In this document: positions 1 through 64,000 of the stretch, in pieces
Numbering within the stretch: position 1 is the first letter of the stretch
Layout of the letters: the number at the start of each line of letters is the position of its first letter
Source: Lysobacteraceae bacterium
GTDB lineage: Bacteria; Pseudomonadota; Gammaproteobacteria; Xanthomonadales; Xanthomonadaceae
Direction: 5' to 3'
Assembly: GCA_030681035.1 (NCBI GenBank)
Contig: JAUXUI010000010.1
Coordinates: 1-64,000 of the forward strand
DNA length: 64,000 nt
Translations under genes and position numbers: made by a program
Notes under the pieces: model-generated
The model's input: only the letters and a program-made list of their open reading frames with translations
The model's database searches: none
Told to the model about the DNA's origin: nothing

Positions 1-137
1 CCGCCATCGACGAGTACATCGTCCACCACAACACCCAACCCAAGCCATTCATCTGGACCAAAAGCGCCTGCGACATCTTGCAAAAAGTGATTCGCGCCAA
101 TAGCCGCTTAAGTTCCAAACAGAATGCAACACTACAC
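1..137 (+). mobile_element. Right end of an IS630-family insertion sequence (rest lies outside window)
   Basis: The window opens inside an IS630-type transposase. IS630 elements insert at TA dinucleotides. The TA at 138-139 sits exactly where the interrupted TPR gene on the other strand starts to read as a TPR helix, so the element most likely ends at about 137. The opposite end is not in the window, so the terminal inverted repeat cannot be confirmed. Confidence 0.65.
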
Positions 138-140
138 TAG
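3..140 (+). CDS. IS630-family transposase, C-terminal fragment (5' part outside window)
   Basis: The last 45 codons of a transposase are readable in one frame and end at TAG 138-140. The fragment contains the motif HHNTQPKPFIWTKSACDIL, which is characteristic of the C-terminus of IS630/Tc1-mariner DDE transposases (typically HN..PKPF.WT.....I). The catalytic DDE residues lie upstream of the window. The stop codon appears to be made of the TA target dinucleotide plus the first flanking host base, so the protein end depends on the insertion site. Whether the element is intact cannot be judged from this end. Confidence 0.8.
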   Translation, partial: AIDEYIVHHNTQPKPFIWTKSACDILQKVIRANSRLSSKQNATLH

Positions 141-1121
141 CGCTTCGGCGAACTGGCCTTCGTCGCGCAGCAGGTGGCCGTAGTTGTTCAGCGCGCCGCC
201 GGTGGGCAACTGGTTGGCGCGGCCAAACGCCAGAGCCTCCTGCGACCAGCGCCGGCCTTGCTCCACGTTACCGGCACCGATATACGCGGTGGCCAGCACC
301 GACAGCACGCCCATGCGCTCCTCGGGCGTGGGGGATTGTCCGCGCTGCTCCTTTTCGGCGCGCTCGGCGTACTCGACGGCGCGCGCGTGTTCGCCCAAGT
401 AGATGAAGATGCCGGTGAGGTTGCGTAGCACGCCCGTGTCCACCGGTTCGCCCAGCGCCTCACCCACGCGCAGGGCGGCGACCAGGGCTTCGATGGCCGG
501 GGGGAACTGGCTCTGCATGGCGTGGATGGCGCCCTTGGCGCGCAGCGCGGTGAGCAGGCGCTGGCTGGGCTTGTCGCCCAGCAGGGTGATGATGGTTTCC
601 AGCGTGCGGCTTGCGTCTTCCAGGCGGGGCACGCGCGAATAGACCGTCATCAGGTGGTGCAGGAGGTCGGCGCGGGCCTCCACCGGCACCGTCGTGTCCT
701 GGGAGGCGACCGTGGCGCGGGGTTCGATGGCCTCCAGGCCTTCCCAGTCGCCTGCGGCGTACCGGCGCTCGAGCTCGAGCTGCAGCAGCTTGGCTTCACC
801 CCGCGCGTCGGTGGGCGGCGCGGCCAGCAGGTCGGCGGCCAGCGCCTTGGCTTCGGCGGCCTGCTTTTTTATCAAGAGGGTGTTGAGCAGGGCCCGGCCG
901 GCGGCGGCACGCTCGGGATGGGTCGGGTTGGCGTAAATCAACTCCAGTGCGGCGACGGTGCCGACGGGGTCGGCGCCGTAGCCTTTGGCCACCTTGTTGA
1001 CGGTGGGGTAGGGGGTGGGCGCAGCGGGCGCTGCCGGCGTGGCCAGCGCCAGCACAGGCAGCAGCATGAGCTGGAAAAGCAGCGTCCTGAAAGCTGCGCG
1101 CAGCCGTGTCTGGTTTGTCAT
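132..1121 (-). pseudogene. Exported TPR-repeat protein truncated by the IS630 insertion
   Basis: A 329-codon reading frame begins with a typical signal peptide (positively charged start, then hydrophobic LLFQLMLLPVLALA, then a Pro/Ala-rich linker). It continues as helical repeats of TPR type, for example GVLSVLATAYIGAGN near residue 270 and LNNYGHLLRDEGQFAEAL at the end. The last helix is cut at about 137-140 where IS630 sequence begins, and the stop codon is supplied by the element. Proteins of this shape often continue into further TPRs and sometimes a CHAT or signalling domain; what was lost is unknown. An AGGGA Shine-Dalgarno lies just upstream of the ATG. Probably a non-functional remnant. 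Confidence 0.75.
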
Positions 1122-1431
1122 GCGATGGTTCCCTGGAAAGCCCGGTGAATACCCTTGGGGTCAGCATTGCCTACCTAATCACAAGGCGCAAGCGCCGGCG
1201 GCTGCTTGCCGCCTGGCCGCGCCCCTAATGAACCCGCTTCACCCGCTGCCGGTATGCCTTTACAGTGTCGCCGGGAATGCGCGTCGCCTGCGTCCCTTTC
1301 AACGTGTTCACCTTGCTCTCGGAGCCCGTCACGGGCTAGGCGTCCACGGTGGTTTCGCGCTCGAAGGCGTGGGATTTGTCGGTGTTGCGGTAGCACAAAA
1401 TGGCACAAAATAGGGGTCAAACTGCAGTCTC

Positions 1432-1489
1432 TTCCAATGAGGTATGAGCCTGAACGCCCTACCGCGATTCCAACGAGATATGAGCCTGA
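1432..1489. repeat. Two direct copies of a 22-bp unit
   Basis: TTCCAATGAGGTATGAGCCTGA at 1432-1453 recurs at 1468-1489 as a copy with two mismatches, a period of 36 bases. The function is unknown; it may be the residue of a larger tandem array. Confidence 0.7.
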
Positions 1490-1563
1490 CGGGGGGCGAC
1501 TTCTTGCTCGGTCCACTGCACCGCCGAACCGGGCAGCACCTGCACCGCCGGTACAACGCGCTT

Positions 1564-1595
1564 GATGGGTTTCGCTGCGCTCTACCCATCCTACG
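1564..1595. repeat. Dispersed repeat, family B (single copy)
   Basis: The sequence starting GATGGGTTTCGCTGCGCTC and ending CCATCCTACG recurs as the two arms of an inverted repeat at 26052-26154. The unit is itself partly palindromic (GATGGGT...ACCCATC). It resembles REP-type elements of gammaproteobacteria. Confidence 0.75.
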
Positions 1596-1792
1596 ACTGA
1601 GCCTTGACTTGGGTGGATTGCGGCGGAACCGGGTGCGGCCGGGAAAGGCGGGACGGCCGAGGAAGACAGATGACTCGGAAATAGCAATCCGATCTCGATT
1701 TTCGCGACCCCGATTCTCAAAGATATTGACGCGTTCCGCAGCGTTATCTGACCGCGGTTGACAGCGAGTCCCGTTAACTGGATTGTGGGTGT

Positions 1793-1846
1793 CCCGAGTC
1801 GTCACCTCCCGAGTCGTCACCGAGTCGTCACATCCCGAGTCGTCAC
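1793..1846. repeat. Four direct copies of CGAGTCGTCAC
   Basis: CGAGTCGTCAC occurs at 1795-1805, 1810-1820, 1821-1831 and 1836-1846, with spacings of 15, 11 and 15 bases. Three copies are preceded by CC. The array lies about 110 bases upstream of the serine hydrolase start, so a regulatory role is possible but there is no direct support. Confidence 0.75.
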
Positions 1847-1956
1847 ACCCAAGGCATCACGCCGTGTCGCGTGCATCGCATCCCTGAATTGGCCGCGGAA
1901 AGCGGAGCACTCGCAGCTATGAGTCTGACACCACTTATTGTTTGGAGGATGAGACG

Positions 1957-3180
1957 ATGTCGCTACTTTTTAGAGCCTTATGCGTGACATGCTTGCTTGC
2001 CGTTGCGACGATCACAGTGGCCGGCAGTGCTTCAACTCAAGTACAGAAGGCATTGGCGGCGATCGAACAAGGTGCCGAGGCCTCACACACCGATGCATTG
2101 TTGGTGATGCGTGGTGACGAGGTGCTATTCGAGAGCTATGCCAGCGGCGTTCCAGAGCCCATCGAACTGATGTCGGTGACCAAATCGGTGGTCGCTTTAG
2201 CAATCGGTGCGCTGCTGAGCGATGGGAAGCTGGCGTCGCTTGATATGCCGGTTGCCGACTTCTATCCCGAGTGGAGGCAAGGCCGAAAGTCAGCGATAAC
2301 GGTGCGGATGCTGATGGACCATAGTTCTGGCATCCAGAATGTGCCGCGACCAAGCGAAGAGATATATTCTGCGCCGGATGTGATCAAGCTCGCGCTGGCG
2401 GCGGAACTCAGCCATGACCCAGGAGCACACTGGGCCTACAACAACAAGGCGGTGAACCTGTTGGCAGGGATCATCCTCAAGGCCAGCGGAATGCCCATGG
2501 ATTCATATATCCAGCAACGGTTGTTCGCGCCATTGAGCATCACGCAAGATGGGTGGTACAAAGATGCGGCTGGAAATCCACATGCGATGGCCGGCCTCTC
2601 CCTGACAGCGCGAGATATCGCAAAAATCGGCCATCTGGTGTTGGCGCGCGGGCAGTTCAGAGCGAAATCTCTTATCGGCCCGGGCTACATTGATGCAATG
2701 TTGGCACACAGCACACTCACCCCGGATGTTGGTCTGCTGTGGTGGCGTCGACCCGGAGGCGTTCACTTTCGCGTCGACAAGGAAAGCATCGCCATGTTGG
2801 AAGGCGTGAATGCCGACCCGCACATGATCGATAAACTGCGTCCCTTGCAGGGACGTTCGTTTGCCAGCCAACTCGATCTGTACGCCGTGCTTGCGGAGCG
2901 CCTGGGCGCGGGTTGGGGAGAACAGTGGAACCGCGAACTGATCGAGCCCCACGGAATCGGCCCCTGGCGGCCATTTCACCCGGAAAAAAAACCGGTGGAT
3001 ACCTACGAAGCGAATGGCTCGTTCGGTCAGTATCTCGTCATCATCCCCAAAGCATCTTTGGTGGCGGTACGGCAGATCAAGGCGAGTCCAGATACCGAGA
3101 GGGATAGCGAATACCAAGACTTCACGTCGCGCATACAGGCGCTAGCGGTGGCATTTGCGGAAGCTGAAAAAGCACCATGA
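1957..3180 (+). CDS. Exported serine hydrolase of the beta-lactamase (class C/PBP) family
   Basis: A 407-residue protein with an N-terminal signal peptide (LFRALCVTCLLAVATITVAG). The nucleophile motif S-x-x-K is present as SVTK (Ser73-Lys76) and the second motif as Y161-N-N, both diagnostic of class C beta-lactamase-like serine hydrolases (Pfam Beta-lactamase). Near the C-terminus NGSFGQYLVIIP probably supplies the third active-site element in place of KTG. Members act on beta-lactams, peptides or esters in the periplasm, so the substrate cannot be assigned. The ATG at 1957 is preferred over an upstream TTG because GGAGG at 1944-1948 sits 8 bases before it. It stands alone, with cmk downstream. 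Confidence 0.88.
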   Translation: MSLLFRALCVTCLLAVATITVAGSASTQVQKALAAIEQGAEASHTDALLVMRGDEVLFESYASGVPEPIELMSVTKSVVALAIGALLSDGKLASLDMPVADFYPEWRQGRKSAITVRMLMDHSSGIQNVPRPSEEIYSAPDVIKLALAAELSHDPGAHWAYNNKAVNLLAGIILKASGMPMDSYIQQRLFAPLSITQDGWYKDAAGNPHAMAGLSLTARDIAKIGHLVLARGQFRAKSLIGPGYIDAMLAHSTLTPDVGLLWWRRPGGVHFRVDKESIAMLEGVNADPHMIDKLRPLQGRSFASQLDLYAVLAERLGAGWGEQWNRELIEPHGIGPWRPFHPEKKPVDTYEANGSFGQYLVIIPKASLVAVRQIKASPDTERDSEYQDFTSRIQALAVAFAEAEKAP

Positions 3181-3355
3181 GTTTTTTATGTTTTATTCAT
3201 GGAAAAGCCGAGGGCACCCAAGGAGTACGCCGAAAAGCACCGGAAGCTGACCACCGCGATTGCGGCTGCACCTCGCGGAAGCCATCCGGTGGTGGCTTAC
3301 ACTATTGCTTGCGCAGGCCTTGGTGCGGCACCGGGGGGCACAACGAGAGGGATGC

Positions 3356-4045
3356 ATGAGCACCATACCGGTACTGACTATCGATGGCCCTTCGGGCTCG
3401 GGCAAGGGCACTATCAGCCGGGCGCTGGCGGCGCGGTTAGGTTGGCACTATCTGGATTCAGGTGCGCTGTACCGCGCGGTGGGCTTGGCGGCTGCCTGGG
3501 CGGACATCGACTTGAGCGACGCCGACGCGTTGCTGCGTTGTACCGAAGAGGTCCGTGTGCAGTTTCGCGAAGCCGCCGATCCGGCGGCGGAACCGCGGGT
3601 GCTGGTCAACGGGGTGGATGCCACCGACGAATTGCGTACCGAAACCGCTGGCGCTGCAGCATCGGCCATCGCAGCGCTGCCACAGGTGCGTACGGCGTTG
3701 AGCGCACGGCAGCGGCGTGCGCGGCGCATGCCCGGCCTGGTGGCCGATGGCCGCGACATGGGTACGGTGATCTTTGCCGACGCGCCATACAAGGTGTTTT
3801 TGACCGCCAGCGCCGATGAGCGCGCACAACGGCGGTATAAGCAGTTGAAGGGAAAAGGGGTTTCGGTTAAGCTGGACAGTCTGCTACGCGAGATTCTTGC
3901 TCGTGACCAGCGTGATGCCCAGCGTGCGGTAGCGCCCCTGATGCCGGCCACAGATGCCGTCACCATCGACACCACCGGTTTGGGCATTGATGCGGTGATC
4001 GAAAAAGTGCTTGCGCTGTTGCCGGCATCGCTGCGGCAGCAGTAG
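3356..4045 (+). CDS. cmk: Cytidylate kinase
   Basis: A 229-residue enzyme that phosphorylates CMP and dCMP with ATP. The P-loop GPSGSGKGT lies at the N-terminus, followed by DSGALYRA (nucleotide-monophosphate site) and the conserved [25 protein letters not shown] is the C-terminal signature helix. Length matches E. coli Cmk. The ATG at 3356 is chosen because GAGAGG lies just upstream and the protein then begins directly before the P-loop strand; the frame stays open further upstream without homology. Located immediately before rpsA, the classical cmk-rpsA-ihfB order. Confidence 0.97.
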
Positions 4046-4185
4046 CGTCTGCCAGGTATTGGCAACGTGGGCAGAACCGGCCCTCACGCATGGTGCGTGG
4101 GGAGTTTCCTCAACCGGCGCGCAAGCGCCACACAATGGTGGGTCGCGCCGATCGCGGCCCGTGTGTTCAACCGAGAAATCTTTCA

Positions 4186-5865
4186 ATGACCGAATCATTT
4201 GCTGAGCTGTTCGAACAAAGCCAAGCTGCACTGACCAACCTCAAGCCCGGGTCCATCGTTAGCGGTGTGGTGGTCGAAATCCGATCCGATGTGGTGGTAG
4301 TCAATGCAGGCCTGAAGTCGGAAGGCATTGTGCCGATCGAACAGTTCCGGAACGAAGCCGGAGAACTCGAAGTCGCGGTGGGCGATACCGTCAAGGTAGC
4401 CCTGGATTCGCTGGAAAACGGCTTCGGCGAAACCGTGTTGTCGCGCGAGAAAGCCAAGCGCGCGATGGTGTGGGACGAGCTGGAAGAAGCACTGCAGAGC
4501 AATGCCACCATCACCGGCCGCATCAGCGGCAAGGTCAAGGGCGGCTTCACTGTCGATATCAAGGATGTGCGTGCGTTCCTGCCCGGTTCGCTGGTGGATG
4601 TGCGCCCGGTGCGCGACCCGGCTTACCTCGAAGGCAAGGAGCTTGAGTTCAAGCTGATCAAGCTTGATCGCAAGCGCAACAATGTGGTGGTGTCGCGTCG
4701 TGCGGTGGTGGAGAGCGAGTTTTCCGAAGAGCGCGAGAAGATGTTGGAGCGCTTGCAGGAAAACGCAGTGGTCAAGGGTGTGGTCAAGAACCTCACCGAT
4801 TACGGCGCGTTCGTGGACCTCGGCGGCATCGACGGCCTGCTGCACATCACCGACATGGCGTGGAAGCGCGTGCGCCATCCGTCCGAAGTGGTCAACGTGG
4901 GCGACGAGCTCGACGTGCGCGTGCTCAAGTTTGATCGCGAGCGCAACCGTGTCAGCCTTGGCCTGAAACAGCTGGGCGAGGATCCGTGGGAGAACATCGC
5001 CCGCCGTTATCCGAGCACCTCGCGGGTGTTCGGCAAGGTCTCCAACGTCACCGATTACGGCGCGTTCGTCGAAATCGAAGCCGGCGTCGAGGGTCTGGTA
5101 CACGTTTCCGAAATGGATTGGACCAACAAGAACGTCAATCCGTCCAAGGTGGTTCAGGTTGGCGATGATGTCGAAGTGATGGTGCTCGATGTCGATGAAG
5201 AGCGTCGCCGCATTTCGCTCGGCATCAAGCAGTGTACTTCCAATCCGTGGGAAGCCTTCGCCGCGATGCACAAGAAGGGCGACAAGGTCAACGGCCAGAT
5301 CAAGTCGATCACCGATTTCGGCATCTTTGTCGGTATCGAGGGCGGCATCGATGGTCTGGTTCACCTGTCCGACATCTCCTGGAACGCCACTGGCGAAGAC
5401 ATCGTGCGCAACTTCAAGAAGGGCGACGAGGTTGAGGCGGTGGTGCTGGCGGTTGATCCCGAGCGCGAACGTATTTCGCTTGGCCTCAAGCAGATGGAGC
5501 AGGACCCGTTTGGCCAGTTCATGGCGATGCATGCCAAGGGCGATGTCCTGACCGGTACCGTCAAGGAAGTGGATGCACGTGGCGCCAACATCGAGCTGGC
5601 TGATGGCGTTGAGGGCTATGTGCGCGCTTCGGATATCTCCAAGGAGCGCGTTGAAGACGCCAGCGCCGTGCTCAAGGTTGGCGAGACCATTGAAGCCAAG
5701 TTCATCGGTATGGATCGCAAGGGTCGCGTGTTGCAGCTCTCGATCCGCGCCAAGGATGAGGCCGATGTGGCGCAGGTGATGGACGACTACCAGGCAACTG
5801 CCTCCAGCAGTGGCACCACCAAGTTGGGTGCGTTGTTGCGCGAGCAGTTGAACAAGTCCGAGTAA
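4186..5865 (+). CDS. rpsA: 30S ribosomal protein S1
   Basis: A 559-residue protein made of six S1 RNA-binding (OB-fold) domains. Domains 3-6 are near-repeats marked by [34 protein letters not shown] and [10 protein letters not shown] and by the closing ISLGLKQ/VSLGLKQ strands. S1 binds mRNA leaders on the 30S subunit and helps to start translation. The ATG at 4186 gives the family N-terminus [11 protein letters not shown], although only weak Shine-Dalgarno complementarity precedes it, as is usual for rpsA, which autoregulates through its leader. The 140-base cmk-rpsA spacer contains small GC-rich hairpins that could form that structured leader. A strong terminator follows. Confidence 0.98.
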
Positions 5866-5870
5866 GTCAT

Positions 5871-5908
5871 CGTTCGGGGCCTGTGATGCAGGCCCCGAAC
5901 GTCTTTCC
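5871..5908 (+). terminator. Rho-independent terminator after rpsA
   Basis: A perfect 13-bp stem (CGTTCGGGGCCTG at 5871-5883 pairing with 5889-5901) with a 5-base loop, followed by TCTTTCC. It separates the highly expressed rpsA from ihfB, though read-through to ihfB is common in this gene order. Confidence 0.88.
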
Positions 5909-5932
5909 AGCGGCATCTAGCCCGATGACACC

Positions 5933-6235
5933 ATGACCAAGTCCGAACTGATTGAATTGCTGGCTCGCAGCCAGGGCCACCTGAAAGCTGATGATGTTGA
6001 TGTTTCGGTCAAGACCTTGCTCGAATTGATGAGCACTGCGCTGGCTGAGGGCGAACGCATTGAAATTCGGGGTTTTGGCAGTTTTTCTTTGCATTTTCGC
6101 CCAGCGCGCATTGGCCGCAACCCCAAGACTGGGGAGTCGGTTGCGCTTCCGGGCAAGCACGTGCCGCACTTCAAGCCCGGCAAGGAATTGCGTGAACGCG
6201 TGAATAACGCTTCTATTGTTACCAGCACAGACTGA
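5933..6235 (+). CDS. ihfB: Integration host factor subunit beta
   Basis: A 100-residue HU/IHF-family DNA-bending protein. It starts [11 protein letters not shown] and shows the beta-arm motif [22 protein letters not shown] with the intercalating proline (NPKTG) that characterises IHF. It forms a heterodimer with IhfA, whose gene is not in this window. It follows rpsA as in enterics and Pseudomonas, where the same spot (himD) borders the O-antigen locus. Confidence 0.97.
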
Positions 6236-6305
6236 TTGCTTTTCCAGACTCACGCTCTGTGCTTGTGTTCACTTCGTTTGATCTCTCCGTTCCAGGAGCC
6301 TGCCC

Positions 6306-6590
6306 ATGCGAGTCATTCACGCGCTGATGGTCTTGGTATTCATACTGGTCGGCGCATCGTTTGCAGCGCTGAATACCGCGCCAATCACGGTCGATTTTTA
6401 CTTCAATCAACTGTCTGCCAATAGCGGGTTTATGGTGTTGTTTGCCATGCTTGCGGGTGCAGTGCTGGGTGCCATTGCGGTTATCGTTGGTGGTGTGTGG
6501 CCGCTGCGGCGCAGGCTGAAAGCGTTACAGCGTAACGTTGCGATTTCCGAATCGAGCCGAACCCTCAACGGGCCTGTGGACGCCGCGTGA
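6306..6590 (+). CDS. lapA: LapA family inner-membrane protein
   Basis: A 94-residue protein with two predicted membrane helices (about residues 5-22 and 42-64) joined by a short polar segment containing PITVDFYF, then a basic cytoplasmic tail (WPLRRRLKALQRN). This is the LapA/DUF1049 layout. LapA works with LapB in control of LpxC turnover and LPS assembly. The stop codon TGA overlaps the GTG start of lapB, so the two are translationally coupled. AGGAG lies upstream of the ATG. Confidence 0.9.
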   Translation: MRVIHALMVLVFILVGASFAALNTAPITVDFYFNQLSANSGFMVLFAMLAGAVLGAIAVIVGGVWPLRRRLKALQRNVAISESSRTLNGPVDAA

Positions 6591-7759
6591 CTGACACGTT
6601 ACTGGTGTTGATACTGCTGGCGGTCAGTGCCGCTTGCGGCTGGTATCTCGGGCGTCAGAACACGATCCGCACTACCGGCAAGCGGCTCAGCCGCATGTCC
6701 ATCACTTATTTTCGTGGTCTTAACTACCTGCTCAACGAGCAGCCGGACAAGGCCATCGAGCTGTTTTTGCAGATTGCACGCGCCGACCGCAACACGATTG
6801 AAACGCAAATTGCGCTGGGCCATTTGTTTCGAAGCCGTGGTGAGGTGGAGCGGGCAATTCGCCTGCATCAGGGGCTGGTTTCACGTACCGACATCAGCGA
6901 CGCCGATAAAATCGTTGCCTTGCTTGAACTGGGCGAAGATTACATGCGCGCCGGGCTGCTTGATCGCGCCGAAACCTTGTTCACCGATCTGGTGCGCCTG
7001 GATGAACAACAGGAAAAGGCGCTGCGCCACCTGTTGGCGATTTACCAGTTTGAGCGTGATTGGCCCAAGTCGATCGAGTTTGCGCGCCGTGTTGAGCAGG
7101 TGAGTGGAGAGTCGTGTGCAGGGCTGATTGCTCAATTACATTGTGAGATGGCCGAGCAGGCGCGACGTAATGGCGATGGAACGTCTGCTCGTGAGCTCCT
7201 GTTGCAAGCAGCGCAGGCCGATCCCAACAGTTCGCGTGCAGGCATGTTGTTGGCGCAGATCGAGGCCGCAGATGGCAATTCCACAGCAGCAATTCGACAT
7301 TACGAGCGGGTTGCGCGAAATGATACCGACTTTTTGCCAGAAGTAATTTCGCCTCTGCTGGCGTGCTACGAACTGCGCGGTGATCACGCGCGCATGCGGG
7401 CCTTTCTGGCGGAAATGCTTGAACGCCATGACGGCGTGGCACCGGTGTTGGCGATGGCTCGCCTGATCGAGCGCGATGATGGCTGCGATGCAGCGCTGGA
7501 GTTTCTCGGCAAGAATGTGCGTGAGCGCCCATCGATAGCTGCGCAGGCAGCGTTGATTGCACTGGCCCAACAAGCCACGGATGGGCCAGCGCGCACGGTG
7601 CTTGAGGTGCTGGCAGTCAGCACCGATGACCTGCTCAAACGGGCGCCAGGCTATCGCTGCAATCGTTGTGGCTTTGGTGCGCGTAACCATCACTGGCAAT
7701 GCCCAAGCTGCCGGGTTTGGGGTAGCGTGATGCCGGTACAGAGCGCTGCGATGAAATGA
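6587..7759 (+). CDS. lapB: LPS assembly protein LapB (TPR protein with rubredoxin-like domain)
   Basis: A 390-residue protein with an N-terminal membrane anchor (residues 3-20), about nine TPR helical repeats, and a C-terminal metal-binding knuckle formed by CNRCGFG and CPSCRVWG, the rubredoxin-like domain required by LapB. In E. coli LapB links FtsH to LpxC degradation and so sets LPS production. The start is GTG at 6587, inside the lapA stop (GTGA). The stop overlaps the ATG of the next gene (ATGA). The coupling places LPS quality control in the same transcript as O-chain initiation enzymes. Confidence 0.95.
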   Translation: MTDTLLVLILLAVSAACGWYLGRQNTIRTTGKRLSRMSITYFRGLNYLLNEQPDKAIELFLQIARADRNTIETQIALGHLFRSRGEVERAIRLHQGLVSRTDISDADKIVALLELGEDYMRAGLLDRAETLFTDLVRLDEQQEKALRHLLAIYQFERDWPKSIEFARRVEQVSGESCAGLIAQLHCEMAEQARRNGDGTSARELLLQAAQADPNSSRAGMLLAQIEAADGNSTAAIRHYERVARNDTDFLPEVISPLLACYELRGDHARMRAFLAEMLERHDGVAPVLAMARLIERDDGCDAALEFLGKNVRERPSIAAQAALIALAQQATDGPARTVLEVLAVSTDDLLKRAPGYRCNRCGFGARNHHWQCPSCRVWGSVMPVQSAAMK

Positions 7760-8769
7760 GCCCTGATGCATTAACCATAACCATTTTTTCGCTGGCTGTG
7801 TCGGCACTGTTGACAAGCATGGTGGTCACTGTGTTGATCCGTCGTCTGGCCCTCAGGCGCAACATGCTGGATTTGCCTGGTTGCCGACGCAGCCACGCCT
7901 CGCCGACACCACGTGGTGGAGGTGTGGGTGTGCTGGCGGGTGCGTTGCTGCCGTTGCTGGCAGCCCATTGGCTGCTTGGTTTGCGCGATGATTTGTTGCT
8001 GGCATACGTACTCGGAACTGCGTTGGTGGCGGTGGTTGGCTGGCGCGATGATGTGCGCGACGTCGCGCCAAGCTATCGATTGCTCGTTCATGGCATTGCT
8101 GCGGCGCTGTTTGTGGCGGTGCTGTACCAGGCCGATGGTCATGCGGCAAGTCCGTTGCATGTGTTTATGTACTGGTTTGCGATTGTCAGCCTGATCAATA
8201 TCTGGAACTTCATGGATGGCATCAACGGTATTGCCGGTTCGCAGGCAATGTTGATTGCGTTGGCGCTTGCTGTACTCGTTGGCGGTGGCATGTGGATGTA
8301 TGCCGCAGCATTGCTTGCGCTGGCCTGCCTCGGGTTTTTGCCGTTCAATCTGCCCACGGCGCGGGTGTTTTTGGGTGATGTCGGCAGCGGTGCCATCGGC
8401 TTCATGGTGGCGGCGTTGCTGGTGCAATCGGTGGCGTTGAATGCGCTGGCGTGGCCGATGGCACTGGTGCTGATTTCTGCGTTTTTTGTGGACAGCGCGC
8501 TGACGCTGGGCAAGCGCATCATGCAGGGCAAGGCGTGGTGGCGAGCGCACCGCGAGCACACCTATCAATGGTTGGTGCGTGCCGGTTACGCGCATTGGCA
8601 GGTGACACTGGGTTATTTTGTATGGAGCGCGCTGGCGGTTGCCTTGGTGCTTGAACTACCCTATGGCGATAACGTGTTACCAGCAACATTGTGGTTGCTG
8701 GTAACGACGCTGGTCTGGTTTTGGCTGCGCGTGCATGCGCGTCGCAAAGTGCAAAGGAAATTGCGATGA
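7756..8769 (+). CDS. Undecaprenyl-phosphate glycosylphosphotransferase (GT4, WecA/WbpL family)
   Basis: A 337-residue polytopic membrane enzyme (about ten helices). Family motifs are present: TPRGGG in the first cytoplasmic region, the Asp-rich WRDDVRD, the catalytic NIWNFMDGINGIAG, and FLGDVGSGAIGF. A basic HREHTYQWL loop near the C-terminus matches the sugar-recognition loop. It transfers an N-acetylhexosamine-phosphate from UDP-sugar to undecaprenyl phosphate to start O-antigen or a related polymer. WbpL of P. aeruginosa is the closest functional analogue judging by its WbpM-type neighbour; WecA or MraY are less likely in this context. ATGA overlaps on both sides. Confidence 0.88.
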   Translation: MSPDALTITIFSLAVSALLTSMVVTVLIRRLALRRNMLDLPGCRRSHASPTPRGGGVGVLAGALLPLLAAHWLLGLRDDLLLAYVLGTALVAVVGWRDDVRDVAPSYRLLVHGIAAALFVAVLYQADGHAASPLHVFMYWFAIVSLINIWNFMDGINGIAGSQAMLIALALAVLVGGGMWMYAAALLALACLGFLPFNLPTARVFLGDVGSGAIGFMVAALLVQSVALNALAWPMALVLISAFFVDSALTLGKRIMQGKAWWRAHREHTYQWLVRAGYAHWQVTLGYFVWSALAVALVLELPYGDNVLPATLWLLVTTLVWFWLRVHARRKVQRKLR

Positions 8770-10646
8770 GCTCCTGGTCTGGAAAACTGGCCGCGTTGCT
8801 GCCGCGCGTGCTGGTGGTGGCTCACGACTTGCTGATGGTCTGGATTTGCTGGACCGGTTTGGTGTACTTGCGCTACAGCTATGTGCAAGGCATCGTTGAG
8901 CGGCCGTGGTTTTCCACCGAACACCTGATCGTTTTGCTGGCACAGGGCTTGGTGTTCTGGATGATGGGGCTGTATCGCGGTTTGTGGCGATTCGCCAGCG
9001 TTGCCGACTTGTGGAATATCGCCCGCGCCTGTGCGTTGGGGCTGATTGGCATTGGCATTGGCCTGTTTTTGTACAACCGGCTGGATGGCGTGCCGCGTGC
9101 GGCGCTGGCGCTGTACGTGCCAACGCTGGTGATGTTGCTCAGTGCGCCACGGGTGTTGTATCGCGCCTGGAAAGATCGCCGCCTGGCCATCAATCTGGAT
9201 CAGCCACGCAGCCGGGTTTTGGTGCTCGGTGCCGGCGCTGCCGGTGAAGCACTGGTGCGTGACATGCGCCGTGATGGCCGTTATCGCCCGATCGGTTTTC
9301 TCGACGATCAGCCCAAGTTGCAACGCGCGCGCTTGCAGGGCTTGCCGGTGTTGGGGCCGCTGGAACGGTTGCCTCAGGTGGCCAGTGAAGTGGCGGCCGA
9401 GCTGGTTGTAATTGCAATTCCTACGGCGACACCGGAGCAGATGCAGCGCATTGTGGCGTTGTGTGAGCGTGCGCGTTTGCCGTTTCGCACGGTGCCGCGT
9501 TTGAGTGACGTGTTAGGTGGGCGGGTTGCTCCTGGCGAACTGAAATCGGTAGCGATCGAGGACTTGTTAGGCCGCGAGCCGGTGGCACCCGACTGGGTGC
9601 CAGTACGCGAGTGGCTGGCCGGGCGTTCGGTATTGATTACCGGTGCTGGTGGCTCGATTGGTTCAGAGCTATGCCGGCAGGTGGCGCGACTTGGCGTGCG
9701 GCGTTTGCAGGTGCTCGATCAATCCGAACTGGCGTTGGAAAATATCGTGCGCTCGCTGCGCGCTACTTTCCCGGGCCTTGAGATCGATGCCGTGTTGGGT
9801 GATTGCGGCGACGCTGTGATGGTGGCGCATGCCCTGCAACGCAGTCAGGCAGACACCGTGATGCACGCGGCGGCCTACAAACACGTGCCGGTGCTTGAGG
9901 TTCAGCTACGCGCGGCAATTCGCAACAACGTGCTGGCGACCGAGGTGGTGGCGCGGGCGTCGGCCAATGCCGGTGTCGGCACCTTCGTGCTGATTTCCAC
10001 CGACAAGGCGGTCAATCCGGCCAATGTGTTGGGGGCCAGCAAGCGCTGGGCCGAGTTGGTGTGCCAGAGCCTCGCGACGCAGTTTGCTACGCGCTTTGTC
10101 ACCGTGCGCTTTGGCAACGTGCTCGATTCCGCAGGCAGCGTGGTGCCGCTGTTCCGTGAGCAGATACGTGCCGGTGGCCCGGTGACGGTGACCGACCCCG
10201 AGGTGAGCCGTTATTTCATGACCATCCCGGAAGCGTGCCAGCTGATTTTGCAGGCGGCCACGCTGGCGCCGCATGAAGCAATCTACACCCTGGACATGGG
10301 CGAGCCGGTGCGCATTCGCGATCTGGCCGAGCAGATGATTCGGCTGTCAGAGCGTGGTGGTCGTGAGCAGATCAGCATCGTTTACACCGGGCTTCGCCCC
10401 GGTGAAAAGCTGCACGAAGTGCTGTTTCACCCGGATGAAAAATACCAGCGCACCGCACACCCTCGCATTTTTCAGGCGGAACAACGACCGGTGTCGGCGC
10501 AACAGGTGGCGGCGTGGCTGGACGAGGCCCGTGCCATGGTCGGGTGTCACGATGAAGCCGGGCTGGTGCAGTTGATTCATCGCGTTGTGCCAGAGTACGA
10601 AACGATTGGCAGCGATCACTGCACCTACACGGAGAGCACGACATGA
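8766..10646 (+). CDS. Membrane-anchored UDP-sugar 4,6-dehydratase (CapD/WbpM family)
   Basis: A 626-residue protein. Residues about 1-125 hold four membrane helices. A first Rossmann domain starts at VLVLGAGAAGEALVRDM (about residue 153). The catalytic SDR domain starts at VLITGAGGSIGSELCRQ (about residue 289) and contains DKAVNPANVLGASK. These enzymes convert UDP-GlcNAc to the 4-keto-6-deoxy sugar used in O-antigen or glycan building. In WbpM-type enzymes Met replaces the usual SDR Tyr; here that position is Leu422, with Lys426 conserved. It is coupled to the GT4 gene upstream and to galU downstream by ATGA overlaps. Confidence 0.9.
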   Translation: MSSWSGKLAALLPRVLVVAHDLLMVWICWTGLVYLRYSYVQGIVERPWFSTEHLIVLLAQGLVFWMMGLYRGLWRFASVADLWNIARACALGLIGIGIGLFLYNRLDGVPRAALALYVPTLVMLLSAPRVLYRAWKDRRLAINLDQPRSRVLVLGAGAAGEALVRDMRRDGRYRPIGFLDDQPKLQRARLQGLPVLGPLERLPQVASEVAAELVVIAIPTATPEQMQRIVALCERARLPFRTVPRLSDVLGGRVAPGELKSVAIEDLLGREPVAPDWVPVREWLAGRSVLITGAGGSIGSELCRQVARLGVRRLQVLDQSELALENIVRSLRATFPGLEIDAVLGDCGDAVMVAHALQRSQADTVMHAAAYKHVPVLEVQLRAAIRNNVLATEVVARASANAGVGTFVLISTDKAVNPANVLGASKRWAELVCQSLATQFATRFVTVRFGNVLDSAGSVVPLFREQIRAGGPVTVTDPEVSRYFMTIPEACQLILQAATLAPHEAIYTLDMGEPVRIRDLAEQMIRLSERGGREQISIVYTGLRPGEKLHEVLFHPDEKYQRTAHPRIFQAEQRPVSAQQVAAWLDEARAMVGCHDEAGLVQLIHRVVPEYETIGSDHCTYTESTT

Positions 10647-11542
10647 GTTTTCGCGTACGCAAGGCAGTTTTTCCGGTCGCCGGGCAGGGAACCCGTTTTT
10701 TGCCGGCCACCAAAACGGTACCCAAGGAAATGCTGCCGGTGGTGGATCGGCCGCTGATCCAGTACGCGGTGGACGAGGCGATTGAAGCCGGTTGTGACAC
10801 GCTGGTATTCGTCACCAACCGCTACAAACATGCTGTCGCGGACTACTTCGACAAGGCCTACGAACTGGAACAGGCACTGGAGAAATCCGGCAAGACCGAA
10901 ATGCTGGCGCTGATCCGTGATGTATTGCCCAAGCATGTGCGCGCCGTATTCGTTACCCAGTCCGAACCGCTCGGCCTTGGCCATGCGGTGTTGTGCGCAC
11001 GGCCGGTGATCGGTGACGAGCCGTTTGCAGTATTGCTGCCCGATGATCTGATCTGGAACCGGCACGGCAAGGGTGCGCTGCGGCAGATGACCGAGTTGGC
11101 CGCTGAAAACGATGCCGGGGTGATTGCGGTGCAGGATGTGCCGCGCGAAAAGACTGGTAGCTACGGCATCGTGGCGACCGACAGTTTTGATGGCCGCGCC
11201 GGGCGCATTCGCGCGATGGTGGAAAAGCCAAGCCCGGAACAAGCCCCCAGTACGCTGGCAGTGGTCGGACGTTACCTGTTGCCGGGTCGGATATTTGAGT
11301 TTCTGGACAAGCTGCCGCCGGGCAAAGGCGGCGAGATACAGCTCACCGACGCCATTGCCGCGTTGCTGGATTCCTCGCCGATACTGGCCTACCGCTTTCA
11401 GGGTACGCGTTTTGACTGCGGCAGCCGCATCGGATTGGTCGAGGCCACGATCCGCTTTGCGCTGGATCACGAGGATCTGAATCAGGCCGCACGCATGGCG
11501 ATGGAGTCGGCGCTGAGCGAACTTGGCGTGCGCGATTCTTGA
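10643..11542 (+). CDS. galU: UTP-glucose-1-phosphate uridylyltransferase
   Basis: A 299-residue nucleotidyltransferase. The N-terminal signature PVAGQGTRFLPATKTVPKEM and DRPLIQYAVDEA bind UTP and metal. VEKPSPEQAPS and the late DCGSRIG are typical GalU motifs. It makes UDP-glucose for LPS core, O-chain and other glycans. It sits in the lapA-to-csaA-like run with an ATGA overlap at its start. Confidence 0.96.
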   Translation: MSFRVRKAVFPVAGQGTRFLPATKTVPKEMLPVVDRPLIQYAVDEAIEAGCDTLVFVTNRYKHAVADYFDKAYELEQALEKSGKTEMLALIRDVLPKHVRAVFVTQSEPLGLGHAVLCARPVIGDEPFAVLLPDDLIWNRHGKGALRQMTELAAENDAGVIAVQDVPREKTGSYGIVATDSFDGRAGRIRAMVEKPSPEQAPSTLAVVGRYLLPGRIFEFLDKLPPGKGGEIQLTDAIAALLDSSPILAYRFQGTRFDCGSRIGLVEATIRFALDHEDLNQAARMAMESALSELGVRDS

Positions 11543-11544
11543 GT

Positions 11545-12831
11545 ATGCGTACCGACACGACTTACTACCGAGACACTGCAAATCGCGTTGAGTTTCCAGC
11601 GCTGGCGGGCCAGCATGAAACACGAGTGTGCGTTATCGGCGCCGGTTTCGCCGGCCTGAATACCGCACTGGGTTTGGCAGAGCGCGGCGTACGCGATGTG
11701 CTGGTGCTCGATGCGCAGTCGCCTGGCTTCGGTGCTTCCGGGCGCAATGGCGGCTTCGTGTTTGCCGGGTTCAGCCGTGGCGAGGATCGCCTGCTGGCCG
11801 ACCTCGGACCGGCGCGTGCCAAGGCCCTGTATCGCGGTACCACCGATGCGGTAGCGCTGATTCGCCAGCGTGTGGCGCAGTACGCCATCGCCTGCGATGC
11901 GGTGGATGCCGGAGTACTGTGGGTCAACTGGTTTCGTGATCGCAAGGTGCTGGCGTCGCGCCAGCGTCTGCTGGCAGAACACTTCGACAGCCATTGGCAG
12001 TGGCTCGATGCGGTGCAGGTGCAGCAGCGGATACACAGTGCCCGCTATCACGATGCCTTGTTTGAACCGGCAGCCCTGCATCTGCATCCGCTCAACTATG
12101 CCCTGGGCATTGCCGATGCGGCGATGCGACAGGGCGTACGCGTCCATGGCAACAGCCCGGCGCTGAAGCTGGAACGCCGTGGCAATGGCTGGCGGATTAC
12201 CACACCCGATGCCCGGATCGATGCCGATCAGGTGGTGTTGAGCTGCGGTGGCTATCTGGCTGGCTTGCATCGGCGGGTGGATGCGGCGGTGTTGCCGATC
12301 GCGACCTATGTGATGGTCAGCGAGCCGTTGGGTGCGCGCATGGCTGAGGTGTTATCGACGCAGGCGGCGGTTTACGACACCCGCTTCGCATTCGATTATT
12401 ACCGGCCGTTGCCCGACACGCGTTTGCTGTGGGGCGGGCGAATATCGGTGCGTGATCGCTCGCCGCAGGCTGTTCGGCGGCTGCTGTATCGGGATTTGCT
12501 CAAGGTGTTTCCACAACTCGATGGCATCGGCGTCGATTACGCCTGGTCGGGGTTGATGAGTTACGCCCGCCATGAGATGCCGCAGATCGGTGAAATCGAG
12601 CCGGGGCTGTGGCTGGCACAGGCATTTGGTGGCCATGGTGTGGCGCCCACCACCTTCGCGGGTGAATTGGTCGCGTCGGCGATTGCCGAAGGTGACGCGC
12701 GATGGCGTGAATTGAGCCATTACGGGTTGGTGTCAGCGTTCAAACCGGCAGGCTTTGTTGGTGCCCAACTGGGCTATTCCTGGTTGCAGGCAAAGGATGC
12801 CTGGAAGGACTGGTGCGAGCGCAGCGCATGA
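11545..12831 (+). CDS. FAD-dependent oxidoreductase of the DAO family
   Basis: A 428-residue flavoenzyme. The N-terminal dinucleotide fold VIGAGFAGLNTALGLAERG (GxGxxG) and SGRNGGFVFAG match D-amino-acid-oxidase-like proteins of the PuuB/gamma-glutamylputrescine oxidase branch. The C-terminal FGGHGVAPTTFAGELVA closes the FAD site. The likely reaction is oxidation of an amine or amino acid; the substrate is not readable. The start is ATG 11545, but an in-frame TTG at 11539 overlapping the galU stop is possible. It overlaps the next gene by ATGA. Its role beside LPS genes is unclear. Confidence 0.85.
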   Translation: MRTDTTYYRDTANRVEFPALAGQHETRVCVIGAGFAGLNTALGLAERGVRDVLVLDAQSPGFGASGRNGGFVFAGFSRGEDRLLADLGPARAKALYRGTTDAVALIRQRVAQYAIACDAVDAGVLWVNWFRDRKVLASRQRLLAEHFDSHWQWLDAVQVQQRIHSARYHDALFEPAALHLHPLNYALGIADAAMRQGVRVHGNSPALKLERRGNGWRITTPDARIDADQVVLSCGGYLAGLHRRVDAAVLPIATYVMVSEPLGARMAEVLSTQAAVYDTRFAFDYYRPLPDTRLLWGGRISVRDRSPQAVRRLLYRDLLKVFPQLDGIGVDYAWSGLMSYARHEMPQIGEIEPGLWLAQAFGGHGVAPTTFAGELVASAIAEGDARWRELSHYGLVSAFKPAGFVGAQLGYSWLQAKDAWKDWCERSA

Positions 12832-13172
12832 CGGGCACGGACGAAACAATCAGTTGGGAAGACTTCGAGAAAGTGCTGATCTGTGCTGGTACCGTGCTGC
12901 GGGTAGAGGATTTCCCCGAAGCACGCAAACCGGCGTGGCGCTTGTGGGTTGATTTCGGGCCGCATGGCATCAAGAAGACCAGTGCGCAAATCAAAGCGCT
13001 GTATCAGCCCGATGACCTGGTCGGCAAACAAATCGTTGGCGTAATCAATTTTCCGCCACGGCAGGTCGGCAAGTTTCAGTCTGAGTTTTTGCTGACCGGC
13101 TTTGCCAGCGCGGACGGCGTGGTGATTACCACCGTCGAGCGGCCGGTGGCCAATGGTGCGCGCTTGGTGTGA
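12828..13172 (+). CDS. tRNA-binding-domain protein (CsaA/YgjH type)
   Basis: A 114-residue single-domain OB-fold protein of the tRNA_bind family. The conserved stretch VEDFPEARKPAWRLWVDFGP, then KKTSAQIKALY and GVINFPPRQVGKFQSEFL, is diagnostic. CsaA has been described as a protein-export chaperone and tRNA binder; the actual target here is unknown. The start ATG overlaps the stop of the flavoenzyme. It ends the long co-directional run and faces pldA. Confidence 0.88.
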   Translation: MTGTDETISWEDFEKVLICAGTVLRVEDFPEARKPAWRLWVDFGPHGIKKTSAQIKALYQPDDLVGKQIVGVINFPPRQVGKFQSEFLLTGFASADGVVITTVERPVANGARLV

Positions 13173-13184
13173 TCGGCGTTCGCC

Positions 13185-14249
13185 TTACTGCCACTGCGTC
13201 AACGACACGCCGATGCCGATCGTGTTCTGGTGAATGTTGTAATCCACCAAGGTCTCGCCATAGCCGCTGAATAGTTGCACATAGCCCTTGAGTGCGCCGA
13301 TAAGCGGAAAATGCCAATCAAGCTGCATGGTGGCACGATTGCCGACGCCGCTGTAGCGGGTGAGGGCTGAGAACTCGTTTTCGCCGTGATGGTAAACCGC
13401 GAGCAGATCGCCGTGGCCCATGTAATCGGTGATGCCCGGGTTGTCATCGGTTTTGGCGGATTCATTGATGCGCAGCCACGGGCGCACGAACAGCGACAGG
13501 TTGCCGCGTTCCAGTCCGAATTGAGCATAGACCCGGTTCCAGCTGCGCGACAGTGGCAGTTCGCGGCCATTGGATTGGTGAACCACACCCAGATTCAGCA
13601 GCCGCCAGTCAAAGCCAAGGATGCGGGCGTTGGTGCGCAGGGTGAGGAAAGCTTCCGGCTCGTAGTTGGTTTCACGAAACGACGAGGAGTTGACGGTGTT
13701 GTACACCTGCCAACTCGACTGCTGGGTGTAGCCGAGCCACAGGTCGCCATAACCACCGAACAGGTTTTCCAGTGCCTTGGTCTTGAAGCTCAGTTGGAAC
13801 TTGGATTCGACGCTGTCGAGGTTGAGCGGTGAGGTGACCTGATGCCCCGGCGCTGGTGTTGACGGCAACTGGTTGGGATTGCCCGAGTAGCGGGCAAACA
13901 GGGCGTAGGTGGGTTTGTGTGCGACAACGCGAAACAGGCCGGTCTTGTCTTCGGGCTCAAGTTCCCAGCGTTGGCTCAGGGTATCGGGGCTGCCATCGCT
14001 GTGGCGCTGCGCGATGGCAGGGTGGCTGCGCTCATCGCGGCTTGCAATGCGTGTTGGCGCTGCTGTCGTAGCCGCGTTTTCATTCTCGCTGGCAGACACA
14101 TCACTGTGCGCATTGATCTGGTCATAACAAGCCAGTCGCGCCAGATCATCGCGGATCTCACGGCACTCGCCGGCGCGTGTTTGTGCCGCAGCCGGGATGG
14201 CGAATGCCATCGCCAACACGGCGCTGATGAGAGTGCGTTGCATGGGCAT
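13185..14249 (-). CDS. pldA: Outer-membrane phospholipase A1
   Basis: A 354-residue protein with a signal peptide (ISAVLAMAFAIPAAAQT) and a low-complexity polar linker to about residue 85, followed by a beta-barrel. The catalytic block HQSNGRELPLSRSWNRVYAQ contains the His, Ser and Asn of OMPLA in the family order. It hydrolyses phospholipids in the outer leaflet when asymmetry is lost, needing Ca2+ and dimerisation. Two ATGs (14249 and 14243) are possible starts. Only 12 bases separate its 3' end from the convergent csaA-like gene. Confidence 0.94.
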   Translation of the reverse strand: MPMQRTLISAVLAMAFAIPAAAQTRAGECREIRDDLARLACYDQINAHSDVSASENENAATTAAPTRIASRDERSHPAIAQRHSDGSPDTLSQRWELEPEDKTGLFRVVAHKPTYALFARYSGNPNQLPSTPAPGHQVTSPLNLDSVESKFQLSFKTKALENLFGGYGDLWLGYTQQSSWQVYNTVNSSSFRETNYEPEAFLTLRTNARILGFDWRLLNLGVVHQSNGRELPLSRSWNRVYAQFGLERGNLSLFVRPWLRINESAKTDDNPGITDYMGHGDLLAVYHHGENEFSALTRYSGVGNRATMQLDWHFPLIGALKGYVQLFSGYGETLVDYNIHQNTIGIGVSLTQWQ

Positions 14250-14599
14250 GGGCTATTGGCTCGGTCCGAAATCAGCCGCGTATTGTGCCTGAACGGGAAA
14301 GCGCGCGGGCGGGGTGGTGTTACGTGCTTGTCGGTGCATTCAGCAATCGGCTGGCCTGTCACTTGCGGCGCAACGCGATGTGGCCCGTGCTGCGCAGGCT
14401 GTCGCAAGTGTTCGCATCCATGATCGCGCCGCTGGTCAGTTGTTTCGCAACAACGCATCGCATAGCGTTGCTACGCCTTCGTTTCGCTCGGCCTGCCTGA
14501 CGGCAGGTCGCCCACAGGGTGGGCTCCTACAGTGGAGCGCTGATTTATGTAGGAGCCCACCCTGTGGGCGACCGAGCGGGTCAAGTACCGTGCGCTGCA
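14250..14599. other. Intergenic stretch with a paired palindromic repeat and no gene
   Basis: This stretch lies between the 5' end of pldA and the 3' end of the exporter gene. It contains the inverted repeat listed at 14507-14572. No reading frame here has family features. Confidence 0.6.
14507..14572. repeat. Inverted pair of dispersed repeat family A
   Basis: Two 24-base arms, 14507-14530 (GTCGCCCACAGGGTGGGCTC and four more bases) and 14549-14572, are exact reverse complements separated by 18 bases. The same arms occur at 23202-23271 and, degenerated, at 58915-59224. This is a REP/BIME-like element that could act as an mRNA stabiliser or terminator just past the exporter gene. Confidence 0.9.
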
Positions 14600-16360
14600 T
14601 CAGATCGCAAACTGCAGGCGCGCCAGCTCAGCGTACAGACCACCTTGCGCCACCAGTTCCTCGTGCCGGCCCTGGGCCACGATGCGGCCATGGTCGAGCA
14701 CCACGATGCGATCCACTCGCTGCACGGTCGCCAGCCGGTGCGCGATGATCAGGGTAGTGCGCCCCTGCATCAGTCGGTCCAGCGCATGCTGGATCGCGCG
14801 TTCACTTTGCGCATCCAGCGCACTGGTGGCTTCATCAAGCAGCAGGATGGGGGCATCCTTGAGCAGAGCGCGGGCAATCGCCAGGCGTTGCTGCTGACCA
14901 CCGGAAAGGCGCGAGCCGCGCTCACCCAGATAGGTGCGATAGCCCTCGGGCAGCGCCTGAATGAAGGTGTGTGCCTCGGCCAGCCGTGCCGCTTCACAGA
15001 CTTCTTCGTCGCTGGCATCGAGCCGGCCATAGCGCAGGTTTTCCATGGCGTCGGCGCCAAAGATCACAGGGTCCTGCGGCACCAGGGCAATGCGTGAGCG
15101 CAGGTCGGCAGGTGCCAGTGTGCGTACATCGTGATCGTCAACCTTGACACTGCCGGTTTGCGGGTCGAAGAAACGCAGCAGCATCTGGAATACCGTGCTT
15201 TTGCCAGCGCCCGACGGCCCCACCAAGGCTACCGTTTCACCAGCGCGAATGTGCAAGGTGAAATCGATCAATGCCGAGGTTTCCGGGCGCGAGGGGTAGT
15301 GGAATGTCACCGCATCAAAGCTGACATCGCCGCTGAAGCGTGCCGGAAGCGGCTGCGGCTGAGCAGGCGCGGCGATATGCGAGCGTTCGCGCAGCAACTC
15401 GTTGATCCGCGCCATGCCGCCGGCGGCACGTTGCACGTCGTTCCACACTTCAGTGAGTGCGCCCACCGACCCGGCGCCGATGATGGCGTACAGCACGAAT
15501 TGGCCGAGCGCACCGGAACTCATGTTGCCGGCGATGACATCCTTGGCACCAACCCACAGCACCGCGGTAATGGCGCCGAAGATCAGCAGTATCACCAGTG
15601 CGGTCATCAGTGATTGGGTGCGGATGCGGATGCGCGAGGTGAGATAGGTACGATTGGCGGCATCGGCAAAACGCTCGCTCTCGTGGGCCTCGCGGGCGTA
15701 GCTTTGCACGGTGTGCATGGCGTTTAAGGTTTCGCTGGCACGCGCACTGGCGTCGGCCAGACGATCCTGGCTGGCGCGCGATTGCTCGCGCACGCGACGG
15801 CCGAACAGGGCGATCGGGACGATGACCGCTGGTATCACAATCGCAGCCATACCCGCCAGCCGCGGGCTGGTGATCGCCAGCATGATCGCCGAACCCGATG
15901 CGTTGAGCACATTGCGAACCGCGATCGATACGCTGGAGCCAATCACCGTGCGCAGCATTTCGGTATCGGCTGACAGCCGCGAAATGATTTCACCGCTGCG
16001 TGTGCGCTCGAAGAAACTCATGTCCAGATGCATCAGGTGCGTAAAGACCTGCTTGCGGATATCGGCGACGATGCGTTCGGCCAGTACCGTGATGCAGAAA
16101 AATCGGGCAGCAGTGGCAATGGCGAGAATGGCAGCGACCACAAACAAAATCTCGAACCAGCGATCAATCGAGCCGCCGCCGGCGCCGCCGATGCCTTTGT
16201 CGATCACCAGGCGAAAGGCAATCGGCAGCGCCAGCGTGGAGCCGGCGGCGATCAGCATGAAGCCCAGCCAGCCTGCGACCAACCCGCGATAGGGGCTGGC
16301 GTAAGGCCACAGGCGCCGAAGGGACGACAGTTTGCCGCTGGATTTTTCAGAAGTGCTCAT
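14600..16360 (-). CDS. ABC exporter, fused membrane and ATPase half-transporter (MsbA-like)
   Basis: A 586-residue half-transporter. Residues about 25-310 form the six-helix exporter domain, with the coupling segment EIISRLSADTEMLRTVIGSS. The ATPase domain has Walker A GPSGAGKST (near residue 370), signature LSGGQQQRLAIARAL, Walker B ILLLDEATSALD and the H-loop IIAHRLATV. It acts as a homodimer in the inner membrane. The family includes MsbA and multidrug exporters of the ABCB10 type; lipid A flipping is possible but the context does not prove it. It overlaps the IMPACT gene upstream by ATGA. Confidence 0.88.
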   Translation of the reverse strand: MSTSEKSSGKLSSLRRLWPYASPYRGLVAGWLGFMLIAAGSTLALPIAFRLVIDKGIGGAGGGSIDRWFEILFVVAAILAIATAARFFCITVLAERIVADIRKQVFTHLMHLDMSFFERTRSGEIISRLSADTEMLRTVIGSSVSIAVRNVLNASGSAIMLAITSPRLAGMAAIVIPAVIVPIALFGRRVREQSRASQDRLADASARASETLNAMHTVQSYAREAHESERFADAANRTYLTSRIRIRTQSLMTALVILLIFGAITAVLWVGAKDVIAGNMSSGALGQFVLYAIIGAGSVGALTEVWNDVQRAAGGMARINELLRERSHIAAPAQPQPLPARFSGDVSFDAVTFHYPSRPETSALIDFTLHIRAGETVALVGPSGAGKSTVFQMLLRFFDPQTGSVKVDDHDVRTLAPADLRSRIALVPQDPVIFGADAMENLRYGRLDASDEEVCEAARLAEAHTFIQALPEGYRTYLGERGSRLSGGQQQRLAIARALLKDAPILLLDEATSALDAQSERAIQHALDRLMQGRTTLIIAHRLATVQRVDRIVVLDHGRIVAQGRHEELVAQGGLYAELARLQFAI

Positions 16361-16953
16361 GGGTTCTCATCGTCGGCAATCAGCAGATGCGCCTGTCCGC
16401 GGGTGGCATCGCGCAAGGCATCCGCCAGGGGTTGTTGCATGGCTGCGGGCAGACTCAGCCGAATGAGCAAACCATCGGCCTGGTAATTCTCGCCGATCTT
16501 GTGCGCCTGATGTTGCTGCATCAAGGTATGGGCGACGCCGGTGTGTTCAAAGCCACAGCGCAATTCCATTTCGCACATGGGAATCACTGTGCGGCGTTCG
16601 GCGGTGCGCAGACATTCGGCCGCAATGCCGCCGTAAGCACGCAGCAGCCCGCCGGCACCAAGCTTGATGCCGCCAAACCAGCGGATCACCAGCACCGCCA
16701 CCTGATCCAGCCCCTGGCCGTCGATGGCCGCCAGTATCGGGCGGCCAGCGGTACCACCCGGCTCGCCGTCATCGTGGAAGCGATAACGCTCGCCAATGCG
16801 CCAGGCCCAGCAATTGTGGGTTGCGGTTGCGTCGCGTTTATCCCCGATGAAAGCCAGGGCTTCGTCCTCGTCAGCAACCGGCGCGGCGTGGGCGACGAAG
16901 CGGCTCTTGCGCACTTCCTGGGCAAGGCAGTGGGGTGCAGCCAGGCTCAGCAT
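16357..16953 (-). CDS. IMPACT/YigZ family protein
   Basis: A 198-residue protein with the UPF0029 N-terminal domain (KSRFVAHAAPV, ATHNCWAWRIG, DDGEPGGTAGRPIL, RWFGGIKLGAGGLLRAYGG) and a short C-terminal DUF1949-like alpha/beta domain. The eukaryotic homologue IMPACT binds GCN1; the bacterial role is unknown, with ribosome- or RNA-related function suspected. It is translationally coupled to the downstream exporter. Confidence 0.9.
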   Translation of the reverse strand: MLSLAAPHCLAQEVRKSRFVAHAAPVADEDEALAFIGDKRDATATHNCWAWRIGERYRFHDDGEPGGTAGRPILAAIDGQGLDQVAVLVIRWFGGIKLGAGGLLRAYGGIAAECLRTAERRTVIPMCEMELRCGFEHTGVAHTLMQQHQAHKIGENYQADGLLIRLSLPAAMQQPLADALRDATRGQAHLLIADDENP

Positions 16954-17036
16954 TGATGCGGGTTCATTTCAGCGGCGGAGGCACAGTGTTGGAGTGCCCA
17001 GTGTAACGCGCCGATGCAGAGGAGTACGCGTGAATC

Positions 17037-18383
17037 CTACGCATCGTGCGTGGCAACCACTTCCAGCAACAACCGCCCCTCAGCGAGCTCGGCGTTCAGC
17101 TGATCGCCGCTGGCGACTTGTTGCCAGGAGCGAACAACTTGCGCGTCATCGGCACGGCGAAGCAGGGCATAACCACGGCGGGTGATCGTCATCGGGTTGA
17201 GTGCGAGCAGGGCGCGTGCGGCGCCGTCGCTTTGTTGTCTGGCATTCGCAAGGCGCGCTTGCAGTGCGCGCCGAAGCCGTGCATTCAGCGCAAGCAGGCC
17301 GTGTCGCCGTTCGGGCAGCTCCAGCGCAGGGTTCACGCGCTGCAAACGATGGTGCAATGCGCCAAGCTGTTCGCCAGGTTTGCGAGTCAAGCCAAGACGC
17401 AGCCGCTGCAAGGCGCGCGCGCCGGCGGCAAGTTGCTGGCGACCACGGGCAAGACGTTGCGCGGGGCTGGCATGGCGAAGTGCCATGAAACTGCGATCAC
17501 AGGCTTGTGCTGCGGCCAACAATTGTCGTCGGATGGCGGCATCGTGACGTTCATGGGCGCGTAGTACGCGGGCGAACAGGGCGTCGCGGTCCGGCACCAG
17601 CAGTTCGGCGGCAGCAGAGGGTGTGGCGGCGCGCAGGTCGGCGGCAAAATCGGCCAGGGTGAAATCGATTTCATGGCCGACTGCGGAAACCACGGGCGTG
17701 TTCAATGCCGCGATGGCGCGCGCCAACGCCTCGTCATTGAAGCACCACAGATCTTCCAGTGAACCGCCACCACGGGTCAGCAACAGTGCATCGTAACGAC
17801 CGCTGGCATCGGCACGTTGCAACATGCGTTGTATTTGCGCTGCGGCATCTTTGCCTTGCACCGGCACCGGCAGGATTTCAACCTGCAACAGGGGGAAACG
17901 ACGGCCGATCACACTGAGCACATCGCGCACGGCAGCGCCGCTAGGGCTGGTGATGACCGCCAGGCGTCGCAGCAGCGCCGGTATTGGCTTCTTGCGTTCG
18001 GCTGCGAACAGCCCCTCGTCCGCCAGCTTTGCCTTGAGTTGCTCGAATTGCTGGCGCAGCAGGCCTTCACCGGCCTCTTGCATGGTCTCGATGGCGAGTT
18101 GGAAGTCGCCGCGCGCTTCGTACAAGGTCACTCGGCCGCCGACCAGCACCTGCATGCCGTCAGTCGGGGTGAAAGCGAGGCGTTGTGCCTTTGCGCGAAA
18201 CATGGCGCAGCGCACCTGCGCGCGTCCATCCTTGAGGGTAAGGTAGATATGGCCGGAACCGGGCCGGGCGAGATTGCTGATTTCACCCTGCACCCAGATG
18301 TTGGCAAAACTGCCTTCCAGCAGCTCACGCGCCAACACGTTGAGTTGCGATGGGCTGAAAATGCGGCTGCGATCCGTTGCCAT
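17037..18383 (-). CDS. xseA: Exodeoxyribonuclease VII large subunit
   Basis: A 448-residue protein. The N-terminal OB-fold starts FSPSQLNVLARELLEGSF and includes VQGEISNLARPGSGHIYLTL. The catalytic domain carries VITSPSGAAVRDVL, LLTRGGGSLEDLWCFND and SAVGHEIDFTLADFAAD. A long coiled-coil arm (roughly 265-400) follows, then a C-terminal strand cap. With XseB it degrades single-stranded DNA to oligonucleotides; xseB is not in the window. ATG 18383 is chosen because it gives the family N-terminus; a further upstream ATG adds ten unsupported residues. Confidence 0.96.
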   Translation of the reverse strand: MATDRSRIFSPSQLNVLARELLEGSFANIWVQGEISNLARPGSGHIYLTLKDGRAQVRCAMFRAKAQRLAFTPTDGMQVLVGGRVTLYEARGDFQLAIETMQEAGEGLLRQQFEQLKAKLADEGLFAAERKKPIPALLRRLAVITSPSGAAVRDVLSVIGRRFPLLQVEILPVPVQGKDAAAQIQRMLQRADASGRYDALLLTRGGGSLEDLWCFNDEALARAIAALNTPVVSAVGHEIDFTLADFAADLRAATPSAAAELLVPDRDALFARVLRAHERHDAAIRRQLLAAAQACDRSFMALRHASPAQRLARGRQQLAAGARALQRLRLGLTRKPGEQLGALHHRLQRVNPALELPERRHGLLALNARLRRALQARLANARQQSDGAARALLALNPMTITRRGYALLRRADDAQVVRSWQQVASGDQLNAELAEGRLLLEVVATHDA

Positions 18384-18466
18384 GACTGATATTCGAATGC
18401 GGCCGGCCAGCATGCCTCGCCACCGCAGTCACCGCAAGCGGCACGTATTCGGGTAATAATTGCACA

Positions 18467-20134
18467 ATGAGTCGAATTTTTGCCGCATTTATCGCATTAC
18501 CAAACGCTGTCCCGGTTGTGCCGCCAACCGGTTTCCCCACCGATGCCCGCAAGTTGCGGCAATGGGTTGATACCTTGCCACGCGCCAACGCCGAGGCAAC
18601 CTTGAAACTAGTGCATCAGGCGCTGGCTTGCCTGCACGGGCTTGCATGGCGCGGTGCGGTGCGCGCCGAAGCGCTCGATATTTTGCGGCCGCTGGCATAC
18701 GACGTGATGGCGCCGTTGAGCGTGAAATTGCGTAACGCAGCCCTGCCGCTTGCCCCGAATCTGGTGGCGGCCACCAAGGCGGTGGAGGCGATGCATGTGT
18801 TGCTCGCGCAAGGTTACCGACAGGCGGTTGCCGAAGTTTGCGCACCCGATGGCAAGGTGCCGATGCTGAAAGGTGCGCTGGTAACGAATGTATTGCATCG
18901 TGCGTGCAGCCACTTTGCACTTGCTCTGGCGCAGGCTTGGCGCAGTTATCGCGCGCCACCTGCGCAGGCGTGGCTATCCTTGCACCGCAGTTATGCATTC
19001 GCGCAGTTGCTGTGTCTGGACACCAAGGTGGTGGGCGACAGCCTGGTGGAACGCAGCAGCAGTACGCGCCAGGTATACCTGCAATCCCTGTTGATGGCAT
19101 TGGCCAATCCGTATGCGTTTGCCCAAGCCGAACAGGAGACACTGTGGCATCTGGCGCTGGATTATGGCATTCGTCTTCCCGTTGCCAGCGAGCGCCCGGA
19201 AGGTGTGTCGCTGGCACTTGGTGCCGATGCAGATCGTGCGTTCGCCGATGATGATGTGAGCGTGCTCGAGTGGATCGATGTGTCACCGTTGTTGGCGGAT
19301 TTGCAGGCCGCCATTGCCGGTGCCTCGGGCGAAACGGTGTATTTGTCGCGCCAGGGCAGTTTGCCGCTGGATCGTCGTCTGGCTGAGCGCTGGCTGCAAA
19401 GCTTGGCTGCCAGCGTAACGCGCAACAGTCTGCGCCTTCCCGGCGGGCATGTGCTGGATACGGTGTTGGGGATGAGCAGCGTACACAGCTATCTTAATGG
19501 TGGCCGCAACTTCAGCGAATTCCTGCAGCACTTGCATCAGCAGCAAACCACCATGGCGGGCAACACCAGCGCGTCATTTCCAGGCAGCGATGCGGCACAC
19601 GCCAGGATTCTGCCGGCGCGTGTGCTCGATCAGAGCCAAAGCGGTTATCGCGTGAGCTGGCCCGCCGAAGCGCAGGCGCGGGTGCGGGTGGGTGAGCTGG
19701 TTGCCCTTTCCCTGCACGCAGAAAGCATGCAATCGCGCATCTGGCTGCTGGGTACAGTGCGCTGGTTACGCTACGAAGACAGTGATGAAGTCAGCGCGGG
19801 AATCGAATTGCTCGGGCTGCGCGCATGGCCAATTGCATTGACTCCCGAAAATGGGAAGGCTGGCAAGGCGCCGCCATTGCGGGCCATCGAGTTTGTGGCG
19901 GGGCCGGGTGGCAATCCGCGTCACGGCATCATCGTTGCGGCGAACGCGCACGTTGTGCTGGGCGGTGCCACCGTGCATCGGTTGGACGATGATCCTGCGT
20001 GGTTGTTGCACGCACAGCACCATGTCATTGCGGCTAATGGGCCGTTGCGCCTGGTTGGCGAAATTGGCGAATATGCCGTGTTGTCGCACGAGGCATTGGT
20101 CCACGACGATTCGAGTGAGGAGCTTTCGGCATGA
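18467..20134 (+). CDS. Large conserved protein with C-terminal PilZ-like domain
   Basis: A 555-residue protein without signal peptide or clear membrane segments. The N-terminal about 370 residues are helical ([27 protein letters not shown]) and match no enzyme I can name. The segment from about 385 ([20 protein letters not shown]) through [10 protein letters not shown] and [11 protein letters not shown] to [15 protein letters not shown] has the strand pattern of a PilZ beta-barrel, the c-di-GMP-binding fold. A clear RxxxR/DxSxxG binding motif is not evident (SQSGYRV is the nearest), so ligand binding is doubtful. Its stop overlaps the ispG start (ATGA). Confidence 0.6.
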
Positions 20135-21399
20135 GTCAGAGTTTTGGCCCGGCGCCGCGCCGCTCCACGCGTTCGGTAAAAGTGGGCAATGTCATGCTGG
20201 GTGGCGATGCGCCGGTGGTGGTGCAGTCGATGACCAACACCGATACCGCCGATGTCAAGGCAACCACGCAGCAGGTGGCCGAGTTGTGGCGTGCCGGCTC
20301 GGAGCTGGTGCGCATCACGGTAAACACCCGCGAGGCAGCGGCAGCCGTGCCGAAGATCGCCGAGCGTCTGGCGATGATTGGCGCCGTGGTGCCATTGATC
20401 GGCGATTTCCATTACAACGGCCACCAGTTGCTGGCGGCTGAGCCGGCATGCGCCGAAGCGCTGGCCAAATACCGCATCAATCCGGGCAATGTCGGCTTTG
20501 GAAAAAAACGCGATAGCCAGTTCGCCAGCATCGTCGAATTGGCCGCGCGCCATGGCAAGGCGGTGCGCATCGGTGCCAACTGGGGCTCACTCGATCAGGC
20601 GCTGGCGACCCGGATGATGGATGAAAACGCGGCGCGGGCCGAGCCGTGGGATGCCGGGCGGGTGTTGCGCGAGGCGCTGATTCGCTCCGCGCTGGACTCG
20701 GCCGAACGGGCTGTGGAAATTGGCTTGCCCGCCGATTCGATCGTGCTATCGGCCAAGGTCAGCGGTGTGCAGGAGTTGATCGCGGTGTATCGCGAACTGG
20801 CCACGCGCAGCAACTTTGCCTTGCATCTGGGCCTCACCGAAGCCGGCATGGGTTCCAAGGGTATCGTGGCGTCAAGCGCCGCACTGGCAGTGCTGATGCA
20901 GGAAGGCATCGGCGACACCATCCGCATTTCGCTGACGCCCGAGCCGGGGCAGTCGCGCACCGCCGAGGTGATCGTTGCGCAGGAGCTGTTGCAGACGCTC
21001 GGCTTGCGTGCATTTACGCCACTGGTAACCGCATGCCCGGGGTGCGGCCGCACCACCAGCGAGTTCTTCCAGCAGCTCGCGCAGCGGGTGCAGGCACATG
21101 TGCGTGAACGCATGCCGGAGTGGAAGATGCGTTATCCGGGTGCCGAAAATCTCACCCTGGCGGTGATGGGCTGTGTGGTCAACGGCCCGGGCGAATCGCG
21201 TCACGCCAATATCGGCATTTCCTTGCCCGGTACTGGCGAGGCGCCGGCCGCGCCGGTATTTGTCGATGGCGAAAAGACGGTTACTTTGCGTGGCGAGCAC
21301 ATCACCGAATCGTTCATCCAATTGATCGACAACTACGTGCAATCACATTACTCGCCGCAGGTAAACGATCATGGTGACTCAAATTGCGCTACATCATGA
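20131..21399 (+). CDS. ispG: 4-hydroxy-3-methylbut-2-en-1-yl diphosphate synthase
   Basis: A 422-residue iron-sulfur enzyme of the MEP isoprenoid pathway that makes HMBPP. N-terminal TIM-barrel motifs include [14 protein letters not shown] and [11 protein letters not shown]. The 4Fe-4S ligands lie in [15 protein letters not shown] and [14 protein letters not shown]. The start ATG overlaps the stop of the PilZ-like gene, implying co-transcription. Confidence 0.97.
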
Positions 21400-21415
21400 G
21401 GTTTGCGCACGTCAT

Positions 21416-21545
21416 TGCCGTTTCCCTCACCCCGGCCCCGCTTCGCGCCCCGGCCCGCGCCAGCGGCGCGGGCGCTCAACCGCACGCGCGCCAATGGCGC
21501 GCAAGCGTTGCGGTTTCGCCCCAGTGGGAGAGGGGGATGCGGATA
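21416..21545. repeat. GC-rich degenerate repeat upstream of the FMN protein
   Basis: The segment begins CCGTTTCCCTCACCCCGGCCC and ends CCCAGTGGGAGAGGGG, framing internal palindromes such as GGCGCG/CGCGCC. This CCCTCACCCC...GGGAGAGGGG layout is a common dispersed intergenic element in proteobacteria. It keeps a frame open ahead of the next gene but is not coding. Confidence 0.5.
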
Positions 21546-21579
21546 CGCTCCGCGTAGCTTTGCCTCAGGGAGTCAGTCC

Positions 21580-23181
21580 ATGCAGTTGGTCATTCATCAG
21601 CGCCGTAGCGCGTTTTATTTCTCGGTAATTGCTCTGCTGCTGAGCGCAATGGGCGCGCGCTGGAGCCCGTGGTGCTACTACGGGGTTGCGCTATTCGGTG
21701 CGTTGACGTTGCTGGGTATTTACGACCTGGCACAGACCCGCAGGACGCTGAATCGCAACTATCCGATCCTGATCCACTTCCGTTATTTTCTGGAGTCGAT
21801 CGGCCCGGAGATCCGCCAGTATTTCATCGAGGCCGATACCGATGACCGGCCGTACTCGCGCGAGCAGCGCAATCTGGTTTATCAACGCGCCAAGAACACG
21901 CTCGACAAACGCCCGTTCGGCACCCTGCTCGATGTCTACGCTGAGGGCTACGAGTGGATCAACCATGCCATGGTGCCCACGCACATCGACTCACACGATT
22001 TTCGGGTGCTGATTGGTAGCGAGCGCAAACAGCCGTATTCGGCCAGCGTATTCAACATCTCGGCGATGAGTTTTGGCTCGTTGTCCGCCAATGCCATCCG
22101 CGCACTCAACGGTGGTGCTGCCAAAGGCGGTTTTTATCACGACACCGGCGAGGGCTCGATATCACGCTATCACCGCGAGTTTGGCGGCGATCTGGTGTGG
22201 GAGATCGGTTCGGGCTATTTTGGTTGCCGCAATCTTGACGGCAGTTTTGACGCGGCACGCTTCGAGAGCAATGCCTGCGATCCGCAGGTGAAGATGATCG
22301 AACTCAAACTTTCGCAAGGTGCCAAGCCCGGCCATGGCGGCGTGTTGCCCGGCGCCAAGGTGACTGAGGAAATTGCCGAGGCGCGTGGTGTGCCGGTGGG
22401 TGAAACGGTGGAATCGCCGGCGGCGCACGCGATGTTTTCCACGCCCATCGAACTGCTGCAATTCATCGCCCGCCTGCGCGAAATCTCGGGCGACAAGCCC
22501 ACCGGGTTCAAATTGGCCATCGGCCATCCGTGGGAGTGGTTCGCCATCGTCAAGGCGATGCGCGAGACCGGCATCGTGCCCGATTTCATCGTGGTCGATG
22601 GCAAGGAGGGCGGTACCGGTGCAGCGCCGGTCGAGTTCATCAATCGTGTGGGCATGCCGTTGCGCGAAGGGCTGCTGCTGGTGAATAACACCCTGATCGG
22701 TGCCGGCCTGCGTGATCGCATTCGCATCGGCGCGGCTGGCAAGATCACCTCGGCATTCAACGTGGCGCGCACCCTCGCCATCGGCGCCGACTGGTGCAAT
22801 GCGGCGCGGGCCTTCATGTTTTCGCTGGGTTGCATACAGGCGCGCAGTTGCCACAACGATCAATGCCCCACCGGTATCGCCACCCAGAATCCGCATCGTT
22901 GGCACAACCTGGACGTGCCCGACAAAACCGAGCGGGTGTACAACTACCACAAGGCCACGGTGATGGCGCTCAAGGAGCTGCTTGCCGCCGCCGGCCTGCA
23001 AGACCCGGCGCAATTGCTGCCCGATCACATCCTGCGCCGGGTATCGCCGACCGATGTGGCGTCCTATGCCACGCTCTACCCAACCCTGCAACCGGGCGAG
23101 TTGCTGTCCGGTACACCGGATCATGTGGTGTTCCAGCGCTACTGGGCGCGGTCGCGGGCTGACAGCTTCGCGCTGGGTTGA
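21580..23181 (+). CDS. FMN-binding glutamate-synthase-like membrane protein
   Basis: A 533-residue protein. Two N-terminal membrane helices (about 12-29 and 33-48) are followed by the FMN barrel of the GltB central domain: NISAMSFGSLSANAIRALN, EGSISRYH, KPGHGGVLPGAKV, DGKEGGTGAAP. The 3Fe-4S cluster motif is present as CIQARSCHNDQCPTGIA. It lacks the glutaminase and C-terminal structural domains of GltB, so it is not a complete glutamate synthase. Its reaction is unknown. ATG 21580 has AGGGAG just upstream; the frame remains open for 59 codons before it only through a repeat. Confidence 0.88.
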   Translation: MQLVIHQRRSAFYFSVIALLLSAMGARWSPWCYYGVALFGALTLLGIYDLAQTRRTLNRNYPILIHFRYFLESIGPEIRQYFIEADTDDRPYSREQRNLVYQRAKNTLDKRPFGTLLDVYAEGYEWINHAMVPTHIDSHDFRVLIGSERKQPYSASVFNISAMSFGSLSANAIRALNGGAAKGGFYHDTGEGSISRYHREFGGDLVWEIGSGYFGCRNLDGSFDAARFESNACDPQVKMIELKLSQGAKPGHGGVLPGAKVTEEIAEARGVPVGETVESPAAHAMFSTPIELLQFIARLREISGDKPTGFKLAIGHPWEWFAIVKAMRETGIVPDFIVVDGKEGGTGAAPVEFINRVGMPLREGLLLVNNTLIGAGLRDRIRIGAAGKITSAFNVARTLAIGADWCNAARAFMFSLGCIQARSCHNDQCPTGIATQNPHRWHNLDVPDKTERVYNYHKATVMALKELLAAAGLQDPAQLLPDHILRRVSPTDVASYATLYPTLQPGELLSGTPDHVVFQRYWARSRADSFALG

Positions 23182-23201
23182 GTGTCTGGGAAGCCGTCGG
23201 A

Positions 23202-23271
23202 GTCGCCCACAGGGTGGGCTCCTACAAAAGAGCCTCAACGCACATCTGTGGGAGCCCACCCTGTGGGCGAC
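23202..23271. repeat. Inverted pair of dispersed repeat family A
   Basis: Arms 23202-23225 and 23248-23271 are near-perfect reverse complements (one mismatch) and match the arms at 14507-14572. The element lies between two convergent genes and may serve as a bidirectional terminator. Confidence 0.88.
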
Positions 23272-23299
23272 CTGGGTTGGATTAACGCCCGACCGGTTG

Positions 23300-23590
23300 T
23301 CAGTCTGGGTGCGTGTCGGGTTTGAACGCAGCGAGCTGGTCGCTGGTCGCTTCGGCCTGAAAACGCGCTTTCCACTCGTCGTAGGGCATGCCGTAAACCT
23401 GCTCGCGCGCCTCGTCCTTGCTCATGGGCGCACCTTGGGCATCGGCGGCTTCGCGCAGCCAGTTCGCCAGGCAGTTGCGACAAAAGCCGGCCAGGTTCAT
23501 CAGATCGATGTTCTGCACGTCGCTGCGTTCGCGCAGATGTTCAAGCAAACGGCGGAAGGCGGCGGCTTCGAGGCTGGTCAGATCAGACAT
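23300..23590 (-). CDS. DUF1244 family small protein
   Basis: A 96-residue protein of the DUF1244 family. The conserved core [21 protein letters not shown] is followed by [11 protein letters not shown] (a CxxC pair) and [13 protein letters not shown]. The family is helical and of unknown function; the CxxC suggests metal or redox chemistry. ATG 23590 is chosen for family length and a GGAG upstream. It is divergent from folD. Confidence 0.88.
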
Positions 23591-23643
23591 GGGGTCTCCG
23601 GGTAGGCGATAATGTGTCGTTTGATCACCGCCGAAGCGAACGC

Positions 23644-26032
<2,389 letters not shown>

Positions 26033-26051
26033 AAGCCGGGGCTCGGCGATT

Positions 26052-26154
26052 GATGGGTTTCGCTGCGCTCTACCCATCCTACGGGTCTTGCTTCTTGCTT
26101 TGGCTTTTCCGAGTCCCCAGTCCGTAGTATGGGTAGAGCGCAGCGAAACCCATC
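26052..26154. repeat. Large inverted repeat (family B) between guaB and guaA
   Basis: Arms 26052-26084 and 26122-26154 are 33 bases each and reverse complements with two mismatches, separated by 37 bases. The same unit occurs singly at 1564-1595. In the guaBA transcript it would form a long hairpin that could attenuate, or protect from exonucleases, one side of the operon. Confidence 0.9.
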
Positions 26155-26177
26155 GCTCACGAAAGTACCCAGCCCCG

Positions 26178-27743
26178 ATGAAAAACATCCACCGCGACAA
26201 AATCCTCATCCTCGACTTTGGTGCGCAGTACACGCAGTTGATTGCGCGGCGTATCCGCGAGATCGGTGTCTATTGCGAAATCTGGGCCTGGGATCACGAC
26301 CCGGCCGAAATTGCGGCATTTGGCGCCAAAGGCATCGTGCTTTCCGGCGGGCCGGAATCGACCACGCTGCACGGCGCGCCGCGTGCAGCGCAGGCGGTGT
26401 TTGATTCAGGTCTGCCAATTCTCGGCATTTGCTACGGCATGCAGACCCTGGCTGTGCAGTTGGGCGGCAGCACCGAGGCTGCCGATCAACGCGAGTTTGG
26501 CCATGCGCAGGTCGATCGGATTGCCGAGGATCGTCTGCTTGGTGGCCTGTCCGATCACCCCGGGCAATCGCGCCTGGATGTGTGGATGAGCCACGGCGAT
26601 CACGTTGCCAGCGCACCGCCCGGTTTCGTGGTGACGGCGCGCACTGAGCGCATCCCGGTAGCGGCGATGGCCGATGATGCGCGGCGCTGGTACGGCGTGC
26701 AGTTCCATCCCGAAGTTACCCACACCAAACAGGGCGAGGCACTGCTGCGCCGGTTCGTGGTCGATATTTGCGGCTGCGGCACCTTGTGGACCGCAGCGCA
26801 CATCATCGAAGACCAGATCGCACGCGTCCATGCGCTGATCGGCGAGGGCGATGTGCTGCTGGGTTTGTCCGGCGGTGTCGATTCCTCGGTGGTGGCGGCG
26901 TTGCTGCATCGCGCGCTCGGCGAGCGCCTGACCTGCGTGTTTGTCGATACCGGCCTGCTGCGCTGGCAGGAAGGCGATCAGGTGATGGCTACCTTCGCCG
27001 AGCATCTCGGTGTGAAGGTGATACGCGTTGATGCCGCCGATCGCTATTTTACGGCGCTGGCCGGGGTCACTGATCCCGAAGCCAAGCGCAAGATCATCGG
27101 CCGCCTGTTTGTGGAAATCTTCGATGAGCAGGCCAGCAAGCTGCACAACGTGAAGTGGCTGGCGCAGGGCACCATCTATCCCGATGTGATTGAGTCGGCC
27201 GGCAGCAAGACCGGCAAGGCGCATGTGATCAAGAGCCACCACAATGTGGGCGGTCTGCCCGAGCACATGAAGCTCGGCCTGGTGGAACCGCTGCGCGAGC
27301 TGTTCAAGGATGAAGTGCGGCGTATCGGCGTTGAACTCGGCCTGCCGCGCGAGATGGTCTACCGCCACCCGTTCCCCGGCCCCGGTCTGGGCGTGCGCAT
27401 CCTCGGCGAAGTAAAGCGCGAATATGCGCAACTGCTGGCCCGCGCCGACGCCATCTTCATCGATGAACTGCGCAAGTCCGGCTGGTACGACAAGACCAGC
27501 CAGGCTTTCGCGGTGTTCCTGCCGGTGAAATCGGTGGGCGTGGTTGGCGACGCGCGCGCTTACGAATGGGTGATAGCGCTGCGTGCAGTGGAAACCATCG
27601 ACTTCATGACCGCGCATTGGGCACACCTGCCGTACGAGTTGCTTGGCAAGGTATCGAATCGCATTATCAATGAGTTACGCGGTGTTTCTCGCGTAGTTTA
27701 TGACATCTCCGGCAAGCCGCCGGCGACGATTGAGTGGGAGTGA
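26178..27743 (+). CDS. guaA: GMP synthase (glutamine-hydrolysing)
   Basis: A 521-residue enzyme converting XMP to GMP. The class I glutaminase triad is Cys85 in GICYGMQ and His177/Glu179 in [10 protein letters not shown]. The ATP-pyrophosphatase P-loop is [16 protein letters not shown], and the dimerisation domain ends [12 protein letters not shown] 26178 is chosen for the family N-terminus. The frame runs open upstream into guaB, which is chance. The 3' end of guaA is a known genomic-island integration site, and here it borders an accessory defence islet. Confidence 0.98.
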
Positions 27744-27978
27744 GGCTGGATTTTTCGGGTGTATTGAAAAAGAGGCTGACAACCAGCCAACCGGTCTCGT
27801 CATCTGTGTCATGTTATCGCTCAGCCTCGTCTCCAGCCGACTGTGCCAGCCAAGACCGTGTTGAAGTGCTTCTTGCTTTGTCAGGCTCCAGAAATGCGGC
27901 AAGAGCGTGTTTACCGTGGCGCATCAATGCCACGCCGACTTGAGTTGCTCGGACGTTGGCAGCGCCTTGGATTGCCGC

Positions 27979-28821
27979 TCAAACGTCGATCCTCGGCAAG
28001 TTGGCAGCGCGAACAGCACGCGCCACCTCGCGGAATGCATCATCAAATGGTGGTAGTTCGCTCATTTGGTGTGCGAGACGATTGGCCCAGAGTCGCCGCA
28101 GACGCTCTTCTTTGGCGGCAATAGCCTGCTCCATGCCTGCAATGACGCGCTGCCGCAGTGCCAGCTTGGCATCAAGTTCGGCGCGCATCTCAGCAATGCG
28201 CAATTCAGTGGAACCGAACAGATACCAGAGGTCATACAAGTCGCGCGGTTCGTTGCGGGCGCGGTCGCTCAAGGCCAGCAGCTTTTCAACCACGATCTCC
28301 TCGATGGCATAGACCTTCACAGTCGGGCCTTCGGGCAAGTCGTCAAAGCTGTCGTAGATGCGCTGAATTGGGCGATCTTGCAGTGGGAAGCACAGGACTT
28401 CGTTGATCGTGATATCCACCTTCACGTCGTTCGCGGCAGGTAGTGGCCCCTGATAGCGCAGGTAGAAGGTGTGGCTGTTCTGGTGGCCGTGCCGGTCTTC
28501 GCGATCGAACGCGATCCGCAGGCCCGAGTCGGCTTCGACGGTCGCGAAGATTTCGTCCAACCCCGCCAGGATATCTTCGAAGGTGATTGGACGGGTCAGT
28601 GTGAAGTCCAGGTCCTCCGAAAACCGATAGTCTTCGAACCAGCAGCGCCGCAGGGCGGTGCCACCCTTGAAGGCCAGCACGTCGCGCAGCGGATGGCCGG
28701 CCAAGCCGGTCAGGAACCAGGCCAACACGTAATCGCGTTCGATGACGGCCTCGGGGATACGCCGTCCGCCAGCGGTCATCAGCGTGTTCGAGATCAGGGA
28801 AATGTTGCGTTGAGGAATCAT
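27979..28821 (-). CDS. AbiEii/AbiGii-type nucleotidyltransferase toxin
   Basis: A 280-residue protein of the AbiEii (MNT-like, DUF1814) family. The nucleotidyltransferase signature is complete: FKGGTALRR followed by FSEDLDFT (GG-T and SxDxD), then a metal-binding Asp in KVDITINEVL. C-terminal helices with EKLLALSDRARNEPRDLYDL match the family motif. Type IV toxin-antitoxin toxins of this family transfer nucleotides (to tRNA acceptor ends in the related MenT enzymes) and stop growth during phage infection. The ATG shares one base with the stop of the upstream antitoxin gene, giving coupled expression. Confidence 0.92.
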   Translation of the reverse strand: MIPQRNISLISNTLMTAGGRRIPEAVIERDYVLAWFLTGLAGHPLRDVLAFKGGTALRRCWFEDYRFSEDLDFTLTRPITFEDILAGLDEIFATVEADSGLRIAFDREDRHGHQNSHTFYLRYQGPLPAANDVKVDITINEVLCFPLQDRPIQRIYDSFDDLPEGPTVKVYAIEEIVVEKLLALSDRARNEPRDLYDLWYLFGSTELRIAEMRAELDAKLALRQRVIAGMEQAIAAKEERLRRLWANRLAHQMSELPPFDDAFREVARAVRAANLPRIDV

Positions 28822-29657
28822 CAGCCAAGCCTCACGGCATCGAGTTCTTCGGGCGTCACATTGAGCTGGAGGCGCCAGCGTGAGATGAAAGCACCCTCGG
28901 CGGGGAGCAACGGATCGAGGCGCTGGTAGGTCGCCGTCAGCATGCCGCGCAAGGGCACCAGCGCCGATGCATCGGCGATACCATAGTGTTCCAGCAGGTA
29001 GCCGAGGCGACGTACCACGGCACCGACGCCGAGCCGTCGTGCGTAGTCCACCAGCCGTTCGGTCTTCAGTGAATCACGCTTAATCCACAAGCCCTTGGCG
29101 ACTTCGGTGATGCCACCGGCAAATGCCGGATGGCGGAGTCCATCGATGATGGTGCGCTCCATGTCGCTGATCATCACGAAGCGCTCCTTGTCGATCCAGT
29201 GCTTCATGACACCGAATTCCTGTTCCGCAGTGATGTGAATAAACCGAAAGTCATAGCCGCCGATCGTCTGTGGACGCACGCGCCGCGTGCATGACACATA
29301 GACGGTGAAGTTCGGCTGCGTCACCATGCGATGTAGTTCAAGCGCGGTGCCATGCGACAGGAAGTAGGGCGCGGTACCGGCGAGTTCACGCGCGATCAGG
29401 TATGGGCTGTCGATGTGCTCAGTGGCCCGGCCAAGCTCGAACGGCACGAGGTTGTACAGGCCGGGCTTCAGTCGTGTCACCAAGCCGCGTTGCTGGGCCT
29501 TGTGTACGAGATTGCGGGCCGATGCCGCCGACAGGCCGGTGATCGAGCCTACATCCGCCAAGGTGAACGTAGAGCGGCGCAGCTCATTTAGCTCCGTGAA
29601 GAGTTGCGCTGCTCGCGGGCCCAGCGTCTTCGTTTGCAAGTGATATTTTGCGCTCAA
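28821..29657 (-). CDS. AbiEi-type antitoxin and autorepressor
   Basis: A 278-residue protein. The N-terminal winged helix (FTLADVGSITGLSAASARNL) and KPGLYNLVPFELG are followed by the AbiEi antitoxin domain (YFLSHGTALELHRM, ISDMERTIIDGLRHP). AbiEi neutralises AbiEii and represses its own promoter by binding DNA repeats. The start is TTG at 29657: AGGGG lies 8 bases before it and no ATG or GTG occurs nearby, so translation may be kept low. The stop overlaps abiEii. A consensus-like promoter flanked by direct repeats lies just upstream. Confidence 0.9.
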   Translation of the reverse strand: MSAKYHLQTKTLGPRAAQLFTELNELRRSTFTLADVGSITGLSAASARNLVHKAQQRGLVTRLKPGLYNLVPFELGRATEHIDSPYLIARELAGTAPYFLSHGTALELHRMVTQPNFTVYVSCTRRVRPQTIGGYDFRFIHITAEQEFGVMKHWIDKERFVMISDMERTIIDGLRHPAFAGGITEVAKGLWIKRDSLKTERLVDYARRLGVGAVVRRLGYLLEHYGIADASALVPLRGMLTATYQRLDPLLPAEGAFISRWRLQLNVTPEELDAVRLG

Positions 29658-29673
29658 TTTGCGCCCCTATAAG

Positions 29674-29719
29674 AAACGTACTGCGCGGTAAATATAATAC
29701 AAACGATACTCAGCGGCAA
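29674..29719 (-). promoter_or_regulatory. Probable abiE promoter with direct-repeat operator
   Basis: On the minus strand TTGCCG (29719-29714) and TATATT (29696-29691) are separated by 17 bases, 34 bases before the TTG start. Two related sequences, AAACGTACTGCGCGG (29674-29688) and AAACGATACTCAGCGG (29701-29716), flank the -10 box with a 27-base period. AbiEi proteins bind repeats in their own promoters, so these are the likely operators. Confidence 0.55.
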
Positions 29720-29817
29720 GTTCGTATCCTTCTGGGAGACGAATAGAGCGTAAAACGTAACAATGAAAACTCAAAGGCGAAAGTCGCCACAAGTTGCGCA
29801 AAAAAAGGGAGTGCTCG

Positions 29818-30198
29818 ATGACGGTCAGTGTCCACAATCCAGACCAGTACATGGCCAGTCTGCGGCAGATCATTGCCCAGGGACGCAAGCGGATCGGCCT
29901 TCTGGTCGGGGCGGGCGCGCCAGCCAGCATCTTTCCTCCTGGTAGCGACAAGCCGCTGATCCCTGCGGTTGCAGGCCTCACCGACATGGTGACGGAAGCG
30001 CTGAAAGCCGACTACGGCAACACCTTGGACGCCGTACGGGCTGAGCTTGACACCCCGAACATCGAAACGATCCTGTCGCGGGTGCGCAGCTTGGCCGGCG
30101 TCATTGGCAAGACGAAGGTCCATGACCTCGATGGGGAGGGGTACAAGAAGCTGAGCGACGCGAGGCAACGCTACCGTTCAACGGATCGCATCGGCTGA
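29818..30198 (+). pseudogene. 5' fragment of a SIR2-like defence gene
   Basis: A 126-codon frame whose first about 115 residues read as the start of a SIR2-family NAD-binding domain: RKRIGLLVGAGAPASIFPPG (the GAG nucleotide loop), then PLIPAVAGLTDMV. Intact SIR2 defence proteins are several hundred residues long. Here the frame ends after KKLSDARQRYRSTDRIG and the conserved chromosome resumes within 35 bases, so the catalytic Asn/His region is gone. The ATG has GGGAG upstream. SIR2 proteins deplete NAD during phage infection; this copy cannot. It is divergent from the abiE pair. Confidence 0.7.
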
Positions 30199-30231
30199 CG
30201 CGATCAGGCCTGCGGCGATCTGGCTTGCGGC

Positions 30232-31260
30232 TTACAAATCCTGCTGATAACGCACGTATGGAGTGCGTCCCTTGGGCTCATCGGGCAGGCCGATTTCACC
30301 AAGGCCGATATTGCTATCGCCACCGGACAGGATGTTGTCGGCGCCGATGCTGAGGCGGCCGCTCCACGGCGTGAGCCAGGAAACACCGATATCGACACCT
30401 TGCCAACGCAGTCCGTTGTCTGACTGCATGCTATGGCCCGTTACCGCACCACTGAAAGCGCCGTAGCCGCCACCAAGGGTGACCGCACTACGCGTCCAAT
30501 CACCACTGCGGAACAAGGTGTTGGTATTGGCAATCAAGCGTGCCCGAGCAACCGAGCCGCCAATCGAAAGCCAGCCCTGTTCGCCCAGTGGCAGGTAGGC
30601 TTGGCCACCGACATCGATTTGGTCAAGCGTGAGGCCACTCAGGTAACCATTGAGCAGCGGCCGGTTCCACCACACGTTGTTGCTGTTGGCGGCGCCACCC
30701 AGAATTGTATAACCGCGCGGTGCGGCACCCAGCACGGCACGGCTGAGGATTTGCCGTTGCGCACCGATGCCGAGGTCAACCCGAACCGGGCCGCTATCGA
30801 ATGCGACGTTGGCGCGCAGCGTCGGGCTATAACGGGCCAGTGGATCGGGGTGCTGATCCAGCGAGGCAAGCAGGCAATGCTGGCTCAGGCCACCCAGTGA
30901 ATTGATCAGGCTGGCTGGGCCATCGCACAGCACGGCCAGATTGTTGCCCGGTTCCAGGCGTACGTTGCCGCGTAAACGGTTCAGGTATTGGCCGTCGGAA
31001 GCGAGCAGTCGCGAGCCTGTGATAACTGAGCGCGATAGCGGGGTGGGTAGCAGATTCAGGCCATTTGCCGTCTGCATGTTCGCCGGTTCGACCAACAAAA
31101 ATGCCTCGAACTTGCCGGTTTCACGATTGAGCACGGGCAGCAGTGTGGTTTCCACTGCTTGTTCGGGTTGGGTAGTGGCTGGCCATTTCAGCGGAACTTG
31201 CGCGTGCGCCATGCTCGCCGCGAGGGCGAACAGCAGGCTGATGGCAAGACGGCGGATCAT
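30232..31260 (-). CDS. Exported beta-rich protein, probable outer-membrane barrel
   Basis: A 342-residue protein with a clear signal peptide (IRRLAISLLFALAASMAHA). The rest is rich in alternating strands and Gly/aromatic residues (WLSIGGSVARARLIAN, AVTLGGGYGAFSGAVTG, GRLSIGADNILSG), ending in a strand-like tail (TPYVRYQQDL). This suggests an outer-membrane beta-barrel, but I recognise no named family. ATG 31260 is placed at the signal peptide; upstream codons lack support. It appears to be the conserved flank of the guaA-linked islet. Confidence 0.6.
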   Translation of the reverse strand: MIRRLAISLLFALAASMAHAQVPLKWPATTQPEQAVETTLLPVLNRETGKFEAFLLVEPANMQTANGLNLLPTPLSRSVITGSRLLASDGQYLNRLRGNVRLEPGNNLAVLCDGPASLINSLGGLSQHCLLASLDQHPDPLARYSPTLRANVAFDSGPVRVDLGIGAQRQILSRAVLGAAPRGYTILGGAANSNNVWWNRPLLNGYLSGLTLDQIDVGGQAYLPLGEQGWLSIGGSVARARLIANTNTLFRSGDWTRSAVTLGGGYGAFSGAVTGHSMQSDNGLRWQGVDIGVSWLTPWSGRLSIGADNILSGGDSNIGLGEIGLPDEPKGRTPYVRYQQDL

Positions 31261-31479
31261 GGCAATGCGTTGTCCAAATGCTTGAAATTGTGGAAACCGG
31301 CGATTTTGCCACTCGATGCTTGGACCCGAAGCTTGGACCCGAAGCCGCCCCAAGGGTTCAAACATACTGTGCAGAGCATAGCACGGCGCGCGCTTTGTCG
31401 CTGCTTAAACCGCTGTTCTGGGACGGAATATACGGTCTGTTCCGCGAATTTCAAGGACTGCAATCAAATTGATACCAAA

Positions 31480-32382
31480 TTATTGCTGGCGGCTCGGTGA
31501 TGGCACTGTGTCGGTGGTGAAAAGCTGTGCCAGATCAACCCGATCAAAGCGGTATTGGCGGTTGCAGAACTCGCAGGTGATTTCGGCAACACCATCGGCC
31601 TGCGCCGAGGCCATGGCTTCGTGTTCGCCCAAGCTGAAGAGCACGGCGGCCACGCGTTCGCGCGAGCAACTGCATTGAAAGCGCAGTGGGCGTGTATCGA
31701 GGATGCGCACGCCATCTTCGTGAAACAGCCGGTAGAGCAGAGTGCTTACCGGAGTATCGCGCAGTTCGTCGCTGCGCAAGGTCTCGAACAACAGTGTTGC
31801 ACGGTGCCAGGCGTCGTCATTGGCTACGGTTCCGGGCAGGCGTTGCAACATCAGTCCGGCAGCACAGCCGTTATTGGCGCTGAGCAGTATCCGCGTTGGC
31901 AGTTGCTCGGACTGGGCGAAATAACGCTCGAACGATTCCGCCAAGCTACCTGCATCCAGCTCCACCAAGCCCTGGTAACGCACTGCCTCAGCCTGCGCTG
32001 TGACATTTTGTTCAATAGTGATGGCAAGCATTGAGCCAGTGCCAAAGTCGCGCGGCGTGAGTGTGTCGGGGAGCGGAAGCTGGTGCCGCGCGATACCGCG
32101 AATTGCACCAGCGGCGGTACATTCTGCGAAAATCATGCGCAGCTTTCCGGTGCCACGCATTTGCACACTCAGGCGTGCCTGTGTCTTGATATGGCCGGTG
32201 AACAAGGCGCTGGCGGCGCAGGTTTCGCCCAGACAGGCGATGACGGGTGCAGGATAATCGGCATGGCTCAGCAGTTCCTGCCAGCTTGAGTCCAGGCGAA
32301 CCAACACGCCGCGAATACCATTGTCGGCCAGAGAAAATCGCGTGATTGCATCGTGATTCGGGTCGTTGCCGGTTTCTTTCAT
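31480..32382 (-). CDS. hslO: Redox-regulated chaperone Hsp33
   Basis: A 300-residue holdase chaperone. The N-terminal domain begins at DAITRFSLADNGIRGVLVRL. The C-terminal redox switch has both cysteine pairs, CSC in FQCSCSRERV and CEFC in ITCEFCNRQYRF, which bind zinc when reduced and form disulfides under oxidation, activating the chaperone. ATG 32382 is supported by family length; a much longer upstream open frame is compositional. It is divergent from mtgA. Confidence 0.95.
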   Translation of the reverse strand: MKETGNDPNHDAITRFSLADNGIRGVLVRLDSSWQELLSHADYPAPVIACLGETCAASALFTGHIKTQARLSVQMRGTGKLRMIFAECTAAGAIRGIARHQLPLPDTLTPRDFGTGSMLAITIEQNVTAQAEAVRYQGLVELDAGSLAESFERYFAQSEQLPTRILLSANNGCAAGLMLQRLPGTVANDDAWHRATLLFETLRSDELRDTPVSTLLYRLFHEDGVRILDTRPLRFQCSCSRERVAAVLFSLGEHEAMASAQADGVAEITCEFCNRQYRFDRVDLAQLFTTDTVPSPSRQQ

Positions 32383-32501
32383 GATTTTTGCAAGCGAGAT
32401 GCGATGAGGATCACAGCAGACATGATCGGGATATTTCGGGCATTTGGCAAAAATGATCGCACGTTGTATCACTGCGATGTCATTGTGTGCGGGAGGTGGC
32501 C

Positions 32502-33239
32502 GTGAGCCGTTCACGGCAGCGGCGGCAGTCGCCGGGTCGCTGGTGGCGGCGTTTGCTGCTGCTGGTGTTGCTGCTGCCGGTATTGACGATATTGCAGGTT
32601 GTGGTGCTGCGCTGGCTCGATCCGCCCAGCTCGATGGTGATGCTGGTGCAGCGCTTTGAGTCACGAAATGTTGAAGGATTCGAGCTGGATTATCGCTGGC
32701 GCGACTGGGCGACGCTGCCAACGCAATTGCCGATTGCGCTGGTAGCCGCCGAGGACCAGCAGTTTCCCGCTCATCACGGGTTTGATCTTGATGCGATCAG
32801 CCGTGCGCTTGATCACAACGATAGCGGTGGCCGGGTGCGCGGTGCCAGCACCATCAGCCAGCAGGTCGCCAAAAACCTGTTTCTCTGGCAAGGCCGCAGT
32901 TGGCTGCGCAAAGGTATGGAAGCCTGGTACACGTTATGGCTCGAAGTGCTATGGCCCAAGCAGCGCTTGTTGGAGGTCTACGCCAACATCGTCGAGTTCG
33001 GTGAGGGAGTGTATGGCGTTGAGGCGGCGTCACAGCGCTATTTCAAGGTGTCGGCGAGCGCCCTCAACGGCGCGCAAAGCGCACGCCTGGCGGCGGTGTT
33101 GCCTAGTCCGCGACGCTGGCATGCCGATCGCCCGGGGCCGTATGTTTTGGCACGTCAGGCGTGGGTGGAGCGGCAGGTTCGTCAACTTGGCGGGCCGGAA
33201 TATCTGCGCGAGTGCTGTGGGGTGCCGGGTGCGCAGTAG
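32502..33239 (+). CDS. mtgA: Monofunctional peptidoglycan transglycosylase
   Basis: A 245-residue GT51 enzyme anchored by one N-terminal helix ([19 protein letters not shown]). Motifs are [15 protein letters not shown] (catalytic Glu), [30 protein letters not shown] and [18 protein letters not shown]. It polymerises lipid II into glycan strands at the periplasmic face. GTG 32502 is chosen because GGGAGGT stands 5 bases before it; an in-frame GTG at 32487 is weaker. Confidence 0.95.
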
Positions 33240-33276
33240 CCTGTCTTGCCGCAGGTGACGTGGCGTAATTGATACC

Positions 33277-34239
33277 ATGCGCGCTATGGAACGCTATCGA
33301 AACCTGACGGTGGTTATTGCTGCCTACAATGAACAGGCTGCGCTGCCGGCCTTGCACGACCGCCTGTCTACGGTACTTGATGGGTTGGATATCCCGGCGC
33401 AGGTTTTGTATGTGGACGACGGCAGCGGCGACGGTACCTGGGCGGTACTTGAGCGCATTGCATCGTGCGACGCCCGTGTGGGCCTGCTGCGTTTATCGCG
33501 CAATTTTGGCAAGGAATTGGCGCTGACGGCCGGGCTGGATCATGCCGGCGAGCGTGATGCGGTGATCGTGCTCGATGCCGACGGCCAGGATCCGCCGGAA
33601 TTGATTCCACAATTTGTTGCCAAGTGGCGCGAAGGCTTCGACATGGTTTACGGCACCCGCATTGCGCGTGACGGCGAGAGCTGGCTCAAGCGCTTGACTG
33701 CCGCCGGGTTTTATCGGGTCATGTCGCGCCTGTCGCATACGCCGATGCCGCGCGATACCGGCGATTTTCGGTTGCTTTCACGGCCGGTTCTGGATGCGCT
33801 GCGCCAGTTGCGCGAACGACGGCGCTTCATGAAGGGCCTGTTTGCCTGGGTCGGTTATCGCCAGTGCGCGATCGGCTATCACCGGCAGCCGCGATTGGCC
33901 GGTCGCAGTGCCTTCAGCTATTGGCGCTTGTGGAACTTCGCGCTCGATGGCATCACCAGCTTCTCCACCGCGCCGTTGCGGGTGGCCACCTACATTGGCG
34001 TGATGACCGCGCTGGTGGCATTCGTGTTCGGGGTCTGGATCATCGCCAAGACCCTGCTCTACGGCGATGCTGTGCCGGGTTATCCGTCGCTGATGACGGT
34101 TGTTTTGTTTCTCGGCGGCGTGCAACTGATTGCGCTGGGCCTGATTGGCGAATACCTCGGGCGCCTGTACGAAGAGGCCAAACAGCGGCCCCTGTACCTC
34201 ATCACCAGCGTGCGCCCGGCCACGCAGCAAAACGATTGA
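33277..34239 (+). CDS. Membrane glycosyltransferase family 2 (GtrB/DPM-like)
   Basis: A 320-residue protein. The GT2 domain opens TVVIAAYNEQAALPAL, with YVDDGSGDGTW (DD) and VLDADGQDPPEL (DxD metal site). FSYWRLWNFALDGITSFS and two C-terminal membrane helices (about 235-257 and 268-292) are typical of polyprenyl-phosphate sugar transferases such as GtrB, ArnC and dolichol-phosphate mannose synthase. It probably loads a sugar onto undecaprenyl phosphate for later envelope modification. No matching flippase or acceptor transferase is adjacent. Confidence 0.88.
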   Translation: MRAMERYRNLTVVIAAYNEQAALPALHDRLSTVLDGLDIPAQVLYVDDGSGDGTWAVLERIASCDARVGLLRLSRNFGKELALTAGLDHAGERDAVIVLDADGQDPPELIPQFVAKWREGFDMVYGTRIARDGESWLKRLTAAGFYRVMSRLSHTPMPRDTGDFRLLSRPVLDALRQLRERRRFMKGLFAWVGYRQCAIGYHRQPRLAGRSAFSYWRLWNFALDGITSFSTAPLRVATYIGVMTALVAFVFGVWIIAKTLLYGDAVPGYPSLMTVVLFLGGVQLIALGLIGEYLGRLYEEAKQRPLYLITSVRPATQQND

Positions 34240-34263
34240 GAGTAGCCACGCGTTCGCGCCGAA

Positions 34264-35088
34264 TCAGTCGCCGGAAAATGGGTTGAGCTGGCGCCAGATC
34301 GATTTGCTCTTCGGCCAATTGCCACTCAACCAGGGATGCTCCGGGTCATTCGCCAGCAGAATCCGCTTGGTGTCGGCGGCAAGTTTGTCTTCACCCAGTT
34401 TGGTGTAAGCCTGCGCCATCAACGCCAGCGCATCGTCGATGTACATGCTTTGCGGATAGCTTTCGATGATGTACTGACCACGTTTGACGGCAGCGACATA
34501 GGCGCCACGGCGCAGGTAGTACAGGCCAACGCCGAGTTCGTGCCGGGCCAGCAAGTTGCGCAGATGTACCATGCGCTGGCGGGCATCCGGGGCATAACGG
34601 CTATCGGGATAGCGGCGGATCAAATCGGCAAAGTCGTTGAAACTTTGCATAGTGCCGGTCATCTCGCGCGAGGTCATGTCGAGCCGTGCGATGCGCTCCA
34701 TCAGGATGTTTTCCTTCTGGAAGTTGACCAATGCCTTGAGGTAGTAGGCGTAATCAATGTGTTTGTGGGTGGGGAAAGTGCGAATGAAGCGGTTCAGCGT
34801 GGAAACCGCATCCTCAGGCGCGCCGGCTTTGAACTGGGCATAAGCCAGATCAAGCTGCGCCTGTTCGGTTTCCGGCCCGAATGGAAAGCGCGCGATCAAG
34901 CGTTGGTACATTCGCCCGGATTTGCCGTAGTTGCCATCATCCAGTGCTTCACGCGATTTGCTGTATAGCTGATCCACCGGCATCGTCTCTACCGGGTCTT
35001 TTTTCGCCTTGAACCAACCGCACCCGGAAAGTACGGGAACCAACAGCAGGATCAGGACGATGCGGGGCAGGGTGCGTTTGACGGTCAT
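34264..35088 (-). CDS. bamD: Outer membrane protein assembly factor BamD
   Basis: A 274-residue lipoprotein. The signal peptide ends in lipobox LSGC ([13 protein letters not shown]), followed by TPR-like helical repeats ([63 protein letters not shown]). BamD is the essential partner of BamA in folding outer-membrane barrels. ATG 35088 starts the signal peptide; codons upstream are spurious. Divergent to rluD, a conserved arrangement in gammaproteobacteria. Confidence 0.97.
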
Positions 35089-35195
35089 GGCGATGTTCGG
35101 CGCACGCGGCGCGTATAGGGGAAAGTGGGGATAATAGCCGATCAATGCGAAATCGCTGTAAACCATGGCCCGTTGGTGGGCCACCAAGGAGTTTG

Positions 35196-36203
35196 ATGGA
35201 TACCGAACACGACGACGAACTGGTTGAGCGCCTGCATGCCACGGTGACTCAGGAGCAGGCGGGGCGGCGCTTTGATCAAGTGCTCGCGGAACTTTTCACT
35301 GACTATTCGCGCACACGTCTCACTGAATGGGTGAAATCCGGCGATGCGCGCCTGGATGGCGAGTTGGTGCGTCCACGAGAAGCCATCCGCGTGGGCCAAC
35401 AAATCACCGTGGATGCGGTGCTCGGTGTTGAAACAGACGCTGAACCGGAAGATATTGCACTTGTCGTGCTGTACGAAGATGAGGATGTGCTGGTCATCGA
35501 CAAGCCGGCCGGCTTGGTGGTGCATCCCGGAGCGGGCAATCCCAATGGCACGTTGGTGAATGCACTGTTGTACCGTGATCCACGCTTGGCGGCATTGCCG
35601 CGTGCGGGTATCGTGCATCGCCTCGACAAGGACACCTCCGGGGTGATGGTGGTTGCGCGCAGTCAACGCGCCCATACCGGTTTGATCGAGCAGTTGTCCG
35701 GGCGTGCGGTACATCGGCAGTACCTTGCCGTTGTGGTGGGTGCGATGGTGGCGGGCAGCAGTGTGGATGCACCAATCGGCCGCCACGGGCGTGATCGGGT
35801 GCGCATGGCGGTAGTAGAGGGAGGACGTCCGGCGATTACCCATTACCGCGTGTACCAGCGCTACCGCGCGCATACCGCGCTGGAATGTCGCCTGGAAACC
35901 GGTCGCACCCACCAGATACGGGTACACATGGCGCATATTCGCCATCCGCTGGTTGGCGACCCGCTGTACGGCGGCGCGCTGCGCATCCCCAAGGCGGCCA
36001 GTGCCGATCTCAACACCGTATTGCGCGGATTCCGACGCCAAGCCCTGCATGCCCAACACCTGAACTTTGCCCACCCGGCCACCGGTGAGCCGGTGCAATG
36101 CGAGGCGCCAGTGCCGGCCGACCTGATCGCGTTGATGGCGGCGTTGCAAGCGGATAGCGCCGAGGCGAACGCACTGGCACCGCGCCCGCGTACGCGCCGT
36201 TGA
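35196..36203 (+). CDS. rluD: 23S rRNA pseudouridine synthase D
   Basis: A 335-residue enzyme that modifies helix 69 of 23S rRNA. The S4 domain ([20 protein letters not shown]) is followed by the RluA-type catalytic domain with [15 protein letters not shown] and the catalytic Asp in [18 protein letters not shown], plus [22 protein letters not shown] 35196 has AAGGAG upstream. pgeF follows 10 bases downstream, an operon seen widely. Confidence 0.97.
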
Positions 36204-36213
36204 GCGGGCGTTG

Positions 36214-36987
36214 ATGCCGATGCGGCCTGAGTTCGCGCAGCAGGTGCTTTCGCCACACTGGCCGGTCCCGGCCAGTGTGTGTACGTTGACCACGCTGCGC
36301 GGGCCGATGGGATGCTCACAGGCGCCATTTGATCACTTGAACCTGGGCACGCGTTGTGGGGATTGCGGCGACGTACATGCCAACCGCGCGTTGCTGCGTG
36401 AACAAGCTCAATTGCCCAGTGCGCCATGTTGGATACAACAGGTGCATGGCACCACGGTTCATCGCTTTGATGGTGGCGGGTTGAGGGCGGGCGATGAACC
36501 GCAAGCAGATGCTGCGGTAACAGCAATCCCTGGCCAGGTACTGGCAATCCTCACCGCCGATTGTTTGCCGGTCGCATTTGCTGCGGCAGATGGCAGCGAA
36601 GTGGCGATTGCCCATGCGGGTTGGCGTGGGCTGTGCAATGGTGTGCTGGAGGCCACAGTGCAGGCGATGGCCACCGTGCCGGGCAATGTCGTGGCATGGC
36701 TCGGCCCCGCTGCCGGCCCACAGCGCTATGAAGTCGGTGATGAGGTGCGTGATGCATTCATTGCCCGTGATCAGGTAGCGGAGCAGGCCTTCAGCGCAAC
36801 GCGACCAGGGCATTGGTTGTGCGATTTATACCAGTTGGCGCGGCAACGCTTGCACGCTCAGGGCATAAGCCGGATATATGGCGGCGAGTGCTGCACGATC
36901 AGTGATCCCGGCCGGTTCTTCTCGCATCGGCGCGATGGCCGCAGCGGACGCATGGCCAGCCTGATCTGGATTGCGCCAAAACCTTGA
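36214..36987 (+). CDS. pgeF: PgeF/YfiH-type multicopper polyphenol oxidase family protein
   Basis: A 257-residue protein of the DUF152 (YfiH) family. Motifs are FDHLNLGTRCGD, WIQQVHGTTVH, ILTADCLPVAFA with the metal Cys, and VAIAHAGWRGLCNGVLE. YfiH/PgeF edits peptidoglycan precursors carrying wrong amino acids; homologues also act on purine nucleosides or phenols. ATG 36214 is used; TTG 36211 and ATG 36220 are alternatives. Confidence 0.93.
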   Translation: MPMRPEFAQQVLSPHWPVPASVCTLTTLRGPMGCSQAPFDHLNLGTRCGDCGDVHANRALLREQAQLPSAPCWIQQVHGTTVHRFDGGGLRAGDEPQADAAVTAIPGQVLAILTADCLPVAFAAADGSEVAIAHAGWRGLCNGVLEATVQAMATVPGNVVAWLGPAAGPQRYEVGDEVRDAFIARDQVAEQAFSATRPGHWLCDLYQLARQRLHAQGISRIYGGECCTISDPGRFFSHRRDGRSGRMASLIWIAPKP

Positions 36988-36988
36988 A

Positions 36989-37417
36989 TCAATCCTGCCG
37001 GTCTTTGCCGTGTGGCAAGCCACATAGCGCACGCAACAGGTCATGCCAAGTGATAATCCCGACAACCTGATCCTTCTCATCGACCACGGGCAGGCACGAT
37101 ACGTTGGCTTCCAGCATGCGGCGAGCGGCAACGCCAACCGGTTCATCGCCAGTGGCAGTAACCGGCTTGCGGGTCATGATCTGATGGGCGTGGCGCTTCA
37201 TCGTAGCGGCATCCATCGCACGCTCGCTTGGGCTGTCCACAAACGGGCTCACCGCACGCAATACGTCGCGATCAGAGATGACGCCAAACAATTCGCCCTC
37301 GGCAACAACCAGCAAATGATGGAATGCGTGGGTATCAAAGATACGCTTGATCTTGGCGAGGTTGTCGTCCAGACCGACAGTGATCGGTGTAGCGGTCAGA
37401 ATGTCTGCGACGCGCAT
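36989..37417 (-). CDS. Protein of two CBS domains
   Basis: A 142-residue stand-alone CBS pair: MRVADILTATPITVGLDDNL with HHLLVVAEGELFGVISDRDVL, then HQIMTRKPVTATGDEPV with CLPVVDEKDQVVGIITWHDLL. Such modules bind adenosyl nucleotides and act as energy sensors or regulators of a partner. GGGAG lies 8 bases before ATG 37417. It converges with pgeF with a single base between the two stops. Confidence 0.9.
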   Translation of the reverse strand: MRVADILTATPITVGLDDNLAKIKRIFDTHAFHHLLVVAEGELFGVISDRDVLRAVSPFVDSPSERAMDAATMKRHAHQIMTRKPVTATGDEPVGVAARRMLEANVSCLPVVDEKDQVVGIITWHDLLRALCGLPHGKDRQD

Positions 37418-37478
37418 CGTGTACTCCCACAAGTGAGTTACAGGCCAATTCTAACGGGTCTGTATTAAACCGGGTACG

Positions 37479-37499
37479 ATATGTTATAATATTCCAATT
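37479..37499 (+). promoter_or_regulatory. Extended -10 promoter overlapping a Zur-box-like sequence
   Basis: TGTTATAAT at 37482-37490 is an extended -10 element. The surrounding GATATGTTATAATATTCCA fits the gammaproteobacterial Zur consensus half GTTATA-N-TATAAC with 10 of 12 positions. A zinc repressor bound here would block RNA polymerase. It precedes the MerC-like gene by about 60 bases; the divergent CBS gene could also be affected. Confidence 0.45.
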
Positions 37500-37560
37500 G
37501 ATGCATGCAGGTGCCGTTTCGGCGTAACTGTGGAAGAGCCGCCAAACACTAGGAGGCGCC

Positions 37561-38013
37561 GTGTCCGTTGTACCATCTGAATCGCCGTTGTCATCGCTCA
37601 GCCGTCGAGCAATGTTCGGCAATGCGATGAGTTGCCGTGTCGCGACGGATCGTGCCGGTGCATTCGCAGCGATGCTGTGTGCATTGCACTGCGCTTTTTT
37701 GCCATTCCTGTTCGCGTTTATTCCGGGGCTCAGTATTGGCCTGCTGGGTTCGTCGCTGTTTGAGGTGGCGTTTACCGTGGTGGCGTCGGCAGTGGGTATC
37801 GCCAGCTTGGCCTTGGGCTGGCGCAAGCACCGGCTGCTTGACGCCTGGCAGCGACTGGTTCCGGGGCTTGGATTGCTGTGGATCGGTGCATTTTTACCAT
37901 GGGCGCATGATCACGCAATTATCCATGCTTTGACGATGGCTTCGGGTGGCGGTTTGATCGCTGCGGCGCATTGGCGCAACCTTCACCTCACCCGTAAACA
38001 TCTGGCCAATTGA
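37561..38013 (+). CDS. MerC-domain membrane protein
   Basis: A 150-residue protein with about four membrane helices. The MerC signature DRAGAFAAMLCALHCAFLPF (Cys pair before helix one) is followed by GLLGSSLFEVAFTVVASAVG and a His-rich end (WAHDHAIIHAL). MerC proteins carry metal ions; outside mercury operons they are often linked to zinc homeostasis. GTG 37561 is chosen because AGGAGGCGCC lies directly before it; ATG 37612 is the alternative. No mercury reductase or MerR is nearby. Confidence 0.8.
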   Translation: MSVVPSESPLSSLSRRAMFGNAMSCRVATDRAGAFAAMLCALHCAFLPFLFAFIPGLSIGLLGSSLFEVAFTVVASAVGIASLALGWRKHRLLDAWQRLVPGLGLLWIGAFLPWAHDHAIIHALTMASGGGLIAAAHWRNLHLTRKHLAN

Positions 38014-38097
38014 GCCGGATAGCACAACATCATGGTGTCTGCGCCAGAGCAGTGGTAATCTAGTCTGCTTAGCAATCGCAATCATTCAGGAGCAGTC

Positions 38098-38289
38098 ATG
38101 GGCAGAGGGGACAAGAAGACCGCAAAGGGCAAGCGTTTTACCGGCAGCCACGGAAACGCCCGTCCGCAGAGCAGCGCGGTAAGCAAGGCAGTGAGCGCCA
38201 AGGCCCCGGTCGTTGCGCGCAAAACTGCCGCCAAGGCGGCGACCAAAGCGCCAGCCAAGGCAGCAAAGGCCGCCAAGAAGTCAGCCTGA
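38098..38289 (+). CDS. Small ribosomal protein Thx-like with Lys/Ala-rich tail
   Basis: A 63-residue basic protein. The first about 28 residues (MGRGDKKTAKGKRFTGSHGN and ARPQ) match ribosomal protein Thx/bTHX, a 30S-associated peptide that fills a cavity in the 16S head. The remaining half is a repeat-like run of Ala and Lys (KTAAKAATKAPAKAAKAAKK) resembling histone-H1-like tails. AGGAG precedes the ATG and a strong terminator follows, so it is a monocistronic gene. Confidence 0.85.
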   Translation: MGRGDKKTAKGKRFTGSHGNARPQSSAVSKAVSAKAPVVARKTAAKAATKAPAKAAKAAKKSA

Positions 38290-38306
38290 ACCTGCTCACG
38301 GTGCAA

Positions 38307-38340
38307 GACAAAACCCCGCTCTGGCGGGGTTTTGTCGTTT
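38307..38340 (+). terminator. Rho-independent terminator after the Thx gene
   Basis: A 13-bp stem (GACAAAACCCCGC at 38307-38319 with 38324-38336), a TCTG loop, and a T-rich tail. A/T-rich outer stem bases make it effective on both strands. Confidence 0.92.
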
Positions 38341-38366
38341 CATGGCTTGAAAAACGTGTCTGAACT

Positions 38367-38612
38367 CAATGGCACTTACTTAAGCGTCGTCATGCCAGCC
38401 CCCGATTAAAGCATTCGAGGGCAGGCTACAGCTGGCATCCACAGCTTCTTTCGCTCGTGCCCAATTTCCTGAAGTCACTGGATTCCCGCCTTACGGCGGG
38501 CAGTCCATGCCCGCCGCCCTACGGGCCAGCTTCGCTGTTCGCGCGCGCTCCAGGCGCGCGCAGTCGCGGGAATGATGAATTGAGGGGGTTCTGGCTTAAG
38601 TAAGTGCCATTG
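38367..38612. mobile_element. 246-bp MITE with IS4-like ends and 11-bp target duplication
   Basis: The ends are perfect 18-bp inverted repeats: CAATGGCACTTACTTAAG at 38367-38384 and its reverse complement at 38595-38612. They are flanked by the 11-bp direct repeat GTGTCTGAACT at 38356-38366 and 38613-38623. IS4-family elements have similar ends (AATGCC...GTTAAG) and duplicate 10-12 bp. The interior has no gene; it contains GC-rich palindromes. It sits just past the hutI stop codon. Confidence 0.88.
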
Positions 38613-38622
38613 GTGTCTGAAC

Positions 38623-39861
38623 TCATTCAACGACACTGTTGCAGAACAATGGCTCGCCCGCACTGAATACCTGAAGTGCGCCCGCGCCACCCAGCCAGTA
38701 GGTCAGCGCCGCCGGGTGAGGGATATCCCATAGCGTCAGGTCGGCGCGCAGGCCCGGCATGAGTCGGCCGCGATCGGCCAGCCCAAGCGCTTTGGCGGCG
38801 TTTGCAGTTGCACCAGTGACCGCCTCCAGTGGTGTCAACCCAAACAGGGTGCAGGCCATCGTCATCGCCAAGCGCAACGACAACATCGGCGATGTGCCGG
38901 GATTGCAATCGGTGGCGACTGCCATCGCCACCGCGTGTTCGCGCAGTGCGGCAATGGGCGGTTTTTGCGTTTCACCCAGACAGTGGAATGCACCGGGCAG
39001 CAACACCGCGACCGAATCCGCGCGTGCCAATGCCTGCACGCCGTCGGCATTGCTGTATTCAATGTGGTCCGCAGACAGACCGTCGAATGCTGCGACCAAC
39101 GCCGCACCGCCCAGATCGGAGAGCTGGTCGGCATGCAGTTTGATCGGAAAGCCAAGCGCGCGCGCACGGGCAAATACGCGCCGCGTTTGCACCGGGCTGA
39201 AGCCGATGCCTTCGCAGAACGCGTCCACGGCATCAGCTAGCCCTGAAGCAGCCACCGCTGGCAGCATTTCAGCGCACAGCATGTCGATGTAGTCGTCAGC
39301 GCGGCCGTGATATTCCGGCGGCAGTGCGTGGGCGCCGAGGAACGTGGTGCGAATGCTGATGCCGAGCGCATCAGCAATGCGCCTGGCCACCCGCAGCATG
39401 CGCAGTTCGCTTTCCAGGTTCAGGCCATAACCGGATTTGATCTCCAGCGTGGCGACGCCATCGGCCAGCAGCGCGCGGGCGCGCGGCAGCGACTGCGCCA
39501 GCAGTTCGTCTTCGCTGGCTGCGCGCGTCGCCCGCACGGTGGCATTGATGCCGCCACCCGCCTGCGCAATCTGTGCGTAGCTGGCGCCTTCAAGGCGCTG
39601 CTCGAACTCGGCAATCCGTTCGCCGGCGAACACCAGGTGGGTGTGGCAGTCGATCAACGCCGGTGTGACCAGCGCACCGTTTGCGTGATGTACACGGGTG
39701 CTGGTGGCAACCGCATCGGCCGGAAGTTGCTCACGTGGGCCGACGAAGGCCAGCAGCCCATTGCGCCAGCCGATTGCGGCATTGGCGATCAGCCCCCAGC
39801 CGTGCCCGGTTGCCAGCGTCGAGGCGTGGCAATCGACAATCAACGCATCGAAGGCTTGCAC
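38623..39861 (-). CDS. hutI: Imidazolonepropionase
   Basis: A 412-residue amidohydrolase-fold enzyme that opens the imidazolone ring in histidine breakdown. Metal ligands lie in DCHTHLVFAG. GGGINATVRATRAASEDEL, EIKSGYGLNLESELRML and HADQLSDLGGAALV match the family, and ATDCNPGTSPMLSLRLAM holds the late catalytic Asp. No hutH, hutU or hutG is present in the window, so it is isolated from its pathway or a hut cluster lies elsewhere. The stop codon abuts the MITE target duplication. Confidence 0.94.
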   Translation of the reverse strand: MQAFDALIVDCHASTLATGHGWGLIANAAIGWRNGLLAFVGPREQLPADAVATSTRVHHANGALVTPALIDCHTHLVFAGERIAEFEQRLEGASYAQIAQAGGGINATVRATRAASEDELLAQSLPRARALLADGVATLEIKSGYGLNLESELRMLRVARRIADALGISIRTTFLGAHALPPEYHGRADDYIDMLCAEMLPAVAASGLADAVDAFCEGIGFSPVQTRRVFARARALGFPIKLHADQLSDLGGAALVAAFDGLSADHIEYSNADGVQALARADSVAVLLPGAFHCLGETQKPPIAALREHAVAMAVATDCNPGTSPMLSLRLAMTMACTLFGLTPLEAVTGATANAAKALGLADRGRLMPGLRADLTLWDIPHPAALTYWLGGAGALQVFSAGEPLFCNSVVE

Positions 39862-39879
39862 GTCTCCGGCCAGTGCGTG

Positions 39880-40668
39880 TCAGTCGCCCAGTCCAGCCAT
39901 GCCCAGGATGTTGTAACCGGCATCGACATGGGTGATTTCGCCAGTGATGCCGGCGGCCAGGTCGGAACACAGGAACGCTGCCACATTGCCGACGTTTTCG
40001 ATGCTGACATTGCGGCGCAGCGGTGCGTGTGCCTCAACATGGCCCAGCATCTTGCGCAGGCTGCCCACGCCGGAGGCGGCTAATGTCTTGATCGGTCCGG
40101 CGGATATGGCGTTGACGCGAGTACCTTCCGGGCCGAGGTTCAGCGCCAGATAACGCACGCTTGATTCCAGCGCCGCCTTGGCTACACCCATTACGTTGTA
40201 ATGCGCCAGCGCGCGCTCGGCGCCGAGATAGGTGAGGGTGAGGATGCTGCCGGAGCGGTCTTTCATCATCGGCCGTGCGGCCTTGGCCAGTGCGGTGAGC
40301 GAGTAGACTGAAATGTCGTTGGCAATGCGGAAGCTCTCGCGATCCAATCCGTCGAGGTAATCGCCTTCCAGCACTTCGCGCGGCGCAAAACCGATCGAAT
40401 GCACCAGAATATCGAAGCCATCCCAGTGCTTGCCGAGCTCGGCAAAACAGGTGTCGATCTGCGCATCATCGGCCACATCCAGCGGGATCACGATGTTCGA
40501 CCCATATTCGGCTGCGGCTTTTTCCACCCGCGACTTGAGCTTGTCGTTCTGATAGGTGAATGCCAGTTGCGCACCCTCGCGGTGCATGGCGTCGGCGATG
40601 CCATTGGCGATCGAACGTTGGCTGGCAATGCCGGTGATCAGTGCGCGTTTGCCGGAAAGAAAACCCAT
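39880..40668 (-). CDS. fabI: Enoyl-ACP reductase (NADH)
   Basis: A 262-residue SDR enzyme for the last step of fatty-acid elongation. [16 protein letters not shown] binds NADH. The active site is in [23 protein letters not shown], with the FabI-type Tyr-x6-Lys spacing. [15 protein letters not shown] and [15 protein letters not shown] are further family blocks. ATG 40668 starts at [16 protein letters not shown]. It lies between gloB and hutI on the same strand. Confidence 0.97.
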
Positions 40669-40743
40669 GGTGTCTCCCAATGCCCGTCGTTGCGGGTGAA
40701 CGATTGCGATAGTGTAATGCCTCGGTGCCAACCCACGGCAAGC

Positions 40744-41511
40744 TCAGAACCTATCCTTCCACTGCCGCAACCAGGCAAATGCCTCGATGCGGTCTTTTGG
40801 CGCTCTGCCGTGATGCAAAGTCAGCGCCGCAAGGATGGCGGGATCGTCCACGCGCAGAAAAGGATTGCAGGCGCGTTCGCTCGCCAGGCTCACTGGAACG
40901 CTGGGTTGCTCGGCGGCGCGCAACGCGTCAACCTGGGCAATCCGTGCAGTCAGTTCTGCATTCAAAGGATCCACTTCGAGTGCGAAGCGACCGTTGGCCT
41001 GGGTGTATTCATGCGCGCAGCAGACCGCTGTTTCGTCTGGCAACGTGGCCAGTTGCTCCAGCGAGGCGAGCATTTGCGCCGGTGTACCTTCAAACAGGCG
41101 GCCACAGCCCAGGCTGAACAGGGTGTCCCCGCAAAACAACCAGCCATTGCCGTGGTAGGCAATATGCGAACGGGTATGCCCAGGTACGGCATGAATGCGC
41201 AGGCGCAGGCCCATCTCTGGCAAATTGATCGTGTCACCATCATCTACCCGCACGTCAATAGCGTCGATGCGCGCGTCGTGCGGCCCGTAGCACCTGGGTT
41301 GGTGGGTGTTGCGCAGTGCATTCAGGCCGCCAACATGATCGGCATGATGATGCGTGATCAGGATGGCGCGCAGGGTGCAGTTGCCCTCAGCCAGAAACGC
41401 ATCAACCGCCGCAGCGCTACCCGGATCGACCACCAACGTGCTGCCATCGGCGGCGGTAACTGCCCAGATGTAGTTGTCGTTGAAGGCGGAAATGGCGTGT
41501 AACCTCAGCAC
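40744..41511 (-). CDS. gloB: Hydroxyacylglutathione hydrolase (glyoxalase II)
   Basis: A 255-residue metallo-beta-lactamase-fold enzyme that releases D-lactate from S-lactoylglutathione. The metal motif THHHADHVGGLNAL, VPGHTRSHIAYH, FCGDTLFSLGCGR and CCAHEYTQANGRFA are all present. The start is GTG 41511 (VLRLHAISAFNDNYIW fits the family N-terminus); there is no nearby ATG. It is divergent from the methyltransferase gene, the conserved gloB/yafS-rnhA-dnaQ arrangement. Confidence 0.96.
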   Translation of the reverse strand: MLRLHAISAFNDNYIWAVTAADGSTLVVDPGSAAAVDAFLAEGNCTLRAILITHHHADHVGGLNALRNTHQPRCYGPHDARIDAIDVRVDDGDTINLPEMGLRLRIHAVPGHTRSHIAYHGNGWLFCGDTLFSLGCGRLFEGTPAQMLASLEQLATLPDETAVCCAHEYTQANGRFALEVDPLNAELTARIAQVDALRAAEQPSVPVSLASERACNPFLRVDDPAILAALTLHHGRAPKDRIEAFAWLRQWKDRF

Positions 41512-41583
41512 AGCAGCGCCTCGTTGGCAGTTGGTGAATTGCGACAGATGACCTTGGCGCCGCTTTCGCGCACAATCCACACC

Positions 41584-42270
41584 ATGCCCGAGCTTCGCGC
41601 TGCCCGTCAAATGCCATGGGGCACTGATCGCCTGTTTGCCAGCGCGCCCATCGCGGCGCTGCTGGCGCATGAGCAACTGCTGGCTGCGCCCGATATTAGC
41701 CGTGTCTTTGGCCATGGCGGATTGTTTGTGCGCCCGTGTGCGGATAGCCCGGCGCTGCTTCCCGGTGCGATGACGCAAGTGATGATGCAGCTTTATCGTT
41801 GTGCTGGCGGCATGTCCGGTGATGTGCGTTGCACCGATGATGCATTGCCGATTGCAACCGCCTGCCTGTCGCTGGTTTACGCGCAGCACGTGCTGGAGTC
41901 CTCGCCGGCGGGCACGCAGTTGATGGGTGAGGTGGCGCGGGTGCTGGCACCTGAAGGCGCGGCGATATTCGTCGTTTTCAATCCGTTGAGTTTGGTGCGT
42001 TTACGTTGGTGCAATAGCGGGTTGCGGGCGATTACACCAAGCCAAGTGGCGCGGATGTTGGGCGAGCACGGCCTTGAAGTGCGTACGATACGGCCGTTGG
42101 GGTATTGCTGGCGCGCGCCGGCCAGCTGTGATGTGGGAAGTGACATGGAGCGCAGTAGCCGTCTGGCCAGTTCGTATCTGGTGCTTGCACGTAAGCGGGT
42201 GCATGGTATGACGCCTTTGCGCGTCGGGGGGGCGAGGGTGGCTTGGAACAACGGCGTGGGAGCACAATGA
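41584..42270 (+). CDS. Class I methyltransferase-like protein (YafS type)
   Basis: A 228-residue protein. The second half has a methyltransferase-type core ([52 protein letters not shown]). The glycine-rich SAM motif I is not visible, replaced by a divergent N-terminal region ([19 protein letters not shown]). This degenerate form is usual for proteins at this place between gloB and rnhA. Function unknown. ATG 41584 is favoured by family length; ATG 41548 is possible. It overlaps the rnhA start by ATGA. Confidence 0.8.
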
Positions 42271-42725
42271 AACAGGTTGAAATTCATACCGATGGCGCAT
42301 GCCTCGGCAATCCGGGGCCCGGTGGTTGGGGCGTGTTGCTGCGCTGCGATGGCCGCGAGCGCGAGTTGAGTGGCAATGAGCCAGACACCACCAACAACCG
42401 CATGGAACTGATGGCGGCGATCAAGGCGCTGGAAGCGCTGAGCACACCGTGTGCTGCGGTATTGCATACCGACTCACAATACGTGCAAAAAGGATTCACT
42501 GAATGGCTGGCGGGTTGGCAGCGGCGTGGCTGGAAGACCGCTGCAGGCGAGCCGGTAAAGAACAAGGACCTGTGGCAACGGCTCAGTGCTGCTGCGGCGC
42601 CGCACACGGTGCAGTGGCAGTGGGTGCGCGGTCATAACGGCCATCCGGAAAACGAGCGGGTAGACGAGCTGGCGCGTGCTGCAGCGGAGCAATTGCGGCC
42701 AGTAGCCAGGAGTGGTGGGCGATGA
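42267..42725 (+). CDS. rnhA: Ribonuclease HI
   Basis: A 152-residue RNase H-fold enzyme that removes RNA from RNA-DNA hybrids. Active-site acids are visible: Asp in [18 protein letters not shown], Glu in [14 protein letters not shown], Asp in LHTDSQYV and the final Asp in [21 protein letters not shown] and [12 protein letters not shown] match the handle and His loop. It overlaps both neighbours by ATGA. Confidence 0.97.
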
Positions 42726-43435
42726 GGCAGATTGTGCTGGATACCGAAACCACCGGCCTGGCCTGGGAGCGCGGCCATCGCATCATCGAAATTGGCTGTA
42801 TCGAGCTGATCAAGCGACGCCCCACCGGCCGTGAGTTCCAGCGCTATCTCAACCCGGATCGGCTGATCGATGCCGGAGCCATGGAAGTCACTGGAATCAG
42901 CAACGAATCGTTGCTCGACAAGCCAAGATTTCATGAGATTGTCGATGAGTTTCTCGATTTCATCCGCGGTGCCGAGCTGATCATCCACAACGCCGCATTC
43001 GATGTTGGGTTTCTCGATAACGAGCTGAGCCTGATTGGGCGCGAGCTTGGTCGGATCAGTGATTACGCTGAAGTGGTCGATTCGCTGCGCATGGCGCGCG
43101 AGCAGTACCCCGGGCAGCGCAACAGCCTTGACGCCCTGTGCAAACGCCTGGGGGTGGACAACGCGCATCGCACCCAACATGGCGCATTGCTCGATGCCGA
43201 GTTGTTGGTTGAGGTCTACCTTGCATTGACCTCGGGGCAGGGGGATCTGGGTTTGAGCCTTGAATCCCTGTCACAAAACGCGCGCAATACAACAAGCACG
43301 GTAACGGTACGACCGCGACGAGTACTGCGTGCCAATGATGCCGAGTCCGCTCTGCATAACGAGCGATTGCGCAAGATCGAGAAAAAACAGGGTGCGTGTG
43401 TGTGGCTTGCCGACCCCGCGCCGGCGCTTGATTAG
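42722..43435 (+). CDS. dnaQ: DNA polymerase III epsilon subunit (3'-5' proof-reading exonuclease)
   Basis: A 237-residue DEDDh exonuclease. ExoI is [20 protein letters not shown], ExoII is [16 protein letters not shown], and ExoIII has [18 protein letters not shown]. The C-terminal tail carries the segment that binds the alpha subunit. It is the last gene of the coupled methyltransferase-rnhA-dnaQ run and its stop overlaps the convergent phosphatase by four bases. Confidence 0.97.
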
Positions 43436-44133
43436 ACCTCGCGTGCCAGCACCACGGTAATGTTGTCGCTGCCGCCGCCGCGCAGCGCGCAAAACACCAA
43501 ATGTTCGACCAGTTCCTGCGCTGATAACGTCTCGCGTGCAAGAATCTGCGCGATGCGGCTATCGGAGACGTGCTCGGTCAGGCCATCGGTACACAGCAGC
43601 AGTTGCCGCCCCGAACACCACAGCCCGCTTGCCACCCCGATGCGCAAATGGTCTGGATCAGTCACCCCAAGCGCCTGCGTGACCACGTTACGGCGTGGGT
43701 GGCTACGCGCCTGGTCGCTGGTGATGGCGCCTTGCGCCACCATTTCCTGTACCAGGCTGTGATCCTGCGATATTTGACGCAATTGGCCATCCCACAGATA
43801 CACACGGCTATCCCCGATCCAGGCGACTTCGTATTGATTACCTGTGGTGGCGGCCATGGCGATGGTGGTGCCCATCGGCAACGCGCTGCGACGCCCCTGC
43901 GAGTAAGCGGCTACGGTGTGCGCGGCATAGCGGATGGCATCGCTCAGGCTGCTGCCGGCACGTGCCGATTCCATCGCTGCGTCGCGGGCCAGCGCGCTGG
44001 CAACTTCACCGTACTCGTGACCGCCCATGCCGTCTGCGACCAGCCACAGCCCCTTATCCGCGTTGGCGTCATAGGTGTCTTCATTGAGGTCGCGGCGAAG
44101 GCCGACGTGGCTGAGGTGGCCAAACTCGATCAT
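43432..44133 (-). CDS. PP2C-type serine/threonine protein phosphatase
   Basis: A 233-residue single-domain PP2C phosphatase. Metal and catalytic motifs are GLRRDLNEDTY, WLVADGMGGHEYGEVAS, MGTTIAMAATTGNQYEVAWIGDSR, LLLCTDGLTEHV and GGSDNITVVL. No sensory or membrane domain is attached. It probably reverses a Ser/Thr kinase signal, but no kinase is in the window. ATG 44133 gives the family start; the frame continues open through the tRNA gene, which is not coding. Confidence 0.92.
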   Translation of the reverse strand: MIEFGHLSHVGLRRDLNEDTYDANADKGLWLVADGMGGHEYGEVASALARDAAMESARAGSSLSDAIRYAAHTVAAYSQGRRSALPMGTTIAMAATTGNQYEVAWIGDSRVYLWDGQLRQISQDHSLVQEMVAQGAITSDQARSHPRRNVVTQALGVTDPDHLRIGVASGLWCSGRQLLLCTDGLTEHVSDSRIAQILARETLSAQELVEHLVFCALRGGGSDNITVVLAREV

Positions 44134-44311
44134 GTTCAGACGGACGCGCCTTGTTGGGTTTTGTTGTGTGGGTGGCGTGTGCCGACCCGTCATGATGCCG
44201 TTGACAGTGCAATTCCTGCAAGGCAGCGCCATTTGTTGCTCGCCGAGTACCGTAAAAAGCGTATTGAACACGCTCAAGACCGCCTCACAGAGTGACAACG
44301 TGTTTTTTGGC

Positions 44312-44340
44312 TTGTCCCGGACGCCTTGCCCGCGTATCAT
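44312..44340 (+). promoter_or_regulatory. Putative promoter of tRNA-Ser
   Basis: TTGTCC (44312-44317) and TATCAT (44335-44340) are spaced by exactly 17 bases and lie 79 bases before the tRNA. The 44134-44419 stretch holds no gene. Confidence 0.4.
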
Positions 44341-44419
44341 TCCGCGCTCTGTGCTGTGCTCGGCTCGTTGATTGAGTTCGCCCGGCCGGAATAGGGTGGC
44401 AGCACCCAATGCAGTTGTT

Positions 44420-44510
44420 GGAGAGGTGGCAGAGTGGTCGAATGCGCCGGATTCGAAATCCGGTTTACGTCTCCGACGTAACGAGGGTTCGAATCCCTCC
44501 CTCTCCGCCA
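44420..44510 (+). tRNA. tRNA-Ser (anticodon CGA)
   Basis: A 91-base gene. The acceptor stem GGAGAGG pairs with CCTCTCC, with discriminator G and an encoded CCA end (44508-44510). The anticodon loop is in CCGGATTCGAAATCCGG (anticodon CGA, reads UCG). A long variable arm (CGTCTCCGACG) and T-loop GGTTCGAATCC confirm a class II tRNA-Ser. Confidence 0.97.
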
Positions 44511-44575
44511 GTTTATGCGCGCCGCCTTGAATCGTTGGATTTGGGCGGCGTTGTCGTTTTGGCAAGGTGGATTGC

Positions 44576-44983
44576 ATGTCCCAGATCATGGTGCCGATAT
44601 CATTTGGTGAATTGCTCGACAAGATCGCGATTTTGCAGATCAAGGCTGAACGCATGCGCGACCCGGCCAAGCTGGCCAATGTGCAGCGTGAACTTGATGC
44701 CCTGTTGATCGTTTGGGCGGATCATCCCGCGAGCGGCAGCGATGTTGCGGCGTTGCGTGCAGCGCTCAAGACCGTGAATGAGCGACTCTGGGATATCGAG
44801 GATGCAATCCGCGAGCAGGAGCGTGCGCAGCGGTTCGAAGCCGAGTTCATTCGGTTGGCGCGCGCGGTTTACATCGAAAACGACGAGCGTGCGCGGATCA
44901 AGCGTGAAATCAATCTGGCGCTGGGCTCGTCATTCGTCGAAGAAAAGTCCTACGCCGATTATCGTGCGCCAGGCGCCGCCTGA
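44576..44983 (+). CDS. DUF6165 family protein
   Basis: A 135-residue soluble protein matching the DUF6165 family: VPISFGELLDKIAILQIKAERM at the start and RAVYIENDERARIKREINLALGSSFVEEKSY at the end, mainly helical and charged. The function is unknown. Its place next to a GT9 heptosyltransferase-like gene and kdkA points to an LPS-core link. AAGGTGG precedes ATG 44576. The last 25 bases overlap the convergent GT9 gene. Confidence 0.82.
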   Translation: MSQIMVPISFGELLDKIAILQIKAERMRDPAKLANVQRELDALLIVWADHPASGSDVAALRAALKTVNERLWDIEDAIREQERAQRFEAEFIRLARAVYIENDERARIKREINLALGSSFVEEKSYADYRAPGAA

Positions 44984-46038
44984 TCGCCGATCCATTGTTC
45001 CAGACGTTCGATTACCTCGCTGCTCTGGATCAGGGCCATCACCCCGGGTTTTTCCAAGCGCTGCCCCCAGCGCAGGGTGTGCGGGTCGCGATTGCAAAAA
45101 CGGCGTGCTGCTTCAGCATAATGATTTACGCAATACCGCAGGCTGTGATACGGCCCACTGCGCTCGGCGTCAGTGCAGGCGTAGAGTCCGAGCACCGGCG
45201 TGGCGACGGCATTGGCGATATGCACTGGCCCGGAGTCCGGGCTCAACAACAGGCTCGCGCGTTGCAGCAAGGCGGGCAGTTGTTCGATGCTGTCTTTGCC
45301 AATCAGGTCAACCGCGGGTTGCCGCATATTGGCGAGTATGGCGTCGCCCATTTCACGTTCTGCGTGGCTGCGCCCGCCGATCAGTGCGATACGCATGCCA
45401 TGCTGCGTAGCGGCGTAATCGGCCACTTCGGCATAACGCTGCGGCAGCCAGTTGCGCAGAGCATGGCTGGAGCACGGTGAAATCATCAGTGTGGCCTGCG
45501 GCCCGGGCAATTGCGTCTGCGCCCATTCGCAAGCGCTATCGCTGATCGGCAGATTCCACTGGATATCGGACAGGTGCAACCCGAGCGGCGGCAAGAACTG
45601 GCCGAATACGTCGATAACATGATAACCGTCGGCCGCGATGCGTTGATTGCAAAACAGAGCATGGCCTTCGCGGCTGCGCGCCGCATCAAAACCGATTCGG
45701 GTTCTTGCCTTGATCGCGGTCGATAGCACGCTGGCACGCAGCGACATTTGCATCAGCAGCAGGGCATCGAAATGGCGTTTGGCCAGGCTTTGGCGCAACG
45801 CTCTCCACGCCGCAAACCCGCCACGCTTGTCGTAAACGATGAACTCAACACCGGGCAGTGTACCCAGCAGGCGCACTTCGCCACGCCCGATCACCCAGGT
45901 GATGCGGGTGTCTGGGACCTGCTGGCGCAAGGCATGCACAATCGGCAGCATGTGGGTGACATCACCCAATGCGGAAAGACGCAAAAGGCATACGCTGCGA
46001 GGTGTGCCGTGAGCTGCGTTAAACTTGCCGCCATGCAT
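44959..46038 (-). CDS. Glycosyltransferase family 9 (heptosyltransferase-like)
   Basis: A 359-residue GT9 protein. N-terminal LLRLSALGDVTHMLPIVHALR and the donor-site motifs IGGRSHAEREM and LLLSPDSGPVHIANAVATPVLGLYA are typical of ADP-heptose transferases (WaaC/WaaF/WaaQ group). It probably adds a heptose or hexose to the LPS inner core. Position beside kdkA supports that. ATG 46038 has GGGAG 10 bases upstream; a longer upstream frame has no homology. It is divergent from kdkA with a 14-base gap. Confidence 0.9.
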   Translation of the reverse strand: MHGGKFNAAHGTPRSVCLLRLSALGDVTHMLPIVHALRQQVPDTRITWVIGRGEVRLLGTLPGVEFIVYDKRGGFAAWRALRQSLAKRHFDALLLMQMSLRASVLSTAIKARTRIGFDAARSREGHALFCNQRIAADGYHVIDVFGQFLPPLGLHLSDIQWNLPISDSACEWAQTQLPGPQATLMISPCSSHALRNWLPQRYAEVADYAATQHGMRIALIGGRSHAEREMGDAILANMRQPAVDLIGKDSIEQLPALLQRASLLLSPDSGPVHIANAVATPVLGLYACTDAERSGPYHSLRYCVNHYAEAARRFCNRDPHTLRWGQRLEKPGVMALIQSSEVIERLEQWIGDQAAPGAR

Positions 46039-46052
46039 CAGGCATCGCTCCC

Positions 46053-46817
46053 ATGAACCAGATTCCTTGTCCATCCGATTTGCGTGCTCCACCGACGATG
46101 ACTCTGTGCGACGGCGTGGGCATTGTGTTCGACGCATCGCGTTTGCCGCAAGCGCCGGCGCTGGAAAAGCTGTTTCATCCGGAAGCCTGGCCACAAGCGA
46201 CACCGGTCTTGGGTAGTGGTCGCGGTTCGGCCTGGTTTGTCAGTTGCCCCAGTCACGACGCAGTGCTACGCCATTACCGGCGTGGCGGGCTGTTTGCCAC
46301 GCTGCTCGGTGATTGGTATCCGTGGCACGGCGCCGAGCATACGCGCAGCTTTGCCGAGTTCAACCTGCTGGCTGAAATGGCCAGTCAGGGGTTGCCCGTG
46401 CCCACGCCCTTGGCCGCACGTTATCAACGTGATGGTGCGGGCTACCGTGCCGATATCCTGATCGAACGGATTGCCACAGCCGTGCCTTGGGCTGCCTTGC
46501 TGCATGCCGATTTAGCCAGTGCGCCGTGGGAGCAGGTGGGTGCAACCATCGCCCGTTTCCATCGTGCCGGCATCGATCATGCCGATCTGAACGCCAATAA
46601 TGTGTTGCTCGATGGCGCGGGGCAGGTATGGTTGATTGATTTTGATCGTTCGCAACGCCGTCCACTCAACCACCGTTGGCGGTATCGCAACCTGCGCCGG
46701 TTGCGTCGTTCCATCGACAAACTCATGGCTGGCTACCAATACAGCGATGCGGTGGTGTCGGGCTGGTCACGCCTGCGCGAGAGCTATGCGCTGGCGATGG
46801 CGCAAGGGCTGCCATGA
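46053..46817 (+). CDS. kdkA: 3-deoxy-D-manno-octulosonic acid kinase
   Basis: A 254-residue kinase-fold protein that phosphorylates Kdo in the LPS inner core. The catalytic loop HADLNANNVLL and the metal motif LIDFDRSQRRPL match KdkA. The N-terminal part (HYRRGGLFATLLGDWYPWHG, TRSFAEFNLLAEM) is also typical. KdkA occurs in Haemophilus, Vibrio and xanthomonads with a single Kdo. Its stop overlaps the next gene by ATGA. Confidence 0.93.
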   Translation: MNQIPCPSDLRAPPTMTLCDGVGIVFDASRLPQAPALEKLFHPEAWPQATPVLGSGRGSAWFVSCPSHDAVLRHYRRGGLFATLLGDWYPWHGAEHTRSFAEFNLLAEMASQGLPVPTPLAARYQRDGAGYRADILIERIATAVPWAALLHADLASAPWEQVGATIARFHRAGIDHADLNANNVLLDGAGQVWLIDFDRSQRRPLNHRWRYRNLRRLRRSIDKLMAGYQYSDAVVSGWSRLRESYALAMAQGLP

Positions 46818-47578
46818 TGTGGAGCTTGCATTTTCTCGGTGTTGGCAATGCCGCAGCTGCCGATCAATTGGGCTCGGCCAGTGCGGTCATTGAGCGGGAT
46901 GGCAAGCCGCTGTTGATGATCGATTGTGGGCATGAGGCATTGGCCGCTTATCTGTGTACATATTCGGCCATGCCGCAGGCGATATTCATAACCCATGTCC
47001 ACATGGATCATGTCGCTGGCCTTGAACGCCTGTTTTTTGCAACCCGCTTTGATCCAGCGCAATGCGGTCGTGTGCGTCTGTATGTAGCAGCAGCATTGGT
47101 GCCGCATTTGCAGGCACGAGTGGCCGATTACCCTGGCGTACTGGCTGAGGGCGGCAGCAATTTTTGGGATGCGTTTCAGTTGATCCCGATGAGCCACGGT
47201 TTTTGGCATCGGAAGATGTGGTTTGACGTTTTTGCGGTGCGCCACCATGCGCCTGGCACCGCTTTTGGCCTGCGGCTGCGTGGTTCACTGCTCTACACCG
47301 GCGATACCCGGCCAATTCCAGAAGTGCTGAATACACATGCGGATCAAGGCGAATTGATCGCCCACGATTGCGCGTTGATTGGCAACCCATCGCACAGTGG
47401 CCTTGATGATCTTGAACGCGAGTACGGAAAAAACCTGCTGGATCGATTGTTGATTTACCATTACGGTAGTGCTGCCGAGGCAGAATCCATGGTGGCGCGT
47501 GGCTATCGGGTGGCGCATGCAGGGCTGCGCGTGGCATTGGCAGAACCCGTTTCAGCTCAGGCACTGGAGTCATCTTGA
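46814..47578 (+). CDS. Metallo-beta-lactamase-fold hydrolase
   Basis: A 254-residue MBL-fold protein with THVHMDHVAGLERLFF (HxHxDH), MSHGFWHRKMWFDVFAVRHHA, LLYTGDTRPIPEVL and LIAHDCALI as metal ligands. The shape is nearer RNase Z-type than lactamase-type hydrolases. Its substrate is unknown. It overlaps kdkA upstream and moaA downstream, so it lies inside one transcript with both. ATG 46814 is the first of two adjacent ATGs. Confidence 0.82.
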   Translation: MMWSLHFLGVGNAAAADQLGSASAVIERDGKPLLMIDCGHEALAAYLCTYSAMPQAIFITHVHMDHVAGLERLFFATRFDPAQCGRVRLYVAAALVPHLQARVADYPGVLAEGGSNFWDAFQLIPMSHGFWHRKMWFDVFAVRHHAPGTAFGLRLRGSLLYTGDTRPIPEVLNTHADQGELIAHDCALIGNPSHSGLDDLEREYGKNLLDRLLIYHYGSAAEAESMVARGYRVAHAGLRVALAEPVSAQALESS

Positions 47579-48627
47579 ACCGCCCCACTGCACGTACATC
47601 ATTGGCACCTGCTGCGCCGGTCATCGTTGCTGATCGTCTTGGCCGCAACTTGCGCGATCTGCGTGTTTCGGTGATCGAAACCTGCAATTATCGTTGTCCA
47701 TATTGCATGCCCGCTGATCGCACCCCGGAGTGGACCGAGAATGACCATGCCAACAGCAGCAAGCGCCTGGGTTTTGCTGAAATCGAAACGCTGGTACGCA
47801 GCTTTGTGTACTTGGGTGTGAGCAAAGTGCGGCTAACCGGTGGCGAGCCGTTGCTTCGCCGCGGTCTACCCGATCTGATTGCACAACTGGCCGCTATCGA
47901 CGGCATCGAGGATCTGGCGCTGACTACCAACGGCAGCCTGCTGGCAAGGCACGCCAATGCACTTGCCGATGCCGGCCTGCATCGGCTGACGGTGAGTCTG
48001 GACACCCTGGATACACAGCGTTTTGCGCAGCTCTCCGGCGGCCGTGGCCGGCTCGATGACGTGCTCGCCGGCATTGCTGCGGCGGAGCAGGCGGGGTTTA
48101 CCGCAATCAAGATCAATTGCGTGGTGCAACGCGGCATCAATGATGCCGACGTGTTGCCCTTGCTTGAACATTTTCGTGGCAGCGCACATGTGGTGCGTTT
48201 TATCGAATACATGGACGTGGGCACCTGCAATCGCTGGCAACGCGATCAAGTGGTGCCATCGGCGCAACTGCGCGATCGGATTCACCAGCGTTGGCCATTG
48301 CGCGCGCTGCAACCGAATTATCGTGGCGAGGTGGCATCCCGCTACGCCTATGCCGATGGTGGCGGTGAAGTGGGCTTCGTCAGCTCGGTGAGCGAGCCAT
48401 TTTGTGGCGATTGCCATCGCGCACGCTTGGGCGCCGATGGCCAGCTTTACACGTGTTTGTTTGCTGCCACCGGCACGCCGCTGCGCGAATACATCAATCA
48501 CGGTGAAGTAGCGTTGCAGCAGCGGATTGTCGAAACCTGGGTGGGCCGTGGTGATCGCTACAGCGAGCTGCGCGGTAATGCACCTGAAGCCGGTAGACGC
48601 ATTGAGATGTTCATGGTGGGTGGTTGA
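47575..48627 (+). CDS. moaA: GTP 3',8-cyclase
   Basis: A 350-residue radical-SAM enzyme starting molybdopterin synthesis. The N-terminal 4Fe-4S motif is [10 protein letters not shown]; the C-terminal cluster ligands lie in [39 protein letters not shown] and [11 protein letters not shown] are further SAM-site motifs. The C-terminal double-Gly end of the family is partly kept as MVGG. The only credible start is TTG 47575, overlapping the MBL gene stop, which may limit translation. Confidence 0.96.
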
Positions 48628-49127
48628 TGGCAACGCGCAAACGCGAGACGCTTTCGCACATCGATGCTTTGGGTCAGCCAGCGATGGTTGATATTTCCGG
48701 CAAAACCGCCAGTGTGCGCGAGGCGTTGGCAGAATGCCGCGTGCGCTTTCCCGCAGCCACTGCTGCCAGCCTGCGCGAGCAGGGCATGTGTACCGCGAAG
48801 GGGCCGGTGATTGCCACCGCCATCATCGCCGGCACCCAGGCGGTCAAGCAGACTTCGGCGTTGATCCCGTTTTGCCACCCGCTGCCTATCGACGGCTGTC
48901 GCTTTGAATTGCTCTGGGCCAGTGCCAACGTGCTGAATATCACGTGCATGGTGCGTACCACGCATCGCACCGGGGTTGAGATGGAAGCGTTGACTGGTGC
49001 CACGGTGGCGGCGTTGACGGTCTATGACATGTGCAAGGCGTTGTCGCACCGCATTGTGCTGGGGCCAGCACGGTTGCTGGCGAAAAGCGGCGGCAAACAT
49101 GATTTTGGCAAGGAAAAGCTGCGATGA
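48627..49127 (+). CDS. moaC: Cyclic pyranopterin monophosphate synthase
   Basis: A 166-residue protein. [51 protein letters not shown] and [20 protein letters not shown] are the family motifs. It completes the conversion of MoaA's product to cPMP. The ATG shares a base with the moaA stop; moaD overlaps its end by ATGA. Confidence 0.97.
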
Positions 49128-49366
49128 AAGTGGTTGTTCACTACTTTGCCAGTCTGCGTGATCGGGCCGGTTGCAGCAGCGAGGATGTCGAGATGGCCGA
49201 TGGTGCATCCTTGTCGGCGGTATACGCCCAGTGCAGCACACGGCATGGCTTTGATTTTCCGCAAGCGCGGCTACGGGTTGCGCTCGATGATGCCTTCGTC
49301 AGCTGGGATCATGGTTTGCATGAGGGCGCGCAGGTGGTTTTTTTGCCGCCGGTATCGGGAGGTTGA
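49124..49366 (+). CDS. moaD: Molybdopterin synthase sulfur-carrier subunit
   Basis: An 80-residue ubiquitin-fold protein. It starts [14 protein letters not shown] and ends [10 protein letters not shown], with the C-terminal Gly-Gly that is adenylated and thiocarboxylated. It pairs with MoaE. The activating enzyme MoeB is not in the window. Confidence 0.95.
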
Positions 49367-49368
49367 TC

Positions 49369-49782
49369 GTGCCCTGTTTTGCCATCAGCGAATCGCCGAT
49401 CGATCCGGCATTGCTGCGTCAGGCCATGCAATCACCACAATGCGGCGCATTTGTTGCATTCGAAGGCTGGGTGCGCGACAACCATCTGGGCAAGACCGTT
49501 CAGGCCCTGGATTACCAGGTTTATCGCGAACTGGCGCTCGGCGAAGGTGAGCGGATCATGCACGAGGCTTGTGCGCGCTTCGCTATCGTCGATGCCCGTG
49601 CAGTGCATCGCGTAGGGGCATTGGCGCTCGGTGATCTCGCGGTCTGGGTCGGCGTCAGCGCGGGCCACCGCGATGCGGCATTTTCTGCCTGCCGCTGGAT
49701 CATTGATGAAATCAAGGCACGGGTGCCGATCTGGAAGCGCGAACACTATCCGGACGGCGTCAGCGAATGGCTGCACCCCTGA
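49369..49782 (+). CDS. moaE: Molybdopterin synthase catalytic subunit
   Basis: A 137-residue protein. GAFVAFEGWVRDNHLGKTVQALDY, HRVGALALGDLAVWVGVSAGHRDAAF and EIKARVPIWKREHY (with the catalytic Lys pair) match MoaE. It inserts the dithiolene sulfurs into cPMP. GTG 49369 is chosen because GGGAGG ends 6 bases before it; a TTG at 49363 overlapping the moaD stop is less well placed. Confidence 0.95.
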   Translation: MPCFAISESPIDPALLRQAMQSPQCGAFVAFEGWVRDNHLGKTVQALDYQVYRELALGEGERIMHEACARFAIVDARAVHRVGALALGDLAVWVGVSAGHRDAAFSACRWIIDEIKARVPIWKREHYPDGVSEWLHP

Positions 49783-49813
49783 CCGGATAGCGCGTGCTTT
49801 GATCAGGCACGCA

Positions 49814-51502
49814 TCAATTGAACAAACGCAAGGGCTGCGGTTTGGCCAGTTCGGCGAGGATCCGTGAGTCGCGTCCGTAGATGTCGCGTTTGAATCCGAG
49901 CCGGCCATCGCTGTGGATGTCCACGCTCCAGTACATCAGCAATACCGTGACTGGCCGATGCAGGCTCACGTTGCGGGTCTGGTTGCTGGCAATTGCGGCA
50001 TCGATGGCAGCCCGGTTCCATTGTGCGGGATCGTCAAGCAGGCGCTCGACCAGTTCCAGTGGCCGCTCCACCCGAATGCAACCGGAGCTGAAGGCGCGTT
50101 GTTCGAGATCGAACAGTTCGGTATGCGGGGTGTCGTGCAGATACACGCTGTAGGGGTTGTCGAAACGGATCGCAACCCGCCCCAATGAATTGCCCGCTCC
50201 CGCATCCTGGCGCAAGGTCAGGCCACTGGGATTGCTCCAGTCGATCTGCTCGGCGCGCAATTCCTTGCCGTTGTGGTCGAGCACACGCAAGCGATTGGCA
50301 GCCAGATAGCCGGGGTTTTTTCGGACCTTGGGCAGGATGTCGTTGCGCAGAATCGTGGGGGGTACCGTCCACGTCGGGTTGAAGGTGATCCGGTTGATTT
50401 GCGAACGGAAGCTCGGCGTCTTGCGATAGGGTTTTCCTACCTGCACGCGTGTGCTCCATTGCGGCTGGCCATGCTGAAAATAAGTCGCCTTGTAGCCGGC
50501 GATGTCGACCAGTAAAAACTCGGCGCTGGTTTCATGCAACAACCAGCGTGCGCGTTCCAGATTGGCGCGCACCTGGTCGATACGCATCGCTACGGTTATG
50601 TTGAGTGCCGCCAGTGTGCTCTTGCCCAGCGCCCCGTCGGGGGCCAGGTATTGCTTGCGCTGGAATCGGCGCAAGGCATCTTCAAGCACCCGATCAAAGT
50701 GTGCCGAATCCGCAGCGGCTTCCATCTCCGGGTCGCCATATCCGCTCAGGCGCAGACGCTCGCGCAACGCCGGTATTCTTGGGTCGTCGTCACCCGCTTT
50801 CAGTGTTGGGCCGTCGGCGATTTGTGGCCAGCCTCCTGTGCTTTGCACTTTGCGCAGCCGGCGCAGGCCTTCACGCAATTGCTCATATAGTGGATACATC
50901 GGGCGGGCACGGTTGAACAAGGCCGCAATCTCGCCTGCATCAATCGCTGCACTCATTGCGCTTAATGCTGAGCGCACTTCGATATTGCGCGCTTGAAAGT
51001 TCCAATCACGTTCGAGCACACGGGGATCGACCTTGCCATTGAGCAAATGCGACAAGGCGGTGAGCAAGCTGCGTGTTGCCAGCAACTCAGTCGTCTGTGC
51101 AACATCGGCAGGCAGGGTTGGCTGTGCCCACGTGGCACGCAGCGTATCCAATGCGTAATCGCCAGACGACAACCCATCGTTTTCGATGTCGTCAAGCGCG
51201 GCCAGCAACGCAGCCCGCTGCGCGGGTTCGGCCCATGCGGGCCTGAATTGGCGCAGTTGATAAAAAACGGCAAGCAATCGATCCAGTTGCGAATGCTCTG
51301 CGGCCTGCGCTACGGGTTGCGCAAGTTGTTCGCGCAATTGCAGGGCAAGCCTTGGGTTTTGCGAAGGTTCCAACGGTGTGGCCGCTGCCTGTACGCCAAC
51401 GATGGCAGCAATCAGCAGCAACGCGCTGGTGGTGCGCCACGCACGCAACCGTTTTTTAACCTGAACGACTGTAACTTGCGCGTTGGTGTCGGTTGTCGGC
51501 AT
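49814..51502 (-). CDS. L,D-transpeptidase (YcbB/LdtD type)
   Basis: A 562-residue exported protein: one N-terminal membrane/signal helix (TSALLLIAAIVGVQAAA), a scaffold domain, a peptidoglycan-binding helix bundle near residues 285-320 (LRRFQRKQYLAPDGALGKSTLAALN), then the YkuD catalytic domain. The active site is HDTPHTELFDLEQRAFSSGCIRVERP, with catalytic Cys in SSGCIR. It makes 3-3 cross-links or anchors lipoproteins in the cell wall. ATG 51502 gives the short basic N-terminus. It diverges from a second L,D-transpeptidase gene only 30 bases away. Confidence 0.94.
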   Translation of the reverse strand: MPTTDTNAQVTVVQVKKRLRAWRTTSALLLIAAIVGVQAAATPLEPSQNPRLALQLREQLAQPVAQAAEHSQLDRLLAVFYQLRQFRPAWAEPAQRAALLAALDDIENDGLSSGDYALDTLRATWAQPTLPADVAQTTELLATRSLLTALSHLLNGKVDPRVLERDWNFQARNIEVRSALSAMSAAIDAGEIAALFNRARPMYPLYEQLREGLRRLRKVQSTGGWPQIADGPTLKAGDDDPRIPALRERLRLSGYGDPEMEAAADSAHFDRVLEDALRRFQRKQYLAPDGALGKSTLAALNITVAMRIDQVRANLERARWLLHETSAEFLLVDIAGYKATYFQHGQPQWSTRVQVGKPYRKTPSFRSQINRITFNPTWTVPPTILRNDILPKVRKNPGYLAANRLRVLDHNGKELRAEQIDWSNPSGLTLRQDAGAGNSLGRVAIRFDNPYSVYLHDTPHTELFDLEQRAFSSGCIRVERPLELVERLLDDPAQWNRAAIDAAIASNQTRNVSLHRPVTVLLMYWSVDIHSDGRLGFKRDIYGRDSRILAELAKPQPLRLFN

Positions 51503-51532
51503 TATCTGTACGCTCCGTATTGTCTGGGGATC

Positions 51533-52231
51533 ATGCCATTGCATCCGCCGTACCGATCACTATTGCTGCTGACGATTTTCGCCTGCGCTAGCGGCAGGGC
51601 TTCGCCGCCGGCCGACCCACTGCTTTCCGCAACGCCGATAGCCGCCAGAGCTGCGGTAACGCTGGCATTGCAAGCGATGCGCTGCGCTGTGAGCAGCGGT
51701 GTACCAGCTCCGAATCGACTGGCCGTGATTGATTATTCAAAACCCTCCACTGAGAAACGCTTGTGGGTATTTGATCTTGCCGCGAACTCTCTTTTGTATG
51801 CAGAACGGGTTGCGCACGGTCGCAATTCGGGTGAAACCCTTGCTGCAACGTTTTCCAATGATACGGGCAGCTATGCGTCGAGCCTGGGTTTGTTTCGCAC
51901 GCGCGATGTTTACTTTGGCCGCAACGGGTATTCGCTGCGGATGCAGGGCCTTGAGCCGGGCTTCAATGACAACGCCATGAGTCGCGCCATCGTGATTCAC
52001 GGCGCCGACTACGTCAGCGAGGCATTCGTGCGCAAAGTCGGACGGATCGGTCGCAGCCTGGGTTGCCCGGCGGTACGCAGAAAAGTGGCCCATGCGCTGA
52101 TAGACACGATCCAGGATGGACAGTTCGTATTTTCCTACTATCCCGACCCAACATGGTTGGCGCATTCACGTTTCGTCAATTGTGCTGGCAACGGGGTTGC
52201 ACAGAACGGCGGCTTTTCGGCCGCTCCCTGA
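51533..52231 (+). CDS. Murein L,D-transpeptidase catalytic-domain family protein
   Basis: A 232-residue exported protein with a short signal peptide (SLLLLTIFACASGRA). The domain is the second L,D-transpeptidase type (YkuD_2): VIDYSKPSTEKRLWVFDL, VAHGRNSGE, AIVIHGADYVSEAF and the catalytic GRSLGCPAVR with Cys. It probably trims or cross-links peptidoglycan. ATG 51533 begins the signal peptide. A bidirectional terminator follows directly. Confidence 0.9.
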   Translation: MPLHPPYRSLLLLTIFACASGRASPPADPLLSATPIAARAAVTLALQAMRCAVSSGVPAPNRLAVIDYSKPSTEKRLWVFDLAANSLLYAERVAHGRNSGETLAATFSNDTGSYASSLGLFRTRDVYFGRNGYSLRMQGLEPGFNDNAMSRAIVIHGADYVSEAFVRKVGRIGRSLGCPAVRRKVAHALIDTIQDGQFVFSYYPDPTWLAHSRFVNCAGNGVAQNGGFSAAP

Positions 52232-52235
52232 CAAA

Positions 52236-52262
52236 AAAGGCCGGGCTGCTATCCCGGCCTTT
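52236..52262. terminator. Bidirectional Rho-independent terminator
   Basis: A 10-bp stem AAAGGCCGGG (52236-52245) with CCCGGCCTTT (52253-52262) and 7-base loop, having an A-run before and a T-run after. It serves the convergent transpeptidase and glycine-zipper genes. Confidence 0.9.
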
Positions 52263-52284
52263 CCTCGTGATTCGGGAGCTGCGC

Positions 52285-52743
52285 TCAGCGCAGCGGCACG
52301 ATCTGGTTGTTGGTTACTCGCACGTAGTCACCGGGGGCCACGTTGGCGAGATTGCGCTGGTTGATGACAATGCGGCGACCGTCATCCATGCGTAGAAAAA
52401 CGTCATACGTTGGCGCAGATTTGACGTTCTTTTCGATCTGATGGCCCGCTACTGCGCCGCCCACAGCGCCGACCACAGTTGCAGCCTTGCGGCCGTCGCC
52501 TTTGCCGATCTGATTGCCCAACACGCCGCCGACGATACCGCCCAATACCGCGCCGCCACCACTGGCCGAGCTGTTGCCATAAACGGTTTCAATGCGTTCA
52601 ATCACACCGCAGTCATAACAACGCACATTCTGGCTTTGGCCGTTGGGGGGCGGGCCACCATAACCATAGCCACGGCCACCGCCGGTGGCGCACGCCGCAA
52701 GGCCGATACAAAGGGTGGAAACAAACAGGTTTCGCAGGTTCAT
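52285..52743 (-). CDS. Glycine-zipper 2TM domain lipoprotein
   Basis: A 152-residue lipoprotein with lipobox LAAC (FVSTLCIGLAACATGGG). A Gly-rich linker and a CYDC pair precede the glycine zipper GGGAVLGGIVGGVLGNQIGKG and AVGGAVAGHQIEK, the SlyB/Rick_17kDa-type hairpin. The final 45 residues form strands (YDVFLRMDDGRRIVINQ). Such proteins sit in the outer membrane and affect envelope integrity. ATG 52743 is the lipoprotein start. Confidence 0.88.
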   Translation of the reverse strand: MNLRNLFVSTLCIGLAACATGGGRGYGYGGPPPNGQSQNVRCYDCGVIERIETVYGNSSASGGGAVLGGIVGGVLGNQIGKGDGRKAATVVGAVGGAVAGHQIEKNVKSAPTYDVFLRMDDGRRIVINQRNLANVAPGDYVRVTNNQIVPLR

Positions 52744-52844
52744 GGTGTTACTCCGCAACGGTGGACTGTGTTCATGCTGAAGTGTAGTGGCTGAACGCAC
52801 ACCGACCGCGTTCGTTGAATGGGTGTGCTGGCGTACCGACCGGC

Positions 52845-53237
52845 TCAACGATAATCGCGATGGCAGGCGTCACAGGCGTCATCGACCCGCGTTGCTACAA
52901 GGGTCAGATCAGCGCAACTGGTAGCCATCGTGTGCAGGGCTGCCGACGTTGCTGCTTGCAGATCGGCAGCGTAACGCGAAAATGTGGCGTCCTTTGATGT
53001 CGCAAACACCGCATCGATGTCCGCGCCGAGAGTGTTGAGTCGGGCGAAATGATGGCGCACGGTTTTGGTCGAGCAACTCGGCGCCGCCAACTCAGTATTG
53101 ACACTGCGCTGGTGGTGATTGATCAACACCATCAGGCTGCGGGGCAGGGCATGGGCCTGGCGCAGCGCATTGAGCGCGGAACTGGTGCCGAGAACACCAA
53201 TCATCAATCCGATCAGCAGGGTGATGGCAAAGCGCAT
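52845..53237 (-). CDS. Small exported c-type cytochrome, cytochrome c'-like
   Basis: A 130-residue protein: N-terminal signal/anchor helix (FAITLLIGLMIGVLGTSSAL), helical body, and a single haem motif CDACH (Cys122-His126) five residues from the end. A C-terminal CxxCH on a helical bundle is the layout of cytochrome c'/b562. It may store electrons or bind small gases; its partner is unknown. No other cytochrome gene is adjacent. Confidence 0.72.
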   Translation of the reverse strand: MRFAITLLIGLMIGVLGTSSALNALRQAHALPRSLMVLINHHQRSVNTELAAPSCSTKTVRHHFARLNTLGADIDAVFATSKDATFSRYAADLQAATSAALHTMATSCADLTLVATRVDDACDACHRDYR

Positions 53238-53301
53238 GGTGTCTCCGGGACTGGAATTCCGGCGCGCATTGTCGCCGATCTTTAGCGGTTAAAATGCACG
53301 G

Positions 53302-54108
53302 ATGAACAGCATTGCGCCGAATATTGATTTATTGCAGCAACGATTTGCCAGTATTGATCGCCTCTATGGTGCGGGTGCTACTGCCGGCTTTTCTGGCCGC
53401 CATGTCTGCGTGATCGGTCTTGGCGGTGTGGGTTCCTGGGCGGTGGAAGCTCTGGCGCGCAGTGCAATCGGCGCGCTGACCCTGATCGATGCCGACGATG
53501 TTTGCGTGAGTAATACCAGCCGACAGATACAGGCGCTGGACGGCAATTTTGGCCGCGCCAAGGGTGAGGTGCTGGCGGAGCGCTGTCGTGCCATCAACCC
53601 GGCAATAACGTGTCAGGTGATACCTGCATTCCTGACGCCATCCAATCTCGGAGAGTTGCTTGATCGCGGCTACGACCTGGTACTGGATGCCTGTGACAGC
53701 TTTCGCAGCAAGGTCGAAACCATCGCCTGGTGCCGGCGCCGCAAGTTGCCATTGGTTGTAGTGGGTTCGGCCGGTGGCCGTGTTGATGCCACCCAGGTGC
53801 GGGTGCGTGATCTGAGCCGAACCGAGCACGACGCGATGTTGTCGCTGATCCGCAAGAAGCTGCGCGGCGAGTTCAATTTTCCACGCAATGCGCAGCGCTA
53901 CTTCGGGGTGTCGGCGGTGTATTCGCTGGAAAACGTGCGTTATCCGCAGGCTGATGGCACAGTCTGTGGCATCCGGCCTGCGGCGAACTCTGACGGTGGT
54001 TTTAACCTGGATTGCGGTTCTGGCCTTGGCGCTGCGACTCACGTCACCGGTGCGTTCGCGTTTGCTGCGGCTGGGCGTGCGCTTGAACTGCTGCGCCGTG
54101 CATCTTGA
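53302..54108 (+). CDS. tcdA: tRNA threonylcarbamoyladenosine dehydratase
   Basis: A 268-residue E1-like enzyme that cyclises t6A to ct6A at position 37 of tRNAs. The ATP site is VIGLGGVGSWAVEALARS, with LTLIDADDVCVSNTSRQ and LVLDACDSFRSK. The family C-terminal block LDCGSGLGAATHVTGAF is present. It is followed after 100 bases by the methyltransferase gene on the same strand. Confidence 0.94.
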   Translation: MNSIAPNIDLLQQRFASIDRLYGAGATAGFSGRHVCVIGLGGVGSWAVEALARSAIGALTLIDADDVCVSNTSRQIQALDGNFGRAKGEVLAERCRAINPAITCQVIPAFLTPSNLGELLDRGYDLVLDACDSFRSKVETIAWCRRRKLPLVVVGSAGGRVDATQVRVRDLSRTEHDAMLSLIRKKLRGEFNFPRNAQRYFGVSAVYSLENVRYPQADGTVCGIRPAANSDGGFNLDCGSGLGAATHVTGAFAFAAAGRALELLRRAS

Positions 54109-54209
54109 TGGCTTTGCGTGTGTACCGTTACTGATGGTGTTGCGGTCATCGACCACAATCCGCAGTCCGGGCAACAGTGCGGACACCAATACCTTGCGAG
54201 GATGCGACA

Positions 54210-55604
54210 ATGAACGAACTGGGCCGGGGGCGCGACGACGACAGGTCGGCTGTGGATGCGATATCCGCGTCGATCAAGGCTGGCAACGTCGCGGCAGCGA
54301 TCAGCCAGTGCCGGCAGCGGCTTGCGGTTGAGCCAATAAACGCCGCGATCTGGGGGTTGCTGGGTTCGGCACTGGCGGCTGGCGGCGAGATCAACGAGGC
54401 CGGTAAAAGCCTGGCGCGCGCGATTGCCAGCGACCCGGCCGAGCCGACCTATCACGTGCAGATGGGTGAGTTGTACGCGCGCCTGGAGCGCGCCAGCGAT
54501 GCCGCTGCGTGTTTTGAGCGGGCGCTGGCACTGGCACCCGAGCACCTGCCGGCCCTGCATGGCCGTGCCAATGCGCTGTGGGCGCAAGGCAACCTGTTGG
54601 CGGCGCGGCAAACCTACCAGCAGATACTCGCGTTACGTGGCGATGATGCCTTTGCCGAGCGCAATCTTCGGCTGATCAATGGCCGTCTGGTCGAGCGTTG
54701 GCATTTTCCGATGGTCAGTGATGGCCCGCGCAATACGCAGTACGAACAGGCTCTGTGCGCGGCGATCACACCCGATTCAGTGGTGCTGGATATCGGTGCC
54801 GGCACTGGCCTGCTGTCGATGATGGCAGCGCGCGCCGGTGCGCGCCACGTGATTGCCTGCGAAGGTAACCCGGCGATGGCCGAACTCGCCCGCGAAATCA
54901 TTGCCCACAATGGCCTTGCCGACAAAATCACCGTGCTTGCCAAATCGTCGTTTCAGATCGACCCGCAGGCCGATTTCCCCGCCTGCCTGCGCCCCAATCT
55001 GATCGTGGCCGAGATTTTCGACGCCACCGTGATCGGCGAGGGAGCGTTGGCAAGTTTTGCCCATGCCCGCAGCCATCTGGCGCTGGAAGGCGCACGGATC
55101 ATCCCGGCGCGGGCGCGGCTGCATGGTGTGCTGATCGAATCGGACATGCTCTGGCGCGAGGGTGCCGCCGATCATGCCAGTGGTTTCGATCTGCGCATGC
55201 TCAACCAGTACCGGCCGGATTGTGTCGGTGTAGAGGCGCACGGGTTTCAGGGTGTCGCGTTGTCCGACGACTTCGCCATCTTCGATTTTGATTTCACCGC
55301 CGATGCCGCAACCAGCCCCATGCACAACACGCTGGAAATCGAGGTCACCCGTGCCGGCGTGTGCCATGGTGTTGCCTACTGGATGCGTTTGCAGCTCGAT
55401 GATGAGCGGGTGCTGGATAATCGCCCTGATCTGGGCAATGGCGTGTCCGATGCGTATTGTGCGCACTGGCACCAGATGGTGCGCTTGCTGATACCTGCGC
55501 TTGCCGTGCAGCCCGGCATGCGTATTCGCATCCAGGCGCAGCACGACCACCATTCAGTCGCGTTGAGCGTGTTCGATCCGGCGACTGGTTTGTCCGGCTG
55601 TTGA
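54210..55604 (+). CDS. TPR protein fused to a PRMT7/PRMT9-like arginine methyltransferase
   Basis: A 464-residue protein. Residues about 47-148 form three TPRs (IWGLLGSALAAGGEINEAGK, YHVQMGELYARLERASDAA, PALHGRANALWAQGNLLAA). The rest follows PRMT order: HFPMVSDGPRNTQYEQAL before motif I (VLDIGAGTGLLSMMAARAGA), then the double-E loop VAEIFDATVIGEGAL (Glu269, Glu278) and a THW-type loop as CAHWHQMV (418-423). The double-E loop closely recalls eukaryotic PRMT7, and TPR-plus-PRMT recalls PRMT9. The expected reaction is SAM-dependent methylation of arginine in a protein; the target is unknown. No signal peptide. GAGG precedes ATG 54210. Ribosomal L11 methyltransferase is the common mis-annotation. 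Confidence 0.8.
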   Translation: MNELGRGRDDDRSAVDAISASIKAGNVAAAISQCRQRLAVEPINAAIWGLLGSALAAGGEINEAGKSLARAIASDPAEPTYHVQMGELYARLERASDAAACFERALALAPEHLPALHGRANALWAQGNLLAARQTYQQILALRGDDAFAERNLRLINGRLVERWHFPMVSDGPRNTQYEQALCAAITPDSVVLDIGAGTGLLSMMAARAGARHVIACEGNPAMAELAREIIAHNGLADKITVLAKSSFQIDPQADFPACLRPNLIVAEIFDATVIGEGALASFAHARSHLALEGARIIPARARLHGVLIESDMLWREGAADHASGFDLRMLNQYRPDCVGVEAHGFQGVALSDDFAIFDFDFTADAATSPMHNTLEIEVTRAGVCHGVAYWMRLQLDDERVLDNRPDLGNGVSDAYCAHWHQMVRLLIPALAVQPGMRIRIQAQHDHHSVALSVFDPATGLSGC

Positions 55605-55653
55605 CAACATCACAGGTGTTGCGCTTTTCAGGTGCGCAAGGTCTACTTCCGCC

Positions 55654-56313
55654 ATGAACCAGAACGAACGATACCGCAGTGCCGGTGCTGTGCTGTGCGA
55701 ACGAATGGTGCCGCCGGAAGTGGCTGCGGCGATGGCTTACCAGATCAGCCTGCAGGTGCGAAAGAGCGGCGACCAGTGTCTGGCGCCGCCGCTGATAACC
55801 AGCAAGCCGTGTTACGAAATCTACTGTTACCAGTGGCCGGTGCTGCTCACGTTTTTATGGGCGATGACGCCGAAAATCGAGGCTGTTGTGGGCCGCCCGC
55901 TGCTGCCGACGTACAGCTACTTTCGTACCTATCAGCAGGGCGATGTGTGTCGCATCCATGCCGACCGCCCGGCCTGTGAGCATTCGGTTTCGCTGACCCT
56001 GGCCTACTCGGATGACAAGCCGTGGGCGTTGGCAGTGGCCAACGATCCGGCACCGCTGGAGCAGCGCGGCACCATCCGTGGCGATGAGGATTTTGGGGCG
56101 GGCGGATACAGTGAGTTTGCGATGGCGCCCGGTGATGCCGTGGTCTATCGCGGCACCGACTACCTGCATGGGCGGCTGACACCCAATCCCAATCGCTGGT
56201 CGGCACATTTGTTTCTGCATTGGGTTGATCGTGAAGGCCCCAATCACGAGCAGGCCTTCGATGGTCGATCGGTTGTTGGAAATACCGATTTCGTATTTCC
56301 TGCAGTTGGCTGA
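55654..56313 (+). CDS. 2-oxoglutarate/Fe(II)-dependent oxygenase
   Basis: A 219-residue cytosolic protein. The Fe(II) facial triad is readable as His102-x-Asp104 in CRIHADRPACEH and His172 in GTDYLHGR, with Arg181 in NPNRWSAHLFLHW for 2-oxoglutarate. The preceding TYSYFRTYQQGD strand and FAMAPGDAVVY are typical of prolyl-4-hydroxylase-like folds. It lies 49 bases after the PRMT-like gene on the same strand, so the two likely form an operon. Hydroxylation of a peptide or amino-acid side chain is the expected chemistry; substrate unknown. Confidence 0.75.
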   Translation: MNQNERYRSAGAVLCERMVPPEVAAAMAYQISLQVRKSGDQCLAPPLITSKPCYEIYCYQWPVLLTFLWAMTPKIEAVVGRPLLPTYSYFRTYQQGDVCRIHADRPACEHSVSLTLAYSDDKPWALAVANDPAPLEQRGTIRGDEDFGAGGYSEFAMAPGDAVVYRGTDYLHGRLTPNPNRWSAHLFLHWVDREGPNHEQAFDGRSVVGNTDFVFPAVG

Positions 56314-56340
56314 CAGGCGGTGGTTGGCCGCCTGTCAGCC
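56308..56340. terminator. Hairpin between the oxygenase and the TonB receptor
   Basis: A perfect 13-bp stem (GGCTGACAGGCGG at 56308-56320 with 56328-56340) and a 7-base loop. It begins inside the oxygenase stop codon and lies 10 bases from the convergent receptor stop. No T-run follows, so it may work mainly as an RNA-end stabiliser or with Rho. Confidence 0.65.
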
Positions 56341-56349
56341 ATGCAGGGA

Positions 56350-58761
56350 TCAGAACTCGCTGGACAAACGCGCGAACAGCGCGGTTCCGTTCAGGCCAAA
56401 CTGCACACTGTCGTACTTGAAACCGTTGTCGGTTTCGTCGGCATTTTGCGCACTCGGAAACTGGTCGAAGATGTTGGCCGCACCGATGGTGAACTTGGTC
56501 TTGCCAGCGTTGAAAGCGTAGGTGAGGCTGGCATCGGCCGACAAGCGTGCGTCGTACTTGAGGTTCGGCACCGGTGGCCCGGAGAACGTGCCGAGGGTTT
56601 GCGAGCCAAAGTAAATCAGCTTGAACAGCCCGTTCCATGAGCCGTGGGTGTAATCGAACGCCAGCGTGCCCTTGCTGCGCGGCGCACCGTTTTCGATAAA
56701 CAGTTTTTCGCGGTTGTCGAGCAGGGCATCTTCGCGCCCGGCGAGCGCGGCTGGGGTGTTGACGCGGCGGACATCGGTCTTGTTGTAGTTGAATCCGAGC
56801 AGGGTAACCAGCTTGCCCCCGGCCATCGGCATGTCGTGGGCGGCGGTGACATCAACGCCACGGGTTTTGGTATCGACCGAGTTGACGAAGAACTGTGCTT
56901 CACCAACACCCAGTTGATCCAGAATCGCGCCGATACTCGGGTCGCTGTCGTCGAAACGGCCGCTGAGCACAATGCGGTCATCGATGTTGATCCAGTAGCC
57001 GTCAACCGTCAGCGTGAGGTTGTCCAGCGGCTCCCAGGTGAAGCCAAGGGTGAAGTTGTCGGAGGTTTCTTCCTTCAGCTTGGGAATGCCGGCGGCGTTG
57101 GCCACGGCACCGCCATTGGGCGCCAGCACCACATCGGTGGGCACGCCGCCGATGAAGTCGGTGAAGGTGGAGGAGAAAAAGCGCTGTTGCAGCGACGGCG
57201 CACGGAAGCCGGTACTGACCGAGCCACGCAGGCGCAGGCTGTCGGTGGTGCGATAAGCCCATGCCAGCTTGCCGTTGAGGGTGGTGCCAAAATCGCTGTA
57301 GTCCTCGTAGCGGCCGGCAATATCGACCATCAGGCGGTCGGTGACGCTGGCTTCCAGATCAACATACGCGGCCCAACTGTCGCGGCTGGAGTTGGTTTCA
57401 TCACCCGGCTGGAAGCCTGGGAATCCCTGACTGCCGGCATTGCCGCCACCGGCACCGTCAGCATCGATGAAGGAACCCGCCTCGCCAGCAAAAATCTTGT
57501 AGCGCTCGTCGCGATACTCGCCGCCGAAGGCCACGTTCAGGCCCTGAAACACGCCATCGTAGTAGCGGCTGATGTCGAGGTTGCTGGTTTGCTGGCGGAA
57601 CGAGAAGCCGCCGGCATCAAAGCGGGTAGGGCTGATGCCGGCGCCGCCTGCGAGCAGATTGGCATTGGCGATCGAGGCGTTCAGCGTATTGGAGATGTTG
57701 TAGAGCAGCTCGTTGTAGCCGTAGGTAGTGCTCAAATCGACATGCCAATCGGCGAAGTCACCGCGCGCGCCGACAGTGGCGTAGCGGTCTTCGAGGTCGC
57801 CATTGATGAATGGCACAAAGCCGTCAGGAAACATTGCAGCGGAATTGCGTGACGGAATATCGTCCGAAACGATGCCGCCGCGCGCGAATGCCGCCGAGGA
57901 TGCATCGCGATCCTGGTAGGTGCCGGTGAAATACGCTTCGACATTATCGGTGATGCCGAACGTGCCGTTGCCGGCCACCGTGGTGTTGTCGACGCTGGAA
58001 TCGCCGATGGTGCGCGGGTTGTCCTTGCCCGAGCGGTCGGAGCGATTGCGACTCAGGTACTCAGCGGTGACGCCCAGCACGCCGCGTTCACCGAGTTCCA
58101 CGCCGCAATAGGCGGTGGTCAGATCGTTTTCACCATCGCCGCGTGAATATTGGCCGTAAGCAAGCACGCCTTCGCAACCGAGACGCTGCTTGAGGGTGAT
58201 GTTCATCACGCCGGCAATGGCATCGGAGCCGTACTGCGCCGCCGCGCCATCGCGCAGCACTTCCACCTGTTCGATTGCCAGTACCGGGATCGTGTTCAGA
58301 TCGGTGCCGGTGGCGCCGCGGTTGCGCGCGCCGAACAGGTTGACCAGCGACACGTTGTGGCGGCGTTTGCCATTGACCAGCACCAGGGTCTGGTCGGCAC
58401 TCAGGCCACGCAAGGCCGCCGAGTCGATCAGGTCGGCACCATCGGCGCCGGTCTGCCGCGTCGAGTTGAATGACGGCGCGATGAATTGCAGGGTCTGGCC
58501 CAAGTCGAACTGCGCGCCCTGGGTGGCGGCCTTGGTCATCGGAATGATGTCCACCGGCACCAGGGTCTCGGTAGCCGATGTGCCCTGCCGGCGCGAGCCA
58601 AGCACCATGACCTTGTCGAGCGATTTGGCTTCGGTTTGATCCGCCGTGGCATCGGTGTCACCGCCGTCCTGCGCCCAGACTGGCGCAGCCACACCCAAAC
58701 CCATCAGTACAAACAACGGCAGGGCATTGCCCACGGCCGTAAACAGCAGCGATTTACGCAT
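56350..58761 (-). CDS. TonB-dependent outer-membrane receptor
   Basis: An 803-residue receptor. The signal peptide (PLFVLMGLGVAAPVWAQ) is followed by a short linker and the plug domain: LDKVMVLGSRRQGTSATETL, LRGLSADQTLVLVNGKRRH, IPVLAIEQVEVLRDGAAAQY, GSDAIAGVMNITLK. The 22-strand barrel follows, ending in VQFGLNGTALFARLSSEF with the terminal Phe. Ligand unknown; this plug type is widespread in xanthomonads and caulobacters for carbohydrate or peptide uptake. ATG 58761 begins the signal peptide. Convergent with the PRMT/oxygenase pair. Confidence 0.93.
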   Translation of the reverse strand: MRKSLLFTAVGNALPLFVLMGLGVAAPVWAQDGGDTDATADQTEAKSLDKVMVLGSRRQGTSATETLVPVDIIPMTKAATQGAQFDLGQTLQFIAPSFNSTRQTGADGADLIDSAALRGLSADQTLVLVNGKRRHNVSLVNLFGARNRGATGTDLNTIPVLAIEQVEVLRDGAAAQYGSDAIAGVMNITLKQRLGCEGVLAYGQYSRGDGENDLTTAYCGVELGERGVLGVTAEYLSRNRSDRSGKDNPRTIGDSSVDNTTVAGNGTFGITDNVEAYFTGTYQDRDASSAAFARGGIVSDDIPSRNSAAMFPDGFVPFINGDLEDRYATVGARGDFADWHVDLSTTYGYNELLYNISNTLNASIANANLLAGGAGISPTRFDAGGFSFRQQTSNLDISRYYDGVFQGLNVAFGGEYRDERYKIFAGEAGSFIDADGAGGGNAGSQGFPGFQPGDETNSSRDSWAAYVDLEASVTDRLMVDIAGRYEDYSDFGTTLNGKLAWAYRTTDSLRLRGSVSTGFRAPSLQQRFFSSTFTDFIGGVPTDVVLAPNGGAVANAAGIPKLKEETSDNFTLGFTWEPLDNLTLTVDGYWINIDDRIVLSGRFDDSDPSIGAILDQLGVGEAQFFVNSVDTKTRGVDVTAAHDMPMAGGKLVTLLGFNYNKTDVRRVNTPAALAGREDALLDNREKLFIENGAPRSKGTLAFDYTHGSWNGLFKLIYFGSQTLGTFSGPPVPNLKYDARLSADASLTYAFNAGKTKFTIGAANIFDQFPSAQNADETDNGFKYDSVQFGLNGTALFARLSSEF

Positions 58762-59394
58762 TTTGATTCCCCTAATTCCGGTAACGGCCGTCCCCAATCG
58801 CAGCTCGCCACGGCCCCAGCCGGCTGCGTTGCCGGTGCGCTGCACCGACGATCACCTGCAATGTAGCGCGGCGCGCAGCGCACGGGAAGATGCTGCCTGC
58901 TGTGCTCGTGCGTGTGCAGGAGCCCGATGTGGGCGGTCGGCATGTACTTCGGTTGGAAAATTACCATCGCGCACAGGGTGCGCCCCTACAAAAAATCGTG
59001 ATCTGCCCCTGTAGGAGCCCGGTGCGGGCGACCGGCATGTACCTCGGTTGGAAAATTACGGTCGCGCACAGGGTGCGCTCCTACAAAAAAACGGTGCTCT
59101 ACCCCTGTAGGAGCCCGGTGCGGGCGACCGGCATGTACCTCGGTTGGAAAATTACCGTCGCGCACAGGGTGCGCTCCTACAAAAAATCGTGATCTGCCCC
59201 TGTAGGAGCCCACCCTGTGGGCGACAGATGCCATGTGCGCAGCATGTGCCTGGTCGCGCACAGAGCCGGCCCCAGGCTTGATCTGACAGCGCTTCCACAG
59301 GAACCCTTCGGCTTAACGTGGTGAGGAGCTTTGCGCGCTGGCGCGCTGCCAGCGGTGTGTACACTGAGCACCCGGGTAACCGTATGGGCTGGCA
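58762..59394. other. Intergenic stretch dominated by palindromic repeats
   Basis: No gene is supported here. The central part is the tandem array listed separately. The stretch should carry the promoters of the divergent receptor and alpha/beta hydrolase genes, but no convincing -35/-10 pair stands out. Confidence 0.6.
58915..59224. repeat. Tandem array of about 95-bp palindromic units (family A related)
   Basis: Units start at 58915, 59010 and 59106, with a last partial copy from 59201. Each begins TGTAGGAGCCCGGTGCGGGC and ends with a near reverse complement (CGCACAGGGTGCGCTCCTAC), so each is a hairpin. The final copy (59201-59224) reads TGTAGGAGCCCACCCTGTGG, the family A arm found at 14507 and 23202. 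It is not a CRISPR: the inter-arm sequence is repeated too. Confidence 0.9.
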
Positions 59395-60294
59395 ATGAAT
59401 CTGGAGCAATGGCGGCGCGAGGGAAATACGTTCGAGTGGCAAGGCCAACGCATTTTTTATCGTGACCAAGGGCGTGGCGAGGTGCTGCTGTGCCTGCACG
59501 GGTTTCCCACCGCATCATGGGATTGGCATCGGCTGTGGCCGGCACTGATCACCACGCGACGGGTGATCGCGCTGGATTTTCTCGGCTACGGGTTTTCCAG
59601 CAAGCCGCTGGATCATGCCTACAGTGCGGTGGAACAGGCCGACATCGTGCTGGCGCTGATGCAGTCCCTCGGCATCGGGCAGGCGCATGTGCTGGCCCAC
59701 GATTTTGGCGACAGCGTGGCGCAGGAATTGTTGGCGCGGGTGGCCGAGCGCGGTGCGGGCCTGCCGCTGAAGTTGCTGTCGGTGTGCTACCTCAATGGCG
59801 GCTTGTTCATGGAGGCGGCACGGCCGCGCCTGATCCAGCGCTTGTTGCTGGGGCCGCTTGGGCCGTGGTTGTCGCAGCGGCTGAGCTACCCGCGTTTTGC
59901 GCGCAGTTTTGCGGCAATCTTCGGCCCACACACGCAACCCAGTGCCCGCGAACTTGACGACTTCTGGCGGTTGATTGCCAGCGACAACGGCCACCATCTG
60001 GCCCACGCGCTGATCCAGTACATCCCCGAGCGCCATCGGCAACGGGCGCGCTGGGTGGCGGCGATGCAAAACAGCAAAGTGCCACAGTGTTTGATTATCG
60101 GCATGGCTGATCCGGTATCGGGCTGGCGCATCGCCAAACGCTATCGCGAGCTGTTGCCAGCGGCCGACGTGGTCGAGTTGCCGGGCATCGGCCACTACCC
60201 GCAGGTGGAAGCGGCTGATGCCGTGCTTGTTGCATACGCCAGTTTCATCGCGCGTGTTGCCAATGCACCGGGCGAGGGTTTCAAGGCGCCGTAG
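59395..60294 (+). CDS. Alpha/beta hydrolase of the MEST/epoxide-hydrolase type
   Basis: A 299-residue alpha/beta-hydrolase. The oxyanion motif LCLHGFPTASWDW and the nucleophile elbow LAHDFGDSVAQELLAR carry Asp, not Ser, as nucleophile, as in epoxide hydrolases, dehalogenases and mammalian MEST. The cap region (SVCYLNGGLFMEAARPRLIQ, FGPHTQPSARELDDFW, ALIQYIPERHRQRARWVAAM) resembles MEST strongly. Catalytic Asp is near GMADPV and His in GIGHYPQVE. Substrate unknown. The start at ATG 59395 fits the fold; no strong Shine-Dalgarno. Confidence 0.85.
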   Translation: MNLEQWRREGNTFEWQGQRIFYRDQGRGEVLLCLHGFPTASWDWHRLWPALITTRRVIALDFLGYGFSSKPLDHAYSAVEQADIVLALMQSLGIGQAHVLAHDFGDSVAQELLARVAERGAGLPLKLLSVCYLNGGLFMEAARPRLIQRLLLGPLGPWLSQRLSYPRFARSFAAIFGPHTQPSARELDDFWRLIASDNGHHLAHALIQYIPERHRQRARWVAAMQNSKVPQCLIIGMADPVSGWRIAKRYRELLPAADVVELPGIGHYPQVEAADAVLVAYASFIARVANAPGEGFKAP

Positions 60295-60780
60295 GGCGTC
60301 ACCCGTTGCCGTCGTATTGCATCAACACCTGGCGGAGCCGGTAAATCCGCACGATCAGCCGGCGTCCGGATATTGCAGGCGCGATCCAGGTTCCGGGCCT
60401 GGCTGGCGTCAGTGGCGCATCGGCCGTTCAACACCGGCGAGCATCGACCTGTTGATCATGCTCGATCCAAAGAGGCCGCGGCAGCCAGATCAGCCGCGCC
60501 AATCTGAATGGCGGCAACCGGGCCGCGGTCAGCCGCAGTATGCGCGGACGCCCGTGTCGAATACCCCGCGCCCGTACCGCACTTGATTGCGCCAGCGGCG
60601 TTACACGTCGCGGAATCTGTAGTCAATAAAATTGCTGCAATGCATCGTTAAAATGTGAACTGCGTCACATATACTTCGCGAGCCTGCCGTCGGCACAGCG
60701 TCGTCTGGCTTTCTGTCGGTCGCCATCATGCGGGCGGCCTTCCGTGTGTCGCCAACCTATCCAAGTACGAGGGAACAACC
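60295..60780. other. Intergenic region, regulatory at its right end
   Basis: The first about 300 bases show no coding signal. The last 180 bases become AT-richer and contain a CRP/Clp-type site and the leader of the secreted protein pair. No clear -10/-35 pair could be fixed. Confidence 0.6.
60651..60673 (+). promoter_or_regulatory. CRP/Clp-type operator
   Basis: TGTGA-ACTGCG-TCACA (60654-60669) has both half-sites perfect with the 6-base spacer, within AAATGTGAACTGCGTCACAT. This is the CRP/Clp consensus. Its centre is about 119 bases before the start of the small secreted protein. In xanthomonads Clp, which responds to c-di-GMP, activates extracellular enzymes, which fits a protease operon. 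Confidence 0.8.
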
Positions 60781-61107
60781 ATGAATTACATCGCAAGACC
60801 AATCTGGATCGCTGCTGCACTGGCTGTGGCCGGTGCCGTGCCGGTTGCACATGCGGCAAAACCATCGCCAACGCCGAAAGAGCTCAAGGCCATGGCAGAT
60901 CAAGCGCGCGACAATCACCATTTCTTCAAGCAGCCCGAGACGATGGCTGAAGCCGCCGCGACACAGGTGCAGATGCCCGATGGAACGGTAGCGATCGCGG
61001 TACCGACGGAGCTGTGGAACACGCTGTCGGTAAAGCGCGATGCAAGCGGCAAGCTGCAAATCCTCGAATCTGACGGCACTAACGCCCCGGTGGCCACGGT
61101 GAAGTAG
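60781..61107 (+). CDS. Small exported protein upstream of the PA-domain protease
   Basis: A 108-residue protein with signal peptide (IWIAAALAVAGAVPVAHA). The mature part is polar, with QMPDGTVAIAVPTELWNTLSV then KRDASGKLQILESDGTN. The shape recalls small post-PEP-CTERM-type secreted proteins, but I cannot assign a family firmly. GAGGGA precedes the ATG. Only 7 bases separate it from the protease gene, so it could be its secreted companion, chaperone or inhibitor. Confidence 0.72.
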   Translation: MNYIARPIWIAAALAVAGAVPVAHAAKPSPTPKELKAMADQARDNHHFFKQPETMAEAAATQVQMPDGTVAIAVPTELWNTLSVKRDASGKLQILESDGTNAPVATVK

Positions 61108-61114
61108 TTCGAAC

Positions 61115-62677
61115 ATGAATAAGCTCCTGCTCGCTGCTGCGCTTTCTCTGGCTCTGGCCACAACCTTTGCGCAAGCAGCCACGATTGTTCCGGTCAATTT
61201 CGATGGCCCGGGCGAGGGTTACAACGACACGACACCGGCTTTGCCGGTAGGCGGCAACCCCGGCACCACAGTGGGTGAACAACGTTTGATCGTCGCCCAG
61301 TTTGCCGCTGACCTCTGGGGTGCAGTACTGCAAAGCGATGTGCCGGTGTTCGTCGGCGCCCAGTTCAACCCGCTGGCACCCAACGTGCTCGGCTCTGCCG
61401 GTGCGACGCTTGTGTTCAGGGACTTCCCGGGCGCCGGAGTTGCCAACACCTGGTACAGCTCGGCGCTGGCAGACGCCATTTCCGGAGTCGACCTGCAACC
61501 CGGCTTCATCGACATCAACTCGCAGTTCAGTTCGACCTTCACGTTTTATCTGGGGCTTGACGGCAATACGCCGGCCGGTCAGGTCAATTTCCTCGATGTG
61601 GTGATGCACGAGTTCGGCCACGGCCTTGGCTTCCAGAACTTCGAGAACGAGGCCGCCGGCACATTCCTGGCCGGCACCCAGGACATCTATTCCACCTTCA
61701 CCTTCGACAACAGCACCGGCAAGCGCTGGACCGAAATGAGCGTGGCAGAGCGTCAGGCATCGGCATTGAACTACGGCAAGGTGATCTTTGACGGTGCCAG
61801 CGCAGTTGCCGGAGCGGCATTGACCCTCGGTCCGCGTACCGCGTTTCGGGTGAGCGTACCAGCGGCGATAGCCGGAGATTACGATTTCGGGACGGCCTCC
61901 TTCGGCCCGGCCGCGACGCCTGCGAACTTCGCCGGCATGGTGGTGCAGGCATCCCCCGCCAATGGCTGCAACGCGCTCGACAACCCCGCTGCCATCGCCG
62001 GCAATATCGCCATCATCGATCGCGGCACCTGCGGCTTCGTGGTCAAGGCGGCGAACGCGCAGGCGGCCGGTGCGGCGGGCGTGGTCATCGCCAACAACAC
62101 CACTGCCAACCCGCCGCCCGGGCTGGGTGGAACCGACCCGACGATTACCATCCCGACGATTTCGGTCACCCAGGCCGATGGCAACCTGATAAAAGCTCAG
62201 TTGCCTGCGGTTCAGGTGGGGCTAGTGATCGATCCGGCGCGGCTACAAGGTGCGGACGATGCCGGCCGACCCCGTCTGTTCATGCCCAATCCGGTGCAGG
62301 GTGGCTCATCCGGCTCACATTACGACAGCAACATGCTGCCGAATGCGCTGATGGAGCCGGCGATCAACTCGACCCTGTTCTCTGCGTTCGATATCGACAT
62401 CTCGCCGAACCTGCTTCAGGACACCGGATGGGTGCTCAACGGCGGCAACGCGAAGATCGCTGGATGTGACACCACGATCGACGTCGTCGATGTCGCAGGC
62501 ATTATTGTCGGCGCCAACGTGCAGGCCACCAGCAACCTGTGTCTGAGCAAAGCGACCAATCGCGGTTCGTACCAGAGTTGCATGGACGCCTACAAGGATC
62601 GTTTGCTCGGATTGGGCCTGATCACCGGCAAACAGGGTGGCAAGATGATGTCCTGTGCGGCCAAGGTCGGGAAGTAA
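61115..62677 (+). CDS. Secreted metalloprotease with inserted PA domain
   Basis: A 520-residue exported protein (signal LLLAAALSLALATTFAQA). The zinc motif HEFGHGLGF (His165, Glu166, His169) lies in the first half. A PA domain follows at about 245-375 (VQASPANGCNALDNPAAIAG, IAIIDRGTCGFVVKAANAQA). A Met-turn-like LMEP in SHYDSNMLPNALMEP comes after it, so the PA domain is inserted between zinc helix and Met-turn. Residue 175 (Asn) replaces the third metzincin His; the His in SHYD may serve instead. A Cys-containing C-terminal tail remains. It probably degrades extracellular protein. Confidence 0.82.
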   Translation: MNKLLLAAALSLALATTFAQAATIVPVNFDGPGEGYNDTTPALPVGGNPGTTVGEQRLIVAQFAADLWGAVLQSDVPVFVGAQFNPLAPNVLGSAGATLVFRDFPGAGVANTWYSSALADAISGVDLQPGFIDINSQFSSTFTFYLGLDGNTPAGQVNFLDVVMHEFGHGLGFQNFENEAAGTFLAGTQDIYSTFTFDNSTGKRWTEMSVAERQASALNYGKVIFDGASAVAGAALTLGPRTAFRVSVPAAIAGDYDFGTASFGPAATPANFAGMVVQASPANGCNALDNPAAIAGNIAIIDRGTCGFVVKAANAQAAGAAGVVIANNTTANPPPGLGGTDPTITIPTISVTQADGNLIKAQLPAVQVGLVIDPARLQGADDAGRPRLFMPNPVQGGSSGSHYDSNMLPNALMEPAINSTLFSAFDIDISPNLLQDTGWVLNGGNAKIAGCDTTIDVVDVAGIIVGANVQATSNLCLSKATNRGSYQSCMDAYKDRLLGLGLITGKQGGKMMSCAAKVGK

Positions 62678-62709
62678 ACTGTTACCACCAGTCGACAATG
62701 AGGCATTTC

Positions 62710-62738
62710 ACCGGCGTCTCGGGGGCGCCGGTTTTTTT
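62710..62738 (+). terminator. Rho-independent terminator after the protease gene
   Basis: Stem ACCGGCG (62710-62716) with CGCCGGT (62726-62732) and a run of seven T residues to 62738. Confidence 0.88.
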
Positions 62739-62760
62739 GCGTGGCATCCGCATCATTCAA

Positions 62761-62793
62761 ACGAAAACGGCGCCCACTGGGCGCCGTTTTCGT
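62761..62793. terminator. Strong hairpin before the convergent thiolase end
   Basis: A 15-bp perfect stem (ACGAAAACGGCGCCC at 62761-62775 with 62779-62793) and a 3-base loop. The outer A/T run lets it work for the thiolase on the minus strand as well as backing up the protease terminator. Confidence 0.85.
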
Positions 62794-62811
62794 CATCCGA
62801 TGGCTGTGTAA

Positions 62812-64000
62812 TCAGAGCGCTTCGTAGATGCCAGCCGCACCCATGCCGGTGCCGATGCACATCGTCACCATGCCGTACTTGAGCTTGCGCCGGCGCATGC
62901 CGTGTACGATGGTGGCGGTACGAATGGCGCCGGTGGCACCCAGCGGATGGCCCAGGGCAATGGCGCCACCCAGTGGGTTGACCTTGTCCTCGTCCAGCCC
63001 GAGGTCGCGGATCACCGCCAGCGCCTGCGCGGCAAAGGCTTCGTTGAGTTCGATCCAGTCGATCTGATCGCGGTTCAGGCCGGCCTGCTTGAGCGCCTTG
63101 GGGATGGCTTCCTTGGGGCCGATCCCCATCACCTCGGGCTTGACACCGGCGACGGCGAAACTGACAAAGCGCGCCAGCGGGGTGAGACCGTAATCCTTGA
63201 TCGCCTGTTCCGATGCCAGCAGCACCGCGCCGGCACCATCGGACATCTGCGAGGAGTTGCCGGCGGTCACTGAACCACCGGCGCGGAACACGGTGCGCAG
63301 CTTGGCCAAGCCTTCGGCGCTGGTGTCGGCGCGTGGGCCTTCGTCGGTATCGACGATGATCTCGCGTTGCGTGATGGTGTCGGTGGCAAGATCGGGCTGG
63401 CGGGTAATGATGGTGTACGGGCTGATTTCCTCGCGGAACTCGCCAGCGGCGATTGCCGCCAGTGCGCGCTGGTGTGAGCGCAGTGAGAACGCATCCTGGT
63501 CTTCGCGGCTGACTTTCCACTGCTCGGCGACTTTCTCTGCGGTGATGCCCATGCCGTAGGCGATACCGACGTTGTCGTCCGCGAACACCTGGGTGCTCAT
63601 CGACACCTTGTGGCCCATCATTGGCACCATGCTCATCGACTCGGTGCCGCCGGCCAGCATCAGATCGGCTTCACCCAGACGGATGCGATCGGCAGCCAGC
63701 GCCACCGCTTGCACGCCCGACGAACAGAAGCGGTTGATCGTCTGTGCCGGCACCCCGATGGGCAGGCCCGCCAGCAACGCGCCGATGCGCGCCACGTTCA
63801 TGCCTTGCTCGCCCTCGGGCATGGCGCAGCCGATGATGATGTCGCTGATGCGGTTGGCGTCGACGCCTGGCGCTTGCGCCATCACCGCCTTGAGCACGTG
63901 CGCCAGCATTTCATCGGGGCGGGTATTGCGGAACATGCCGCGCGGCGCCTTGCCCACCGGGGTGCGGGTGGTGGCGACGATATAGGCGTCCTGGATTTGG
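62812..64000 (-). CDS. Acetyl-CoA C-acyltransferase (thiolase), 5' end outside window
   Basis: At least 396 residues of a degradative thiolase. From the window edge it reads [20 protein letters not shown], so only the first few residues are missing. The nucleophilic Cys is in [18 protein letters not shown]; the catalytic His in [15 protein letters not shown]; the second Cys in [12 protein letters not shown]. It cleaves 3-ketoacyl-CoA in beta-oxidation, or runs the reverse condensation. A fadB-like partner would be expected upstream, off the window. The GTG at 63957 is an internal codon, not the start. Confidence 0.94.

Follow-up and report, generated by a model that had tools for sequence, protein, structure and literature searches.

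Probable remnant of a mobile defense island, with an AbiE toxin-antitoxin pair and a truncated SIR2 gene, at the 3' end of guaA in an uncultured Lysobacteraceae lineage

The 2.5 kb that follow guaA in this Lysobacteraceae genome are probably (at roughly 0.7) the remnant of a mobile defense island inserted at the 3' end of that gene. The window, meaning the entire 64,000-nucleotide stretch analyzed, is contig 47 of a 3.64 Mb draft genome in 144 contigs, one of four genomes compared in its genus (the others are G001, G002, and G003, the last being the closest relative). A preliminary description had noted an AbiEi/AbiEii pair and a truncated SIR2 gene after guaA, which PADLOC profiles confirm, as does Pfam for the pair, and had read the region as a shrunken island in which the toxin-antitoxin pair was kept while its neighbors decayed. 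Variable cargo and att repeats at the same place in relatives support that reading. Since the window contains no integrase and no integrase arms, it is described here as a remnant at the guaA site rather than as "an island."

Table 1 Features of the insert and its borders (positions in the window)
Feature	Position	Strand	Basis or remark
guaA 3' end, GATTGAGTGGGAGTGA	27728-27743	+	Holds GAGTGGGA; the one integration-core copy left
Stretch unaligned to G003	27744-30237		Stands in place of 8.7 kb in G003 and 10.6 kb in G002; alignment ends
abiEii, nucleotidyltransferase toxin, full length	27979-28821	-	PADLOC, Pfam, motif patterns
abiEi, antitoxin and repressor, full length	28821-29657	-	PADLOC, Pfam; stop overlaps abiEii start
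Gap between abiEi and SIR2, richer in A+T (45% GC)	29658-29817		Weak evidence
Truncated SIR2 gene, 126 aa	29818-30198	+	Homology to about 30159, then a few out-of-family codons to the stop
Deletion-junction stretch, no att copy	30160-30237		Alignment and att search
XOO1806-like envelope gene right of the insert	30232-31365	-	NCBIfam XOO1806 family, 202.3 bits, below the cut-off of 280

The alignment to G003 covers positions 17027-60260 as eight blocks separated by short gaps, at 92.5% to 96.2% identity in six blocks, 89.7% in the guaA block, and 86.6% in the last. The window is collinear with G003 on both flanks of the insert; the alignment halts at 27743, the last base of guaA, and restarts at 30238. 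The insert starts at the core in the guaA 3' end. On the right, SIR2 homology stops at residue 114, near base 30159, and the junction must therefore fall within 30160-30237, a correction to the preliminary description. Low GC, a possible mark of an island, was not seen, since the insert (59.2%) is close to its flanks (62.3% and 60.5%). The last kilobase of guaA is 86.9% identical to G003, lower than most other kilobases; windows of 150 bases gave no clear breakpoint, and a 3' part of guaA acquired by recombination from a foreign source is thus not claimed.

AbiEi (PADLOC PDLC02267, E 8.4e-90, profile positions 2-250 of 252; Pfam AbiEi_4, 27.8 bits, cut-off 25) and AbiEii (PADLOC PDLC02304, E 8.3e-86, positions 1-257 of 260; Pfam PF08843, 146.7 bits, cut-off 22.5) are encoded in that order in an overlapping two-gene operon, both at full length, and NCBIfam assigned no family to either. 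A pattern search found toxin motifs I-IV in AbiEii (GG-x15-DLD at residue 53, KLLALSDR at 180, and RDLYD at 193), with Leu at the aromatic position of motif III. In AbiE systems, AbiEi represses the operon and neutralizes AbiEii, a GTP-binding nucleotidyltransferase that arrests growth (PMC3985639). The pair has in common with these type IV systems the overlapping stop and start, the nucleotidyltransferase motifs, and the winged-helix antitoxin family, and differs in that it is known here from sequence and that promoter inverted repeats were not convincingly found (PMC3985639): the gap upstream of abiEi holds one 9-bp inverted repeat with a mismatch and a single promoter-like match toward abiEi, against 0.7 expected by chance.

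AbiEi is rare in the family, being found in 2 of 297 genomes (E 1e-20, own genome included). The other carrier is G167, whose AbiEi is 79% identical and whose AbiE pair, the nearest in the family, adjoins a QatABCD set (L200:2505-9283). Between the two genomes the AbiE genes have dN of 0.129 and 0.141, with dS saturated and 1.81, respectively. Hence selection maintained the pair through most of the interval since these copies and those of G167 diverged, which does not prove present-day function of the window's copy. The operon probably still works. An integrative and conjugative element (ICE) stabilized by AbiE has been described (PMC11062541). Plasmid relatives of AbiEi were found in 48 of 72,556 records (best 66%), and AbiEii had no match in phage records at E 1e-5. 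Contig 143 of the same genome has a 199-base piece that is 83% identical to AbiEii (L014:3877-4075), in surroundings that by eye resemble a region with another small toxin-antitoxin pair; beyond this piece, comparison of the 2.5 kb with the fetched loci gave matches of 22 to 45 bases only.

The SIR2 gene retains about 114 SIR2 codons and points toward the missing right flank. It matches PADLOC PDLC04094 (E 1.1e-39) over profile positions 2-113 of 399 only, and PDB 8w9l (381 aa) at E 1.5e-9, with no Pfam or NCBIfam family. Among the 297 family genomes the piece is matched in three, own genome included (E 1e-8); the other two, G064 and G123, encode full SIR2 proteins of 405 and 395 aa, each followed by HerA (PDLC04105, E 4.2e-159 and 4.5e-149). 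PDLC04094 is the best model for the stump and for both intact homologues, and the stump is of the HerA-linked kind. No HerA is present between 27744 and 30237. The SIR2 protein of the published SIR2-HerA anti-phage system has a conserved catalytic Asn-Tyr-Asp and His (PMC11263360); matching TNYD and KLHGS motifs, seen by eye in the G123 protein, lie beyond the portion kept here. Thus, in comparison with that system, the window holds the first ~110 SIR2 residues and lacks the rest of SIR2, including these catalytic residues, and all of HerA (PMC11263360). The stump is a remnant and not a member of a SIR2-HerA system. In G123, which belongs to another genus, the intact SIR2-HerA genes lie 0.3-3.3 kb after guaA (L057:1295-4257), and a search of 18.9 kb that allowed up to 4 mismatches in 18 bases gave no second copy of the guaA end.

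The content after guaA differs among all four genomes of the genus. In G003 the 8.7 kb at this place encode an ABC-3C CTD12 protein, a DUF2326 protein, an unmatched ORF, a DNA methylase, and an Abi_C protein. The 10.6 kb of G002 encode an MmeI-type enzyme, an AAA ATPase (best PADLOC model NsnB), a helicase-like protein (weak), a T5orf172 protein, a truncated PDC-S06 ATPase, and two ORFs read by eye as PIN toxins. In G001, where a contig break splits the site, a VapBC pair (by eye) accompanies pieces common to G002. The cargo of the three relatives is largely of the defense type, and G001 and G002 also carry broken genes. As a neighbor of guaA, the envelope gene is confined to this genus: of the 104 stretches compared it was found in three, those of the window, G003, and G002; that of G001 is on another contig.

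This variability bears on whether the AbiE and SIR2 genes could be ancestral chromosomal genes of the lineage. The same genes in the same order in all relatives would have spoken for ancestry, as the preliminary description had pointed out, and none of the three relatives has them at this site, for which reason an ancestral segment was rejected. The near-flank GC of the insert would suit such an origin; the scarcity of both the AbiEi and the SIR2 homologues in the family argues against it, and we consider it very improbable.

Repeats of the guaA end are present in the relatives. The sequence GATCGAGTGGGAGTGA recurs in G002 10.45 kb after guaA, ahead of the envelope gene; G001 has a second copy with one base changed, beside its envelope gene, and the second copy in G003 is two bases shorter. 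No second copy exists in the window, at the far end of the insert or elsewhere, as the preliminary description had judged by eye: the lone other match, at 42364(+), has 3 mismatches, and shuffled sequences gave 1.41 matches on average. A degenerate attR in 30150-30236 was considered and discarded, being no better than shuffles (p 0.84), and homology of the junction gap to the relatives' flanks was not significant (p 0.26 for G001, 0.13 for G002, and 0.12 for G003). In G002 and G003, attR is separated from the envelope gene by a shared flank of about 190 bp. This flank, with its attR, is missing in the window, which fits the earlier proposal that the right boundary was deleted.

Two surveys place these copies in a wider context. 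The first covered 104 stretches after guaA with lengths from 0.5 to 18.9 kb, namely the window, three loci of the genus, and 100 of the family. A second copy of the last 18 bases occurs with 1 mismatch in two (G002 and G085), with 2 mismatches in one, with 3 in two, and with 4 in eight; the remaining 91 have none at up to 4 mismatches. A 15-base guaA-end pattern is present in two copies in 18 of the 297 family genomes, whereas the reversed control pattern gave no two-copy genomes among the matches listed. Both copies lie on one contig and strand within 100 kb in 12 of the 18.

Nine of these 12 genomes have a Phage_integrase domain starting 910-923 bp past the guaA end; no Phage_integrase match lies between the copies in the other three (G002, G085, and G165). 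The guaA integrases form two groups, 88% to 96% and 78% to 91% identical within and 56% to 61% between. One of them, searched against the 297 genomes at E 1e-60, gave 27 matches, 24 at ≥57% identity and three at about 40% to 51%; in 19 of the 24, those with listed positions, the match starts 278-306 bp after a guaA-end sequence. At the same threshold no guaA-type integrase was found in the four genus genomes, own one included. Among the fetched integrase loci, two of these integrases matched full-length proteins at 34% to 36% identity in G000 and G003, an 88-residue piece in G001, and nothing in G002. The att repeat that the preliminary description had wanted sought is thus present in G002 and G001 and shortened in G003, and the integrase it had also named is present in other genera; the window has neither a second copy nor an integrase.

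Traces of integrase arms are graded in the same genomes. Against the integrase-bearing G133, the right arm matches at 80 of 95 bases in G002 and 79 of 95 in G001; against G169, also integrase-bearing, the counts are 70 and 73 of 95. Compared with the same integrase group, the right arm of G003 is weaker (z 4.2-6.8) and its left arm is clear (z 5.0-12.8). The left arm of G002 is weak (z up to 4.7), and that of G001 gives nothing (z up to 2.7). No arm is recognizable on either side in the window (z no higher than 2.2 on the left; on the right, where the 95 bases before the envelope-gene stop were taken, an arbitrary choice since attR is gone, z no higher than 2.6). Because arm matches are present to varying degree in the relatives and absent from the window, the genus displays a series of decay at the guaA site with the window at its end.

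Two-copy inserts that contain no integrase domain (3 of 12) also mean that an integrase need not have been part of this insert. It could instead have been an integrase-less, att-bounded defense cassette whose movement relied on an integrase supplied in trans by another guaA island, in line with the three genomes that keep both core copies with no Phage_integrase match between them and with the GIsul2 integrase, which excises and integrates a CR2-sul2 unit (PMC9376610). We find this doubtful: a complete island that simply lost its integrase gene would look no different, G001 and G002 also contain broken genes, and the window has no attR. Just as speculative is the broader proposal that the genus guaA site holds integrase-free, att-bounded defense cassettes that are exchanged as units and mobilized in trans by integrases that passing guaA islands bring with them; the cassette in the window would have lost its right end and become fixed.

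Several side observations concern other guaA loci in the family. The two integrase groups (G133, G169, G224, and others versus G270, G286, G294, and G237) have the same core and different arms. The G085 insert (L052:1000-6494), 5.5 kb flanked by two copies of the guaA end, has no integrase match, has arms of the second group, and encodes a 1063-aa protein that by eye is like a restriction-modification enzyme. G224 (L175 near 13001) and G165 (L178 near 8118), which belong to two genera, have an identical right copy, with the 95 bases before it and the 60 after. Since the bases after this copy resemble a left arm, the two inserts may be tandem islands.

If the 2.5 kb are an island remnant, a guaA-specific tyrosine integrase would have recombined the last guaA bases (core GAGTGGGA) with an identical sequence carried by the element; guaA would have stayed whole, and the insert would have been bounded by two core copies. 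The integrase, both arms, and the right-hand core copy would have been lost later. A deletion that starts at about SIR2 codon 114 and reaches close to the stop codon of the adjoining core gene could account both for the shortened SIR2 gene and for the lack of HerA, attR, and the flank, given that the stump runs toward the missing flank; all losses may thus trace to this single event, and HerA may once have been present in the insert. The AbiE operon, left of the deletion, would have been spared, and its survival would fit a use in abortive infection or self-maintenance. Entry of the AbiE/SIR2 cargo by the integrase is suggested by its position, as the window keeps no recognizable att arm. Set against the island-remnant reading are the absence of an arm and a second core copy in the window and of a guaA-type integrase in the genome, the near-flank GC, and the draft state of the assembly. 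Further, the sequence GGCTTACA at the envelope-gene stop is by eye closer to G001 than to the nearer G003, a resemblance not accounted for by one simple deletion in an ancestor like G003.

The missing arm, attR, and integrase would equally suit arrival of the AbiE genes and the SIR2 piece by homologous or illegitimate recombination without an integrase, either as a cargo swap in an older guaA island or directly, and in G123 SIR2-HerA adjoins guaA with no second guaA-end copy in reach. This route is unlikely, if somewhat less so than movement in trans: the left border coincides exactly with the end of the att core, and core copies are present at the site in all three relatives. The exact border itself would be expected in any case, because guaA must stay whole.

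The guaA 3' end is a published island site with core GAGTGGGA, used by GIsul2 and others (PMC9376610, PMC5704250), and an Agrobacterium tumefaciens ICE sits in guaA (PMC9373382); together with the family integrases, this bears out its earlier designation as an established integration site. As far as these sources describe them, GIsul2-type islands have the same site and core as the window, which differs in lacking an integrase and a second core copy and in having defense-type cargo only (PMC9376610, PMC5704250). In Stenotrophomonas maltophilia, defense island #13 lies between guaA and pgrR (PMC11680222); it resembles the window in its varied defense genes directly after guaA and differs in its right-hand gene (PMC11680222). 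A CIME is an element without integration and transfer genes in which attL and attR are kept (PMC5704250). The window is like a CIME in having no integrase, but it is not one because attR is missing too; G002 is nearer to the definition (PMC5704250). The use of guaA as an island site and as a defense-island flank is thus already in print, and the window adds an ordinary, well documented example. No paper on this genus at the guaA site was found in the open-licence literature.

These results link the turnover of defense genes in an uncultured lineage to an island site already in the literature (guaA, GAGTGGGA). They also set out a series at one site, from integrase-bearing islands in other genera, through inserts with two cores and no integrase match (G002, G085, and G165), to the window, which has neither. 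If integrase-less inserts move in trans, defense genes could spread without machinery of their own; otherwise, the locus cleanly illustrates how an island decays while its toxin-antitoxin pair outlasts the neighboring genes.

Two repeat features were seen elsewhere in the window. An inverted-repeat element lies just upstream of guaA (26039-26163), with a second near 1558-1599. A tandem repeat with a period near 96 bases occupies 58912-59339, is absent from G003, and has pieces near 14507 and 23202.

Follow-up and report, generated by a model that had tools for sequence, protein, structure and literature searches.

A bacterial TPR protein of the PRMT7/PRMT9 clade, a probable protein arginine methyltransferase

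Protein arginine methylation is usually viewed as a eukaryotic trait. The bacterial gene described here encodes a protein, P0001, that belongs to the clade of the eukaryotic protein arginine methyltransferases PRMT7 and PRMT9. It is probably a protein arginine methyltransferase, with a substrate that is likely to be bound by its TPRs. The protein combines an N-terminal TPR domain with a single PRMT module, retains a complete set of catalytic residues, and is under purifying selection within its genus (dN/dS 0.12–0.21). The gene that follows it, P0002, is a separate local neighbour that shares the locus in this genus only and is not a conserved partner. Both genes lie in the window, a stretch of 64,000 nucleotides from a draft genome of 3.6 Mb (Table 1).

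Table 1. Positions of the TPR-PRMT gene, its motifs and its surroundings in the window.
Feature	Position	Strand	Remarks
TPR-PRMT gene P0001	54210..55604	+	464 aa; PDB sequence search, fold search, tree
P0001 N-terminal TPR region, residues 8-157	54231..54680	+	Pfam TPR models, nine model helices
P0001 linker and pre-motif I VERWHFPMVSDGPRNTQY, residues 161-178 (HFPMVSDGPRNTQYE, 165-179)	54690..54743	+	
P0001 motif I (SAM binding) SVVLDIGAGTGLLSMMA, residues 190-206 (LDIGAGTGLLSMMA, 193-206)	54777..54827	+	
P0001 acidic E218, after motif I	54861-54863	+	
P0001 double-E loop LIVAEIFDATVIGEGALAS, residues 264-282 (VAEIFDATVIGEGAL, 266-280)	54999..55055	+	glutamates E268, E277
P0001 AHW, residues 418-420 (CAHW 417-420), THW-loop counterpart	55461..55469	+	
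P0002, probable Fe(II)/2-oxoglutarate oxygenase, 219 aa	55654..56313	+	neighbour of PRMT, not a shown partner
P0002 H102/D104	55957-55965	+	
P0002 H172/R174	56167-56175	+	
Strong hairpin between convergent genes, likely shared terminator	56305..56344	.	-33.1 kcal/mol, z -5.6
Upstream ThiF/TcdA-like gene, context	53302..54108	+	also adjoins PRMT in L003
Convergent TonB-dependent receptor, context	56350..58845	-	also in L003, where oxygenase missing

The methyltransferase class of P0001 can be read from comparisons of sequence and of fold. A phmmer search of the PDB returned PRMT7 (E 9e-53), PRMT9 (E 4e-43) and Trypanosoma brucei PRMT7 (E 3e-29), with every type I PRMT ranked below these three. 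Matches to PRMT7 and PRMT9 at this level mean that the likeness is not due to chance. The last TPRs, the linker (..LVERWHF.M..D..RNT.Y..) and the catalytic core are all covered by one continuous alignment with PRMT9. Linker and pre-motif I are nearly identical in the two proteins, and the pre-motif I segment VERWHFPMVSDGPRNTQY has LVERWHFIMLNDTKRNTIY as its PRMT9 counterpart. Foldseek, used with an AlphaFold model of moderate confidence (pLDDT 72.9, with its minima at residues 318–345, in the linker and in the double-E loop), ranked bovine PRMT9 first (E 9.9e-21, 463 columns, spanning the TPR and catalytic parts) and T. brucei PRMT7 second. The Rossmann and beta-barrel fold of the PRMTs is found in this moderately confident model. 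The PRMT7/9 assignment made by the sequence-only reading is thus borne out by sequence, predicted structure and, as described below, phylogeny.

The motifs on which that reading relied (pre-motif I, motif I, the double-E loop and CAHW) are all present, and they align with those of PRMT7/9 and of the bacterial relatives. Motif I contains LDIGAGTG and is followed by an acidic residue after beta 2, namely E218. The glutamates E268 and E277 align with the double-E pair of PRMT7, PRMT9 and yeast HMT1. The THW loop is AHW, alanine replacing threonine, with histidine and tryptophan retained. The N-terminal TPRs are likewise present: several Pfam TPR models score above cut-off within residues 22–146, and the nine helices of the AlphaFold model extend from residue 8 to residue 157. 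The protein ends after its single PRMT module, and a second tandem module of the PRMT9 type is absent.

Each of the two eukaryotic enzymes resembles P0001 in part. The order of TPRs followed by a PRMT module is that of PRMT9 (bovine 8rbk, human 6pdm), but PRMT9 has a second PRMT-like module where P0001 has one active module, and TCW where P0001 has AHW. PRMT7 (mouse 4c4a, T. brucei 4m36) shares the double-E loop E.FD..(L/V)IGEGAL and the HW.Q loop, and the T. brucei enzyme also consists of one module; P0001 differs in being bacterial and in its added TPR domain. The product of PRMT7 is monomethylarginine, and that of PRMT9 is symmetric dimethylarginine (PMC10578352).

Phylogenetic analysis of 45 sequences, with a thin eukaryotic part of five partial sequences taken from alignments to PDB entries as printed, united P0001, the bacterial family, mouse PRMT7, bovine PRMT9 and T. 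brucei PRMT7 on one branch (length 1.26, support 100/100). Yeast HMT1, mouse PRMT6 and another set of bacterial PRMT-like proteins fell outside it. The same branch was recovered in a second tree with support of 100/99. In the 45-sequence tree, the order within the branch is mostly unresolved.

Names in the databases point elsewhere. Pfam and NCBIfam name P0001 poorly, the top whole-domain matches being TPRs and PrmA, the ribosomal protein L11 methyltransferase, and relatives are commonly filed under the same two headings, most of the named plasmid matches as ‘50S ribosomal protein L11 methyltransferase’ or ‘TPR protein’. On P0001, the Pfam PrmA model passes its cut-off on residues 181–270, and Pfam PRMT_C stays below its own on P0001 (23.6 vs 27), with one relative passing at 39.4. 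The PRMT5 family profile (PF05185) has no match in the source genome. It is nevertheless exceedingly improbable that P0001 is an L11-type or generic methyltransferase mistaken for a PRMT. PrmA shares the SAM-binding core but lacks the double-E loop and the PRMT barrel, whereas P0001 has a double-E loop, a C-terminal barrel and an HW loop. PRMTs lead both the PDB and the fold searches, with PrmA scoring far below them, and the NCBIfam prmA model reaches 28.4 against a cut-off of 183. The present data refute such an identity, unless the lysines of L11 are the substrate. A non-catalytic scaffold that has kept the fold alone is scarcely more credible. Double-E or HW residues are altered in some distant relatives (e.g. 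L026, L054 and L059), but those of P0001 are all intact and are conserved across its genus and in the ortholog of a more distant genome, G262.

SAM-dependent methylation of the guanidino group by way of motif I, the double-E loop and the HW loop is established for PRMTs. Since the SAM motif, the double-E loop and the HW loop are intact in P0001, we infer the same chemistry for it. SAM would be bound through motif I of the single active Rossmann-plus-beta-barrel module. The guanidinium of an arginine would be held by the two double-E glutamates, with the HW loop helping to position it, and the methyl group would be transferred to a guanidino nitrogen. TPR domains are typical of protein binding, and those at the N-terminus of P0001 most likely bind a protein substrate, which is why a protein arginine methyltransferase is the favoured reading.

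The main rival concerns the substrate. P0001 could be a small-molecule enzyme that methylates free or carrier-bound arginine for a natural product, as SznE does in the streptozotocin pathway. SznE/StzE, which is likened to P0001 by description and not by sequence, is a bacterial arginine guanidino methyltransferase that transfers methyl groups to free L-arginine and is encoded in a biosynthetic cluster (PMC11705231, PMC11429834). Among the relatives of P0001, two TPR-less PRMT7/9-like genes on plasmids of Pantoea dispersa (L135, 6340–11558) and Methylobacterium indicum (L138, 5926–9983) both adjoin genes for an iron-containing redox enzyme, a Rieske protein and an ATP-grasp protein. This is a PRMT-oxygenase grouping that recurs in two classes and is reminiscent of SznE/SznF. 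In addition, a PRMT-like domain (residues about 986–1250) lies inside a non-ribosomal peptide synthetase of 2173 residues (L116, 4108–10629), and long frames similar to it occur in G1153 and G1243. Since the TPR-less relatives are encoded in what are likely to be natural-product clusters, some members of the family may act on small molecules. For P0001 itself this seems improbable: it carries the TPR domain, and no biosynthetic genes adjoin it in the window, where its neighbours are the ThiF/TcdA-like gene and the TonB receptor.

The sequence-only reading had also paired the PRMT with the downstream gene, as two enzymes that modify the side chains of one protein or peptide, or of which one reverses the other. 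The coordinates, reading frames and 49-base gap that it gave for the pair on one strand are correct. The two genes are both under purifying selection, and they lie next to each other in three of the genus's four genomes, each from a different species. The fourth genome (G001) has an intact PRMT and cleanly lacks the oxygenase: about 60 bases separate the PRMT stop codon from the receptor gene, the sequences flanking the oxygenase on both sides align within 300 bases of one contig, and the genome holds no oxygenase ortholog, the one match being a remote relative (E 1.5e-6). Conversely, G027, from another genus, encodes an oxygenase 63% identical to P0002, behind a methylthioinosine-phosphorylase-like gene and without a PRMT. 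G262 has a PRMT ortholog and no oxygenase relative, and the 14 PRMT-bearing genomes outside the genus (G262 and 13 others) yielded one weak match to the oxygenase family (E 6e-4), on a different contig. No oxygenase relative was found near the PRMT at about 40 loci elsewhere, a count that is approximate, as the simple gene caller missed the PRMT itself in a few stretches. The adjacency is thus a feature of this genus. A two-enzyme system is unlikely, and the conserved co-occurrence expected of one is not seen (three of four genomes in the genus, none of about 40 loci elsewhere).

On its own terms, P0002 is probably an Fe/2OG oxygenase. Across ten relatives, with identities as low as 21%, H102, D104, H172 and R174 do not vary. 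R181, the arginine at the usual spacing, is not conserved in the family, so the earlier description of an intact H-x-D...H...R set holds only in part. As 21 of the 127 long open reading frames of the window contain a loose HxD...H...R pattern, that pattern was not accepted as evidence by itself. Selection on the gene is purifying (dN/dS 0.05–0.06 within the genus). P0002 had no match in Pfam or NCBIfam, and its profile matched mostly 2OG dioxygenases at the top of a PDB search, weakly (E 0.14–1). A structure predicted from four sequences was discarded (pLDDT 35.6). P0002 does match the phage family phrog_2954 (E 8.7e-31), and tblastn found 154 phage records, chiefly from cyanophages, whereas P0002 is chromosomal. 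The label ‘ferrochelatase’ carried by phrog_2954 looks wrong, given the HxD...HxR pattern of its bacterial relatives. Another relative of the oxygenase (L121, 3559–9649) lies near a tryptophan halogenase, a PqqD-like protein and an ABC transporter, in what looks like a peptide-modification cluster.

No conserved neighbour hints at the substrate of the PRMT. A relation to the convergent TonB receptor, which the sequence-only reading had left open, did not hold up: within the genus, the receptor is conserved as part of the local gene order, but it was not seen near the 56% identical ortholog in G262, and it was rejected as a partner. No recurring neighbour of the PRMT was found across classes. 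Acyl-CoA dehydrogenase genes flank the PRMT in L055, L101 and L102, and not elsewhere.

P0001 is a genuine, under-described bacterial member of the PRMT7/9 type and not an oddity of one genome. The PRMT is present in all four genomes of the genus. Beyond the genus, a search of 60 relatives gave a single match, a double-module protein of 859 residues in G015. G262, which belongs to another family of the same class, has an ortholog that is 56% identical across the catalytic part. When 398 genomes of the phylum were searched with a profile, 13 were positive, namely the source genome and 12 from outside the class. In another class of the same phylum, 289 genomes were sampled, and the TPR/PRMT7-9-like family was detected in 34 of them. 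Named plasmid matches came from Rhizobium, Tistrella, Tropicibacter, Methylobacterium, Pantoea, and Eleftheria. This scatter over the genus, G262, other classes and plasmids marks P0001 as belonging to a bacterial family, with a patchy distribution. In a list of roughly 30 loci, most have TPRs and a PRMT core with the signature W-H-x-x-M-x-x-D-x-x-R-N. A partial coverage of the literature turned up nothing specific on bacterial PRMTs or on a bacterial PRMT7/9 branch. The earlier description of PRMTs as largely eukaryotic understates a branch of this size, with 13/398 and 34/289 genomes positive.

Members of the family occur in varied settings. G015 (L026, 8291–10969) and Eleftheria terrae (L134, 7450–10101) encode TPR proteins that have two PRMT-like modules, of which the second is the more intact; in both cases, genes for a PPTase and for polyketide synthases lie nearby. 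In L052 and L053, TPR-PRMT genes lie within tandem arrays of TPR-protein genes, several with glycosyltransferase family 41 (OGT-like) domains. At L059 (7429–15581), a PRMT-family gene is found near genes for a P-loop/HPr-kinase-like protein, a Stf0 sulfotransferase, PqqD, and asparagine synthase, as in lasso peptide clusters. L060 has a neighbour that resembles that of L059 and is without a Pfam match.

The shared clade raises the question of where the eukaryotic enzymes came from. The three eukaryotic PRMT7/9 rows form one group in 0% of 200 bootstrap trees, and a single eukaryotic group is not rejected (AU p 0.442). Tentatively, eukaryotic PRMT7 and PRMT9 might descend from the bacterial TPR-PRMT family, in which case the TPR-linker-PRMT layout of PRMT9 would have existed beforehand in bacteria, and eukaryotes would have acquired the genes, perhaps more than once. 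A PRMT7/9 branch with intact catalytic residues extends across Pseudomonadota, masked by the label ‘L11 methyltransferase’. Its recognition makes two questions testable: whether bacteria contain protein methylarginine made by PRMTs, and what the origin of PRMT7/9 was.
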